This document shows positions 1 through 47,202 of a stretch of 47,202 nucleotides of DNA, in pieces. Position 1 is the stretch's first letter, and each line of letters opens with the position of its first letter. The notes beneath the pieces are model-generated. The model was not told where the DNA came from and searched no databases. It saw only the letters and a program-made list of their open reading frames with translations. The translations under genes and the position numbers were made by a program. Origin of the DNA: a virus; the IMG/VR virus record IMGVR_UViG_3300025438_000031, positions 1 to 47,202 of that record; one strand, 5' to 3'.

Positions 1-110
1 GACCCTGTTGCAAATTGGAGTCGCTCACTATTACTCATACGTGCGGCTCCTACATTTTGGAGAAATAGTTCAACCGTGTCTGCAAATTGCTCGTTTCTAT
101 TACGCTTCAT
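1..110 (-). CDS. Partial gene, start of a tail-module protein
   Basis: The start of a further minus-strand gene runs off the left edge. The ATG at 110-108 overlaps the stop codon of the preceding large tail gene (ATGAAGCGTAA), an arrangement seen between all its neighbours, which suggests translational coupling. The 36 visible codons begin MKRNRNEQFADTVELF and contain no stop. Too little is visible to assign a family. By position it should be the next tail or fibre gene of the left-arm module. Confidence 0.55.
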   Translation of the reverse strand, partial: MKRNRNEQFADTVELFLQNVGAARMSNSERLQFATG

Positions 111-2433
111 CGTTCCATGTTCTAAAACGCCCGCCAAGGGCATTGATTTGTATAGTGATTTCCGTATTAACTGCGATTTCTGCCAGTGCATAGGCGCTTA
201 AGTTTGGGTTTATTGACACCTTAGCAGTGCCTAGATAGAAATCTGAGCCGATGCTAATCGCTCCTATTGATGTCAGGTCTATTTGTGTTGGGTCGCCTGT
301 GAAGTTTACCTTTCCCCCTGGGGTTATCACATAGGCTTTAGGACTGTTGTTTGTTCGGCTTGATTGCAGGGTTGCAATTGCCTTATTGCCGTCGCTTGCG
401 TCGTGCCTTATCTCTACAATTCGGAAATAGTTTCCTTCCATGTATATTTCATCGTTCAATTTGTACTTTTGGAACTCTGAGGTCGACAAATACACTTGAA
501 CGGACTCAAGCTTTCGGCTTAAAATGTCGTATTGATTTATGATAGTGTTCTGAAAGAATAACTTGTAAGCCGTTTCGGTTGCCACAACACCAATTAAAGG
601 GTTCTCAAGAGAATAGGCTAAAGTAAAATCATCCGATTCAGAGGGAGAGCCTTGTACTGAAGAGATTAAAGGATAGCTTGTTTGAAGAGCGCTTGTTGGT
701 GTTGGGCCGTTTAACCCATCTTGTAAATAGTAGTTGCTTCCAGACGCGCTTTTTGTTCCGTTAAAATAGAATAAGAGCCACGGTTCAGCAACGGGTGAGC
801 CCTCACCGTCGATTGATTTATGAATGATAACATTAGCGGCGCTCTGGGTTGCTTGGCCGTTGGCGTTTACTTCGAGCATTACCGCAGGAGGAATCAACGT
901 GCAAGGGTTCTCAATTGTCAACTTGTCTTCACCAAATTCAACGTCGGGCCTCACCCTTAACTGTCCATAGGCGCGACCGCCTGTCGCGTTCTTAAATACC
1001 TGTTGCGCCGAACTATCCGTTTCGGTGTACTTGAAGTCAAGCTCCTTAAATACCTTTCTCTTGGAGTAGACTAGGTTCTTAATGTCAGTCATTTTTGACC
1101 AATCGCGAACCACGCCCCCATCGTACCACTCGTCAGCCGAAGCAATCGAATACTTGTTTGCGTCGAAGTCGTCAGGAATTATAAGAAGGTTCCAAGACTT
1201 GAATAGTTTTGAAATCCAATCTACTATCTTAACGTCAGGCATATTAACACCTAAATCAACATTGTTTCCTAAAACATTAGTTGGGCTTATTACCTCAAGA
1301 ACGCCGCCCTGAATTTGGCAGTTCTTACCTAGCTGAAATCCCGTATCTTCTCTGATCAGAAAGAGTTGAAAAGTGTCACCCGCATCTAGCTCAATTGTGC
1401 TCTGAAAAACAATGAATGTTCCAAATGTATCTTCATTATCCCTAAATATCGTAAAAAATAAATCATTCAAGATACCCGGCCTCCTAATTACAAGCGTATA
1501 CTCTCCCGCCGTGAATGGTGTTGTTGTTCCAGTCAGCTGCAACGTAAGTGTTATGCTAATTGTGTAGCCTCCCGCGATTGCCGCTGTAAACGTGTCGGTT
1601 CCGTTCCACTGGTTTTCTGGATCTACTACCTCGGTAACTAGGGTAATAATTGATTCACTGGCAGGACTTGTAATTAAGGCGCTCGTCGCGCCTGTTACTT
1701 TAGTGAGAGAATCATCAAACGTTGCAGGATCTTCACTCGCTCCACTCAATCTATTCGGTAATATAAAAAGGTCATCAAAGAAGTTTCCTGTTCCCGTTAT
1801 TAGTGAACCCTCTAATGTCAGACCGTAATGTGAAAATATTGTGGATAGAAAGTTTCGGATCTTGATCGCTGGCTTTAGGTCGGTCAATAGGATTGGCTGG
1901 TTCTCGTTTGCTATGTTACCTTTAATGTTCAAATCAAAAGGCGCAAAAAAATAGTTCACCCTAGTGTCAACTAATGGATAACGAACAACACCTGACAATA
2001 GGCCGCCGCCCCAACTGCCTCGAACGTTCGCATAGGTCAACGTGTGGTCATACTCACCCCAATCGACTTGACTAAAGCGATCTGTTCCGATGATGTTGGC
2101 AAGGGTTCTCTGCTTACCATAGAACACGAACTCAATACTCTTAGGGTCGCCGTTCTCATAAATTACCTTCCGAACTTCTAAGCGGCCCTCGAATCTGCTT
2201 GAGGTGCTTACCGTCCATATACATTCAATACCCTTGTGCGGGTTGAAGGTGCTGTTGGCTGTGATTAAGCCGTAATTATCCAACGCCTCAAGATTCTTTT
2301 TGCTGACGGGGCCAAGAAAGGTGCGGCTAAACTCAGACTCTTTCGAGGTGATTTCCGAGAAGTCTTGTGACCGTCGAGTAATGTTGATGGTCTGCTTTTC
2401 GAATAGGTCGAGGTCGGTTGAGATGTCTATCAT
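100..2433 (-). CDS. Large tail protein (hub/baseplate-like), left arm
   Basis: This 777-residue protein is rich in beta-type sequence and has no signal peptide or membrane segment. The N-terminal 100 residues (DLDLFEKQTINITRRSQDF onward, then the segment around SFEGRLEVRKV-like residues) have the character of large tail-tip proteins of Bacteroidota siphophages that follow the tape measure. Size and position match the 823-residue protein at 24032-26503, although the sequences differ. It overlaps the preceding gene by 4 nt. A structural role at the tail tip is inferred from size, module order and composition; I see no enzymatic motif. It could equally be a large distal tail or receptor-binding protein. 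Confidence 0.55.
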   Translation of the reverse strand: MIDISTDLDLFEKQTINITRRSQDFSEITSKESEFSRTFLGPVSKKNLEALDNYGLITANSTFNPHKGIECIWTVSTSSRFEGRLEVRKVIYENGDPKSIEFVFYGKQRTLANIIGTDRFSQVDWGEYDHTLTYANVRGSWGGGLLSGVVRYPLVDTRVNYFFAPFDLNIKGNIANENQPILLTDLKPAIKIRNFLSTIFSHYGLTLEGSLITGTGNFFDDLFILPNRLSGASEDPATFDDSLTKVTGATSALITSPASESIITLVTEVVDPENQWNGTDTFTAAIAGGYTISITLTLQLTGTTTPFTAGEYTLVIRRPGILNDLFFTIFRDNEDTFGTFIVFQSTIELDAGDTFQLFLIREDTGFQLGKNCQIQGGVLEVISPTNVLGNNVDLGVNMPDVKIVDWISKLFKSWNLLIIPDDFDANKYSIASADEWYDGGVVRDWSKMTDIKNLVYSKRKVFKELDFKYTETDSSAQQVFKNATGGRAYGQLRVRPDVEFGEDKLTIENPCTLIPPAVMLEVNANGQATQSAANVIIHKSIDGEGSPVAEPWLLFYFNGTKSASGSNYYLQDGLNGPTPTSALQTSYPLISSVQGSPSESDDFTLAYSLENPLIGVVATETAYKLFFQNTIINQYDILSRKLESVQVYLSTSEFQKYKLNDEIYMEGNYFRIVEIRHDASDGNKAIATLQSSRTNNSPKAYVITPGGKVNFTGDPTQIDLTSIGAISIGSDFYLGTAKVSINPNLSAYALAEIAVNTEITIQINALGGRFRTWNDEA

Positions 2434-3629
2434 TTGATATTCTGAATTAGATTGCCTGCCAACTCGAATTCCAACTCATAGTTCACAAGGTTCTTATCGC
2501 TTTCTTTTCGAATTGCCAAGCCGCTTGTTTTGATCAACACGTTCTGGTTCTCGACAAAGCTAAAATGCTGACGGCTTAATAGTAAATCTTGCACCTGTTT
2601 GTTCTGCTCGTTCTTTACAAATCCTGTGTTGAGAGTGATTGACTTACCACCGATAACCGCAACCGTTCCCTTTTCGCTTATTCCTTTGGGTATCTCAAGC
2701 CTACCTCTTATCGAAGAATTAACAGCAACTCTTCGATCAAATGTAGTTCGGCTCTGGCTTATCTGCTCGGATGCTCGACCTCTCATAGATAGGTAGTCCC
2801 AAACGCCGTACCTGTTAATGTAACACATCACATCGCTTTCAATATCGCAGAAGTCAGCGTTTAGGTAGGATGCTGTAATAGTTTCGAAGACCGTTGGTCC
2901 GCCGTCGTCAACCGCCAATGTGAAAGTGCATGAATTAACGGGTGTAAGTGTTCCGCCTGACAAAGTATCAAGCTCATCCTTACCCGTCGGAATACGAAGG
3001 ATCACATCTTCAACATCGCTAGGAGTTCCTGTTAGTGAAACATCAAAGGAAGTCCCTTGGTCATCTACGATTACCACCTTACGCCCTTGCTCAAATCCCT
3101 TGAACACATGAATCGCTGAGCCATCGGAGAGGTTTGAGACTATGACAGTAGATTGAGGTGCTAGAAATGCTTCTGCGTCGTTAATTGCAGTCCTATTCTC
3201 ATAGGTGTTAATGTCTGATTGTACCGCAGAATAACCAGGGGTTACGAAGAACGTATCAACGTCGCCTTCCTTGGTGTAGGCTCCATCTAAATAAAAACCG
3301 TACTCAACCGACACACCCATTACACCCACCTTTGTTTCTGTTCCTGTTGCTATGTTTGGCCTGTCAGGTAAGAACTGATCGTTCAGGAACTCGGACACAT
3401 CGAAAACTCCGTACAAATCAATGTTGGGAAAGGCTAACAATTCGATAGAAGAAGGCAAAGCGGGTACTGTTGCAATCGCGCCCTCCAATCTAAAACGAAT
3501 CCGTACAACATACCGATAGGTGCGGTTAGTTACGCTTGGCCCGCTTTGCTCTTGCAGGGTTATGATGATAGGACTCCTGCTAAGTGCGAGAGTATTTACC
3601 GACGGGGCTTGTATTAGGACAATGGCCAT
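2430..3629 (-). CDS. Tail-module structural protein, left arm
   Basis: This 399-residue protein has many beta-prone stretches and no recognised catalytic motif. It starts MAIVLIQAPSVNTLALSRSP and runs directly into the 777-residue tail gene with a 4-nt overlap. Its start overlaps the end of the gp10-like gene by 16 nt. In the main genome the protein next to the large hub-like protein is a 281-residue beta-rich tail protein (23194-24039). The functional equivalence of the two is an inference from position only. I would call it a putative tail protein of unknown exact role. Confidence 0.5.
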   Translation of the reverse strand: MAIVLIQAPSVNTLALSRSPIIITLQEQSGPSVTNRTYRYVVRIRFRLEGAIATVPALPSSIELLAFPNIDLYGVFDVSEFLNDQFLPDRPNIATGTETKVGVMGVSVEYGFYLDGAYTKEGDVDTFFVTPGYSAVQSDINTYENRTAINDAEAFLAPQSTVIVSNLSDGSAIHVFKGFEQGRKVVIVDDQGTSFDVSLTGTPSDVEDVILRIPTGKDELDTLSGGTLTPVNSCTFTLAVDDGGPTVFETITASYLNADFCDIESDVMCYINRYGVWDYLSMRGRASEQISQSRTTFDRRVAVNSSIRGRLEIPKGISEKGTVAVIGGKSITLNTGFVKNEQNKQVQDLLLSRQHFSFVENQNVLIKTSGLAIRKESDKNLVNYELEFELAGNLIQNIK

Positions 3630-4177
3630 TTTGAAATTTGTTTAAGCAGGTCATTTGCAACGCGCTTTCCGAGAGTTTCCCGTAGTTCGTTGCTGTAAAT
3701 GTCAATTGTTTTGGTGAAGAAGTTGTTGCCCTCAATACCGAATGTTTTGATTTTCCTATTGATCTGAAATGCTAGTGCTCGATAACCTGAGGCACTTGCT
3801 TTTGCGAATCCACGGCCCCCACCTTTTTGAAGTCGAACGGGTTTTTCTGCTATCCATTTAGTCAACTCATCGTAAGGCATCCCCTTACCTTTCTTCCTGC
3901 CAAAGTTGACGTAATACCAATACTCAGCGGCATAGAATGTAACGATCGTATTACCTAGCACCTCGTTGATCTCGTACCGTATCGAGTCACTTAGATTGCC
4001 TGAGCTGTCGGGAACGTATCGCTTAGTGGTCACCTTGAATGACTGAAGGTTCCCGCCCTTCCATGTCGCGCGGTAAGACTTCTTAGATTGCTTTGCCGCC
4101 AGCTCAAGCTTGGCATCTTTAACAACGCCCTCCGCAAATTCTGTGTATGCTAATAGTTGTTGTTCGTTGGCTAACAT
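3614..4177 (-). CDS. Virion morphogenesis protein, HK97 gp10-like
   Basis: This 187-residue protein is basic in its second half. The segment around residues 85-115 (AAEYWYYVNFGRKKGKGMP, then LTKWI) is the hallmark of the gp10-like/tail-completion proteins that sit at the head-tail interface of Bacteroidota siphophages: an aromatic cluster followed by a GR-KGKG-P turn and a helix. The module order (terminator, then this gene, then tail proteins) is plausible for a neck or tail-completion factor. In the main genome the 146-residue gene at 31027-31467 occupies an analogous place. The family assignment is by pattern, not by alignment. Confidence 0.6.
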   Translation of the reverse strand: MLANEQQLLAYTEFAEGVVKDAKLELAAKQSKKSYRATWKGGNLQSFKVTTKRYVPDSSGNLSDSIRYEINEVLGNTIVTFYAAEYWYYVNFGRKKGKGMPYDELTKWIAEKPVRLQKGGGRGFAKASASGYRALAFQINRKIKTFGIEGNNFFTKTIDIYSNELRETLGKRVANDLLKQISKWPLS

Positions 4178-4200
4178 TTCTGGTTCATTAAAGAAACATA

Positions 4201-4293
4201 TTACTTGTTTTTTGTGTCATCAAACAACGTTTCACCAACACACACGCAAACAGCAAGCGTCAGCCCCGCGAATATAAAGACAGCACCTAACAT
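4201..4293 (-). CDS. 30-residue membrane miniprotein
   Basis: A short open frame whose ATG lies inside the stop region of the tail-terminator gene (ATGTTAG), so it is probably translated by coupling. The product, beginning MLGAVFIFAGLTLAVCVCVG, is a single hydrophobic segment followed by a short acidic/basic tail ending DDTKNK. The main genome has an 87-residue membrane protein with cysteines in the comparable position between terminator and chaperone (30201-30464). The function is unknown. Its position between two coupled genes and the clean transmembrane pattern are the evidence that it is real. Confidence 0.45.
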   Translation of the reverse strand: MLGAVFIFAGLTLAVCVCVGETLFDDTKNK

Positions 4294-4769
4294 GAGCTCG
4301 TGTAATTTTGCAACGTGAAATTGATTGTTCCAATCCATCCAGACACCCGAACGTTTCCCTCTTCTTGAACGGCTGACCATTGAGGCGAAGCGGCCACCTT
4401 ATAGTAACCACCGTCACCCATGTCAATTGTCCTGTCCTGAATCGGTCGCATGAATGAATCTATTACACTCATGCAAGTGTCCAAATTGTCGATGGTGTTC
4501 TGGTCACCGTAGATCGGATCTGCTGACTGCTCTTGATCGAGCTTGATCATAGTCGTTATGTCATACACGAAGATTTCCAGTTGAACAACGTTGACCTCGT
4601 TGGTTGAGAACCCCACGGGTGCAATGTGAGCACCGGGTGTAACGGGGCTTTTCTGACTACGCATATAGTCGGGAGTGTCACCGAACGTTACGACCGCACA
4701 CCCCGCCGTTTTAAGTCGGGCTATGATGTTTTCGGTTAGGTCATAGAAGCCTCTGTATATTTCGCTCAT
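4287..4769 (-). CDS. Tail terminator-like protein, left arm
   Basis: This 160-residue protein has the layout of siphophage tail-terminator/neck proteins: an N-terminal helix (YRGFYDLTENIIARLKTAG), a middle beta region with VVQLEIFVYDIT, a loop describing dates or pairs of values, and a final strand pair ending in an aromatic-rich segment. Its ATG overlaps the stop of the frameshifted chaperone extension (ATCATGAGC), which indicates translational coupling. The 193-residue protein at 30449-31030 is the positional counterpart in the main genome. The function is inferred from size, fold-like pattern and module order. Confidence 0.5.
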   Translation of the reverse strand: MSEIYRGFYDLTENIIARLKTAGCAVVTFGDTPDYMRSQKSPVTPGAHIAPVGFSTNEVNVVQLEIFVYDITTMIKLDQEQSADPIYGDQNTIDNLDTCMSVIDSFMRPIQDRTIDMGDGGYYKVAASPQWSAVQEEGNVRVSGWIGTINFTLQNYTSSC

Positions 4770-5005
4770 GATGTAATATCAGATTTAAAAGCCAATGAAA
4801 AAAGAGCCGTGTGAACGTTCAGCTCACCAACAGCATTTAGTTCTAATACGTTACCATCCGCTAAAATGTGAAAGTGAGCAAACCAGCCGTATCGCTCCTG
4901 TATCATTTGTGCCTTTGATCTGTCTTTGGCTGAAGCTTTTGAATTTGAGGCAGCAAAGAATCCCGGGTATAACTGTGCAACTCCATCGAACCACGCAAAA
5001 AAAAA
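4766..5005 (-). CDS. -1 frame extension of the tail assembly chaperone
   Basis: A -1 slip on the T9 run (minus strand, 5005-4997) leads out of the 199-residue frame into a second open frame of about 77 codons. This frame begins AWFDGVAQLYPGFF after the run and ends LFSLAFKSDITS, with a TGA that overlaps the ATG of the tail-terminator gene. The segment ERYGWFAHFHIL followed by LNAVGELNVHTAL has the typical look of chaperone C-terminal halves in Bacteroidota phages. No start codon with good context opens this frame by itself, so it is best read as the T part of a G/GT pair. An SD-like AGGGG lies about 7 nt upstream of the slip site. A homopolymer sequencing error is the alternative. Confidence 0.6.
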   Translation of the reverse strand, partial: FFFAWFDGVAQLYPGFFAASNSKASAKDRSKAQMIQERYGWFAHFHILADGNVLELNAVGELNVHTALFSLAFKSDITS

Positions 5006-5502
5006 CTCTTGACCCCTATAAAAAGGGCTGAGGGTGCGGCTTTGAATACCTCTTGACGCTTGTGGTAATCATCTGACAACGGGAGGTGCGGCTCTATCGC
5101 ATACATCCCACCCATCGCTTTGTGCTCCCTGCTAATCGGACGGTAAAGGATAGCCAGTACCTTGTGCCATGTGCCGGGGTTTTCAAACGCCGTGCATAGG
5201 TCAGCCATGAAAGCAAATGTGATCTCATCTAACTGAGGCTCGACGGCATAGGTAACGCCGTCGAGCCTGTACCTCTCTATTAGTTCGGTGTCGGAATCAT
5301 TCAACGCGCTAATCAAGGCAACCATTGAACGCTTCACATCTGTGGCCTTGACTAGCTTGCCCTCGTCGTGAGTGCATCCAGTCAGGCAGGAGAAGAGATG
5401 AACAAAGTCAAAGCGTTCCTCGTCTGGTAATTCATGGAAATGCTGAAAGCGACTCATTGGAACCTCAAGTGGTGAAGAGGGAACTGTGATTTCTTTAGTC
5501 AT
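4903..5502 (-). CDS. Tail assembly chaperone (G-type), left arm
   Basis: This 199-residue protein starts MTKEITVPSSPLEVPMSRFQ. After a basic or charged N-terminus it has helical repeats typical of proteins that bind the tape measure during tail assembly. The unslipped product ends after residues FFLRGSMELHSYTRDSLLPQ. Because the -1 frame continues with family-like sequence, the unslipped tail after the T9 run is probably just the short isoform. It is the positional and general-pattern counterpart of the 254-residue protein at 29440-30204. It begins within 4 nt of the end of the preceding gene. Confidence 0.55.
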   Translation of the reverse strand: MTKEITVPSSPLEVPMSRFQHFHELPDEERFDFVHLFSCLTGCTHDEGKLVKATDVKRSMVALISALNDSDTELIERYRLDGVTYAVEPQLDEITFAFMADLCTAFENPGTWHKVLAILYRPISREHKAMGGMYAIEPHLPLSDDYHKRQEVFKAAPSALFIGVKSFFLRGSMELHSYTRDSLLPQIQKLQPKTDQRHK

Positions 5503-5813
5503 TGATTCAAAGTTAGTTCTCCTCCTGTTAGTGCGAAGTAGAGGTTCTGTAATTGGTGGACGTGTGTCATTTTAAGATGTGACAATGACCCCGCACGAAA
5601 GGAAGCATCATTAAGTCTAATTAAGTAAAAATCATCTACATCGTAATACATATCATATTTCCTAAACCCAAACTTCAACAGCCACTCTTCTGTAAGTGGT
5701 ATCGGAAACGTGTTTTCCGATGTACAATTTTCGGGTAACGGTAAGTCCACCACCTCCTGAAGCTCACCATTTACAAAAATGTTATTTCCTATTCTCAATT
5801 CCTTTGCTTCCAT
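5499..5813 (-). CDS. Small conserved Bacteroidota protein of unknown function
   Basis: This 104-residue protein starts at MEAKELRIGN; an upstream in-frame ATG at 5852 exists, but the family pattern begins at 'ELRIGN'. The order LRIGN, then PIPLTEEWLLKFGF, then a C-terminal VHQLQNLYFALTG is a familiar arrangement in small proteins of Bacteroidota genomes and their phages. Its function is unknown. It lies immediately before the chaperone and overlaps it by 4 nt, but such genes are usually early or accessory genes rather than structural ones. The recognition is from memory of the motif; no function is claimed. Confidence 0.6.
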   Translation of the reverse strand: MEAKELRIGNNIFVNGELQEVVDLPLPENCTSENTFPIPLTEEWLLKFGFRKYDMYYDVDDFYLIRLNDASFRAGSLSHLKMTHVHQLQNLYFALTGGELTLNQ

Positions 5814-5920
5814 ATCTCTCAAATTAAAGAAGGGAGCGATACATCCCCGCATTCAATGCTCGCTCCCCGCTTCGTTTAATTAGTTGTTGATTAGTACTTA
5901 CCTGAGTTAAGGTGGCCTTT

Positions 5921-6124
5921 TTAGATTTCAATACATCCACAATCACTGTAAACGCAAAACATATCCTTGTCATACGCGCAACTCCCAAGGTAAACTATTC
6001 TTTTAGCGGATAGTGGGACGCTACCTGAATGACACCACCCAATATTAACATCCAAGACGTGAGTAATTTCAATTGGCTTTTCATCCTCCTGAACTTGTCC
6101 GTCAATTCTTATAACCTCTCTCAT
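5921..6124 (-). CDS. Small hypothetical protein
   Basis: A 67-residue protein beginning MREVIRIDGQVQ with four cysteines (GWCHSG, GSCAYD, FCVYSDCGC) in the second half. The spacing of the cysteines could support a metal site or a disulfide-stabilised fold, but no known zinc-ribbon pattern is complete. Its start overlaps the stop of the upstream 115-residue gene by 4 nt, which argues that it is translated. I do not recognise the family. Confidence 0.45.
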   Translation of the reverse strand: MREVIRIDGQVQEDEKPIEITHVLDVNIGWCHSGSVPLSAKRIVYLGSCAYDKDMFCVYSDCGCIEI

Positions 6125-6468
6125 CCTATCGCTTTTGCACCCATGTAAATTTCACGGAAAGACTTCTCCATCGCAACGAACCTGTCATAGTCCTCACGGC
6201 TAATGGTTACCATTCCAGCATCTTCTGGAAGGCTTTGATCGAAAGCCCTCTCTAGTTCTAGTTTAGGCTCAGGTGCTTCTTCACCGTACGCCAGAGCTTC
6301 GAGCCTGTCAATCTTGTTACCTGAATTACACTCACCATCTTCGGTGTAACAGCGGCCACTCATTTCGTCACGGTAAGGGTATCGGATCGCTAACTTGTCG
6401 TTGAGCTTGAGAGGCGCGGTAATCGTTCCATTCTCTGTGGTGTACTTTACTCCGTATTGTAATCTCAT
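6121..6468 (-). CDS. Small hypothetical protein next to the cassette junction
   Basis: I take the start at MRLQYGVKYTTENG (6468). The frame is open further upstream, but that sequence is the attC-like site and AT-rich leader. The 115-residue product is acidic in its middle (YGEEAPEPKLELE) and ends in a helix with MVTISREDYDRFVAMEKSF. This looks like an accessory protein rather than a virion protein. It is the last left-arm gene before the cassette boundary. I do not recognise a family. Confidence 0.5.
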   Translation of the reverse strand: MRLQYGVKYTTENGTITAPLKLNDKLAIRYPYRDEMSGRCYTEDGECNSGNKIDRLEALAYGEEAPEPKLELERAFDQSLPEDAGMVTISREDYDRFVAMEKSFREIYMGAKAIG

Positions 6469-6522
6469 GTTTTTGGTTTTTGTTTGTTCTGCAATATACA
6501 ATTTATGTTTTAGATGGACTAA

Positions 6523-6580
6523 TTTCAACAGCCGCTTAATGCCATTCGAAGAGAACGGCACGAAGCTTAGTGTTATGTGT
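6523..6580 (+). repeat. attC-like site Z, left-arm context
   Basis: An imperfect palindrome ends at the core G(6572)|TTATGTGT. An R''-like element TTTCAAC lies at about 6523-6529, and an inner stem is formed by GCTTAATGCC (6534-6543) and GGCACGAAGC (6557-6566). It abuts the first base of the 79-bp repeat. I found no matching upstream cassette start (G|TTGAAA...) in the left arm, so only its right half is supported by the complementarity test used for the other sites. Confidence 0.5.
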
Positions 6581-6649
6581 AATAAAATAAAAAAGCCACC
6601 GCGCTTTTGTTTTTTCAAAACAATTTAGTTTGCACCTGTGTTTCATTAA
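6571..6649. repeat. 79-bp direct repeat, copy 1 (circle junction)
   Basis: Identical to 47124-47202 over all 79 bases; the two copies differ at the very next base on the left (g against a). The repeat holds the last codons of a methyltransferase gene and its R'' core. Repetition of an internal 79-mer at a contig end is what a de Bruijn branch point leaves, and 79 is a common assembly word size. Joining the copies closes a circle of 40,553 bp. Confidence 0.85.
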
Positions 6650-7382
6650 TTCGCTTTTCTGCTATCTCAAAATATTTGTCATCTAATTCAATCCCTATAA
6701 AATTTCTATTTTCAATATAACAAGCTACACCAGTAGAGCCGCTACCCATTGTATTATCAAGTACTGTTTCATTTTTATTTGTGTATGTTCTTATCAAATA
6801 TCTCATTAAATCAATAGGTTTTTCAGTAGGATGATTTCTGCCTTTGTTCGCTGATGGTAAAGAAAATCTTATTAATTCTGTTGGGTAATCTTCTTCTAAT
6901 CCAATTTCCCTACTGTCAAAACGGTTTTTTATTGAGCCAATTTTATTAAGTGTATCTGTTTGCCCTTGCTTAGATGGTATATTATTATACCTTATTTGGT
7001 CTTTTCGTTTCTTTAATAAGATTGGATTGTATGTAGTTTTACCATCACAAAAAACAACTATTGTTTCAATGTGTCTTATAGGCTGGTGTTTTGCATTTAA
7101 GAAGTTACTCTTTATACATCTATCCCAATACCAACAATACTTATAGTCTTTCAAATTACTGTTTATTAAAACACTTGTGAATGGTTCTGTACTTGTTAAC
7201 ACAACTACTCCATTTTGTTTTAAAAGTCTTTTGTATTCACTCCAAATTTTGTCAAGTGGCAAAATGCTATCCCAACTACAATTGGTAGTTCCATAAGGCA
7301 AGTCACAAATTATTGCATCAATACTATTATCTGGAATCTTTTGCATTTCAATTAAACAGTCTCCTTTTATTAATTCAATCAT
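6615..7382 (-). CDS. DNA methyltransferase (N6/N4-type, beta order)
   Basis: This 255-residue protein transfers a methyl group from S-adenosylmethionine to adenine N6 or cytosine N4 in DNA. The catalytic motif IV DLPYG lies at residues 27-31 and the SAM-binding motif I NTMGSGSTG at about 210-218, the order of PF01555-type enzymes. A motif FIGIELDDKYFEIA follows. The length is normal for a stand-alone phage or orphan enzyme, and there is no partner endonuclease. It occupies its own cassette, and its last codons lie in the 79-bp repeat. It is a relative of the 313-residue enzyme at 40340-41281. The likely role is modification of phage DNA against host restriction; the target site is unknown. 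Confidence 0.88.
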   Translation of the reverse strand: MIELIKGDCLIEMQKIPDNSIDAIICDLPYGTTNCSWDSILPLDKIWSEYKRLLKQNGVVVLTSTEPFTSVLINSNLKDYKYCWYWDRCIKSNFLNAKHQPIRHIETIVVFCDGKTTYNPILLKKRKDQIRYNNIPSKQGQTDTLNKIGSIKNRFDSREIGLEEDYPTELIRFSLPSANKGRNHPTEKPIDLMRYLIRTYTNKNETVLDNTMGSGSTGVACYIENRNFIGIELDDKYFEIAEKRINETQVQTKLF

Positions 7383-7412
7383 AAAAATCCCTCCCTATTT
7401 TTTTATTTAAAA

Positions 7413-7477
7413 ACACATAACAACACCTATAATCCATTGGCGAAAAGCCAACGTATCATAGCCAAATCGTTAGGTTT
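7413..7477 (+). repeat. attC-like site A
   Basis: R'' ACACATAAC (7413-7421) is the complement of the start of the cassette that it terminates (6573-6580). R' is G(7469)|TTAGGTTT. Between them is a hairpin TTGGC (7437-7441), loop GAAAA, GCCAA (7447-7451), flanked by CTAT/ATAG. Its right half overlaps the stop codon of the MT-A70 gene. Confidence 0.7.
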
Positions 7478-8075
7478 AATATTCACTAAGTTTAATGCTA
7501 CCTTGAATTTCATCTCCCCAAGCATCCCATCCTTGTCTAATATTTCGGGAGAACAATTCTAATTTCTTTCCTTTAGATACTTTTTCAATAAGTTCATAAA
7601 AGAAGTCTGGTTTTTTTGAGTGGCAAGGGTAGCCGTTTACATATTGTCTTTTTTCTTCAAACCAAGTTCCGTTTATTTTTTTATTTACCAATTCATTAAC
7701 CTTGCCTTTGGTTGCAAAAATTAAGTATTCAGTAGACACTTTAAAAGTTCCGCCCATTCCACTACCTATTGGTTTTTTACACCATACAAGGGTTGTAGAG
7801 TATTTAAAACCCCAAGCCTTTACAACTTCTTCCGCTTTCATTAAATACTTATTTGTAACCCACAAATACAGGTGACAATTATCAGCAGTCAAGTTTTTAA
7901 TAGGCAGGTTTACTATGTCTTCAAATTTCATTGTGTTATAAGGCAAGTTTGCAGACTTATCGCTTTTTGGATTAAACACTTGTACCCCCTTTTCTTTTTT
8001 GTAACCACCGCTTAGAGGTCTCCCTGCTTTTTGCTCCCAAGCTGGGTCTGCATATATTATATTGTATTTATTCAT
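7476..8075 (-). CDS. MT-A70-family adenine methyltransferase (1)
   Basis: This 199-residue protein begins MNKYNIIYADPAW, with the DPAW catalytic motif at residues 10-13 as in MT-A70 (m6A) methyltransferases of phages. The C-terminal KLELFSRNIRQGWDAWGDE is the conserved end of the family (LELFaR...GWdvWGnE). The core motif order is complete. It differs from the 177-residue relative in the next cassette and shares with it a 5' leader and the cassette layout. Its stop codon lies in attC-like site A. The likely role is adenine methylation of phage DNA; sequence specificity cannot be read. Confidence 0.88.
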   Translation of the reverse strand: MNKYNIIYADPAWEQKAGRPLSGGYKKEKGVQVFNPKSDKSANLPYNTMKFEDIVNLPIKNLTADNCHLYLWVTNKYLMKAEEVVKAWGFKYSTTLVWCKKPIGSGMGGTFKVSTEYLIFATKGKVNELVNKKINGTWFEEKRQYVNGYPCHSKKPDFFYELIEKVSKGKKLELFSRNIRQGWDAWGDEIQGSIKLSEY

Positions 8076-8103
8076 ATTTATTCTTTAAAATCCGTTCATA
8101 CTA

Positions 8104-8161
8104 AAACCTAACAATGTGTAAAACGGCATTAAAACGACCGTTTACACTAAACGTTAGGTGT
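8104..8161 (+). repeat. attC-like site B
   Basis: R'' ACCTAAC (8106-8112) and R' GTTAGGT (8153-8159) both fit the attC core consensus RYYYAAC/GTTRRRY. The inner stem is GTGTAAAACGG (8116-8126) with CCGTTTACAC (8138-8147). The 5' arm carries one extra A, an extrahelical base of the sort that gives attC its strand polarity. The core is almost identical to site C (8713-8770). Confidence 0.75.
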
Positions 8162-8687
8162 AATATTCTCTAAGGTCAATGCTATCTTCAACCTCATTTC
8201 CCCAAATATCCCAACCCTGCTTTCCTTCTCTACAAAACATTTCAAGGCGGTCAGCACTTGGAAACCAATCCTTTATTAAATCTCTAATAAAATTCGGCTT
8301 CTTACTGTGTTTTGAGCGTTTCTCTACCATAACACTACTTATTCTTTTGTCACTTGTAGGTGGGCTAAATTTACCCTTCTTTGCTACTATAAGTATTTCG
8401 TGCTGTCCTCTAAACCAATAACCCATTCCAATAATCTGTTTATCCCAAATGCCTTGCGTTACATAAGTAAAGCCCCAAGCATCTATTACCTTTAGTGCTT
8501 CAAGTAATTTAGGAGCAGTAGCCCACAAATAAAGTACGGCATTTTTGTTTGTCATATTATCCACAGGTAAATCACATATTTCTTTTATGCTCATTGTTGG
8601 GTATTGGTTTTCAATATCTCTGCTTTTACTTTTACTAAAGTTATATCGCCAAGCAGGGTCGGCATAAATTACATCGTATTTTTTCAT
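8154..8687 (-). CDS. MT-A70-family adenine methyltransferase (2)
   Basis: This 177-residue protein begins MKKYDVIYADPAWRYN. DPAW lies at residues 10-13, followed by the family segment YPTMSIKEICDLPV and the C-terminal RLEMFCREGKQGWDIWGNE. It is complete for a small phage MT-A70 enzyme. The gene fills its cassette so tightly that its TAA stop (8156-8154) is part of the attC-like R' core. Having two MT-A70 genes side by side, in cassettes with the same leader motif, suggests duplication and divergence or repeated capture. Predicted role: m6A modification of phage DNA. Confidence 0.88.
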   Translation of the reverse strand: MKKYDVIYADPAWRYNFSKSKSRDIENQYPTMSIKEICDLPVDNMTNKNAVLYLWATAPKLLEALKVIDAWGFTYVTQGIWDKQIIGMGYWFRGQHEILIVAKKGKFSPPTSDKRISSVMVEKRSKHSKKPNFIRDLIKDWFPSADRLEMFCREGKQGWDIWGNEVEDSIDLREYYT

Positions 8688-8713
8688 CTTTATCTATTTT
8701 AATCCGTTCATAC

Positions 8714-8772
8714 TACACCTAACAATGTGTAAAACGGCATTAAAACGACCGTTTACACTCAGCGTTATATGC
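8714..8772 (+). repeat. attC-like site C
   Basis: R'' is TACACCTAAC (8714-8723), a 9-of-9 complement to the start of its cassette (8154-8162). R' is G(8764)|TTATATGC. The 37 nt between the cores are essentially the same as in site B, including the stem GTGTAAAACGG/CCGTTTACAC and the one-base bulge. The near-identity of two sites resembles the repeat families of chromosomal integrons. Confidence 0.75.
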
Positions 8773-8783
8773 AATGGCTACCA

Positions 8784-9296
8784 TCAGTCAATTACATAAG
8801 TTATTTTACAATCACCCACAAAGCCTTTTTGGTAATACAAACAGCCAACAGGGAAACCAAATGCAAATCCGTGTTTACTGCCACCGCCCATATAAACAAT
8901 CTCTTTTAACCCACCATATCCTATTACCATTTTTTGCACTTTATTACTTTTAAAGGCTTTGGCTATGGGCACAAAAAACACAACATTATCAGCAACAGAA
9001 AATGCTTTTTCTAAAAAAAGGTCATAAATACTATATGGTGGGTTTGTAATTATCCAATCTACCCTTTTATCCCATTTCAAGAAGTCAGTTCCTTCATCAA
9101 TTTCGCATCTGTATTTATGTTCATTATCAAATAAATCATAAAAAGCATTTTCACCAGCAGCAGGTTCTAATATCGAGCCTTGTGGTTTATAATAATCTAT
9201 AATCCATCTTGCTGTTGTCTTTTTAGTAAACACTTTATCAGCAGCAGTAGCCTTTTTAGTTGTATTAGGCTTTGTTGGTTTTCCGTTCTTAGTCAT
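8784..9296 (-). CDS. DNA methyltransferase (NPPY type), cassette 4
   Basis: This 170-residue protein has a basic N-terminus and then motif I, LEPAAGENAFYD (43-54), and motif IV, TNPPY (84-88), the order of gamma/alpha-type adenine methyltransferases. The segment VVFFVPIAKAFKSN and the final GGSKHGFAFGFP resemble small phage N6-adenine methyltransferases. It has no target recognition domain of any size, so specificity is unclear. It is the first gene downstream of promoter P1 in the cassette array. It could also modify a non-DNA substrate, but context favours DNA. Confidence 0.78.
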   Translation of the reverse strand: MTKNGKPTKPNTTKKATAADKVFTKKTTARWIIDYYKPQGSILEPAAGENAFYDLFDNEHKYRCEIDEGTDFLKWDKRVDWIITNPPYSIYDLFLEKAFSVADNVVFFVPIAKAFKSNKVQKMVIGYGGLKEIVYMGGGSKHGFAFGFPVGCLYYQKGFVGDCKITYVID

Positions 9297-9323
9297 AATT
9301 TCGTTTTTTTTAAATCCGCCACA

Positions 9324-9419
9324 GCATATAACAAAGTGTATAGCAAATAGCCTATTAATATTTAGTTTTTAATTCAATCTTAGTGCTTCGGCTACTTGCC
9401 ATACACTCAGCGTTGTGGT
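9324..9419 (+). repeat. attC-like site D, end of array
   Basis: R'' is GCATATAAC (9324-9332), the exact complement of the start of the fourth cassette (8765-8772). R' is G(9412)|TTGTGG. A strong stem pairs 9336-9352 with 9390-9406 with only G-U type deviations, around a 37-nt loop. At 96 nt it is the longest site within the array and lies between the cassettes and phage promoter P1. Confidence 0.75.
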
Positions 9420-9437
9420 GATTACTGAATTTGCCAT
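9369..9437 (-). CDS. 22-residue leader peptide crossing site D
   Basis: The ATG (9437-9435) follows the promoter P1 leader exactly where the genes of P2, P3 and P4 start. The frame reads MANSVITTTLSVWQVAEAL and ends after 22 codons within site D. It probably represents the start of an original phage early gene whose remainder was displaced by the array. It may now act as a translated leader for the first cassette, as small attI frames do in class 1 integrons. The role is inference. Confidence 0.45.
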   Translation of the reverse strand: MANSVITTTLSVWQVAEALRLN

Positions 9438-9496
9438 TGTCTCAAAGGTTTTGTTATTGTTGCTCTAAGATACTAAACTTTCAAACTATATGCAAA
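9438..9496 (-). promoter_or_regulatory. Promoter P1 driving the cassette array
   Basis: Reading leftward: -33 TTTG (9496-9493), 20 nt, then -7 box TATCTTAG (9472-9465), followed by the leader AGCAACAATAACAAA and the ATG at 9437. This is one of four near-identical promoter-leader elements in the window and fits the Bacteroidota primary sigma factor pattern TTTG/TAnnTTTG. It lies just after the helicase stop codon and points straight into the methyltransferase cassettes. Confidence 0.75.
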
Positions 9497-9503
9497 CTTT
9501 ATT

Positions 9504-10904
9504 TTATTTATTCTTTAAATATTTTTTAATTCTGGCTTTTACAGCGTCCATGAGGTCATTTTGTGTGTTTGATTTTCTCTGTAGAGACCTGAGCACCTGC
9601 TCGTCCATTGTACCCTCCATGAGTAACATGTGAATGATGACTTTCTCCAGCTGCCCTTGTCTGTCTAGTCTTTTGTTTAGCTGCTCGTAGAGCTCAAGGC
9701 TCCAGTTCATACCAAACCAGACCATGACACTACCTCCGTCTTGCAGGTTCAAGCCGTGCCCTCCTGAGGCTGGGTGCATGAGTAGCACTTGAATGTCTCC
9801 AGCGTTCCAGTCCAGAATGTCTTGGTCTGTTTTGAGCGTCCGAGGTTTGTATTTTTTAAGCCTCTTCTGGAGCCTGTGCAGGTCGTGCTTGTAGGCATAC
9901 GCTATCAAAACAGGGTGCCCGTTTGCGTTCTCCACGATCTCCTCAGCAGCATCCAGCTTGACGTCATGGACGCTGTGCACGTTTCGCTCTTCGTCGTAGA
10001 CAGCTCCATTTGCAAACTGCAGCAGCTTGTTTGATAGCGCTGCAGCGTTGACTGCAGAGATAGTCTTCTCTGGGTCTAGATCACTGAACATCTCCAAGAC
10101 TTGACTCTTCTCAAAATTGTCGTAGTCTTTGCGCTGCTTCTCTGAGAATTGCAAGTGTATCGGGTTCAAATGAACTCCCTTAGTTTTCAGGTAGTCCTTG
10201 GCTTTCATGCTGACACAGATGTCTTTTATCTGGTCATGAATTAAAGCGTCACTGTTTTTGTTTGGCTCATATTTATAAACTACATGCCCACTCCTTGCTC
10301 CTGCTGTGAAATACTTGCTCCTGTACTCTGAGATAGTTCTGCCCAGCCTTTCTCCTCGATCAAGCAAAAACATTTGAGCCCAGAGGTCAATGAGCCCATT
10401 AGGAGCAGGAGTGCCTGTCAGTCCTATAATCCGATCAAAAGACGGCTGCACTCTCTTGAGGGTTTTGAACCTCTGGGAGTTCCAAGACTTGAAGCTGCTG
10501 AGCTCGTCAATGACGAGAGCGTCCCAAGGCAGCATTGAACCTCCGAAAAGCCCACAGAGCCAAGCTACGTTGTCCCTGCCTATGATGTGGATGTCTGCAG
10601 CTTCATTGATTGCAGCCTCTCTCTGTTTGGGAGTTCCTACAATTTTGACAATTTTCAAGTGTTTGAGGTGTTCCCATTTTCGAGCCTCAGCGCCCCAGAC
10701 GGACTCAGCAACTCGTTTTGGAGCTATTATCAAAGAGCTGTCTATTTCTAACTCTTCATAAATAAGATCATTCAAAGCCGTCAAGGTCGTGGTGGTTTTT
10801 CCCATCCCCATGTCTAAGAACAGACCACAATGAGAGTTTTTCTTTATGTGCTCCCTGCCATACTGTTGATACTCGTGCAGGTCAGCCTCTGAGAGCGTTC
10901 TCAT
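9504..10904 (-). CDS. SNF2/DEAD-type phage helicase
   Basis: This 466-residue superfamily 2 ATPase has Walker A DMGMGKTTT (31-39), Walker B DELS (133-136), motif III LTGTPAPNG (162-170), and a C-terminal helicase half with GHGLNLQDGG and ELYEQLNKRLDRQGQ. This is the compact SNF2-like helicase found in many siphophage replication modules beside VRR-NUC and family A polymerase genes. It overlaps the VRR-NUC gene by 4 nt. The expected role is DNA unwinding or remodelling during replication or recombination. It is the last gene of the replication operon before P1 and the cassettes. Confidence 0.9.
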   Translation of the reverse strand: MRTLSEADLHEYQQYGREHIKKNSHCGLFLDMGMGKTTTTLTALNDLIYEELEIDSSLIIAPKRVAESVWGAEARKWEHLKHLKIVKIVGTPKQREAAINEAADIHIIGRDNVAWLCGLFGGSMLPWDALVIDELSSFKSWNSQRFKTLKRVQPSFDRIIGLTGTPAPNGLIDLWAQMFLLDRGERLGRTISEYRSKYFTAGARSGHVVYKYEPNKNSDALIHDQIKDICVSMKAKDYLKTKGVHLNPIHLQFSEKQRKDYDNFEKSQVLEMFSDLDPEKTISAVNAAALSNKLLQFANGAVYDEERNVHSVHDVKLDAAEEIVENANGHPVLIAYAYKHDLHRLQKRLKKYKPRTLKTDQDILDWNAGDIQVLLMHPASGGHGLNLQDGGSVMVWFGMNWSLELYEQLNKRLDRQGQLEKVIIHMLLMEGTMDEQVLRSLQRKSNTQNDLMDAVKARIKKYLKNK

Positions 10905-11194
10905 GCGTACTCCTCCAGTATAGCCAAGGCTTGAGCCTTCGAGTCGATCACCTCCACTCTAAAGCCTAATTTTTCTATCTTACTAATAATTACTTTTTGA
11001 ATAGGTTTGGTTTCTTTGCCCGTTGTTTTGACCTCTGCAAAAAACAGTCTCCCTTTAGGCAGCAGCACAAGTCTGTCGGGCAGTCCTGCATTCAGGAAAG
11101 GCAGCAATTTTATTGACCAGCCTCCTTGCTTTTTAGCCTGTTGACCTAGTGCTTTCTCTATGTCTTTCTCAGACTCAATATTTTTTTCTGGCAT
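10901..11194 (-). CDS. VRR-NUC domain nuclease
   Basis: A 97-residue stand-alone VRR-NUC protein. It has an N-terminal helix with SEKDIEKALGQQAKK, then GLPDRLVLLPKGRLFFAEVKT, holding the nuclease residues D and E-x-K, and a Q (KPIQ) further on. These are the PD-(D/E)xK-type active-site features of the family, which in phages is thought to process branched DNA. The 20-nt overlap with the primase gene and the 4-nt overlap with the helicase gene show one operon. The length is normal for phage forms. Confidence 0.88.
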   Translation of the reverse strand: MPEKNIESEKDIEKALGQQAKKQGGWSIKLLPFLNAGLPDRLVLLPKGRLFFAEVKTTGKETKPIQKVIISKIEKLGFRVEVIDSKAQALAILEEYA

Positions 11195-13565
11195 AAAATC
11201 TCTGTTTTCCGTACAGGTTAAAATTTTTGGTTGAGCTTTCCTCTTCCCAGTTGTCCAGCGATCTCATGACGTCATTCAAATCTCTGGTATTATATCGGGT
11301 CATGTCTTCCTTATTTTTCTCTAAGCATTCAGCCCAAATCTCTGCAATGCAGACATAGTTTCTCTCTTCCTCTGCAGTCTCTTTGCTGGAGAGAGGGTCT
11401 TGCAGAAAGAGCCGTCTGTCAAAAATGTCTCTGTCAGCCCAGTCTGCAGGCAGAAAGGTGTCCAAATACTCCTCAATGATGCCTTTTCTCTCGTCCGTCT
11501 CGCTGTGCTTTGCTTGCTCAATATAGGCTATTTTCTCAGCCTCTGAGCTCAAAAATAAAGGTTCTTTCTGCCTGAAAAGGTGCACAGCTTCAGCCCAAAC
11601 TTGAGCCAAACACTCGTCAAACTCTTCAGACCAGACGCTGCTCCGTGCTTTCTTTTGGTCAATGTCTACAGGCATGAACCGCCTATTCCCTGAGGGGTCT
11701 CTCAAAAAATCCTTGTTGTTTGTTGTCCCAAAAAATACGCACTGCCTTTTGTAGGTCTCTGAGGTTCGAGCATAGGCAGGTCTGAAAGTGTCCTCCTGCT
11801 TAGAGATAAAATGCTTCACGGACTCAACCTCTGCCTTTCTGAGTCCAGCCAGCTCTGCCATTTCAATAAGCCAAGCCCCCTGAATTTGCTCCAGAGCCTC
11901 CTTGCCTTTGACGGTCAGGAAAGTGTCAGAGAACCAGTCTCCTCCTAATTTCGAGATAAAAGTACTTTTCCCAGTCCCCTGTGCTCCTACCAGCGTCAAA
12001 ACCAGATCAAACTTCACTGCTGGTCTGTAGACCCTTGCTACAGCTCCGACAAGCATTTTTCTGATAGCTTCTCTCGTATAGATATTGTCTTGAGCTCCTA
12101 GAAAATCAATCAAAAGCGTGTCCACTCTTTCCTGCTCGTCCCATTCGAGCCCGTCCAGATAGTCTCTGACAGGGTGAAAGGAATATCTTTCAAACTCCAA
12201 AGCCAGAGCGTCATCTATTTTCAAGTTCCCAGCCACTCCGTACACAGTCTCAATGTAGTTTCTGACTCCTGAATAGTCTACATTTTTCATAGGCTCAGGA
12301 GTCTTGATTTCTCTCCAAGGAAGACTGCCAAAAACATACCTTTTCCCGTCAAAATCGTTCTGTCTGAAAAGCCCTCTCAAGTGAGGGTCGTTTGCAAAAA
12401 TCAAATTCAAATTGGAAGCGCTGGACAGATACCTGCCTTTATTGTCTGCCTCAAGTTCTGCTGCCCGCTCGGTGTCATCTTCTGAGAAATTCTCCTCTTT
12501 GGTAGAGGCGGCAAAGTCATATTTTGCATCTGCAAAACGCTCTGCAGCTATTACTTTTTTAACATCCTCGTCTGTACGTGCAAGCTCCTCCATTGCTTTG
12601 AAACTCTTGCTCTGAGTGCCCTCTCTCTGAGAGTCAGGGTCAAGGTGCCCAAACTTGTGCAGCCTGACAAGGTCGAAAGCGTTGCACAGTTTGCTGCCAC
12701 AGGGGTCAGTGCCGTGATGAGAGTAGGCAAATTTGTCCTCGTACACAATGAGTCCTGCAGAGGTAGAGCCTTTTGAATAGGTAAACCTGTCCTCGTGCTC
12801 TGTAGGCAAATAGATGTTCTCCAGAAAGGCTTGGATTGCTTCTCCTATGCTGTACGTCCGACAAAAGGCACCTACTACTCCAATTTTGGTCTCAGGGTCT
12901 TTCTGCTTGAGAGCATTGCTTTTGATCTCATCAAAGCTGCTGTCTGCAGTTGCCCACAAGCTGGAGTCTGTCCAGTCCAGATACGTGTCCAGCACCTCGT
13001 CTATATCCAGCCAGTCCCCGTCTTGGTACTCTCTATAGTAGTCCACGTCCTTAGGGCTGGAATTCCAGAACATGAGTCTGGCAGTTTGAAAAGTTGTATT
13101 ATCAAACAGGTCTATTCCTAGCACTCCAGCCACGTACCTGCCTACTGCCACGTACTCGTCAGCTGTAGCCTCTCTGCTCAGAGGCATGAGAAGCCTCAGG
13201 CGTGGTTCCTCAGGACTCCATTTATGAGTCCCATGCACCAGAGCAGCATTGTTGAACTGCAGGCAGAAGTCCTCCCAAAAATCTGAGTGTGCAAAGTCGA
13301 TGTCCAAAGTCAGCAGCTGCCTGTGCACTACATTCTGAGGCTTTCTCCTGCCAGCTCTCAGGTAGCCTCCCACATAGCCTCCTATATCTTTGATCTTGCT
13401 TTGGTCTTCCTTCGAGGCAGCAATGAACTCTTTAAAGGTCTCACTGGTTTTGTGCTCTGTCATTAACTTCTGGACAAGGTCAGACCACATCCATTTTTCA
13501 TTTTTCCACTTTCGAGACCGTGCACTGTAACCAATGGCAAGGTCTAAAATTCCGTCAAACTTCAT
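11175..13565 (-). CDS. VirE-type primase/helicase replication protein
   Basis: This 796-residue two-part replication protein has an N-terminal region (about 1-200) with LLTLDIDFAH at 84-93 and a BT4734-like primase-associated pattern. The C-terminal half is a VapE/VirE (PF05272-like) ATPase with Walker A GAQGTGKST (527-535), followed by GGDWFSDT, and later FFGTTNNKDFLRD and GNRRFMPVDI. Such proteins combine priming and helicase activity for phage replication. It follows the polymerase gene by a few nucleotides. A mid-protein HHGTDPC segment is seen in other members. It probably serves as the replicative primase-helicase. Confidence 0.85.
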   Translation of the reverse strand: MKFDGILDLAIGYSARSRKWKNEKWMWSDLVQKLMTEHKTSETFKEFIAASKEDQSKIKDIGGYVGGYLRAGRRKPQNVVHRQLLTLDIDFAHSDFWEDFCLQFNNAALVHGTHKWSPEEPRLRLLMPLSREATADEYVAVGRYVAGVLGIDLFDNTTFQTARLMFWNSSPKDVDYYREYQDGDWLDIDEVLDTYLDWTDSSLWATADSSFDEIKSNALKQKDPETKIGVVGAFCRTYSIGEAIQAFLENIYLPTEHEDRFTYSKGSTSAGLIVYEDKFAYSHHGTDPCGSKLCNAFDLVRLHKFGHLDPDSQREGTQSKSFKAMEELARTDEDVKKVIAAERFADAKYDFAASTKEENFSEDDTERAAELEADNKGRYLSSASNLNLIFANDPHLRGLFRQNDFDGKRYVFGSLPWREIKTPEPMKNVDYSGVRNYIETVYGVAGNLKIDDALALEFERYSFHPVRDYLDGLEWDEQERVDTLLIDFLGAQDNIYTREAIRKMLVGAVARVYRPAVKFDLVLTLVGAQGTGKSTFISKLGGDWFSDTFLTVKGKEALEQIQGAWLIEMAELAGLRKAEVESVKHFISKQEDTFRPAYARTSETYKRQCVFFGTTNNKDFLRDPSGNRRFMPVDIDQKKARSSVWSEEFDECLAQVWAEAVHLFRQKEPLFLSSEAEKIAYIEQAKHSETDERKGIIEEYLDTFLPADWADRDIFDRRLFLQDPLSSKETAEEERNYVCIAEIWAECLEKNKEDMTRYNTRDLNDVMRSLDNWEEESSTKNFNLYGKQRFYARKKY

Positions 13566-13568
13566 GCT

Positions 13569-15533
13569 CTAATCCTTTTTATAAAATTTAGTAAGATAGC
13601 CGTCTACATCTAGAGGCAGCCCTTCTGCCCAGCTGACGCCCTTGGACATAAGCCTGCACATCTCCTCAAGCTCTGCAGCTCCGTTTTTTACCTTGACCTC
13701 ACAGATGACCTCATCATGTACGTGCATGACCATGTCCTTACCCTTCTCAGCCAATGCTCTCATAGCCACAGCAAGCAGGTCTCTGGCAGTTGCTTGCACG
13801 ATGTTCTCCACAAGTTTGCCTCCATAGGTGTCTAAATACGTCCATTGCTTGGTCTCTTGGTTCACTCCTTGGTACTTGATAGACTCAGAGCCAAAGTGAT
13901 TTTTTCCAAAACGGGGTCTATAATAAAACAATTTTCTGCCAGAACACAACTCAATAGTGAGCATAGTCCCATCAAACTCAAAAGCAAGTCCCTTGTACTT
14001 GCTGACTATTCTGCGTTTGTGCTTAATGGCAGCCTTTGCCAGCTTCTCGATGTCGTACCACATCTTCACAATGGCAGGATTTGCTTTTCTCCATTTTTTT
14101 ACTATGGCAAGCATTTCAGGCTCGTCTAGTCCCATGTCTTCCCCTCCCATTCTTTTGAGCGCTCCTACAGAGCCTTGAAAGCCCAGAGCCAGCTCTGCAA
14201 CCTTTCCTTTGGCTCGTAGGTCTGATCCCTTTCCTATGGACTCTATAGGCGCTCCAAACATCATTGCAGCTGAGGCTTCATAAATTTTTCCGTGAGAGTG
14301 AAAAACGTCAAGCCTCCACTGTTCTCCAGCGAGCCAAGCAATGACTCTTGCCTCGATAGCACTAAAATCTGCTACAGCAAAAATATTGCCCTGAGAGGGT
14401 ATGAAAGATGTCCGTATAAGTTGGGAGAGTATGTCAGCCACGTTGTCAAAGAGCAGCTCCATGATCTCAAAATCTCCCTCTTTTACGACCTCCCTTGCCA
14501 GCTCTAAATCCTTCAAGTTGTTTCTCCTGAGGTTCTGCAACTGGATAAGTCTGCCAGCCCAGCGTCCTGTCCTGTTAGCTCCGTAAAATTGGAAGAGACC
14601 ATGGGCTCTCCCATCCTTACAGAAGCAGTTCAACATAGCTGTGTATTTCCTAGTTGAAGTTTTTGAGGACTTCTTTCTGAGCATTAAAATGTCCCTAACA
14701 GCCTCAGACTCAGTCTCCTGCAGGAGCTTAGGTATTTCGTCTTTTGCCAATGAGGTTATTTCTTTTTGCATGGCTTGACTCAACCACCCCTTGAGCTGAG
14801 CTGGGCTGTTAGGGTTTTCGATTCCTGAGACCTCTCTCATCTGAGAGATTATAAGTTTCTTAAATGTAGACTCAATTTTGACAGCGCTCCTGACCATATC
14901 CAAGTCCATGAAAATGCCTCTGTCATTGATTTTCTGATCTATGACGTAGTAGTATTTTTCTTGTTGAGGCAGCTCATATTCTGCCAGTTTTCTCATGACC
15001 TCTCTCTCTGCCTCAACATCCTGCACACAGTAGGCAAGGAAAGAAGCCCACTTTTCAGGGTCATGGTGTGGCAGGTTTCTAGTTCGTTTCCCGTTGGTTT
15101 TTGTAGGCTTGCAGGGCTTGCAGAAATAGTTGATAAGAGCCTTTCCTGCAGCGTCTTTTGCTTTGTCTTCAAGCTTCAAAGCTTTGGAGACCATGTCAAG
15201 CCCCAGAGGCAGTCCACAGTAGGCAGACTTAACTGCAGAGCAGTTCCACTGTTCTGCCTCGATAGGCAGAAAAGATTTGCCGATGGTCAAACGCTCAAAG
15301 TTGGCATTGTGAGCACATTTTTGAATTTTGGAGTCTTTAAAAGCCTCAAGAACTCGGTCAGGCAGCAGCTCTCCAGAGGCAAGGTCAACAATGTGAGTCG
15401 GCTCCTCGTCAAAGGCATAAGCAAGCATAAGAATTTCAAAGTCTGGAGCCTCTACATATTTATAGGCTCCTGCTTTTTTTAAGTTTATAGAGCTGAAAGT
15501 TTCAACATCAAGATGCAGTTTTTTCACAGTCAA
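13569..15533 (-). CDS. Family A DNA polymerase with 3'-5' exonuclease
   Basis: This 654-residue protein has exonuclease motifs DVET (9-12), HNANFE (75-80) and YCVQDVEAE (168-176). Polymerase motif A is ADFSAIEARV (388-397), motif B lies around KVAELALGFQGSVG (444-457) and motif C is HVHDEV near residue 606. All catalytic acids are present, so both proofreading and synthesis should be active. This is the usual siphophage replicative polymerase. The gene is preceded on its own strand by a hairpin-T terminator after the DUF2815 gene, so its level may be set by readthrough. The start with MTVKKLHLDVE matches the family. Confidence 0.93.
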   Translation of the reverse strand: MTVKKLHLDVETFSSINLKKAGAYKYVEAPDFEILMLAYAFDEEPTHIVDLASGELLPDRVLEAFKDSKIQKCAHNANFERLTIGKSFLPIEAEQWNCSAVKSAYCGLPLGLDMVSKALKLEDKAKDAAGKALINYFCKPCKPTKTNGKRTRNLPHHDPEKWASFLAYCVQDVEAEREVMRKLAEYELPQQEKYYYVIDQKINDRGIFMDLDMVRSAVKIESTFKKLIISQMREVSGIENPNSPAQLKGWLSQAMQKEITSLAKDEIPKLLQETESEAVRDILMLRKKSSKTSTRKYTAMLNCFCKDGRAHGLFQFYGANRTGRWAGRLIQLQNLRRNNLKDLELAREVVKEGDFEIMELLFDNVADILSQLIRTSFIPSQGNIFAVADFSAIEARVIAWLAGEQWRLDVFHSHGKIYEASAAMMFGAPIESIGKGSDLRAKGKVAELALGFQGSVGALKRMGGEDMGLDEPEMLAIVKKWRKANPAIVKMWYDIEKLAKAAIKHKRRIVSKYKGLAFEFDGTMLTIELCSGRKLFYYRPRFGKNHFGSESIKYQGVNQETKQWTYLDTYGGKLVENIVQATARDLLAVAMRALAEKGKDMVMHVHDEVICEVKVKNGAAELEEMCRLMSKGVSWAEGLPLDVDGYLTKFYKKD

Positions 15534-15545
15534 AGGTTTTGGAGG

Positions 15546-15580
15546 TTAAAAAATACCTCTCAGCTTTGCAGCTGAGAGGT
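15546..15580 (-). terminator. Rho-independent terminator after the DUF2815 gene
   Basis: A perfect 11-bp stem, ACCTCTCAGCT (15555-15565) with AGCTGAGAGGT (15570-15580), has a 4-nt loop and is followed on the minus strand by a run of T. It lies between the DUF2815 gene and the polymerase gene and would allow high expression of the former and reduced readthrough to the latter. Confidence 0.8.
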
Positions 15581-15587
15581 CTAGCAG

Positions 15588-16133
15588 CTAAAGGATGTCG
15601 TCCTCGTCTGCCTCCAAGTTTCCAAAGTCCTCGTCTGCAGAGGTTCCTCCTCCTAAACGTTCTCCGTCTTTGACTTTCTGGACGTTATTCAGTCCAGCTG
15701 CCACCCCTTTGTTTCCGCTGGAGTCGAAAGCGTAAAAGTTCACAGAGGCTCTACCATAGCAGCCGCTGTAAAACTCGTCTTGGTCAAGGATAGGGTTCAC
15801 GTCTTCGTCCACGACAGACGGCTTTCTGTTACTGTTAGCATTAAAAAAGAAATGACCTGCGTATGCTTCGTCATCTCCCCTCTCCTCGTCTCCGTCTCTG
15901 AGGGGCTGCTTGTAGTTCTTTGGCACTTTGCCTCCGAGCTTAGCCTTGCCCTCTTCTGCAGCTGCAGCAATAGCAGCTTTTACTTGCTTGACGGTTTTTG
16001 TATCACTTTTTGGGATAAGAATTGACACTCCGTACTTTTCATTTCCTTGCAGGTCTGCACGGGGATTGAATACGTTTGCATAGCTAAATCTTACCAGTTT
16101 ATTTTTTCCAAGTACTACTTTTGTTTTACTCAT
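15588..16133 (-). CDS. DUF2815 single-stranded DNA-binding-like protein
   Basis: This 181-residue protein begins MSKTKVVLGKNKLVRFSYAN and contains the family segments GNEKYGVSILIPKSD and YSGCYGRASVNFYAFD, ending in a strongly acidic tail (ADEDFGNLEADEDD). The acidic C-terminus is a hallmark of SSB-type proteins that recruit partners. In phages, DUF2815 genes sit between DUF2800 and family A polymerase genes, exactly as here. The proposed role is binding single-stranded DNA during replication. The terminator directly after it suggests that it is made in excess over the polymerase. Confidence 0.87.
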   Translation of the reverse strand: MSKTKVVLGKNKLVRFSYANVFNPRADLQGNEKYGVSILIPKSDTKTVKQVKAAIAAAAEEGKAKLGGKVPKNYKQPLRDGDEERGDDEAYAGHFFFNANSNRKPSVVDEDVNPILDQDEFYSGCYGRASVNFYAFDSSGNKGVAAGLNNVQKVKDGERLGGGTSADEDFGNLEADEDDIL

Positions 16134-16173
16134 GATCTTTTCTGTTTAGTTGTTTTTCTGTTTAGGTGTTTTT

Positions 16174-17355
16174 TTAATCTTGAAAGTCTTGCTTAGCTGA
16201 AGAGAGCGCATAAGGCTCTCTTTTGTCTGAAGCTGGAACCAGTGAAGGCTTGCCTGCAGGTTTTTCCACAAAATCTCCCAAAAGGGTCTGAAAGTTACTC
16301 TTTTTAACGAGCTTTTCAATGTCTCCGATTCCTTTAATTTTGGAATTTATGATCTTTTCATCTGGGTGCTTGAGCTCTCTGAGCTTTTCGATAGCCTGCT
16401 CCTCGTATATCCATTTTCGATTGCTTTTGCCTTCTACTAATTTGTATCCTTCCCAGTCTTTCCCGTTGATAGCCTCAGAAAGTATGTAAGCGCTTATACT
16501 GTTTGCCCAGTTCACCAGTTGAGGGGTCTGCTCATATATTTCTATGAGCTGCTCATCTGTGAGCATTTCAGGCTCTGCAAAGTCAAGCTTCGCCAGCTCT
16601 AAATGTAGAGCAGCAAGGGCAGGGCAGCGGTTTTTGGCTCGACACCATTTGCAATGGTCTCCTGCCACAAGTTCTCCTTCTCCAGCATAGGCTTGCTGTG
16701 CTCTGGGCAGCACTTCATTCTCAGCCCAGTCTAGCAAGTCCTCTGCTGAGATTTCCCAGACTGAGATAGTATTCAATCGAGGTTGTACTATTGTGAGCCT
16801 CACAGTGTGAATGTCATAGAGCAGCTCGTGCTCTTTAAGTGACCCCAGACCGTACAGCTTCAGCTGAGAGTTGTCTTCTGCACTGACTTGGACTCCTTTG
16901 CCATATTTCAAGTCTATGACCTCCAGAACCCCGTCTGAGATTATTGTGCTGTCAGTAGTGCCGAATCCGTTCTCAATGTAGTCAGTGAGGTCTACTTTTC
17001 GTTCCACTAAAAGCACCGCTCCAGAGTTTAGTCTTTTAGCCTCTTCAAATTGCAACGTCACATATTCTGTGTACTTTGCAACCTCGTCCAGCATCTCCTC
17101 CTCACTGTAAAGCTCATGTTTTTTAAGCTTTCTTACGGCAAAGCGGTGCTGCTTCTTGCTCAGTTCTCCTACATATAGCCTGAGGTCGATGTCTCCAAAC
17201 TCATGAGCAAGAGTACCTTCTTCTGCATAGACAGAGGACTCCTGTTCTGGAAACTCTTCCTCAAATCGAGGGCTGGGAGTACAACTCATCCATCTGTCTG
17301 AGCCTGAGGCAGAAAGCAGTGCGTGTTTTCTTTGCGTGTGGTTGACCTGCCCCAT
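16174..17355 (-). CDS. DUF2800 Cas4/RecB-like nuclease
   Basis: This 393-residue protein begins MGQVNHTQRKHALLSASGSDRW, the usual DUF2800 start. SWMSCTPSPRFEE-type residues and EEGTLAHEF follow. The catalytic region contains VLEVIDLKYGKG, holding the D and K of the PD-(D/E)xK core. A cysteine cluster HCKWCRAKNRCPAL at about 232-246 could hold an Fe-S cluster as in Cas4/AddB-type nucleases. It lies directly upstream of the DUF2815 gene, the typical phage pairing. The likely role is recombination or DNA processing. Confidence 0.85.
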   Translation of the reverse strand: MGQVNHTQRKHALLSASGSDRWMSCTPSPRFEEEFPEQESSVYAEEGTLAHEFGDIDLRLYVGELSKKQHRFAVRKLKKHELYSEEEMLDEVAKYTEYVTLQFEEAKRLNSGAVLLVERKVDLTDYIENGFGTTDSTIISDGVLEVIDLKYGKGVQVSAEDNSQLKLYGLGSLKEHELLYDIHTVRLTIVQPRLNTISVWEISAEDLLDWAENEVLPRAQQAYAGEGELVAGDHCKWCRAKNRCPALAALHLELAKLDFAEPEMLTDEQLIEIYEQTPQLVNWANSISAYILSEAINGKDWEGYKLVEGKSNRKWIYEEQAIEKLRELKHPDEKIINSKIKGIGDIEKLVKKSNFQTLLGDFVEKPAGKPSLVPASDKREPYALSSAKQDFQD

Positions 17356-17357
17356 TT

Positions 17358-17666
17358 TTAAAGCTCGTTTGCAAATTTCATGAGCTCGTCATACTTGGAG
17401 GAGTCAAGAGTGGAGACGCTGCCTGCTCCGAGTTCTTTAAGCTTAGCTTTTAAAGCGTCTTTGTGCTCCTTAGATTTCGCTTTCACTGCTGCCCTGACTT
17501 GCTCAAGAGAGTGCACAGATTCAGATTCCTCTGCAGCTGGTTTTTTCTCTGCGGCTGGTTTTTTCTCTGCAGCTGGTTTCTTTGCCGATTGAAAGAAAGA
17601 AAGTTCTCTCAAAATTTTCAAGTCTTCAGCGTTTTTTGTGTCTAGAATAAATTTGATCTTAGCCAT
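17358..17666 (-). CDS. Small protein with a KPAAEK tandem linker
   Basis: This 102-residue protein has a short N-terminal region (MAKIKFILDTKNAEDLKIL), a linker of three AAEKKP-type repeats encoded by an 18-nt tandem repeat (about 17530-17580), and a C-terminal domain running VRAAVKAKSKEHKDALKAKL then GAGSVSTLDSSKYDEL. This last part resembles small helical domains found in phage replication-associated proteins. It is transcribed with DUF2800, with only 2 nt between the genes. The repeat number is likely to vary among relatives. The function is unknown. Confidence 0.6.
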   Translation of the reverse strand: MAKIKFILDTKNAEDLKILRELSFFQSAKKPAAEKKPAAEKKPAAEESESVHSLEQVRAAVKAKSKEHKDALKAKLKELGAGSVSTLDSSKYDELMKFANEL

Positions 17667-18067
17667 TATTTTTTGCCTTTAATTATTGAATCTAAATCTC
17701 GAAGATATGCGCTCAAAGTGATTTGCTCTGGGTGAATTACGTCCTCAAAAAAAAGAGATTCGTTGTGATAGATTGTTGTTTTCCACGTTTTCAAATCCAG
17801 CTCTGCTCTATAGCCGTCATTGGTAAAAATGTGCAGTCCTTTCTTTGTCTTGGCTTTCCAGCCTCCTCCAGTGTACAGTTGAGAGACTGTACAGTTTAAC
17901 AGAGAAGCCAGTTTGCTCATCTGGTCTGAGTCCAATTTTCCTGTACCTTTGAGCACTCTGTCCAGAGCTACTTTAGGGTATTTGTTAGCAGGAAACAGCT
18001 CCTTTGCTACCTCGTGCTCGTCTAGAGCTGCCTCTTCTATGATTTTGTTTAAGTCTACTTTTAGCAT
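17666..18067 (-). CDS. HTH-type regulator or DNA-binding protein
   Basis: This 133-residue protein has an N-terminal lambda-repressor-like helix-turn-helix. Residues 1-65 run through VAKELFPANKYPKVALDRVL and MSKLASLLNCTVSQLYTG, the pattern of XRE-family domains with the LLNCTVSQLY recognition segment. The C-terminal half is beta-rich and unassigned. Its stop overlaps the start of the next gene by 1 nt. In an early phage operon such proteins often control their own promoter. Whether it binds P2 or the inverted repeats nearby is unknown. Confidence 0.65.
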   Translation of the reverse strand: MLKVDLNKIIEEAALDEHEVAKELFPANKYPKVALDRVLKGTGKLDSDQMSKLASLLNCTVSQLYTGGGWKAKTKKGLHIFTNDGYRAELDLKTWKTTIYHNESLFFEDVIHPEQITLSAYLRDLDSIIKGKK

Positions 18068-18115
18068 GATCTTTGGAATTATTTTCTTTTGATGACTCGA
18101 AAGCTAAAAATAATT

Positions 18116-18436
18116 TTAACTATATCCTAAAAATTTATTTAATCTTTTTTCAAAGCCGTCTAGATCAGACTCACTGTGCCAAAAGTCTCCTCCTGTGCAG
18201 TGTTCAAGCTCGTACTTGTACAGGTTCATATCTGTATTTGCCCAATCTTGCTCAAGAGCTGCCTCCAGTACCTGCTCTGCACTTAGCACTCCTGAGGAGA
18301 CCAGCTCTCTGCACTGAGCCAAAGTCAGCTCCGTCTCCACTTGCTCCTCCCAGACAGGTTTGAACAGGTCAACGTCTAGCTGCTGCTCCACGAACCTATC
18401 TACTTTTACCGTGACCAGCTCCTGAGGGTCTAGCAT
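18116..18436 (-). CDS. Acidic early protein, unknown
   Basis: A 106-residue acidic protein beginning MLDPQELVTVKVDRF with helical segments (ELTLAQCRELVSSGVLSAEQ, FEKRLNKFLG). There is no motif I can assign. It overlaps the upstream 64-residue gene by 7 nt and is part of the early cluster behind P2. The small size, acidity and position are consistent with a host-takeover or anti-defence factor, but that is only a guess from context. Confidence 0.55.
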   Translation of the reverse strand: MLDPQELVTVKVDRFVEQQLDVDLFKPVWEEQVETELTLAQCRELVSSGVLSAEQVLEAALEQDWANTDMNLYKYELEHCTGGDFWHSESDLDGFEKRLNKFLGYS

Positions 18437-18624
18437 GATTGAGCCTCATAAATTTGATAGCCTTTGCCGTTCTCCCAGAATTGAATCCAGCAAGGCATGT
18501 TGTCCTCTTTTCTTATCCTGAATTGCAGTTGAGTGTTGCCGTCTGTGATCTCACGGAAGCAACCCCCAAAGAGGTTACCTTCTATGTGATTAAATCGGTC
18601 TTGAGATTCTTTAAAAATGCTCAT
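18430..18624 (-). CDS. Small early protein, unknown
   Basis: A 64-residue protein beginning MSIFKESQDRFNHIEG and ending GYQIYEAQSC, with a central strand-like segment FRIRKEDNMPCWIQFW. It overlaps both neighbours by a few nucleotides, as expected for a coupled early operon. I do not recognise a family. Confidence 0.5.
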   Translation of the reverse strand: MSIFKESQDRFNHIEGNLFGGCFREITDGNTQLQFRIRKEDNMPCWIQFWENGKGYQIYEAQSC

Positions 18625-18788
18625 GCTGCCTCCAAGATTTTACGGAGAGTTTTTTCGATTTTCATTTCTGAGGCAAATCCTCTTGAGCTTTCACCATTGT
18701 TTTGTGAATATCTTTCACAAAACCTAGCAGGGAAGTCCTCCGAGCCGTCAGCTACTTTTTTAATGTTTGACAGTGTTAGATTTGTCAT
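18621..18788 (-). CDS. 55-residue first gene of the replication operon
   Basis: An ATG at 18788 lies immediately after the conserved P2 leader (AACAAACCCTTTGATACA), and the frame runs 55 codons to a TGA that overlaps the next ATG (GCATGA). The product begins MTNLTLSNIKKVADGSEDFP and ends in a charged helix (MKIEKTLRKILEAA). The start-codon position relative to the promoter is the same as at P1, P3 and P4, which supports translation. The function is unknown; it is likely an early regulatory or host-interaction protein. Confidence 0.6.
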   Translation of the reverse strand: MTNLTLSNIKKVADGSEDFPARFCERYSQNNGESSRGFASEMKIEKTLRKILEAA

Positions 18789-18850
18789 TGTATCAAAGGG
18801 TTTGTTATTGTTGCTTCTCTAAGATACTAAACTTTCAAACTATATGCAAA
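18789..18850 (-). promoter_or_regulatory. Promoter P2 of the replication operon
   Basis: Reading leftward: TTTG (18850-18847), 20 nt, TATCTTAG (18826-18819), then the leader AGAAGCAACAATAACAAACC and the ATG at 18788. The whole element is almost identical to P1 and P3. It is preceded by the AT-rich region 18851-19138. Confidence 0.78.
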
Positions 18851-19138
18851 CTTTATTTTAAAAATAATTAAAAATAAATTTAGCTTTGTTTATTTGGCTC
18901 TTCTTTGTTCCTCCTGTAAAGTGTTGTTTTTGCACATCTAGCTGCTTGTGGTAAACAATAAAAACAAATAAACAACAAACTTGCAGGCTCTATGAAATAT
19001 AAATAAGCATTATATAGTTCTATAAATATATAATACTATATACTTTTTTAGTATTATTATTGTTTATATTGTTTACTGTGCTTTAAGTCCTTAAAAGCTA
19101 AAGACTTTTAAAGAAACAAACTTTGTTTCTTTTTGTTC
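18851..19138. promoter_or_regulatory. AT-rich intergenic region with inverted repeat (1)
   Basis: No gene is seen in these 288 bases. An imperfect inverted repeat has one arm starting GTAAACAATAAAAACAA (18951-18967) and the other TTGTTTATATTGTTTAC (19060-19076), enclosing a TA-rich stretch. The right arm and the preceding AGTATTATT are shared with region 43251-43502. The location between the lysis genes and promoter P2 suggests an operator or replication origin. No iteron array is visible. Confidence 0.5.
19110..19132 (-). terminator. Palindrome ending the late operon
   Basis: A perfect 23-nt palindrome, AAAGAAACAAA-C-TTTGTTTCTTT, directly follows the last lysis gene on the minus strand. A near-copy (AACAAACTTTGTT) follows the gene at 43503. 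The position fits a terminator, but the U-tract is weak, so a regulator binding site is an alternative. Confidence 0.45.
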
Positions 19139-19744
19139 TTATTGTTTCCCTAGAATAGGAATTTTAACTCCGAACCAGTGCTCCTTTCTTAGAACGTCAA
19201 AACTGTAAGAATATGAATTTCTTGACTTTGTAAGAAGCTCAACCTCTGGAGCGAAAGAGAACTCTTGCAAGTTGCCTCCAGCTCTTATCCCTGCTAAAAG
19301 CAGCGGTTTTTTAACGGGTGTCGATGCAACTATTTTTGGAAAGTATAAGGTTTGCACCAGAGTGTCTGTCTGAGTGTAAGAGATGAGAGGGTTTAAAAGC
19401 CTATAGCTGAAACCCAGATCAAAGACAGCGCTGTCTTTGAGAGCTGCTGAGATCGTGCCTTTTATAAAGCCGTCATTAAAAGCAGCTTTGTAGAGTTTCA
19501 CAGAGTCTGTGAAAAATGGCTCAGGAACTCCTATCTCTGGAGCAGTGGTCACAGTGTCCCTCACAAGGTAAGGGACAGGCTCTCCTGCTTTGTAGACCGT
19601 GTCTGGAGGCAGAGCAAGGATTGAGTCTGCTTGTGCTTCTATCCAGTCAACTCTTTGACGCTCTGCAGGCAGGGTCACTTGAGTCAGCCAGAGAACTGCC
19701 AAGAGCAGCACAGCTACTGCTGCCAGTAAAATTTTTGTTATCAT
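19139..19744 (-). CDS. Membrane-anchored lysis-cassette protein
   Basis: This 201-residue protein has an N-terminal transmembrane segment (ILLAAVAVLLLAVLWLTQV) and then a periplasmic-type region with VYKAGEPVPYLVRDTV and a beta-rich C-terminus. It follows the endolysin with a 4-nt overlap and ends the late operon. Proteins of this shape in this place are often spanin-like or envelope-interacting in phages of Gram-negative hosts. No coiled-coil or lipobox is visible, so the spanin role is only inferred from context. Confidence 0.6.
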   Translation of the reverse strand: MITKILLAAVAVLLLAVLWLTQVTLPAERQRVDWIEAQADSILALPPDTVYKAGEPVPYLVRDTVTTAPEIGVPEPFFTDSVKLYKAAFNDGFIKGTISAALKDSAVFDLGFSYRLLNPLISYTQTDTLVQTLYFPKIVASTPVKKPLLLAGIRAGGNLQEFSFAPEVELLTKSRNSYSYSFDVLRKEHWFGVKIPILGKQ

Positions 19745-20352
19745 GATATTCTATTATTTAGCCAGCCATAAAAAAAGCGTTCCTGCTCAGGGTTATTTTT
19801 TACAAAAGTCCTATAGTGTTCAAACTGCAAACCGTTCAAGCATTTTAAAAACGTGCTCAGGACTCCCTGCTTTGTTCGTGAAGCCCTCGAAGACGTGGAG
19901 CTGTAAATGTTATAAGCTGCCAGAGTTTTAGCTCCTATAAGCCCGTCTGTTTTTAAATCACTAAACAGTTTCTGGTTTTCATTGAGGAGGTTCAACGCTT
20001 CCTGCATATACTTTGCAGCAGCTGTCCTACCTTGGTTGACTGCAGTGTCAAAAAGCTCATTTGCAATATCTTGATCTGGGGCGTTGTCCAGTTTCAAAAA
20101 ATCCCAGAATTCAACTCTGTAAAACTGCATAGCATAAGCAGCAATGACAGGGTGATGCAAAATAGCCTGCTCTAGAGCCTTAAAGCTCTCAATTTTACTC
20201 TTGAGCTCGTCTATGATCTTCCAGCCTTGCCAGTCCCCCCAGTATTTTCTGGCTATGCCGTTGACAGTTTCTCCTCCTCGGTCTTCAGGGTCGTCCGAGT
20301 AGACGCCCTCAAGGGCTTTGGTGCGTTCGTAGGCTTTTGTAAAAATGCTCAT
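19741..20352 (-). CDS. Endolysin, glycoside hydrolase family 108
   Basis: This 203-residue lysozyme-like muramidase has the signature EGVYSDDPEDRGGETVNG at 15-32, with the catalytic Glu15 of the E-G-G/V-Y-xxDPxDxGG motif. A C-terminal peptidoglycan-binding-type domain follows (KTDGLIGAKTLAAYN). It hydrolyses the glycan strand of peptidoglycan at the end of infection. It has no signal peptide, so it depends on the holin gene just upstream, with which it overlaps by 4 nt. The length is typical. Confidence 0.92.
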   Translation of the reverse strand: MSIFTKAYERTKALEGVYSDDPEDRGGETVNGIARKYWGDWQGWKIIDELKSKIESFKALEQAILHHPVIAAYAMQFYRVEFWDFLKLDNAPDQDIANELFDTAVNQGRTAAAKYMQEALNLLNENQKLFSDLKTDGLIGAKTLAAYNIYSSTSSRASRTKQGVLSTFLKCLNGLQFEHYRTFVKNNPEQERFFYGWLNNRIS

Positions 20353-20777
20353 TCTTTTTTAGTTAAATCAATTCCAGTCAGGTCTTCTGTTTTGTCTGCC
20401 ACGTATTTTTGAACCAACTTAAAAGCAGGATGATCTGTGAGATAAGCAGCATTCTCAAGGATAGACCACACCTCCCAGCCTATGATGATAAAAGCCATAA
20501 AACGGTGCATCTCTAGGATAGAAAGTTCTCTGTCTATAGCAAAAAGCAAAGACACTATTGCCACAGCATAGAACATTTTCTCTCCTGTCCTCCAGAGCAG
20601 CTTGCTCTTGATGCCTTTGCCTCTTTTACGAGAAGCCAACACTCCTGTCGTGAGGTCTAGCATTATGGCTAAGACCATGACATTGACCACTCCTACCACA
20701 GGTGCGAAATAACCAAGTACTGCTGTCAATAGACCTATAAATAAATTCACTAAATGAGATTCTATCCAGTTTTGCAT
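20349..20777 (-). CDS. Holin
   Basis: This 142-residue membrane protein has about three hydrophobic segments (VNLFIGLLTAVLGYFAPVVG, MVLAIMLDLTTGVLAS, AVAIVSLLFAI, plus FMAFIIIGWEVWSILENA) and a charged C-terminus. The LDLTTGVLAS and GEKMFYAV order is that of the phage holin family common in Bacteroidota and Firmicutes (phage_holin_4-like). It would form the lesions in the inner membrane through which the endolysin escapes. It overlaps the endolysin gene by 4 nt. Confidence 0.88.
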   Translation of the reverse strand: MQNWIESHLVNLFIGLLTAVLGYFAPVVGVVNVMVLAIMLDLTTGVLASRKRGKGIKSKLLWRTGEKMFYAVAIVSLLFAIDRELSILEMHRFMAFIIIGWEVWSILENAAYLTDHPAFKLVQKYVADKTEDLTGIDLTKKE

Positions 20778-20790
20778 TTTATTTTAAATA

Positions 20791-21564
20791 TTAAGTAAAC
20801 CTATTTACATTGGTAGTGTAATCTAATGCTAGCACTTCCTCTGGTGTTCTCCCTGAAACATCTAAATCTTCTATTAGCGAACGATAAAACTTGTTAGTAT
20901 TATCATCAAAAAAACCTGAATTACCCCAAGCATTAATTGCAGGATTGTAGGTGTTCCACTCAATTAATCCTGCTCCTTGCGCACGTTCCACAGTAGATAC
21001 TAATACGTTATTTTTGTATAGCTTTACTACTGTAGTTGAACCACCAACTATTTCAACACTGAATGCAATTTGAGTAGGCACTGTGGTGGGTACAGTAAAT
21101 CCAAGTTGAGTGAAATTACCAATGGAGTCATTAAAACGTACATTCACATTATTGTTGATTAACTTTTTCAAATTAAACTGTAAATCTGTATCAGAATTAG
21201 CCCGACCAAAGTATGACATCGTACCACTGCCTTGAGTAGTTGGTTTAACCCAAATAATGGCTATAAAGGATTTATTATGCAGTGCAATATCAGGTAAGTC
21301 AATTCTAGGCACACTTGCTCCAACAGCTAAAAAGTCAATTCCGTCATTGTAGGTTGCCCCATCACCCTTAAATGTGCCGTTATTTTCACCATCTAAAGAT
21401 AGGTCGTTAAATACATCTAAATTTGTAGGGGCGCTACCATCCCAGCAAGTCGTTCTAGTAACGTCTAATAAATGTAATGTTCCTAGCGTAACTAATGGGT
21501 CTTTAACCAATAGTGGTAAATCGTTTGGGAATGAAACCCCTTGGAGTTCTTGAAAAACTGCCAT
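20791..21564 (-). CDS. LamG-like tail fibre accessory protein
   Basis: This 257-residue protein shows a concanavalin/LamG-type pattern: residues 110-150 and 190-210 contain SFIAIIWVKPTTQGSGT and a second strand set with VVKLYKNNVLVST, and the end has EDLDVSGRTPEEVLAL. It follows the esterase fibre gene with a 1-nt gap. It is noticeably AT-richer than its neighbours, as expected for recently exchanged receptor-binding genes. A role as a receptor- or glycan-binding tip protein is inferred. Confidence 0.65.
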   Translation of the reverse strand: MAVFQELQGVSFPNDLPLLVKDPLVTLGTLHLLDVTRTTCWDGSAPTNLDVFNDLSLDGENNGTFKGDGATYNDGIDFLAVGASVPRIDLPDIALHNKSFIAIIWVKPTTQGSGTMSYFGRANSDTDLQFNLKKLINNNVNVRFNDSIGNFTQLGFTVPTTVPTQIAFSVEIVGGSTTVVKLYKNNVLVSTVERAQGAGLIEWNTYNPAINAWGNSGFFDDNTNKFYRSLIEDLDVSGRTPEEVLALDYTTNVNRFT

Positions 21565-21565
21565 T

Positions 21566-23194
21566 TTAATATCCTTTTAAAATTAAAAAATTATGTACTG
21601 TTTCAGCTACTATTTCATAGCCATCGGTGTTTAAATGGATTGTATCAGCCATTAAAGATGTAGGTATTGTGCCATCAGGCTCGGTTGCTAAAACTCCTCT
21701 TATATCAATAAAATTAGCTGGAAACGCATCTTCAATAGCTTCATTGATTGCAATCACTCTATCATAATTTGCGGTTGTATTATCTTCCGTAGTCGCATTT
21801 GTAACCGTTAATATTACAAAGTTAGATTGTAGCGGGGTTAAATGATTAACAATGCGCTTTACTTGATTTACAACCGTTCTAATAGCCAAATCACCATCTG
21901 TAACATCATTTCTTCCTATCCAAATAATCGGAGTTTGTTTTCTCGCATCATCATTTGATACAAAAAAGTTTTCAGCAGTTGTAGTAACTGCATCGCCACT
22001 TAGATACCTAGTAAAGGAATATTGACCTGTTGCAAATACTTTGGATAGCGTTCCATAAACCCCTGCAAGAGTCCCAAGAATAGATTTATCATTTGCTGGA
22101 TGCTTTAAAGGGTCATTACCACTTGTGATGGTAACATTCACCGCTCCACTTGTAGGTATTTCATTCCCCGAAACTGTTAAAGATATAGGTAGAGCGCCAA
22201 ACCTAGCTGAAATATCGGTGGACCTTTGAGAGCCAAAGCCTGAGTTTATAACTGTTCTAGTAGGTAATAAAGTAGCTAACTGTGTAGGAAACGGAGTTCC
22301 ACCTGCTCCCTCAGTTAGTGAATCACCTAAACATAACAATTCAGTCGTTTGTTTTAATACAATATCATTAAGAAGTTCTAAATCTGTGTTTTGCGCATAC
22401 AGTTTCTTTACATGAAAATCACCACTAGAATCAATATGAATAGCTATCCTCCCATCTACATCTCTAACACCCCATTCTACATCCGTGGTTGAACCTGTTA
22501 ATGTAACATCCTGAAAGCCATTTATTAAGTCCTTAAAGCCATTCGGTACATGACCTTTACCATTCTCGTCAAAAAACATCAAAACTCGATTTGAGTCATC
22601 GACTATAGCATAAATAGCGATATAGCTATTTACCATTTGCTCACCCTCAGCGCCTAACCTTATGATACTGTATGAAAAGTCTTTTACTTGTTTCTGCGTA
22701 GCTAGTACTGCGTCGTTTGTAGGGTCTAAAGTGGCAGCTTGACCAACATCTGCTAGGCTATCTTTTTCACTTACTGTAACAGGCTGCGATAACTCACCCA
22801 CTTTTAAATAGCCAGAACCTTCGCCACTATCATATATGTATTCTCCATCATTAGATGGGCTTCCTGTATTTTTTATTCTAAAAGGTACGTTATCAGCAGG
22901 TACTGGAGCCTCCATTGCTTCACCACTGCCCGTACCTAGTGTTAAAAATGTTTTCCCTTGTCCGTTTCCAAAAGCGTCTACTTGAGACTGTAACTCCGTG
23001 TCTGCAGCCTGTCGTGCAGTGCTTTCCGTATTTATTGCAGTTTGTCGTGCAGCTGCTTCAGCCTCGTCTCCTGTATATATTTGATCTATTATGAGATTGT
23101 CTGCATCTCGTAAATCTTGAGGGGAGATACGTCCAGAAGTGTTGTCAGGGAGCAGTGCTGCAACTGCAGCTTTTAAGGTGTCAATAAGACTCAT
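21566..23194 (-). CDS. Tail fibre with SGNH/GDSL esterase domain
   Basis: This 542-residue fibre protein has an N-terminal attachment region with short helical stretches (EAEAAARQTAINTESTARQ) and a beta-rich middle. The C-terminal SGNH hydrolase carries GDSLTEG (290-296, nucleophile Ser292), GRND (block III) and DTIHL (about 517-521, Asp and His). Enzymes of this type on tails remove acetyl groups from surface polysaccharide, so it probably de-acetylates host capsule or O-antigen during adsorption. It overlaps the preceding gene by 1 nt. Like its neighbour it is AT-richer than the tail genes. Confidence 0.85.
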   Translation of the reverse strand: MSLIDTLKAAVAALLPDNTSGRISPQDLRDADNLIIDQIYTGDEAEAAARQTAINTESTARQAADTELQSQVDAFGNGQGKTFLTLGTGSGEAMEAPVPADNVPFRIKNTGSPSNDGEYIYDSGEGSGYLKVGELSQPVTVSEKDSLADVGQAATLDPTNDAVLATQKQVKDFSYSIIRLGAEGEQMVNSYIAIYAIVDDSNRVLMFFDENGKGHVPNGFKDLINGFQDVTLTGSTTDVEWGVRDVDGRIAIHIDSSGDFHVKKLYAQNTDLELLNDIVLKQTTELLCLGDSLTEGAGGTPFPTQLATLLPTRTVINSGFGSQRSTDISARFGALPISLTVSGNEIPTSGAVNVTITSGNDPLKHPANDKSILGTLAGVYGTLSKVFATGQYSFTRYLSGDAVTTTAENFFVSNDDARKQTPIIWIGRNDVTDGDLAIRTVVNQVKRIVNHLTPLQSNFVILTVTNATTEDNTTANYDRVIAINEAIEDAFPANFIDIRGVLATEPDGTIPTSLMADTIHLNTDGYEIVAETVHNFLILKGY

Positions 23195-24039
23195 TATAAA
23201 AATCCGTTTGTAAATCCGTTTGTAAATGCTGTGTTAAAGTCACCAGAGCCGTCACCAGCAAGGATGCCTGTCTTTTTAAATATTGTACCTGCTTCAAATT
23301 CAGCCTCTATCACTGCGTAAAAGCCCCCACTTTGCCATTTTGGAGTCATCAAAAATCTGTCAGAAATATAGGTTTTATTTTTATCAGTAATATATACTTT
23401 GTCACTTATAGCTGCAACTCTTAAAGCGTCACACAAATACTCAGGAGCTATGAAATTAAACTTATAAGTTTTATAAGCTAGTCTTTTTTCAGGAAAGGTC
23501 AGTCCGTCTCTGCGAGTCACTTGCTCCTCAAAGATATATTCTGGATAACCTAAAACAGTGGGCAAGTAAGCGCTGAACTTAAACCTGTTCTGGTAGTGAA
23601 TCTCTCCTCCTTCAAACACAAGGTTTGCTCCGTCCCAATATTCTATTTTTAGGTAATCCGAAACATCTGAGACTAGATTCAATAAATCAGAATACCAAAC
23701 CTCCGCGCCGTCCGAAATTCTTAAATAGTGCAACCCTTGTTGCAGCTGAGTGCTTAGAGCATTAATGCCTGTAAAATAAATGACATCATAGCTGCCATAG
23801 TTTTGATAAGACAAACCTGCAGCAGCTATGTCTGCAGTGAGGTCTGTTTCTGTCCCCGTGTTAAAATTAACCAAGGTAACATCTGAGACGCTGTTCTCGG
23901 ACGCATCTCTGACTATTTGAAAAGGGAGCAGTTTTTGCTTGGGGGCTATGAGTGAAAACTTTTCTCCATAGGCATACTCTGCTCTAAAATGCTGCTCCTG
24001 CAGAGTTAAGTAAAAAGGAAGTACATTAATATTATTCAT
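23194..24039 (-). CDS. Tail protein between hub and fibre genes
   Basis: A 281-residue, beta-rich protein beginning MNNINVLPFYLTLQEQ and ending with the repeat FTNGFTNGFL. The middle contains YNSDLL-like and TRRDGLTFPEKR segments without a catalytic motif. Its position between the large hub-like protein and the fibre, with overlaps of 8 nt and 1 nt, fits a distal tail or fibre-attachment protein. The last residues come from a short tandem repeat in the DNA (about 23200-23230). Exact role unknown. Confidence 0.5.
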   Translation of the reverse strand: MNNINVLPFYLTLQEQHFRAEYAYGEKFSLIAPKQKLLPFQIVRDASENSVSDVTLVNFNTGTETDLTADIAAAGLSYQNYGSYDVIYFTGINALSTQLQQGLHYLRISDGAEVWYSDLLNLVSDVSDYLKIEYWDGANLVFEGGEIHYQNRFKFSAYLPTVLGYPEYIFEEQVTRRDGLTFPEKRLAYKTYKFNFIAPEYLCDALRVAAISDKVYITDKNKTYISDRFLMTPKWQSGGFYAVIEAEFEAGTIFKKTGILAGDGSGDFNTAFTNGFTNGFL

Positions 24040-26503
24040 CTGTGTCGTACTTTAATTCTATCGTGTTCATTCGACTCGATAAGTTTATGCTCAGTTTCTC
24101 AAGTTCTCCTTGTCCAATATACGTTTTTATAAGATTAAACAAATCGGGTTCATTAAAACTAGGATAAATCACAGATTGTTTTTTCATTCTTAAAATGCCA
24201 TTCGCTACTGCCTCTTCTGCGTTTAATATGACATTTCTAGAAGGTAAGTCCCAGAGGTAATATTGACTTAAAATGTATGCAAAACTAGCAAAGCCGTTTT
24301 GCATATTCAAAGGCTGGTTGTCCAAAGTAAGCTCGACAAAAGGAAGCTCGTAAATATCGTTTTCAGAGTCATATTGGGCAGCGAAAAGAGCAAAGCCGTC
24401 TGAGTTTATGTCTTCAGGATTTATGAGCATGTAGTCTATATCAGAAGTAAACCTCCCTGTGTTTAACTTATCCACTTTGCCTCTGTTAGTGTATTCTGAG
24501 ACGGTCTCAATAGGAAGCCCTCTAAACCCTTGAGTGACGTCCTTGTCCATCCATTCAAACTCCAAGCGCTCAGGAATATCCAGCTTATCAAACTCATAGT
24601 TTGAAGTTTGATAAGCCCAAGGCTTGCCTGCTGAGGGGTTTAGCTCTTGGGTCAAGTCCACCTGCACAGAAGGTGTTTCTGTGTAGCTTCTGCCATTTCT
24701 GAAATATTTTATGTGCTCTATTTTTAGCTTATTATCTTCTATGAACCAAAACAGTTTGTAACAAACTCTCAACATGTTAAAAACATCTTCAAGAGTCACT
24801 GCAGCTCTTTGTGCAGGCTGGTCATAGTCCCCTTTAAGTATATTAGATTTTTGAGTCAACATGAGAGTGAACTCTTCCCCGTTTAAAGGGTTCTCAGCCC
24901 CGTACAAAAACTCAGAAAACTCTGCTGTGGGATCATGACTCAGAGCAGGGTCTACCTCTGCAAGTAGAGTTTTTAAAACGTCCTCTATTTTATAGCAGTC
25001 TTTCAAAACAAAGGGCTCGCTCCAAGCACCTGAGAAGAACACGGGGTCTTTCACATTGAACCAGATAGAGGACTTTCCCCAAGAAGACCTGCTTGCAGGA
25101 TAGAAGTACTTGTCTTCTTCTTCTGCTGGAGGAGAATAGTATCCGTCATCTGGTCTGAGTCCGTACTCTGTAGGAGTCTCACTGGATTTGTTTGTGATCG
25201 TGAAAGCATCTACTCCGAAAGGTGCTACTTTTGAATAGTTTCTATTATTAGATACTAGATCAGGAGAAGGTAAAGGCTGAGAAACTACCACAGAGTAGAA
25301 ATCAGCGTCTGTGACTACTCTTGTGTAGAAATTGAGTCTTTCTGTAGTGACTGAGATAGTGCCACTCTCCCCTCCATCTGGAAGAGCATACAAAGTAAAA
25401 GTGTCTTCGTCTTGTGAGGTGCTAAAGCCTAAAGATTTGTAAAGTCCTGCCCCCTCTTGTGGATAAAGCATGTATTCAAATCCGTTTGCAACGGCTCCAG
25501 CTAAGGGCTCAGAAAGAGAGGAGAAAGTGGCACCAGAAGCTCCTGCGTCCAGTGTTACTATTGACCCGTTCTCAATCACTCCTTTTGTCTTGGCTTCAAG
25601 GATAAACTTGACAGCTCCTGAGGCATAAGCACGAGCAGGAAAAGAAGCGTCTGCATTCACTGCTGCCACTATAGCGTCTCTCGTCTGTGCCAGAGAAGCT
25701 GCAGCAGTAAAGACCACGTTAACCGTGTCTAAGCCGTCATAATCTATCTCTACAGTCCCAGCTCCTGTCACAGCTCCTGTCATATCAAAATCAATGTAGG
25801 CACTTGTAGGAGCTTCAAAATCATCAAATCTAAACTCGTTATTTTCACTGAAAACATTTAGAGGCTCTGTGTAGTTAGCTCCATCGAAAGCTCTCTCCTG
25901 CACATACTCGTCACTGGCAGCTAGACTTGCACTTGAAGCGTCCAAAGTAGCTTTGTAGAAAGTTGCAGCTCTTAAAAATTTATAAGTCCCTGTGAGCACA
26001 CTCTCGTCATCTTCAGGAGCTTCCAGCTCCTGCTCCCAGTAAGATCCTCCAGAGAAGCAAGCTATCACATTTTCTCCCGTCAAGTACGCCTGCAGAAAAG
26101 GTCTTTTATAGGCTTGCAGTCTAGTTTTTGCAGGAGACAGTGCTATAAGATTGTACTCGTTTTGCATTTTTGCTAAGATTTCAGTATAGCTGTCTTCAGA
26201 ACTGAGAGAAGTCTGCACTCTCTCATTGTCGTCATCCCATTTGCAGTCAGTTTTTGTGAAATAGCCAGAAAAGCAGTTTTCCCAGATTCCGTTTTTTTGT
26301 TGTTCTACGTCTACGAGAAATTTAGAGTCGAAAGCTGCATTTTTCAGATACGTGAAATCTTCTCTTGTAAAAATTAGGTCACCTTCAAGCCGTGCTCTGA
26401 AAAACTCCTGCTCAGGCTCATGCTCGTAAACCTTAGAAAGTGAGTCCTGCCAAATAGGGCTTGCCTCTACTCCGTCTAGTAAAAATCTATATTTAATTAA
26501 CAT
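24032..26503 (-). CDS. Large tail protein (hub/baseplate-like), main genome
   Basis: An 823-residue protein with an N-terminal region beginning MLIKYRFLLDGVEASPIWQD and many beta-prone segments. Mid-protein is a hinge rich in acidic and Tyr/Pro residues (YYSPPAEEEDKYFYPAS). No enzymatic motif is seen. It lies directly after the tape measure with an 11-nt overlap, the place of tail-tip hub proteins. The left-arm 777-residue protein is the positional counterpart. The role at the tail tip is inferred. Confidence 0.6.
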   Translation of the reverse strand: MLIKYRFLLDGVEASPIWQDSLSKVYEHEPEQEFFRARLEGDLIFTREDFTYLKNAAFDSKFLVDVEQQKNGIWENCFSGYFTKTDCKWDDDNERVQTSLSSEDSYTEILAKMQNEYNLIALSPAKTRLQAYKRPFLQAYLTGENVIACFSGGSYWEQELEAPEDDESVLTGTYKFLRAATFYKATLDASSASLAASDEYVQERAFDGANYTEPLNVFSENNEFRFDDFEAPTSAYIDFDMTGAVTGAGTVEIDYDGLDTVNVVFTAAASLAQTRDAIVAAVNADASFPARAYASGAVKFILEAKTKGVIENGSIVTLDAGASGATFSSLSEPLAGAVANGFEYMLYPQEGAGLYKSLGFSTSQDEDTFTLYALPDGGESGTISVTTERLNFYTRVVTDADFYSVVVSQPLPSPDLVSNNRNYSKVAPFGVDAFTITNKSSETPTEYGLRPDDGYYSPPAEEEDKYFYPASRSSWGKSSIWFNVKDPVFFSGAWSEPFVLKDCYKIEDVLKTLLAEVDPALSHDPTAEFSEFLYGAENPLNGEEFTLMLTQKSNILKGDYDQPAQRAAVTLEDVFNMLRVCYKLFWFIEDNKLKIEHIKYFRNGRSYTETPSVQVDLTQELNPSAGKPWAYQTSNYEFDKLDIPERLEFEWMDKDVTQGFRGLPIETVSEYTNRGKVDKLNTGRFTSDIDYMLINPEDINSDGFALFAAQYDSENDIYELPFVELTLDNQPLNMQNGFASFAYILSQYYLWDLPSRNVILNAEEAVANGILRMKKQSVIYPSFNEPDLFNLIKTYIGQGELEKLSINLSSRMNTIELKYDTDE

Positions 26504-29447
26504 GTTTTCTGGTTATGTTTTTATAGCGTTCAACTGTGTTGCCGTTGCTGTCTGTGAAAAATTGACGCTCTCCCTGTTCTCTGATAGCTGTGACTTCTTT
26601 TTCCAGTCCTCTGAGGTCTGTTCTTTGCCCTTGGACATTAACAGCCAACCCTTGAGTGTCGTAGCTGTTAGCAAAGGTTTTCTCAAAGCTTCCTTTGTTC
26701 AAGCTGTCAATGACAGCAGGAAGCAATCTCTTGTATTTGGAAGTATGCTTTTTATTTATTATGGCAAGAGCCTCTCCTCCTTCAGCTCTTCGAGCTTTTC
26801 CGCTGGAGGTTGTGCCTATAGGAATGTCATTCCCACTGGCATGAGAGCCTCCTTGCAGGAATTCCAGTCCTCCGTCTCCGTACTCTTGGACAGGCTGCTT
26901 TGCTGCTTGAAAGGCTTTAACCTTGGAGGCAGCAAAAGAGCCCCACATGACAGCCAGAGCAGGAATTGCCCATGGGAACCCAAGCTGAGACCATATTTTT
27001 GTGGACGCTGTGAACATGTTGGAGGCTTGCATGACAGAGTCCAAAGCAATCTGAGCTTTTTGAGCTTTCTCCTGCTCCTTGAGCGCTTTCTCTTGGTTCT
27101 TTTTAGCTGCTTCATATTCAAGACGAGCCCCTTCTACATTTGCAGCGTACCCTTCTCTTTGAGCATTTATTTCAGCATCCAGTCTGCCTCTAGTAGCTTG
27201 GGTCTGAGTCTGAGCGTTCTGAACAGCTCTCTCTGCTGCTTTGGTCTGTGCAGCAAGGAATTGTCCTACTTGATCTATTGCAAACTGTGTGGAGGTATCT
27301 ATGGCACTTTTTTTCTCGTCCGACAAATTCAAACCTGCCAAGGAGTACAAATCAAACTCTTGACTTGACACAGCTCCTGTGAGCTCTTGGTCTATCTTCT
27401 CAATTTGATTTTTCATGATCTGGATTTGCTGGTCAGACAGGTCTTTGCTGCCTGCAGCGTTCAAAGCCAGCACAGCTTGCAGTCTGTCTTTCTCTGCCTG
27501 TAGCCTGAGCCTCGTCTTCTCTGCCTCTGTGGTCTTCATTATGTCAATCTCAGAAAGCCTGAGCTCCTTCTCTTGATCGAGAGCGCTCAGAGCCATCGCT
27601 TGTTCTTCCTTTTTGAGTTTTGCAACCTCCTCCAAAGCTTTCTCCTGTGCAGCTTTTTGCTGCACTTGAATTTTTGCCTGCTCCTTAGAAAGTCCTTCAT
27701 TTATTTGCAAAAGCTCGTCTGCTAACTTAGCCTCTAAAACTTGCCTCTGCAGAGCGTAGTCTGTCTCATTGATAAGAGCCAAGTCTTTCCTTCTTGAAAG
27801 CCCCTGCAGCTCAATCTCAGTGCTTTTACGGACTTGTTGAGCCTCCAGCTGAGCATTCTCAAGCAGTGCTGCTCTTTTCTGTTCAAAAGTAGAAGCGTTT
27901 GAAGCTATAATGTCGTCATTTGCTCTCTGCACAGCTGCTCTTTCGAGCCTGTTGAGCTGCAAATACGCCTTTGACCGTTCTCTTTCCTGCTTCAAAGCTT
28001 CCTCCCTGAGCATGTTCAACCTTCGAGCTCTTTGTCTTCTGAGCTCATCGAAACGAGTCTCCAAGTTGAACACTTCAGCAGCAGCCTCAGCAATGCCTTT
28101 TTTCGCTTCTATGTCATCCACTGCAAGGTCAGACTGCTTTCTCAGAATGCTTTCTCTCTGCTTTGCAAGGTCGAGCTCATTAGCCAGTACTTTCTGGTCA
28201 AACTCAAAAGAGGCTTCCATCAAAGCAATGCTGCTCTGAGCGTCCAATTTCTTCATTTCTTCTGAGGCTCCTCTTGCTGCAGCCGCTTCTCTGTTAAGCT
28301 TGGCATTCTCTACCAGATAAAGTCTTTCTGTTTTATTGTATCGAGCCTGAGCGTCCGCCAGAGCCACAGCTGCAATCACGTCTGCCTGTATTTCTGAGGC
28401 TAAATTTTTGGCTTTGTCAATAGCTGCAGAAAATCCTTCTGCCATTTCCTTGTTGAGTCCTTGTTGAGTCGAGGTCATTTCTGCTATTTTAGCATCTAAG
28501 GCAGCCAGCTCTGCCTGAGCAGCCTCTGAGTCCTCAACATCTCCTGTGAACTCGTTCCATCTGAGTTTGAGCTCTGTAAAGTCTTTTTTGAGTTCTGTCA
28601 CCCACAACTGGAAGCTAAGACCCGCACTTTTCAAAGCCTTTGGGATAGTGTCAAACAGTGCCACTCCTAACTCGGTCAGAATATCCATGACGTTGTCAAA
28701 AATACTGCTTGCCACGGTCATGACTTTGTTGAGTCGGTCTTGACCTTCCTCTGAGCGTTTCATAGAGGAGACAATGACTGCAAAGGCTCCTGCGATCAAA
28801 GCAAGGACTGCCACAATAGGGTTTGCCAAGAGTTTCACAAACTGAGCTCTGACTCCAGCAACCCCTTGCCCGAACCTGCCTAAAATGCTAGGCATTCCTT
28901 TCAAAGCGTCTCCATAGTTCCCGACATTGAGCGTATTTTTACCAGTAGCCTCCTGCAGATCTTTCATTCTTTCATAAAGGGCTTTGGACTCTTTCTCCAG
29001 CTTCTGCCCTTCTACAGTCCCAGACCTCTGAGCTTTGCTCATCTGGTTTAGTTTGATCTTGTTCAGGCTGTACTGAGCAGAGAGCTTGTTGTAGGAGCCC
29101 TCTGCAGACTTGTTGAGTTTAGCCGTCAGTTTATTGATGCTGTTTTGTTGACGCTGCTCTTCTTTGAGTTTTGTGATCTGCTTGGCTGTCTCCCCCTTCG
29201 AGAAAGCAAGTTTCTCCTCCGTCTTGGCAAGTTTGTCAGCCTCTACTGCTGCAGCTTGAGTTTGTTTTCTACCTTCTGCAGTAGCTCCGCTGACGTTTTT
29301 CATCGAGGCTTCTAGTTTAACAGCATCTTGAGTCACTTTTTTCTGCAAAGTTTCATATTCAAGACTGAGTTTTTCCAGCTGCCCTATTAGGTCTGTGACG
29401 CTCCCGTCTGGCTGTATAAAATCGCTGTACTTTAGTGGATTATCCAA
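26493..29447 (-). CDS. Tail tape measure protein
   Basis: I choose the TTG at 29447, which gives 984 residues. The frame is open 75 nt further upstream, but that part overlaps the chaperone gene, and an SD-like AAAGGGGAAAG sits just before the TTG. The protein has long heptad-rich coiled coils (ELANELDLAKQRESILRKQ; EAQQVRKSTEIELQGLSRR) with a hydrophobic segment NPIVAVLALIAGAFAVIVSS and a glycine-rich C-terminal part. This arrangement is classic for tape measures, which set tail length and help DNA or protein entry. The TTG start overlaps the chaperone stop. Confidence 0.88.
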   Translation of the reverse strand: MDNPLKYSDFIQPDGSVTDLIGQLEKLSLEYETLQKKVTQDAVKLEASMKNVSGATAEGRKQTQAAAVEADKLAKTEEKLAFSKGETAKQITKLKEEQRQQNSINKLTAKLNKSAEGSYNKLSAQYSLNKIKLNQMSKAQRSGTVEGQKLEKESKALYERMKDLQEATGKNTLNVGNYGDALKGMPSILGRFGQGVAGVRAQFVKLLANPIVAVLALIAGAFAVIVSSMKRSEEGQDRLNKVMTVASSIFDNVMDILTELGVALFDTIPKALKSAGLSFQLWVTELKKDFTELKLRWNEFTGDVEDSEAAQAELAALDAKIAEMTSTQQGLNKEMAEGFSAAIDKAKNLASEIQADVIAAVALADAQARYNKTERLYLVENAKLNREAAAARGASEEMKKLDAQSSIALMEASFEFDQKVLANELDLAKQRESILRKQSDLAVDDIEAKKGIAEAAAEVFNLETRFDELRRQRARRLNMLREEALKQERERSKAYLQLNRLERAAVQRANDDIIASNASTFEQKRAALLENAQLEAQQVRKSTEIELQGLSRRKDLALINETDYALQRQVLEAKLADELLQINEGLSKEQAKIQVQQKAAQEKALEEVAKLKKEEQAMALSALDQEKELRLSEIDIMKTTEAEKTRLRLQAEKDRLQAVLALNAAGSKDLSDQQIQIMKNQIEKIDQELTGAVSSQEFDLYSLAGLNLSDEKKSAIDTSTQFAIDQVGQFLAAQTKAAERAVQNAQTQTQATRGRLDAEINAQREGYAANVEGARLEYEAAKKNQEKALKEQEKAQKAQIALDSVMQASNMFTASTKIWSQLGFPWAIPALAVMWGSFAASKVKAFQAAKQPVQEYGDGGLEFLQGGSHASGNDIPIGTTSSGKARRAEGGEALAIINKKHTSKYKRLLPAVIDSLNKGSFEKTFANSYDTQGLAVNVQGQRTDLRGLEKEVTAIREQGERQFFTDSNGNTVERYKNITRKHVN

Positions 29448-30204
29448 GAGCTTTCCCCTTTTTGTTTGATTGCTTAAATAGTTTTTTGAGGTACTCAAAG
29501 GCGTTGTAAAACTGCAGCACACTCATGCCCTCAATACTGACTGTCAAATTCTTAGACAAAAACAAGCACATTTCCTCAAATTGTTTATTGTATTCAATCT
29601 CAGCACTGTCTTTGCCTGAGAACAGCCGAGGCTTTGCCAGAGTCAGGAGAAAGTCATCCACAGCCTCAATTTTGGAGGCGTTGTCCGTGCCTCTTATGAG
29701 AGAGTCAAGCTGCAGCAGTACTCTACTTTTTAGCCTGTCATAGTACTCCTTGAGAGAAGCGTCATCAAAATGACTTGGAAAATAGAGAGCCAGCTCGTGC
29801 TCGATTTTTTTTTTTAAGGTGTCCACGAGGCTGTGTAGCCAGCCTGTTTTGGCTTGGCTTAGAATGCCTAAAAGCTGGTGCAAGTTGTCGTCTGAAGTGT
29901 CCTCTATTATTTTCCCGTCAAGGGAGTAGATCATGCAGGCAAAGGCTAAGTGTTTGGGGTTTATCTCTTGAGAAATCAAATACAAAGACTGTCTCAAATT
30001 CTCCAGCTCTACTGCTGCACTCTTTGGGTCTGAGGTCAAGTATTTTCCAATCCTTGCTATGTGAGCGTTTATATCATTGAGGTCACTGCCTATTCCGCTG
30101 TCTATCAACATGAATTTATTGAACTTGTGAAATCTTTTTATAGGCAGCTCGTCAATAGAATCAAAGAGCTGCACTTTATGTTTTCCAACGGTCACGGTGT
30201 TCAT
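29440..30204 (-). CDS. Tail assembly chaperone-like protein, main genome
   Basis: A 254-residue, helical protein directly before the tape measure. The start MNTVTVGKHKVQLFDSIDEL and RFHKFNKFM pattern are like chaperones of the Bacteroidota siphophages. An A11 run (minus strand, 29815-29805) codes for KKK in DTLKKKIEHE. Slippage in either direction leads to a stop within about 13-24 codons, so in this genome the unslipped product is the long one. Its C-terminus overlaps the start of the tape measure. The role (binding the tape measure before tail polymerisation) is inferred from position and pattern. Confidence 0.55.
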   Translation of the reverse strand: MNTVTVGKHKVQLFDSIDELPIKRFHKFNKFMLIDSGIGSDLNDINAHIARIGKYLTSDPKSAAVELENLRQSLYLISQEINPKHLAFACMIYSLDGKIIEDTSDDNLHQLLGILSQAKTGWLHSLVDTLKKKIEHELALYFPSHFDDASLKEYYDRLKSRVLLQLDSLIRGTDNASKIEAVDDFLLTLAKPRLFSGKDSAEIEYNKQFEEMCLFLSKNLTVSIEGMSVLQFYNAFEYLKKLFKQSNKKGKALG

Positions 30205-30464
30205 GATGTTAATTTTTTAGCTAAGGGAGTGGACACGATAGGCAGCAAAATGTCTGCCAAATTAATACCCGTAATTATAACAATAAAAAGCCAGACAAAA
30301 AACGTCACCCAGAAACAAAAGCAAAAATCACAGCTTGCAGCCTGCGAAACCAGCTTGACTCCATAGATTTGCAGGTGCTCTTTTGCTCCCATTTTTACCA
30401 GCGTCATGATGCAAAAAGAACTGCACATCCCCAACAAACAGGCTTCGATTAGGAGCTCAGACAT
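30201..30464 (-). CDS. Cysteine-containing membrane protein, tail module
   Basis: An 87-residue membrane protein with two hydrophobic segments (around LLGMCSSFCIMTLV and FWVTFFVWLFIVIITGI) and the cluster SCDFCFCFW. Small proteins with a CDFC/FW motif in this place recur in Bacteroidota phages, usually between terminator and chaperone. The function is unknown. Overlaps of 4 and 16 nt to its neighbours indicate coupled translation. Confidence 0.55.
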   Translation of the reverse strand: MSELLIEACLLGMCSSFCIMTLVKMGAKEHLQIYGVKLVSQAASCDFCFCFWVTFFVWLFIVIITGINLADILLPIVSTPLAKKLTS

Positions 30465-31030
30465 ATATCCTTTAGGTTTAAAGCCCCCTCTATTCTTATC
30501 CCTGCATAAGGGTGCATGAAGTACTGGGAGTCCAGCTCCTTGATGTCAAACTCCTTGAAAACATTGTCTGCTTTCTCGTACAGTTTGGAGAGTGTCAACC
30601 TCCCTGACTTCAAGGCTAAGTCTGGAGCAGTTAAGCTTTTTAAAATTGCTTTTTTCACAGCCTCAGTATTTCGGTCTGTGGCTCCCTCAAAAATTTCTGT
30701 GATGTTGAACCAGAAAATGAGAGCAAAAGAAGTGCTCAGACTCATGAACTCAGTCTGTATGGTCTCAAGCCGCTGAGGGTCTCGTAGAAGCACAAAGGAA
30801 GTGTTTCCCAAGTCTTGATCTGGCAGGACATTGACGTACTCTCCTGCGGCTAAATGCACAGCAGGATATTTGACCTCTCTGCCTTGTCCTCTGGAGGCTC
30901 TGAGCGTCTGTGCTTGTCCGAAAACATAGTCCAGCCAAGGCAGCTCTGCCTCCAGATGATCTTGCAGCTCTGAAATGAGTTTGTCAAAAAGTACAGGGTT
31001 CTGAGTCTTTGGTTTTTTAGGTATAGTCAT
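30449..31030 (-). CDS. Tail terminator-like protein, main genome
   Basis: A 193-residue protein with LPWLDYVFGQAQTL, then VKYPAVHLAAGEYVNVLPD and FWFNITEIFEG, the mixed alpha/beta layout of siphophage tail terminators or neck proteins. It lies between the gp10-like gene and the chaperone module, with a 4-nt overlap to the former. It is analogous in position to 4287-4769 of the left arm. It would cap the tail tube; the exact fold assignment is inferred. Confidence 0.55.
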   Translation of the reverse strand: MTIPKKPKTQNPVLFDKLISELQDHLEAELPWLDYVFGQAQTLRASRGQGREVKYPAVHLAAGEYVNVLPDQDLGNTSFVLLRDPQRLETIQTEFMSLSTSFALIFWFNITEIFEGATDRNTEAVKKAILKSLTAPDLALKSGRLTLSKLYEKADNVFKEFDIKELDSQYFMHPYAGIRIEGALNLKDICLSS

Positions 31031-31467
31031 AAGCTTTCAAGCTCCTGCATGAGTGCTGGTTTAATGTAATTTTCTGCTAAATCTCTGAAACTGGTCTCAG
31101 TAAGTCCAAAAATCTCTTGCCCGTATTTCATGACTAAGTCCTCCGTCTTCCAGTCTGTGGCTTTGATCTCAAAACTTTCGTTGCCATAGTCAATAAAAAA
31201 AGAGTTGTGAAAGTCTCCAGTGTCCTGCAGAGTGACTCTGTCTGTGGGCTGCCCTTTAAGGCTTTTTATTTCTAAAGTCAACATTGAATAAGGAGCATAA
31301 TCTGAAATAGAAACTCCGTTTCTGTTCACTCCTTGGACGTAGAGCTGGTCATCTATGTTCATCTCTATGACCACGTCCTCATTTTCTCTGATAGCCTTGG
31401 ATATCGTTTCAACAAGTCGGAGCTCCAGCTCTTTGAGTCTGCCTATCATGTCCTGCAGTTTTCTCAT
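31027..31467 (-). CDS. Phage virion morphogenesis protein (gp10-like)
   Basis: A 146-residue protein. After the N-terminal helix (LKELELRLVETISKAIREN) come GVSISDYAPYS, then SLKGQPTDRVTLQDTGDFHNS and LVMKYGQEIFGLT. This combination (APYS, KGQPxDRVTLxDTGDF) belongs to a neck or tail-completion family common in Bacteroidota phages. It overlaps its neighbours by 4 nt on both sides. I am confident that it is a virion assembly protein but not of the exact position. Confidence 0.7.
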   Translation of the reverse strand: MRKLQDMIGRLKELELRLVETISKAIRENEDVVIEMNIDDQLYVQGVNRNGVSISDYAPYSMLTLEIKSLKGQPTDRVTLQDTGDFHNSFFIDYGNESFEIKATDWKTEDLVMKYGQEIFGLTETSFRDLAENYIKPALMQELESL

Positions 31468-32753
31468 ACGGTTCTATACTTCACTCCCCCATTGTTGCAA
31501 GGAGTACAGATTCTGCTCATAGCAGTAGTGTCAATCTTGAGAGCATTGACAGCCTTTGTGAGCTCGTAGGATATGCCTGACTTTTTAAAAGACTGAGGAG
31601 CTCCGTCCAGCTCATATCTGAGCTCTTGGTTTGAAGTGCCCTGCTGGGTTCTGCCTATTCTAAAATTTGGATTGTACAGGAACTCTTGAAGCATAGACTC
31701 AGCCATTTGCAGCCCTATTGCATTTTGAAAAGTTTTTTTGTATTGGATTATTAGGTCAGAGACATCACAAGATAGAGACAACTGCAAATTTATCCCATAA
31801 TTCCTTGAGTAGGTGTACAAGTTGTCTGCAATGTCCCAAAGCTCCACAGTGTCTCCAGCTTCTATTTTGAAAGGGTGAATTTCTAAGAATTTACTAAACG
31901 TATTCCAGATTCTAGTGTCATAATCATTGCAAGAGTTGCAAGGGTCTTTGCTCCAGTCCCTCTCTTTGTTTATGGCTTTCATTCCTTCAGGCAAAGCGTT
32001 CTGGTCATAGATCAAAAACCAACTGCCTCCAGCCTCTGTCTCCGTGCCTATGTAAGGCGTCAGCAAGTCCTCTTGGGAGAACCAGTGAAAGCTGTCCTCT
32101 CTTGTTATTTCGCACTCTATGGTCTTCTGGACAGCTTTCTGGCTTGAGTGTAGTAAGTACAGAGTCACGGTGCCCGTGCCTGTAAACTGCAGCCCTATTT
32201 TATTGAGCTCTAGAGTCACTCCCTGCGCTCTCAAGGGTACGATTTCAAACCCTGCCCAGTTCCCTGCCTCTGTGATGACGTCTGAAAGTCTGCCTGCTCC
32301 ATCAAAAAGAGCCTTGCTTTCAATAATGTTTCTGGCTGTTTTCTCTTCCATTTTCTCCGTCCAGAAGCGTCTGACTACTTTACCTATAGCTGCTTTAGTC
32401 TTTTGCTCTAACCACTCAGAGAAGCCGTCAAACAGCTCCCAAGCAGCAGGATTTGAATCAGGAGAGAGTCCTGAGGAGGCTATCTTTGCTCTGTACTCGT
32501 TGTCAGTTAGAGTGACTCGGTCTCCTGCGTAGTACTGCGTAGCTCCGTTCCAAACGTCAAAGGTCACTCTGCTAAAGTCAGGAGCTACAGCTTTGAGGTT
32601 GTCCAATGTGAGCATAGGGTGAAAGTCTTGGAAGTAGACGCCTGAGCTCGTAGAGGTCAAGCTACTAGCTATAGAGAACTCCTCAGTATTATAGTTTTGT
32701 CTCCAGCCTATAAGATTAAGCAAAGCGGTTTGAATGGCGTCAGGTCTATACAT
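31464..32753 (-). CDS. Neck/connector protein with carbohydrate-binding insert
   Basis: A 429-residue protein beginning MYRPDAIQTALLNLIGW. At residues 68-108 it contains a module reading WNGATQYYAGDRVTL, then EYRAKIASSGLSPDS and AAWELF. This is the W-xxx-xYxxGDxVxxxxxxYxA...W pattern of CBM5/12-type chitin-binding repeats. The rest has no motif I can name. A paired PCNSC and ICTPC occur later. Its place between the glycosyltransferase and the gp10-like gene suggests a connector or decoration protein that also binds glycan on the cell surface. That role is inferred. Confidence 0.6.
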   Translation of the reverse strand: MYRPDAIQTALLNLIGWRQNYNTEEFSIASSLTSTSSGVYFQDFHPMLTLDNLKAVAPDFSRVTFDVWNGATQYYAGDRVTLTDNEYRAKIASSGLSPDSNPAAWELFDGFSEWLEQKTKAAIGKVVRRFWTEKMEEKTARNIIESKALFDGAGRLSDVITEAGNWAGFEIVPLRAQGVTLELNKIGLQFTGTGTVTLYLLHSSQKAVQKTIECEITREDSFHWFSQEDLLTPYIGTETEAGGSWFLIYDQNALPEGMKAINKERDWSKDPCNSCNDYDTRIWNTFSKFLEIHPFKIEAGDTVELWDIADNLYTYSRNYGINLQLSLSCDVSDLIIQYKKTFQNAIGLQMAESMLQEFLYNPNFRIGRTQQGTSNQELRYELDGAPQSFKKSGISYELTKAVNALKIDTTAMSRICTPCNNGGVKYRTV

Positions 32754-34317
32754 ATTCGTTTAATTTATGGCAAACTATGCCTTGCCTATTGTAGATTTTC
32801 TCAGTTTCTTCAAAAGTTGTGATCTGGAAAAACTGAAATTTTTCCTTGCCGTCTGGAAAAACCATTTTAACTCTCATAAATTTAGGTGCTTTTGTTGCAT
32901 CTGGCAAGTCCTTTTTTGAGCCGTGCCCAGCTCGGTCTTGCAGCGCTGTGAGCGTCTTGTCAATCCAGACAGTGCTCAAATTCTCAGAGAGTTTCACAGC
33001 CGTCCTGTAGTCTGCTCTCTTCCATCCAGACCAGTCTGTGAGGTGCCTGTGGTCAGTGTGGTAGCAAAAGCCTATGCCTGTCACATCGTACAAAGTAGGA
33101 CGCTTTCCAAAGCTGTGAGAGGGGACAGTCTTGCCTCTCTTAAAATCTGTTTTCCAAATAGTCAGAGCCTCAAGGTTTGCCTTCTGCATGATCTCGTGCA
33201 CAGAATTCTCGTCTGTGTAGATGTCGTCATCGTCAAGCATGTGGACAAATCCTTGGACTCTTTGCTGTGCCTGTTCAAGGTAACAGTTGAAAGGAAAAGG
33301 CTTCCCATAGTTGACCATGTCTGAGTGCCTTTGCTCAGGTTCCCTCTTCTGTACTCTGAGCATCCGAACCTCGTATTTCCTGCTGTACTCCACAGCTTTG
33401 TCATTGTCACAAATGAGCACAGGATTTATGTTTGGATAGCTCTGAGACTCTATGCTCTTCATGCAGTTGCTGAGATAGTTGGGACGGTGTGAAGTCCTAA
33501 CCAAAACGCTCAGGCAAGGAAGCTTGTCAATATACAAAGCCTTGACTTTCTCCTTTAATTTGCTATAGGAATCAACGTGCAGCACTCTCTGGTCATTGAG
33601 GTTCCCATACCACCTCCAGAAAGACCCGAACCTGAGCTCCTTGGTTTGCACTTTGCCTCTCTTACTATAGACCATGTTTGTGCCCGAAAACAAAGAGGCT
33701 AAAATAGAGTAGCCTCCGTTCATTGTGATAAAATGCTCACAGTTTGCAAAGACTCGGAGCAAAGTCTCGTTCCAACCCTTCTGCGCGTTCAGCTCTGTGA
33801 ACAGTGTCACTTTGTGCCTCTTTGCCACTTCTACGTCTCCCAGAGGCAGAGGAGGAGCGTTGTCTTGAATCTCTGCAGGAATGTCTACAGGAAAATAGAT
33901 GATCTCATAGTGCTCTTTCAAATTTTCGAAAAGCCAGTCCAGTATTTCAGGGCTGAAATAGTTTATAGGCTCTACGTTCCACTCAACATTGTATCTGTTA
34001 CAGATGCACAGGATAGGCTTCTCGTACTTATACTGCTCATTAGCAAAAACCTCTTTATAAGGAGGGAAAATTTTGTCTGGTTGCTCGTGCCTGTGAATGT
34101 GAGTATAAGGGAGCCCAGCTCTACGAGCCTGAGCAGTGTTGAACCAACTCCGAGCATTTGAGTTGATTGTGTGCTTAGGAGAGAAGTAGTACAGAGGCTC
34201 TGAGCCTTTGCCAGAGACCGTCTCTGTGAGTTTGCCTTGCAAAAACAACTCATAGGCATAAGGGACAGCGCTCAGGAGCTCATATCCAAATTCTTGATTG
34301 TGAGAGTTTACTTTCAT
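32746..34317 (-). CDS. Two-domain glycosyltransferase in the head operon
   Basis: A 523-residue protein. Residues 1 to about 265 have a GT-B-like layout, with a family-type segment HFITMNGGYSILASLFSG (195-212). Residues about 268-460 are a family 2-type GT-A domain with LSVLVRTSHRPNYL and the metal-binding acidic cluster LDDDD (361-365). It sits between the major capsid gene and the neck gene, overlapping the latter by 8 nt. The acceptor could be capsid, tail or modified DNA; the position suggests virion protein glycosylation. Enzymes in the structural operon of a siphophage are uncommon. Confidence 0.75.
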   Translation of the reverse strand: MKVNSHNQEFGYELLSAVPYAYELFLQGKLTETVSGKGSEPLYYFSPKHTINSNARSWFNTAQARRAGLPYTHIHRHEQPDKIFPPYKEVFANEQYKYEKPILCICNRYNVEWNVEPINYFSPEILDWLFENLKEHYEIIYFPVDIPAEIQDNAPPLPLGDVEVAKRHKVTLFTELNAQKGWNETLLRVFANCEHFITMNGGYSILASLFSGTNMVYSKRGKVQTKELRFGSFWRWYGNLNDQRVLHVDSYSKLKEKVKALYIDKLPCLSVLVRTSHRPNYLSNCMKSIESQSYPNINPVLICDNDKAVEYSRKYEVRMLRVQKREPEQRHSDMVNYGKPFPFNCYLEQAQQRVQGFVHMLDDDDIYTDENSVHEIMQKANLEALTIWKTDFKRGKTVPSHSFGKRPTLYDVTGIGFCYHTDHRHLTDWSGWKRADYRTAVKLSENLSTVWIDKTLTALQDRAGHGSKKDLPDATKAPKFMRVKMVFPDGKEKFQFFQITTFEETEKIYNRQGIVCHKLNEYV

Positions 34318-34318
34318 A

Positions 34319-34353
34319 ATAAAAAAAAGCAGTGCAGAATTAACTGCACTGCT
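34319..34353 (-). terminator. Rho-independent terminator after the capsid gene
   Basis: A perfect 10-bp stem, AGCAGTGCAG (34328-34337) with CTGCACTGCT (34344-34353), and on the minus strand a T8 tract. It lies 28 nt after the major capsid stop codon and should raise the ratio of capsid to downstream products. Confidence 0.88.
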
Positions 34354-34380
34354 TTTGAGGTTTATAGCTAAGATTCTAGT

Positions 34381-35499
34381 TTAAGAGCCTGCTGGTATCT
34401 CGTCAGTGAACACTGGATTCGCTTCAGTGTTTGCAATCACTACTTGAGGGTAGTCTGCAGCTGTCTCAGCGTTCACAGTAGCCTTAACAATAGGAGATGC
34501 GATAGTCTCAGAATCACTGTTGTAAGGAGTCACAAAAGCAACATCCACAGAGAAACCGTAATGCTCTTTTCTCACAGCTTTCATGTCTGCAGTAGCAGCT
34601 CCAGCTATGGCATTAAAGTCTCCTTTAGACTCGTAGAAGTACGTTCCTATAGGAAAGTTTAACATAGGCAAGGTGTCGATTCCCCACTCAGTGCCGTCTG
34701 CCATTTTGGTTCCCATGATTGCCTCACGGTCAAATCGGGTCAACATTCCTACTGAGCCCCCATTCACTGCAAACATATTTGCATATTCTCCCTCAGAATT
34801 TGATAGTCTAGAAGTAAAGTGAAGGATTTTATCAAGGTACTCAAGCTGCTTGTTGTCAGCGTTGTAAACGCCTGACTGCTTCAGCTTGTTGATAATGCTC
34901 TCAAGTCCTCCGTTGCCTAACAGGTGCAAGTCAGAGAAAAAGTCATTTGCTGCCATGATAGGGTTTAAGTCTCCTATCAAAAGGTCTCTTTTTTTCCAGC
35001 CAGAAATCAAAGTGTTTCCTGTCACTGTGTAGTCCAGAGAGTCCTCAAATACTTCAGACTTAGCAGCTTCAAGAGCGGCGACGCCTGCAGTGTCAAGTAC
35101 TTCTCCAAATTTGTATAAGTACTTTAAGAATTTACGCTCAAAGTCTTGCTGCATTCCGATCTCGTTATTCATGAACATAGCAGGCACAGAAGTAAAACCC
35201 CAGGCATACGTTGCAAAAGTTATTGTCTGCACCTGAGAGGTGTTCTCATCATCTGCAACAGTTACAGAGCGCACATTTCCGATTGATACGTCTCCGTCAA
35301 AATCTATGACTGGAGTCTCAAATGTGTTTCCGATTGACTTCAGAGCCTTATCTCTAAGTTCCTGAGTTATGATGCCAGCAGGGTCTTGAGACTGCTGTAG
35401 GAACAAGTTAAGAGCGCCATAGCGGCTAGGACGGGTCTCGTATTTGTCCAGATTGCCCTTGGCTCTGACATTTTGAATACGTGTGTTAATTAATGACAT
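34381..35499 (-). CDS. Major capsid protein
   Basis: A 372-residue protein with an N-arm beginning MSLINTRIQNVRAKGNLDKYETRPSR and a long alpha/beta body with FATYAWGFTSVPAMFMNNEIG and a C-terminal domain rich in VAFVTPYNSDSE. The gene sits between scaffold and neck genes and is framed by terminators on both sides, as expected for the most abundant product. The fold is presumably HK97-like. The function is assigned by position, length and terminator arrangement rather than by a short motif. Confidence 0.8.
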   Translation of the reverse strand: MSLINTRIQNVRAKGNLDKYETRPSRYGALNLFLQQSQDPAGIITQELRDKALKSIGNTFETPVIDFDGDVSIGNVRSVTVADDENTSQVQTITFATYAWGFTSVPAMFMNNEIGMQQDFERKFLKYLYKFGEVLDTAGVAALEAAKSEVFEDSLDYTVTGNTLISGWKKRDLLIGDLNPIMAANDFFSDLHLLGNGGLESIINKLKQSGVYNADNKQLEYLDKILHFTSRLSNSEGEYANMFAVNGGSVGMLTRFDREAIMGTKMADGTEWGIDTLPMLNFPIGTYFYESKGDFNAIAGAATADMKAVRKEHYGFSVDVAFVTPYNSDSETIASPIVKATVNAETAADYPQVVIANTEANPVFTDEIPAGS

Positions 35500-35607
35500 G
35501 GAATAGGTTTTTTAAAGTTGATAAATTCGCATGTGTTACCCGTGCACAGACGCTATGATAAAATTTGATAGATGCAAGTTAATTGTTTTTTTCAAATAAA
35601 TGAAATA
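35500..35607 (-). promoter_or_regulatory. Possible capsid gene promoter region
   Basis: About 100 nt between the scaffold terminator and the capsid start. Reading leftward it is AT-rich with TTTG and TTGCATC elements and a weak TAGCGTCTG. The -33/-7 match is imperfect, so I can only say that a separate capsid promoter here is plausible. Confidence 0.3.
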
Positions 35608-35640
35608 AAAAAAAACCTGCCCCTTTTTACAGAGGACAGG
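35608..35640 (-). terminator. Terminator after the scaffold gene
   Basis: Stem CCTGTCC (minus strand, 35640-35634) with GGGCAGG (35622-35616), including one G-U pair, is followed by a T9 tract on the minus strand. It lies just downstream of the scaffold gene and upstream of the capsid gene. Confidence 0.78.
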
Positions 35641-35649
35641 CTCAGGGGG

Positions 35650-36591
35650 TCAACGGAGCGGAAGTTTTTCCACATTGTTTTCTTTTCGGATTTTTGCTTG
35701 CTCCTCAGAGAACTCCGTGGAGCCTCTGGTCATTCCGTTCTGGAGCAAATACTTTGAAATGATCTCGTCAGCTTCTACCTGAGTTTTGGCTGCAGAAACC
35801 TCTACCAGAGTCACATTGTCAGCAGCAGAGCCGTCATTTTTCGTCTCTCCTCCTTTTCTCTGGACGCCTGCATCGAGTACGTCTTTGAGCTTTTCGCTCA
35901 GGAGCTCTTCCACTGTGTACGGGTTCAATTTATTATTTTTATTTCTCAGAATCTCTCCCTGTTTGTCTCTGAGAACCATGACCTTTTCTCCCCCAGACTC
36001 AATCCAGTCAGGAGTCACGTCTGCCAGTACTTCTGCTTTGGCTGCTCTTGTGAGTGTCTTCTGCACAGAGGCAGGATAGGAAGTCTTGAACTTTAAGCCT
36101 GCAGCAGCTCGATCAAAGGCAGTGTCCACTTGGATGCTTGTGACTTGCTCTGCAAATTTTGATTTCTCTTTCTCCCAGTTGCCCTTTTCAGTCTCGAAGG
36201 TGCTCTCCAAAGCTGTGAGGTTGTCTTGTGCATCCTTGAGCTGCTGCTTGAGCACAGGGTCCGTACTGCCTTCAGCTGCTGCCTTCTCTAGGTCGGTCAC
36301 TTTCTGATGAGCCTCGTCAAGACTAGCTTGCAGCGTGGAAGTGCTCTCAGCTTGAGTTTTGAACGTGCTCAGAGCTCGTTTCATGTATTCGTAGGACTTT
36401 TCTCCTGCATTCTTTTCAATGCCTGCAACGGTTTTAATGTCCTCGTCATATCGTCCGTGCAACTCTCCTACTTTCTGCCCTATGACTTTGTCCTCGTCAT
36501 TTACTGACAGAGTTGTGATTGCTGCAATTTGATCTTCTGAGAGCTCTGAAAGGCTCTCGTTTTCTTTGATAAGTTCTGGTGTTAAAGCCAT
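35650..36591 (-). CDS. Scaffolding-like protein
   Basis: A 313-residue, highly charged, predicted helical protein (ASLDEAHQKVTDLEKAAAEG, QQLKDAQDNLTALESTFETE) with a C-terminal region MTRGSTEFSEEQAKIRKENN. The position directly before the capsid gene and the coiled-coil composition are typical of phage scaffolds (GP20-like). It would guide capsid assembly and be released afterwards. The terminator after it separates it from the capsid gene. Confidence 0.72.
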   Translation of the reverse strand: MALTPELIKENESLSELSEDQIAAITTLSVNDEDKVIGQKVGELHGRYDEDIKTVAGIEKNAGEKSYEYMKRALSTFKTQAESTSTLQASLDEAHQKVTDLEKAAAEGSTDPVLKQQLKDAQDNLTALESTFETEKGNWEKEKSKFAEQVTSIQVDTAFDRAAAGLKFKTSYPASVQKTLTRAAKAEVLADVTPDWIESGGEKVMVLRDKQGEILRNKNNKLNPYTVEELLSEKLKDVLDAGVQRKGGETKNDGSAADNVTLVEVSAAKTQVEADEIISKYLLQNGMTRGSTEFSEEQAKIRKENNVEKLPLR

Positions 36592-36624
36592 AATTTTTAC
36601 CCTTGAAATTAAGGTTTGTTTGTT

Positions 36625-36984
36625 TTAATTAGTTTCTTTATAGGCTTCTGGATTCCAGAGAACCTCTACTGTAAAGCCTAAGCTCCCAGAGTTTGCCTTG
36701 AAGCCTTTCCAAGCTTTAGGAGTGAATATTTGAATTCTTTTCTGAGACATATCCTTTCCTGTCTTGCTGTTAAAAAGAGGCTTGCTTATTCTAGCATGAA
36801 CTAGATGTCTCTCTGCAGTCTTAGGCAGGTAGCCGTTGTCCGCTGAGCCTTGGGCTGCTTTGGCTTTGCGTTTGTAAAGCTCTACTCTGGCAGCTCGTGC
36901 TTGCTCCTCAGGGCTTTTCTCAGTTTTCGCTGCAGGCTCTTTGGTCTCCTCAGCTTTCGCTGTCGTTTTTTTGCTCGTTGGCAT
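36625..36984 (-). CDS. Small head-module protein, unknown
   Basis: A 119-residue protein with a Lys/Ala/Glu-rich N-terminus (AKAEETKEPAAKTEKSPEEQ) and a beta-rich C-terminal half (HARISKPLFNSKTGKDMSQ, GSLGFTVEVLWNPE). It overlaps the end of the portal gene by 35 nt. A head-decoration, protease-adaptor or completion role is possible; nothing in the sequence decides it. Confidence 0.5.
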   Translation of the reverse strand: MPTSKKTTAKAEETKEPAAKTEKSPEEQARAARVELYKRKAKAAQGSADNGYLPKTAERHLVHARISKPLFNSKTGKDMSQKRIQIFTPKAWKGFKANSGSLGFTVEVLWNPEAYKETN

Positions 36985-38683
36985 AGTTCACTAGCTCCTC
37001 TTTTATTATGTTTATTTTTTTATCAAATTCGAGTTGTGCCCCAAATTCAATGATGTTTGTATTCTCTCGCTCAAAGCGGTCAATGAAGTTAGAAAAATTT
37101 ATTTTAACTTGTACTAAAATTTTATCTAAAAGATTTTTGTCGTGTAACTCCATCCACTCGGCTCTGGTGTAGTGCCTGTAAGGCTCCAGCTGCTTGAGTA
37201 TGAGCATTCTTTGCTGCTGCATGGCGTTGTTTTTGTGCTCAGTAGTTACGATCTGGTCAGAGATAGCGTCAAGCTCTCCCTCTGAGGCTCCATTCTCTTT
37301 AGCCTGCTTGTACTGTGCATAAAGGTCAGAGGTCGTGTAGATGTAAAATTCAGTACCTAAACTTATGGAGCTGCCAAGGTAGTCTGCTCCATATCTGAGC
37401 GCACAGATCGTGTCATGCACAAAACGCTGAGCTGCCTCAATGTTGCCTTTTAAGTTATTCAAAACACTGACTTTACTCTCGAAATTGGCAGTCACTTGCA
37501 TTTCATTGATGCTCTGCTTCTGATCCACGTCTCCTCCTCTGCCTACTACCCCCGTAAAAATCTCATTTTTGAGTCTGGCTACCTCGTCCACGTTGTACTG
37601 CAGAGAGTCTTTATCCACAGAGGTGATCTGGACAGGGTTCCTGAGGTCAGGGGAGTCTTTAGTGGCAGGGACAGGCACCTCAATAAAGGAGCCTACTCCT
37701 GCAAGCCTTTTGTCAGAGCACACAGGACAAGGAGCCACAGCTCCGTCACCGTAAACTTTGTACTGGTTCTTAGCATCTCGGAGAAAGCCTCCGTCACAAT
37801 ATTCTCCCGTCTCATTGTTTGCAAAATCACAGTCTGCAGCATAGGAGGAGTATATAGGATAAGGAGCATAGAGGTCAAGATGCCTCTTGCTCGTACCGAA
37901 AAATAGCAGCCAGTCCAAGTTGGAAAGCTCTGCAGAAATCGGAGACTTTTTGACGCCTTTGTGCTTATCGTTCAAAGCATCTGTCCAGAAAAACGCTGCA
38001 GGGCAGTGCCCAAGACCGTGCTCTTCTTCTACCAGATACTCCCCAATGTCCCCTTTGTCATTGAGCTGAGCTATTCTGTAGTAGGTGTCGTCATAGGCAG
38101 CAATCTTTTTGTCAGGCTGTTTGAAAATAATCCAGTCCATAGACCCGTCCTGCTTGAGCTGGTAGTCTATGACTTTATGGATGTCAAGAAAATAGAAATA
38201 AGGCTCTGGACGCTCGGAGGTTTGCTCCTGAGGCACGTCCACAACCAGAACGGAGTTGATAGAGGACTTCATAGTCTCCCAGCCTGTAGACCTCCAAATC
38301 TCAGGCTCATTAAGATGCTCTTTTTTGTAGTACCCCCAGTCATCTCTGAGTGCTGAGTCTGTGAACTGGTAAGAGGAGACGGGGTCTTTTCCGTCAAAAA
38401 CCCTCTCCAGCTCTTCAAAAATTGTGTTGATGAGCTGCACGTTTGGAGTGGGCAGCCTGAAAAGACGTACAAAAATATTATACTTATCCTTAGGGATTAG
38501 CTGCTTGACCCATTCCAGAAACACAGTCAGAGGCTGAGCCATGTCAGCTCCGTCCATGTAGTTCTCCGTATGAAAACGGAGTCTGTTCTCGTGCTGGATA
38601 GCTTTAGTCAGTGCGTTCTTTTTGCTCGGACTTTGTAGCTTTTCTTTTATTTGATTTGCTTCTAATGCCATTTTCTTTGTCAA
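36950..38683 (-). CDS. Portal protein
   Basis: A 577-residue protein with the layout of Bacteroidota phage portals: a helical N-terminus, a wing region, and the stem/crown with LKNEIFTGVVGRGGDVDQKQSI, then a helix-rich C-terminus. An insertion has a CPVC pair (CPVCSDKRLAG) and a second CDGG, a possible metal site. An in-frame MALEANQ start at 38668 is an alternative. It would form the 12-fold ring at the packaging vertex and work with the terminase (42751-41306). The order before scaffold and capsid supports this. Confidence 0.8.
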   Translation of the reverse strand: MTKKMALEANQIKEKLQSPSKKNALTKAIQHENRLRFHTENYMDGADMAQPLTVFLEWVKQLIPKDKYNIFVRLFRLPTPNVQLINTIFEELERVFDGKDPVSSYQFTDSALRDDWGYYKKEHLNEPEIWRSTGWETMKSSINSVLVVDVPQEQTSERPEPYFYFLDIHKVIDYQLKQDGSMDWIIFKQPDKKIAAYDDTYYRIAQLNDKGDIGEYLVEEEHGLGHCPAAFFWTDALNDKHKGVKKSPISAELSNLDWLLFFGTSKRHLDLYAPYPIYSSYAADCDFANNETGEYCDGGFLRDAKNQYKVYGDGAVAPCPVCSDKRLAGVGSFIEVPVPATKDSPDLRNPVQITSVDKDSLQYNVDEVARLKNEIFTGVVGRGGDVDQKQSINEMQVTANFESKVSVLNNLKGNIEAAQRFVHDTICALRYGADYLGSSISLGTEFYIYTTSDLYAQYKQAKENGASEGELDAISDQIVTTEHKNNAMQQQRMLILKQLEPYRHYTRAEWMELHDKNLLDKILVQVKINFSNFIDRFERENTNIIEFGAQLEFDKKINIIKEELVNYANEQKNDSES

Positions 38684-38816
38684 ATTGATACTTGCTTGTT
38701 TCAGGCAATCTCCAGCCTCCGTTGTTTGGCATTCGGAGAATACGCTCAGCGTGACTCATTTCAAAATCAGCTGAGCGCTCTCCTGCTTGCAGTATTATGG
38801 TCTTGGCTCTAGGCAT
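38604..38816 (-). CDS. Small basic protein before the portal
   Basis: A 70-residue basic protein with EMSHAERILRMPNNGGWRLP in the middle and a very basic C-terminus (RSKSNKRKATKSEQKERTD). It overlaps the portal start by 80 nt. Small proteins with a SHAERILRMPNNGGW motif recur in Bacteroidota phages near head genes. No function is known to me. Confidence 0.55.
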   Translation of the reverse strand: MPRAKTIILQAGERSADFEMSHAERILRMPNNGGWRLPETSKYQFDKENGIRSKSNKRKATKSEQKERTD

Positions 38817-38819
38817 TGC

Positions 38820-39455
38820 TTAGCTTGCGGGGGTTACAAGATCAGTCAAAGCGTTAAAGTCTGAAGGGCTCACAATCACAAACTTGTCAGACCAGTCAGG
38901 AGACAGGCTCCAGCTCAGCATGTTCATGTCTGGATTCTCTAAGCCTCCAAAGCTTTTGTCTGATACAAACAGCGTCTGTACTGGAATAGGGTAGTAAGTC
39001 GTAGGAGTTTCAACGTCATCTGCCAAACATCCTATTTGACCGTTCTCATCAACTAGAAACACTCCCACATCTTCACACTGTAGAGCCTTCAAAGCTGCGA
39101 TCGTAGACTGCTTGCTTCTCAGGACATTAGCTGTGAACGTGGACGGCTCTTTGCCTATCACAAGCTCAACTCCTCCCAGAGTCTCATTGCCTCCTCCGTA
39201 TGTTCTGGCTGCTCCAGCTTCTGAAGTAGGAGCCTGCAAGTACGGAGACTGTACAACTTTTGTACTGTCAGCAGCTGCAAGCAGAGGAGTCCAGCTTGCA
39301 AGAGCCGTTGGGTCTTCTATAGTGTTTTTGGTCGTGCCTGAAGAGTAGACACGTTGAAAGATTGCTTTCTGGATTTGACCAAGAGACTCAGGGCATGAGT
39401 CCAAAGGAATATCTGGAAGGGCTGCATCTCTTGGGCAAGCGCAAATAATTCCCAT
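38820..39455 (-). CDS. Tail tube-like structural protein
   Basis: A 211-residue protein. The series IQKAIFQRVYSSGTTKNTIED, SPYLQAPTSEAGAARTYGGG, FTANVLRSKQSTIAALKALQ and FLVDENGQIGC is a pattern that I associate with the abundant structural (tube-like) protein of Bacteroidota siphophages. It is the first gene of the head operon on this side and divergent from promoter P3. Its location far from the other tail genes is unusual, so the tube assignment is tentative. Alternatives are a minor virion protein or an adaptor. Confidence 0.5.
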   Translation of the reverse strand: MGIICACPRDAALPDIPLDSCPESLGQIQKAIFQRVYSSGTTKNTIEDPTALASWTPLLAAADSTKVVQSPYLQAPTSEAGAARTYGGGNETLGGVELVIGKEPSTFTANVLRSKQSTIAALKALQCEDVGVFLVDENGQIGCLADDVETPTTYYPIPVQTLFVSDKSFGGLENPDMNMLSWSLSPDWSDKFVIVSPSDFNALTDLVTPAS

Positions 39456-39556
39456 AATTTCGGTATTTAGAATTAAAATTTTTAGGTGCTTAAATAATAC
39501 ACAAAAAAAAGCCCAAGATATAAAAAAATAAAATTTTAAAAATACTTAAAATAAAG

Positions 39557-39618
39557 TTTGCATCTAGTTTGAAAGTTTAGTATCTTAGAGAAGCAACAAT
39601 AACAAACCCTTTGAGATC
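39557..39618 (+). promoter_or_regulatory. Promoter P3 of the plus-strand island
   Basis: TTTG (39557-39560), 20 nt, TATCTTAG (39581-39588), then the leader AGAAGCAACAATAACAAACC to the ATG at 39619. This is the only copy of the four-member promoter family on the plus strand. It drives the unknown gene and probably the downstream methyltransferase. Confidence 0.78.
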
Positions 39619-39900
39619 ATGACTGCAAGACAAATCACAAACAAACTAAAAAACAACATAGACCTTGAAGGGCTTTCCATTGACAGAGACCAGATTGAGG
39701 TAGCTGTAGGCTACGAAGAGCGAAACGGGAGAGGCTTCTGTGATGACGAGGCAGTGGAGCAAAGATGCAAAGAGATTGCTGCAGTGCTTCCTGAGTTTGC
39801 TGGAGGGTTCTCCACTCAGTACGGAGCCATGATTCTGCAGAGAGGCTACAAAGTAGACACCTCTGACTGGAATGACGCTTCCAGCCCTAAGCACTACTAA
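39619..39900 (+). CDS. First gene of the plus-strand island, unknown
   Basis: A 93-residue protein beginning MTARQITNKLKNNIDLEGL. The middle reads IEVAVGYEERNGRGFCDDEA, followed by VLPEFAGGFSTQYGAMILQ. No motif can be named, but the compact charged composition resembles early phage proteins. The start is fixed by the P3 leader. A hairpin (39906-39929) lies directly after its stop. Confidence 0.6.
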   Translation: MTARQITNKLKNNIDLEGLSIDRDQIEVAVGYEERNGRGFCDDEAVEQRCKEIAAVLPEFAGGFSTQYGAMILQRGYKVDTSDWNDASSPKHY

Positions 39901-39905
39901 CTCCC

Positions 39906-39929
39906 AGAGGCTCTCAGCAGAGAGCCTCT
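39906..39929 (+). terminator. Perfect hairpin after the P3 gene
   Basis: Stem AGAGGCTCTC (39906-39915), loop AGCA, stem GAGAGCCTCT (39920-39929). No U-tract follows on the plus strand, so it may be a weak terminator or an mRNA-stabilising structure. Further small palindromes (GTAGG/CCTAC at about 39956-39972) follow. Confidence 0.5.
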
Positions 39930-40002
39930 ACTTGTAGGGCTTTATAGCCTTTGTTGTAGGTAGTTAGCCTACGGATTCAATAAACAACTAAAAATTAATA
40001 GA

Positions 40003-40224
40003 ATGACTGAAAATGAATTAAAAGGGCTTGGTTTTGAACTGACCAAAAAGTATGAACACGACAAATATCATACAAACCGATACGCTAAGGGCGTTTTAGA
40101 AGTAGAATTTACCTATGAAGGCGATAAGTTACTTACGTGCGACTTGACTATTTCGGATATGAATTGCAAGCCCGTAACACTTGACGAAATGAAAGCCCTG
40201 ACATCGATACTTGGAGAATGGTAG
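40003..40224 (+). CDS. Small AT-rich island gene, unknown
   Basis: A 73-residue protein (MTENELKGLGFELTKKYEHD at the start) with a beta-type pattern, GVLEVEFTYEGDKLLTCDLT. Its base composition matches the methyltransferase next to it rather than the phage backbone, which suggests that both were acquired together. No function is recognisable. Confidence 0.5.
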   Translation: MTENELKGLGFELTKKYEHDKYHTNRYAKGVLEVEFTYEGDKLLTCDLTISDMNCKPVTLDEMKALTSILGEW

Positions 40225-40339
40225 GAGTAGGCTTATTACCTACTGGTGCGACTTTAAAAGCTAAAACTTAATTAATAGAACTGAACCTTTTTCTTTTCTT
40301 TTTGAGCGTTGGCAAAATTAATTTGAAAAATTAAAATAT

Positions 40340-41281
40340 ATGATAAAATTATACAAAGGTGATTGCTTGATTGAAAGCGATAAAATAGAAAGTGGGAGCG
40401 TTGATTTAATATTGACTGATTTACCTTACGGAACTGTTGGCGAAAGTATGCAGGATGATACAGGTAAATACAAAATAATAAACCAAAGCAAATGGGATAA
40501 TGTTATTGACACCAATAAGATAATGCAAACTGCAGACCGTATTTTACGGAAAAATGGCAAAATGATTTTATTTGCACAGCAGCCATTCACGACAGAACTT
40601 ATAAATAATACAATACCTAACTTACCATTTAGTTATACAATATTTTGGGACAAGTTGCATTTTGCAAATTGCCTTGGAGCGAATAAGGCTTGTGTTAATT
40701 ATATGGAGGAGTGTTTACTTTATAGTAAGAAAAACCCAAAGCATGATTTTGAAGGAGCACACCCTTTGCGAAGTTATTTTTTAGAACAAAAGCAAATTAC
40801 TAAACTAACATACACAGAAATTAAAAACATATTAAGCAACGGAATGGGCGGGCATTATTTTACAAATGGTAGCCAATTTTGCTTACCAACTTTAAAGAAT
40901 TACGAAAAATTGCAAACTACTGGGTATTTTAAAAGAGATTGGAGTGAATTGAAAAATATTGATGTAGAGTATAGAACGGATTTATTGAAGCAAATGAATG
41001 AGCAATACCCTAGTGTATTTAACCTTTGGGAAGGTAACAAAGTAAAAAGCAATATTTTAAAATACAAAAAGGATTACACAGGATACCATCCAACTCAAAA
41101 ACCTGTATTATTGTTAGAAGATTTAATTAAGACATTTAGTAATGAAAATGATTTAGTAGTTGATTTAACTATGGGCAGTGGGAGTACAGGAGTAGCCTGT
41201 AAAAACACCAATAGAGATTTTATAGGTATTGAAATGAATGATGAATACTATGATATTGCTTGTAAAAGGGTAAAAGGGTAG
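40340..41281 (+). CDS. DNA methyltransferase (N6/N4 type), plus-strand island
   Basis: A 313-residue relative of the cassette enzyme at 6615-7382. Motif IV DLPYG is at 27-31 and motif I MGSGSTGV at about 278-285, with FIGIEMNDEYYDIACKRV after it. The centre is longer than that of the cassette copy (YMEECLLYSKKNPKHDFEG, GGHYFTNGSQFCLP), which may define a different target. It lies outside the array and shows no complementary attC-like ends. A GAGCGTTGGC just upstream resembles a core, but no partner was found. It is AT-rich and in opposite orientation to the terminase gene. Confidence 0.88.
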   Translation: MIKLYKGDCLIESDKIESGSVDLILTDLPYGTVGESMQDDTGKYKIINQSKWDNVIDTNKIMQTADRILRKNGKMILFAQQPFTTELINNTIPNLPFSYTIFWDKLHFANCLGANKACVNYMEECLLYSKKNPKHDFEGAHPLRSYFLEQKQITKLTYTEIKNILSNGMGGHYFTNGSQFCLPTLKNYEKLQTTGYFKRDWSELKNIDVEYRTDLLKQMNEQYPSVFNLWEGNKVKSNILKYKKDYTGYHPTQKPVLLLEDLIKTFSNENDLVVDLTMGSGSTGVACKNTNRDFIGIEMNDEYYDIACKRVKG

Positions 41282-41305
41282 AATGCTGGAGCTTGAAATA
41301 GCAGC

Positions 41306-42751
41306 CTAGTTTCTCCTCCTGAGCCCTGCCTTCTTAGAAGGTCGGGTGTCCCCTATCATCATGGTCAAGCAATCCACGTACTCATCATGTGCAGCATTTG
41401 GAAAGGTTGTGACTTGATCTAAAAATTCCTTATTCCAGACCCCTCTGAGCAGCTTGACTCTTCCAGCTTCAACCGTTGGAGAGGAGTCTTTGACCCTTGC
41501 CACTTTGTCTCTGGCTGGGGGTTTGCCTTCCTTGATGTTCAGCTCTGTCTCCCTCTTGAGGGTTTGCACCAGAGACTTGCCTGAAGCCTTGGGCTCCACC
41601 TCTACTATCGACCTGTGGCTGTAGCCGTATTGATGAGCAAAGGCAGGCAGAGCCTTGAGCAGGTCAGGGAACTCCAAGTATTCGGTCTGAGCGTATCGAA
41701 TTATAAAATCATTGTTTAATTTTGCATAAGCCAAATAGCCTGAGGGGTCATTCTGCTCGTCCTCTGTGTAGGCTGTGTCTGCCACAAAATCCCATTTCAA
41801 ATGGGCGTACTCAGGCAGCCAGTCTACGACTTCAAACCAGCTTCTCTTGAGCAGTCCTCCTTCCTCTGGAGCTGGTCTCTGGTCATACTGTCCAGCGTAC
41901 TGATAGGAGCCCAAGTCTATGAGCGCCTCCGCCATGATCTCACGGCTCAGTCTGACAGGGTCGAGCAGCCCCTCAGAGTAGTGAGCGCTGAGCTCTGGAG
42001 GCTGGACATTCCCTTTGTCCTCTGCAGGCAGACAGATGTGCTTGATCTTCTTTCCTTTTTTGCTCAGCATGACTCCTGTGGGGTCATCTTCATTGAGCCT
42101 CTGCATGATTAAGATAGTCACACTCACGGCCTTGTCCACTTTACGAGAGGACAGCGTGGAGCTGACAAAACGGTTTGCACTTTCTCTCTCTTTGTCACTC
42201 ACAGCCTGCTCAGGGTTCAAGGGGTCATCAACAATGATCTGGTGCCCGTGCATCCCTGTCACAGAGCCTCCAGTGGACGTTGTGAAGCGTTGCCCTCCTT
42301 TTGTATTCCTGTAATCTGACTTTGCCTGCTGGTCAAGCTTGAGCTTCAAGTGTGGGAACAGCATCAAATATTTATCACTGGTCACGATGTCCTTAGTCTT
42401 GACCGAGTGGGACAGGCTGAGCCCGTGGGCATAGCTGGAGCCTATGAAGCGTTGAGCAGGGTCATCAATCCAGACCCAGGCATTGTACATCTGAGAGGCG
42501 ATAGAGGACTTGGTAGAGGCTGGAGGTACATTGATAATGAGGTCATAGGGCTTGGGCTTTCTGTCTTTTACAAAAGAGTTTAAGTACTGCAGCTCATCAC
42601 ACAAGTATTTTATGTGCCAGTTCCAAACAGGCTCCTCTGGACTTATCACTGACCAGAACTCCTGCACGAATCGAAAAAACGACCTCCTGCACAGTTCTGC
42701 CAGAGCCTTGTTGGGACTGACTCTGAGGGGCTTATTTTGAGCTGCCTGCAT
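41306..42751 (-). CDS. Terminase large subunit
   Basis: A 481-residue packaging ATPase/nuclease with the start at MQAAQNKPLRVSPNK (42751); the frame is open further upstream but overlaps the small subunit. The ATPase region has LIINVPPASTKSS (a Walker A variant, PPASTKS) and QIIVDDPLNPEQ as Walker B. The nuclease half has FVADTAYTED, VEVEPKASGKSLV and HDEYVDCLTMM. It cuts the concatemer and pumps DNA through the portal. The Walker A Ala-Ser in place of Gly-rich residues is a usual variant in this group. Confidence 0.9.
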   Translation of the reverse strand: MQAAQNKPLRVSPNKALAELCRRSFFRFVQEFWSVISPEEPVWNWHIKYLCDELQYLNSFVKDRKPKPYDLIINVPPASTKSSIASQMYNAWVWIDDPAQRFIGSSYAHGLSLSHSVKTKDIVTSDKYLMLFPHLKLKLDQQAKSDYRNTKGGQRFTTSTGGSVTGMHGHQIIVDDPLNPEQAVSDKERESANRFVSSTLSSRKVDKAVSVTILIMQRLNEDDPTGVMLSKKGKKIKHICLPAEDKGNVQPPELSAHYSEGLLDPVRLSREIMAEALIDLGSYQYAGQYDQRPAPEEGGLLKRSWFEVVDWLPEYAHLKWDFVADTAYTEDEQNDPSGYLAYAKLNNDFIIRYAQTEYLEFPDLLKALPAFAHQYGYSHRSIVEVEPKASGKSLVQTLKRETELNIKEGKPPARDKVARVKDSSPTVEAGRVKLLRGVWNKEFLDQVTTFPNAAHDEYVDCLTMMIGDTRPSKKAGLRRRN

Positions 42752-43250
42752 CTGCCTGCTTTGCAAGCTCCTCCAGAGCCTGCTCACTGAGTTTGCTGTA
42801 GTCAACCTGAGACACATCTGCTTTGAGCTCTTGCTTGTCTGCCAAGCCTAAATCCCTTGCAATAATGTTTGCATTGAACGCTCCCACAGCAGCGCCTGTA
42901 AACTTCTGATCGTAGATGACGCTGCCTACGCGAGTAATGATGTCCGAATATTCAGTGTACTGGTTGTCTCTGTTGTACTTGTAGTCGTCAATCCTGTTGA
43001 TAATACCCTTCTCAAAGAGAAAGTTGTCAAACCCTTCCCAAGTGTAAGGTCTCACGTTTTCAAGCTCTACTTTTGTCCCTGCAGAGCCTCCTCCTCTGAT
43101 AAAATCCTGCTTCAAAAAAGGGTCAGAGTCAACACTGTGAAAATAATCACAGGCTAACTTCCAGAGCACCTGAGGAGAGGCAATGGCTTTTGGTCTTCCT
43201 ATTTTCTTTCTTTTTTTCCAGTCCATGCTCTTTTTATTTGAAATATACAC
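42732..43250 (-). CDS. Terminase small subunit
   Basis: A 172-residue protein; an internal start at MDWKKRKK (43226) is possible because the first residues are atypical. It has a basic N-terminal (KKRKKIGRPKAIAS), a WKLACDYFHSVDSD helix and the pair PYTWEGFDNFLFEKG and YDQKFTGAAVGAFNANIIAR, typical of the Bacteroidota DNA-packaging small subunit. The last residues ELAKQADAGSSK overlap the large subunit. It recognises the packaging site. It lies directly downstream of the AT-rich element 43251-43502. Confidence 0.82.
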   Translation of the reverse strand: MYISNKKSMDWKKRKKIGRPKAIASPQVLWKLACDYFHSVDSDPFLKQDFIRGGGSAGTKVELENVRPYTWEGFDNFLFEKGIINRIDDYKYNRDNQYTEYSDIITRVGSVIYDQKFTGAAVGAFNANIIARDLGLADKQELKADVSQVDYSKLSEQALEELAKQADAGSSK

Positions 43251-43502
43251 AAAAACAAAGAAACAATAGCCTACTTTCTTTGTTGCCTGTCTAAACTTTT
43301 GATTCTTAAAAACTTAAAAGCCCTGTAAACAATATAAACAAAGAAACAACCATCTTTGCCGCTGACACTCTATAGAAATATTATATATACTACTACTATA
43401 TATAATATTAATAATATAATTTTTAATAGTATTATTGTTTATATTGTTTACAGGGTAACAAGCTATAATAAAAACAAGCACTTACAAAGAAACAAACTTT
43501 GT
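43251..43502. promoter_or_regulatory. AT-rich region with a 21-bp perfect inverted repeat (2)
   Basis: No gene is seen in these 252 bases. A perfect inverted repeat (43321-43341 with 43435-43455, arm beginning CCCTGTAAACAATATAAAC) flanks a TA-rich 93-nt spacer. Its right arm recurs at 19060-19076 together with the preceding AGTATTATT. A palindrome-like AAACAAACTTTGTTT (about 43489-43503) resembles the one at 19110-19132. It lies upstream of the terminase operon and downstream of the small-gene cluster and may be an origin, cos-like or regulator site. Confidence 0.55.
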
Positions 43503-43766
43503 TTATCTTCGTTTACTTTGTTTCTTTAGTATGTTAGATGTTTTCTGCTCCTGAGCCTTTAAAATAGCCCTTTTGTTGCTCCTCGCCTCGCTGGAGGTCA
43601 AGTGCAGCTCCACAAGTTGAGGCTCCCTGTCGAAATCAATTTTAGGCAGTTCTGCTCTGAAGGGCGGCTGCTCAAGCTCCTCTGGAGAAACAACGTGCAC
43701 CTTTTTTAGCTTCTCAATGAGCAAGTGTCTGCCTGCATGTCCTTATCCTATTACTGCAATTTTCAT
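43503..43766 (-). pseudogene. Gene interrupted by an in-frame stop after MKIAVIG
   Basis: From the ATG at 43766 the frame reads MKIAVIG, then TAA (43745-43743), then GHAGRHLLIEKLKKVHVV and onward for 87 codons in total. The first residues look like a Rossmann or P-loop start, and the stop is placed in the glycine-rich loop (GGA TAA GGA). A TTG start at 43724 would give a 73-residue product, but that would discard the nucleotide-binding loop. It follows the decayed exonuclease with an ATGA overlap. Readthrough, a sequencing error and true decay are all possible. Confidence 0.55.
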
Positions 43767-43868
43767 AATAAACCCCTGTCTGTTACAATTCTATATATTT
43801 CTCTGGTCAGCTGCACGTCATAGAGAGCGTCATGCAGTCTCTAGATCGTAAAAAATGCGCTTACTCAT
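43763..43868 (-). pseudogene. Exonuclease remnant with large internal deletion
   Basis: The ATG (43868) overlaps the stop of the clamp-like gene and reads MSKRIFYDLET, the Exo I start of a DnaQ-type 3'-5' exonuclease, and then stops. In another frame of the same 106 bases there is HDALYDVQLTREIYRIV, the conserved Exo III-type C-terminal end (HDAxxDV), ending with a stop that overlaps the next ATG. The central part of the domain, normally well over 100 residues, is missing and the frames do not match. I read this as a deletion of the middle of an exonuclease gene. Confidence 0.65.
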
Positions 43869-44401
43869 GGCGCGTGTTGCTCTATCAGATAAGGCATGAC
43901 AACGCCTCTGACTTTCGAGTCTTTCACCCATTCAAAAGTCACAGCTTTTCTGTGTCCGTTGAAAAACAATTTAAGAGGCACTTGAGCGTCAGTGCTGACA
44001 GGTTTCAGGCAGCTGTACAGCTTAGCAACCTGCTGCACATCCATGCCCATGACCTGCACAGCCTGAGGGTCTTTGTGACCTTCTAGCAGCTGCTCATAAA
44101 CAGGGAACTGCTCAGCTAAGTTGGGGTGAGAGATTTTTTTGCCTCCAGAGTAGTGAGCAGTAGTTTCTGCCTCCGTTACTGTGTAATGTGTGGCGGCCTT
44201 ATCGAAGACCTCCACATTGATTAGAGCCGAGACGTCAGACTGGGAGAGCTCCACAGGCATGACGAGCAGCAGGTGTCCGTTGGTAGCTACTAAGCTCTGT
44301 TTATCTTTGTCAAAAAAGACTCCTTGCAGATCAGGTCTGAGAGAGTCTGAGGAGGTGACGTGTTTCCAGTTGCTGCTGTGCAGCGCGTGTGTAGGTTTCA
44401 T
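43865..44401 (-). CDS. Sliding-clamp-like protein
   Basis: A 178-residue protein with the start MKPTHALHSSNWKHVTSSDS (44401) overlapping the TGA of a small upstream gene. It contains LRPDLQGVFFDKDKQSLVAT with NGHLLLVMPVE, the pattern L-R-P-x-L-x-G-V-x-F-D...VATDGHRL that marks beta-clamp (DnaN-like) proteins, followed later by HPNLAEQFPVYEQLL. It is much shorter than cellular clamps, as in other Bacteroidota phages. Expected role: processivity factor or clamp substitute for the family A polymerase. Confidence 0.65.
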   Translation of the reverse strand: MKPTHALHSSNWKHVTSSDSLRPDLQGVFFDKDKQSLVATNGHLLLVMPVELSQSDVSALINVEVFDKAATHYTVTEAETTAHYSGGKKISHPNLAEQFPVYEQLLEGHKDPQAVQVMGMDVQQVAKLYSCLKPVSTDAQVPLKLFFNGHRKAVTFEWVKDSKVRGVVMPYLIEQHAP

Positions 44402-44514
44402 GCTTCCTTTAGGTCTGAGGGTCTGAACATCCAAGCTTTAAAGCTCAAATACTCTCCGTTGTTATCTGTTCTTATTTTAATTCTTTTTTGTCCGAAATTA
44501 GTGTCGGCAGTCAC
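44398..44514 (-). CDS. 38-residue protein before the clamp-like gene
   Basis: A GTG-start frame (44514) beginning VTADTNFGQKRIKIRT ends in SDLKEA, with a TGA that overlaps the ATG of the clamp-like gene (GCATGAAA). It overlaps the end of the upstream 114-residue gene. The tight overlaps argue for translation. No family is recognised. Confidence 0.4.
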   Translation of the reverse strand: MTADTNFGQKRIKIRTDNNGEYLSFKAWMFRPSDLKEA

Positions 44515-44842
44515 AGTTTTTAAAATAGGTTAAATGATGTTTTCTGGGCAAAAGTAGCTCCAGTCTTCGTTTGATTCTGAAAAGGTCTGCAAGGTAAAAT
44601 TTGCAGTAGAATGTGCCTTCTGTGAATTCAAATTTTCCTTTCCATTTGTCAGTCTTGCTGAGCTCGTTTTCCCAGACAGGCACAGGGCTGGCTTTTTTAA
44701 AAGTTCCAAGTGCAGAGCAGCACAGGAGGGCTTTCTCTTGTTTTATGGTCTTGATGTCTAGCGCTCCCAGCTCTTGCTTCCTCTCGTCCAAAAAAGCTTG
44801 ATAGATCGCGTTGACAAATTTGTACAGGTTTAAGTTTTCCAT
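44498..44842 (-). CDS. Early protein, unknown
   Basis: A 114-residue protein with MENLNLYKFVNAIYQAFLDE at the start and a C-terminal DLFRIKRRLELLLPRKHH rich in basic residues. It starts about 17 nt after a hairpin leader that also precedes the gene at 46784. It is likely to be an early accessory protein. No motif is recognised. Confidence 0.55.
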   Translation of the reverse strand: MENLNLYKFVNAIYQAFLDERKQELGALDIKTIKQEKALLCCSALGTFKKASPVPVWENELSKTDKWKGKFEFTEGTFYCKFYLADLFRIKRRLELLLPRKHHLTYFKNCDCRH

Positions 44843-44858
44843 GATAAAAGGGGTTTAG

Positions 44859-44909
44859 AATTAAAGGCTCCTACTAACTGCTGCCAGCGTTCGGAGCCTT
44901 TGAGAGATT
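44859..44909 (-). repeat. 51-bp hairpin leader, copy 1
   Basis: Matches 46794-46844 with one mismatch. A 9-bp perfect stem AAAGGCTCC/GGAGCCTTT encloses a loop containing TGCTGCCAGCG. Both copies lie 10 to 17 nt before a start codon, so they are 5' leader elements rather than simple terminators. Confidence 0.65.
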
Positions 44910-44954
44910 TTAGATTTCAACGTATCCGCCGACTGCCAGCTGTGAACGCTTTAG

Positions 44955-45056
44955 TCATTGCACCAGATGCACAAAAATGTGCCCTAAAAAGTACAGAGCA
45001 GCAAAGATGAGCATTGTCCAGCAGAGCTTGTCTACTAGCAGCTCCCAGCGCTTCAC
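44955..45056 (-). CDS. 33-residue membrane miniprotein
   Basis: A GTG start (45056) has a GGAGG Shine-Dalgarno-like sequence just before it. The product starts VKRWELLVDKLCWTMLIF and continues as a single hydrophobic segment (AALYFLGHIFVHLV). Such single-pass miniproteins are frequent in phage early regions. It is supported only by the SD, the frame and the TM pattern. Confidence 0.4.
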   Translation of the reverse strand: MKRWELLVDKLCWTMLIFAALYFLGHIFVHLVQ

Positions 45057-45331
45057 AGTTCACCTCCTAAAGAGATTAACTTTCCTGCCAGAGCAAGTTT
45101 CAGTTTGATAAGACTGTGAGCCATTGCAGCTCCCAGCAGAGGGGCTTCTGTTTCTGTGAACTCATACTCTGAGCCCTCCAAGTGTCTGAGCTTGAAAATG
45201 TGCTCTGTTTCAAAAGACCTATTGAACCTGAGCTCAATGGCTTGGTCAATTTCTTTGACTTCTATTCCTATCTCTTTGAGAGCCTCAGCCTCAAAGAGCA
45301 TGTTCTGAGCGAGCTCGAAAAATTGTTTCAT
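45053..45331 (-). CDS. Small early protein, unknown
   Basis: A 92-residue protein. A helical start MKQFFELAQNMLFEAEALKE is followed by LRFNRSFETEHIFKLRHLEG and a hydrophobic end (LIKLKLALAGKLISLGG). The ATG overlaps the stop of the upstream 64-residue gene (ATGA). Part of the densely packed early cluster behind P4; unknown function. Confidence 0.55.
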   Translation of the reverse strand: MKQFFELAQNMLFEAEALKEIGIEVKEIDQAIELRFNRSFETEHIFKLRHLEGSEYEFTETEAPLLGAAMAHSLIKLKLALAGKLISLGGEL

Positions 45332-45522
45332 TCTCTTATAGTTAGATTGTTTCTGTTAGCATACTCTCTTGCCATTTCACGAGCCCCTGCGTTTGCTGTG
45401 CTCCACCTGTAGACCCCTTTGAAGCCAGTCCGAGCTATTACTTTCTCAGAGCTGCCTCCTTTGTATTCTCGGTCTGCTACAATGTTTCTATTTTTAGAGA
45501 GTCGAATGTTTGTAAGTGCCAT
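45328..45522 (-). CDS. Small basic early protein
   Basis: A 64-residue basic protein beginning MALTNIRLSKNRNIVADRE, with GFKGVYRWSTANAGAREMAR in the middle. The segment GVYRW...ARREYAN-type residues could fit a small AP2-like or nucleic-acid-binding fold, but the signal is too weak to assign. It is followed by coupled translation of the next gene. Confidence 0.5.
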   Translation of the reverse strand: MALTNIRLSKNRNIVADREYKGGSSEKVIARTGFKGVYRWSTANAGAREMAREYANRNNLTIRE

Positions 45523-45574
45523 TTATTTGATTTTTCGGCTGGCTCGAAGCCCAGCACATTTTGAGTATTTTCCG

Positions 45575-45778
45575 TCAGGGTACACAAGCTCTCCGTCTTC
45601 TCGTTGTTGGATTCTGAAGCTCTCTGCAGTCGTCTATATAGTCCTGCACGTCTTGTCTCGTATTCCCGTCCAGAAACAAGAGATAGTTTGCAGGTACGTT
45701 TGCCATTTTTCGAGGGTCTTCTGAGTCGGCTCCGAACTTGCCAAAAGGCATGAGAGACTCGTCTGTCAGCTTACCCAT
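45575..45778 (-). CDS. DUF3820-type protein
   Basis: A 67-residue protein containing LMPFGKFGADSEDPRKMANV and PANYLLFLDG, the MPFGKyKG...MadVPanYLlwL core of the DUF3820 family that is widespread in phages. The normal C-terminal helix (YIDDCRE) changes to an Arg-rich unfamiliar tail (QNPTTRRRRACVP), while another frame downstream encodes SFRIQQREDGELVYPDGKY, open to a stop just before the next gene. A 2-nt deletion in the AGAGAG run would explain this. The start is fixed by the ATGGGTAA overlap. Confidence 0.72.
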   Translation of the reverse strand: MGKLTDESLMPFGKFGADSEDPRKMANVPANYLLFLDGNTRQDVQDYIDDCRELQNPTTRRRRACVP

Positions 45779-45938
45779 GTTTGGCTCCTCTTACTTTGTC
45801 AAGCAGCGCCAAAGCGCCTACAATGACCCAGAGCAGCAAGCTGAAGCCTAACACTCCAGCCAGCACAAGAGGAGCCCAGATCAAGAGGGCTATAGTTCCA
45901 GCCCAAGACAAAAAGATCATAACTAGTACAGCTCTCAT
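45771..45938 (-). CDS. 55-residue two-helix membrane protein
   Basis: An ATG (45938) overlaps the stop of the upstream miniprotein gene (ATGTCATGAG) and the frame ends in ATGGGTAA, overlapping the DUF3820 start. The product reads MRAVLVMIFLSWAGTIALLI, then WAPLVLAGVLGFSLLLWVIV, and ends KVRGAKHG: two membrane helices and a basic tail. Such small membrane proteins are common in host takeover and superinfection exclusion, which is only a suggestion here. Confidence 0.5.
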   Translation of the reverse strand: MRAVLVMIFLSWAGTIALLIWAPLVLAGVLGFSLLLWVIVGALALLDKVRGAKHG

Positions 45939-46015
45939 GACATTTCAGGTTTGAGCAGGCTCATACCATTTCTCACAGTTTTGAATGTAGTACAGATAAT
46001 TATTAAAAAAGTCAT
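45935..46015 (-). CDS. 26-residue leader peptide after P4
   Basis: The ATG (46015) directly follows the conserved promoter leader, at the same distance as the starts behind P1, P2 and P3. The frame reads MTFLIIICTTFKTVRNGMS and ends at MSLLKPEMS, with the stop overlapping the next ATG. It may be a leader that couples translation to the membrane protein. Confidence 0.4.
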   Translation of the reverse strand: MTFLIIICTTFKTVRNGMSLLKPEMS

Positions 46016-46077
46016 GATCTCAAAGGGTTTGTTATTGTTGCTTCTCTAAGCTACTAAACTCTTAAATTAGATGCAAA
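46016..46077 (-). promoter_or_regulatory. Promoter P4 of the small-gene cluster
   Basis: Reading leftward: TTTG (46077-46074), 20 nt, TAGCTTAG (46053-46046), then AGAAGCAACAATAACAAACC to the ATG at 46015. It is slightly diverged from P1-P3 (TAGCTTAG in place of TATCTTAG). It is the fourth member of the conserved promoter-leader family. Confidence 0.72.
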
Positions 46078-46084
46078 CTTTATT

Positions 46085-46246
46085 TTAAGTATTATTTAAA
46101 TTTATTTCTAAGCTCTGAGCAGCTCTCTTGATCTCAATGATCTCAAAAACTGCCTCAAACCTTTCTGAGCTTGAGAGCTCAGAGTTCTCAGAGTTCTCTT
46201 TTAAGAACTCCAGACGCTCCTGCACTATTTGAGCCACATCAAACAA
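46085..46246 (-). CDS. 53-residue acidic protein with ENSE repeat
   Basis: A TTG start (46246) overlaps the stop of the 181-residue gene. The product contains ERLEFLKENSENSELSSSE and the helical end FEAVFEIIEIKRAAQS, and stops just upstream of promoter P4. The short ENSE repeat is encoded by a short tandem DNA repeat (AGAACTCTG). The evidence is moderate only. Confidence 0.4.
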   Translation of the reverse strand: MFDVAQIVQERLEFLKENSENSELSSSERFEAVFEIIEIKRAAQSLEINLNNT

Positions 46247-46784
46247 TTCTCAAGTCTTTAGAGCCCACTTTTTTATGGTAGGGCTTGCCTTCTACTAAAA
46301 TCCTGTAGTACACAAAATTGACTCTTTTGTCTGTCTGGAGTCCTCGGATAGAGCCTTCCAGAATTTCTCCGTCTGCATTCTTAGAGGTGAAAAACACAGT
46401 CTTGCCCTTGTTTGCTTTGCCTTCTTTCTGCCACTGCAGCACCTGCTCCTCTGAGGGTTTGGGTTCTCCTGTCCCTGCTCGGTTGCTCGTCACTTTGGGA
46501 GCCTTGGGAGCATCCTTACTTTTCAGAATATTTTGAATGATCTCAGTCTCAAGCTGCCTTGCCCCAGGGAGTCTCTCAGAAAGTGCATCAAGAGGCAGTT
46601 TATTAAGTTTCTGCTCTGTTATCTCTTCAGAGATTTCAAGCAAGTCCAGCAGCTCCTCGTCTATTTTATTGGCTATACGGACGTAAAAGTCCTCTGAGCT
46701 TTCCTGTGCTTTAGATCGAAAAACTTGACCGTTTTCAAGGATTAGCTCTGCTGAGTATTCGGATGTGATAAAAGTTGCTTTCAT
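46239..46784 (-). CDS. Early protein, unknown
   Basis: A 181-residue protein. The beginning MKATFITSEYSAELILENGQ is followed by a helical middle (IANKIDEELLDLLEISEEI, ERLPGARQLETEIIQNIL) and a basic C-terminus with WQKEGKANKGKTVFFTS and VEGKPYHKKVGSKDLRIV. It starts 10 nt after the hairpin-leader repeat at 46794-46844 and lies beside the cassette junction. No family is recognised. Confidence 0.5.
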   Translation of the reverse strand: MKATFITSEYSAELILENGQVFRSKAQESSEDFYVRIANKIDEELLDLLEISEEITEQKLNKLPLDALSERLPGARQLETEIIQNILKSKDAPKAPKVTSNRAGTGEPKPSEEQVLQWQKEGKANKGKTVFFTSKNADGEILEGSIRGLQTDKRVNFVYYRILVEGKPYHKKVGSKDLRIV

Positions 46785-46793
46785 AGTTTTTTA

Positions 46794-46844
46794 AATTAAA
46801 GGCTCCTACTAGCTGCTGCCAGCGTTCGGAGCCTTTGAGAGATT
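46794..46844 (-). repeat. 51-bp hairpin leader, copy 2
   Basis: Matches 44859-44909 except for one base. It holds the same 9-bp stem AAAGGCTCC (46798-46806) with GGAGCCTTT (46828-46836). It sits 10 nt before the start codon of the gene at 46784, and the attC-like site E follows on the other side. Confidence 0.65.
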
Positions 46845-46852
46845 CGTTTTTT

Positions 46853-46888
46853 AAGTCGCAACTACGCATAGCCAAAACGTTGTGCTTA
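46853..46888 (+). repeat. attC/attI-like site E, other end of the array
   Basis: R''-like GTCGCAAC (46854-46861), a short 16-nt middle with TACGCATAGCC and R'-like G(46879)|TTGTGCTT. Its right half is complementary to TAAGCACAA at 47026-47034 (9 of 9). Its short middle makes it resemble a simple attI-type site more than a long attC. In canonical orientation it would be the entry end of the array. Confidence 0.5.
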
Positions 46889-47083
46889 ATGTCTACACTC
46901 AGGGTTTTTACGATAGAATATTTCATTTTCCACACTCCTAAGCCTATCATTTGCAGCCGATATTTCAACTTCTAATAAGCGTTTCTCTTCTTCTAATTTA
47001 GAATCAGAATAACTCTCAAAAACACTAAGCACAACATTTTGTATAGTGCATGGCTTAGTTTCAGTTTCTTTATTAGTGTTCAT
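46886..47083 (-). CDS. 65-residue coiled-coil protein, fifth cassette gene
   Basis: A 65-residue protein starting MNTNKETETKPCTIQ with a charged helix, KLEEEKRLLEVEISAANDRL, of coiled-coil type. Its stop codon lies in the site E core, and its frame also covers the complement at 47026-47034. If the circle is closed, it lies downstream of the methyltransferase at 6615-7382 in the same operon. The function is unknown; it might be an accessory protein of the cassette enzymes. Confidence 0.5.
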   Translation of the reverse strand: MNTNKETETKPCTIQNVVLSVFESYSDSKLEEEKRLLEVEISAANDRLRSVENEIFYRKNPECRH

Positions 47084-47131
47084 CTTTATTTGTTAGAGTA
47101 ACAGGTATATTGGTGATAGCCCATGTTATGT
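47026..47131 (+). repeat. attC-like site Z, main-genome context
   Basis: R'' TAAGCACAAC (47026-47035) is the exact complement of the start of the cassette that begins after 46879. R' is G(47125)|TTATGTG. The 90 nt between contain CATGGCT and AGCCCATG as a bulged stem next to the core. If the circle closes, this is the site directly before the cassette 6573-7469. Confidence 0.5.
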
Positions 47132-47202
47132 GTAATAAAATAAAAAAGCCACCGCGCTTTTGTTTTTTCAAAACAATTTAGTTTGCACCTGTGTTTCATT
47201 AA
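47124..47202. repeat. 79-bp direct repeat, copy 2
   Basis: Exact copy of 6571-6649. The upstream flank (GGTGATAGCCCA) is unrelated to the flank at 6570. In a circular model the sequence continues at 6650. Confidence 0.85.
47168..47202 (-). CDS. Partial methyltransferase gene (3' end copy)
   Basis: The last codons (ending NETQVQTKLF) and stop of the cassette methyltransferase, identical to 6615-6649. The gene continues beyond the right edge, which is expected if the right end rejoins 6650 in a circle. It is not a separate gene. Confidence 0.85.
   Translation of the reverse strand, partial: NETQVQTKLF

Follow-up and report, generated by a model that had tools for sequence, protein, structure and literature searches.

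The window analysed here is a stretch of 47,202 nucleotides of viral DNA (IMG/VR record IMGVR_UViG_3300025438_000031, positions 1 to 47,202). On its minus strand lies a gene composed of two overlapping reading frames. Frame 0 encodes a short, G-like product of 199 amino acids (4903..5502) and includes an uninterrupted run of nine T nucleotides (T9, 4997..5005), both of which had been pointed out in a preliminary description of the locus. The surroundings of the run read AAG AGT TTT TTT TTG CGT in frame 0 (minus strand, run at 5005-4997), with the Ts themselves falling within the codons AGT TTT TTT TTG. Read one base back at the run, a T-like extension in the -1 frame (4766..5005, minus strand) stays open for 79 codons counted from the run, close to the approximately 77 originally estimated, and a TGA at 4768-4766 closes a fused long product of 245 amino acids. 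As had also been noticed, the end of this frame overlaps the start of the next gene: the TGA and the ATG at 4769-4767 share the letters ATGA. The preliminary description additionally contrasted the pure T run with the usual XXXYYYZ type of slip site. This contrast disappears on inspection, because a canonical in-frame heptamer of the X_XXY_YYZ form is contained in the run, namely U_UUU_UUU (and also U_UUU_UUG). The change of frame must fall within a zone of 163 nt, about one A/T run of nine or longer is met per 22 kb in other parts of related loci, and relatives at 20-24% identity still share the -1 extension at the protein level; together, these three properties place the arrangement beyond chance.

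The same arrangement is found in relatives of the window. Bases 2032-6574 are 99.4% identical to a 14.8-kb contig (L003), which has the same kind of run. The isolated Nonlabens phage P12024L shows the same layout directly after its terminase gene, with T9 at the aligned residue, and its -1 extension carries WGWYHTFNVIAA...LAYQSD. In a two-sequence comparison, the fused products of the window and P12024L are 22% identical over nearly their full length (E=2e-15), and the score of the two extensions alone beats all 2000 shuffles. The fused product of the window also matches phrog_32199, a family of unknown function in PHROG (E=4e-4), and the match is stronger in relatives. The annotation of P12024L lists two separate ORFs, the downstream one being 55 aa long and starting at an internal ATG, and PHROGs split the parts of the gene into two function-unknown families, 32199 and 38404. 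Both facts would suit a downstream frame that forms a small gene in its own right and has an independent start, with no programmed slip at all. However, conserved coding in the -1 frame (FF[LF].F...YPE[IL]Y) reaches back to the run, upstream of the internal ATG, T9 would be needless in such a gene, and one relative has both parts joined in frame (see below), so we regard a separate gene as very improbable.

No relative came out of scans of genome contigs, whether run with the single protein or with a profile, and when the window proteins were compared with Pfam, Rfam and phages, nothing informative was matched for the focal protein. A scan based on P12024L yielded 13 loci, and two successive profile scans gave 195 and at least 586 relatives, 80 being kept from each, all with search patterns that did not contain the run itself. 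At every locus of the P12024L-based scan and the first profile scan, the N-terminal and C-terminal parts are in different frames, and the extension is kept in P12024L and in all profile-scan loci. We pooled all sets and counted distinct 270-nt neighbourhoods (n=141). Exactly nine Ts with a -1 relation were present in 135 of these, so the run is conserved in relatives, which the preliminary description had named as a check. Three further neighbourhoods have T10 and one (L202) has T8, all with the -1 relation, which is thus found in 139/141; the T8 member still has the heptamer, and T7 is absent from the 141. The other frame relations occur in only two contigs. In L256 (478-1239), which has T10, the short and long parts are naturally fused in frame; it is the sole joined member found and provides a useful control for mechanism. 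L034 alone relates the two parts by +1, across a T11 run (near 5488-5498). Each of these two is represented by a single contig, in which a homopolymer assembly error is possible.

This census bears on two explanations that involve no recoding. The first is that the two frames truly form one gene, split by decay or by an indel from sequencing or assembly. Homopolymers are error-prone and the window looks chimeric (see below), but the split recurs at the same residue in some 140 distinct contigs and in an isolate, and the extension is conserved as protein. The preliminary description had proposed that relatives joined without a slip run would reveal such an indel; the single joined relative, L256, itself has T10. 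Because the run and the split are conserved across relatives, we rejected this explanation and give it next to no credence. The second is phase variation, in which replication slippage would alter the run length and switch the long form on or off. A homopolymer within a coding region would allow this, and L256, with its T10 and joined frames, resembles an 'on' form. Nevertheless, run length and frame relation are nearly constant, deep lineages included, which makes phase variation highly unlikely.

The genes that follow on the minus strand point to a tail module. The next gene (4287..4769, 160 aa) is in the place of a tail terminator; its own match to phrog_30964 has E=0.09, and that of its syntenic counterpart in contig L056 has E=1.7e-9. 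It is followed by a gene for a tail completion or HK97 gp10-like protein (3614..4177, 187 aa; phrog_5, E=3e-10; Pfam HK97-gp10_like score slightly below the cut-off), one for a probable tail-tube or other tail protein (2430..3629, 399 aa; phrog_35281, E=8e-7, a family common to this product and the syntenic genes of L056 and P12024L), and one for a large tail protein (100..2433, 777 aa; phrog_38559, E=6e-10), which precedes a tape-measure-like ORF in the related contig L002. The order terminase, focal gene, terminator-like gene, gp10-like gene, probable tube gene, large tail gene, tape measure was read in L002, in P12024L and, as far as its locus extends, in L056, with small genes interrupting it in individual phages. 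The focal gene is therefore situated among tail genes and upstream of the tape measure, without adjoining it. Within the large tail gene itself, the near-identical window and L002 (9070-11376) diverge (777 versus 768 aa) while the ends of the gene remain near-identical, as if its middle had been exchanged between the two.

G/GT tail chaperones are recognised by a pair of overlapping frames that lies among tail genes, upstream of the tape measure. The lambda-type representatives of these tail assembly chaperones have been reviewed (PMC5009743). The focal protein matches no Pfam family and no named PHROG. Its predicted structural models are confident (mean pLDDT 85). A model of the L256 fusion matched the HK97 chaperone 2ob9 weakly (Z 3.5 over 66 residues), and a model of the window's short product had no match in the PDB with Foldseek or VIA-align, 2ob9 included. 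Among predicted viral structures (BFVD), the best named match was to P12024S, the entry being named tail assembly chaperone (E=0.04). Since both parts of the gene fall in PHROG families without known function, we infer from anatomy and synteny that it probably encodes a tail-assembly chaperone. The likeness to the G/GT arrangement of siphophage tails that had been proposed thus fits well in anatomy and gene neighbourhood, and in the identity of the protein it holds as a probable assignment.

The preliminary description placed the focal gene in a left arm, and this part of it we would revise. The match between the window and L003 (2032-6574) stops where a 79-bp exact direct repeat begins (6571..6649, identical to 47124-47202). 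Given these two observations, 6571-47202 appears to be a whole second phage bounded by the 79-bp terminal repeat, positions 1-6570 look derived from a P12024-like phage, and the arm with the focal gene appears foreign to the rest of the window, the repeat marking the start of the second phage and the chimeric junction. In L002, the focal fragment runs on upstream into the terminase and downstream into the tape-measure-like gene. In our reading, the 6570/6571 junction looks like an assembly error; a natural junction is possible. A search of other contigs for the closed circle of the second phage gave no exact match, a result that decides nothing about the chimera. If the window is chimeric, it holds two tail modules and two tail chaperones. 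Close to the junction, a 98-bp intergenic element (6464-6561) is 79% alike to L003:10-100, the two copies being upstream of two different genes; it is possibly a repeated promoter region.

What remains to be explained is how the -1 frame is entered. In every T9 member, whatever the phase of the run, U_UUU_UUU is in frame 0. A ribosomal site of this kind needs only seven Us. The T9 run nevertheless occurs in three phases: with one extra T on each side of the heptamer (GTT TTT TTT TAC), with two on the right (GCT TTT TTT TTG), which is also the phase of the window's AGT TTT TTT TTG, and with two on the left (TTT TTT TTT GTG). Each phase adds up to nine, such that the ends of the run compensate for one another. 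After clustering at 50%, 15/18 representatives have exactly nine Ts, whereas 6.7 would be expected from random pairing of ends, and only 1/20,000 shuffles was as high; at 60, 70 and 90% no shuffle reached the observed count, and at 40% the six groups left give the length test no power. Since the clusters still share ancestry, these shuffle figures are not strict probabilities. On the tree, at least five changes of phase or length are needed. The occupation of three phases and the compensating ends thus suggest that a length of nine is kept beyond the seven that a ribosome needs. Conservation of T at the ends of the run may stem partly from hydrophobic residues encoded in both frames.

Downstream stimulatory structures are frequent at ribosomal -1 sites, although they are not obligatory. 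Among 28 representatives, we found no downstream RNA structure above shuffles (mean z +0.29), and Rfam gave no match. The run is an A/T homopolymer of about nine or more with conserved length, as expected of a slippage site, and it is at nine that selection against slippage in A/T runs becomes evident for a large proportion of bacterial genomes (PMC1088944). Furthermore, other run lengths go with other frame relations (joined with T10 in L256, +1 with T11 in L034, each a single contig as noted above), and the second chaperone family of the same window has its own conserved homopolymer (A9-A11 in 84/84 members, see below).

The conservation of nine Ts in three phases and the lack of downstream structure, along with the literature on nine-nucleotide A/T runs and on mxiE, lead us to favour transcriptional slippage by RNA polymerase at T9, with a probability of roughly 0.6, as the source of a short and a long product of the lambda G/GT kind. 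One gene would then give rise to a short chaperone of 199 aa and a long form of 245 aa, whose additional C-terminal domain comes from the -1 frame. The polymerase would slip on T9 to make a fraction of mRNAs with ten Us (or seven), whose normal translation would yield the long form, and the ratio of the products would be set accordingly during transcription. By the lambda analogy, binding of the tape-measure protein would fall to the short form and recruitment of the tail-tube protein to the extension.

The main competitor, which we consider less probable while taking it seriously, is ribosomal -1 frameshifting on U_UUU_UUU as in lambda G/GT, here operating without a structural stimulator and with the two extra Ts due to codon constraint or to a raised slip efficiency. 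Ribosomal frameshifting is the established mechanism of tail chaperones (PMC5009743), a working type of ribosomal slip site is in frame in every T9 member, and the heptamer survives even in the T8 member, L202. The direction of the shift is nearly always -1. According to a published rule, a uniform frame relation within a family indicates ribosomal frameshifting, and more than one relation indicates transcriptional slippage (PMC3711429), so the near-uniform -1 relation speaks against slippage. On the other hand, nine Ts are kept in three phases where seven suffice, with one T8 and no T7 member, downstream structure is lacking, and L034, with T11, requires +1 rather than -1. Thus, of the programmed -1 frameshift at T9 that was initially suggested, the two-product gene with its -1 relation is strongly supported, and the assignment of the shift to the ribosome is less so.

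The second phage of the window has a tail chaperone of its own (29440..30204, minus strand), a member of phrog_8914, with an A11 run at 29815-29805. In all 84 profile-examined sequences of this family, lysine codons 131-133 lie within an A run (A9 in 12, A10 in 71, and A11 in the window alone), even though AAG makes up 43% of the other lysine codons in these genes. The full-length frame is already in frame at the run, and the conserved A9-A11 suggests a slip site that makes a short product. Like the T9 family of probable tail chaperones, this family is encoded upstream of the tape measure and has a conserved homopolymer; the two differ in that the homopolymer is A rather than T and that a slip would shorten rather than lengthen the product. 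A sequence relation between the two was not seen in a shallow comparison. The phrog_8914 protein of Elizabethkingia phage TCUEAP2 is annotated as a tail assembly chaperone. In Croceibacter phage P2559S (L098:1501-2266), the gene is split into two annotated ORFs at A8 with a +1 relation, which may be natural and slip-dependent or may reflect a homopolymer called too short. Given the hosts of phrog_8914 relatives (Bacteroides, Flavobacterium, Parabacteroides, Croceibacter) and the host of P12024L, both phages of the window likely infect Bacteroidota. We see an even chance that Bacteroidota phages set the chaperone ratio with the polymerase and not the ribosome in two families without detected relation, where slipping gives the long form at T9 and the short form at A9-A11.

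Whichever agent slips, the focal gene is real, conserved and programmed. Ribosomal recoding in phages is commonly exemplified by G/GT frameshifting in tail chaperones. Genes of the G/GT kind being known, the novelty likely lies in the level at which the slip happens. In a search of mostly open literature, which is weak evidence for novelty, we found no paper tying transcriptional slippage or a homopolymer to the tail chaperones of Bacteroidota phages. If our favoured reading is true, a large unannotated group shows that transcription, too, can set this product ratio. PHROG families 32199 and 38404 would merge into one gene, correcting the annotation of many phages, and the choice between ribosome and polymerase is directly testable in the isolated phages P12024L or P12024S.

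The closest known system is that of the lambda gpG/gpGT and related tail assembly chaperones, reportedly treated by Xu and colleagues in 2004. As in lambda, two frames overlap where the first one nears its end and stand in a -1 relation, the second frame is conserved as protein and is reached by a shift at a slippery site, the long form gains a C-terminal domain, and the setting is one of tail genes upstream of the tape measure. Unlike lambda, the focal site is a run of Ts whose length is held at precisely nine across three phases; the gene comes directly after the terminase and before the terminator, completion and tube genes rather than beside the tape measure; the protein has no sequence match to known chaperones; and the favoured mechanism is transcriptional.

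For that mechanism, the nearest parallels are cellular. Shigella mxiE obtains its longer product through a U run (PMC1088944), and type III secretion genes that slip during transcription have reported yields of 15-55% (PMC1088944, PMC4256274). As we propose for the focal gene, the frame is restored at a run of Us in the mRNA, with a longer product as the outcome; these are cellular regulator or secretion genes, however, and slippage has been measured there, whereas for the focal gene it is inferred. In Thermus dnaX and in tssM of Citrobacter and Yersinia, runs of nine to eleven As lead to two length variants (PMC1088944, PMC4256274). These too are cellular proteins, and the run is of A, unlike the T run of the focal gene. 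Slippage at the A run of phrog_8914 would shorten the product as it does in dnaX (PMC1088944). In tssM, slippage is needed for the long form in C. rodentium and for the short form in Yersinia (PMC1088944, PMC4256274), a dependence that would be paralleled by the two chaperone families of the window, if these slip.
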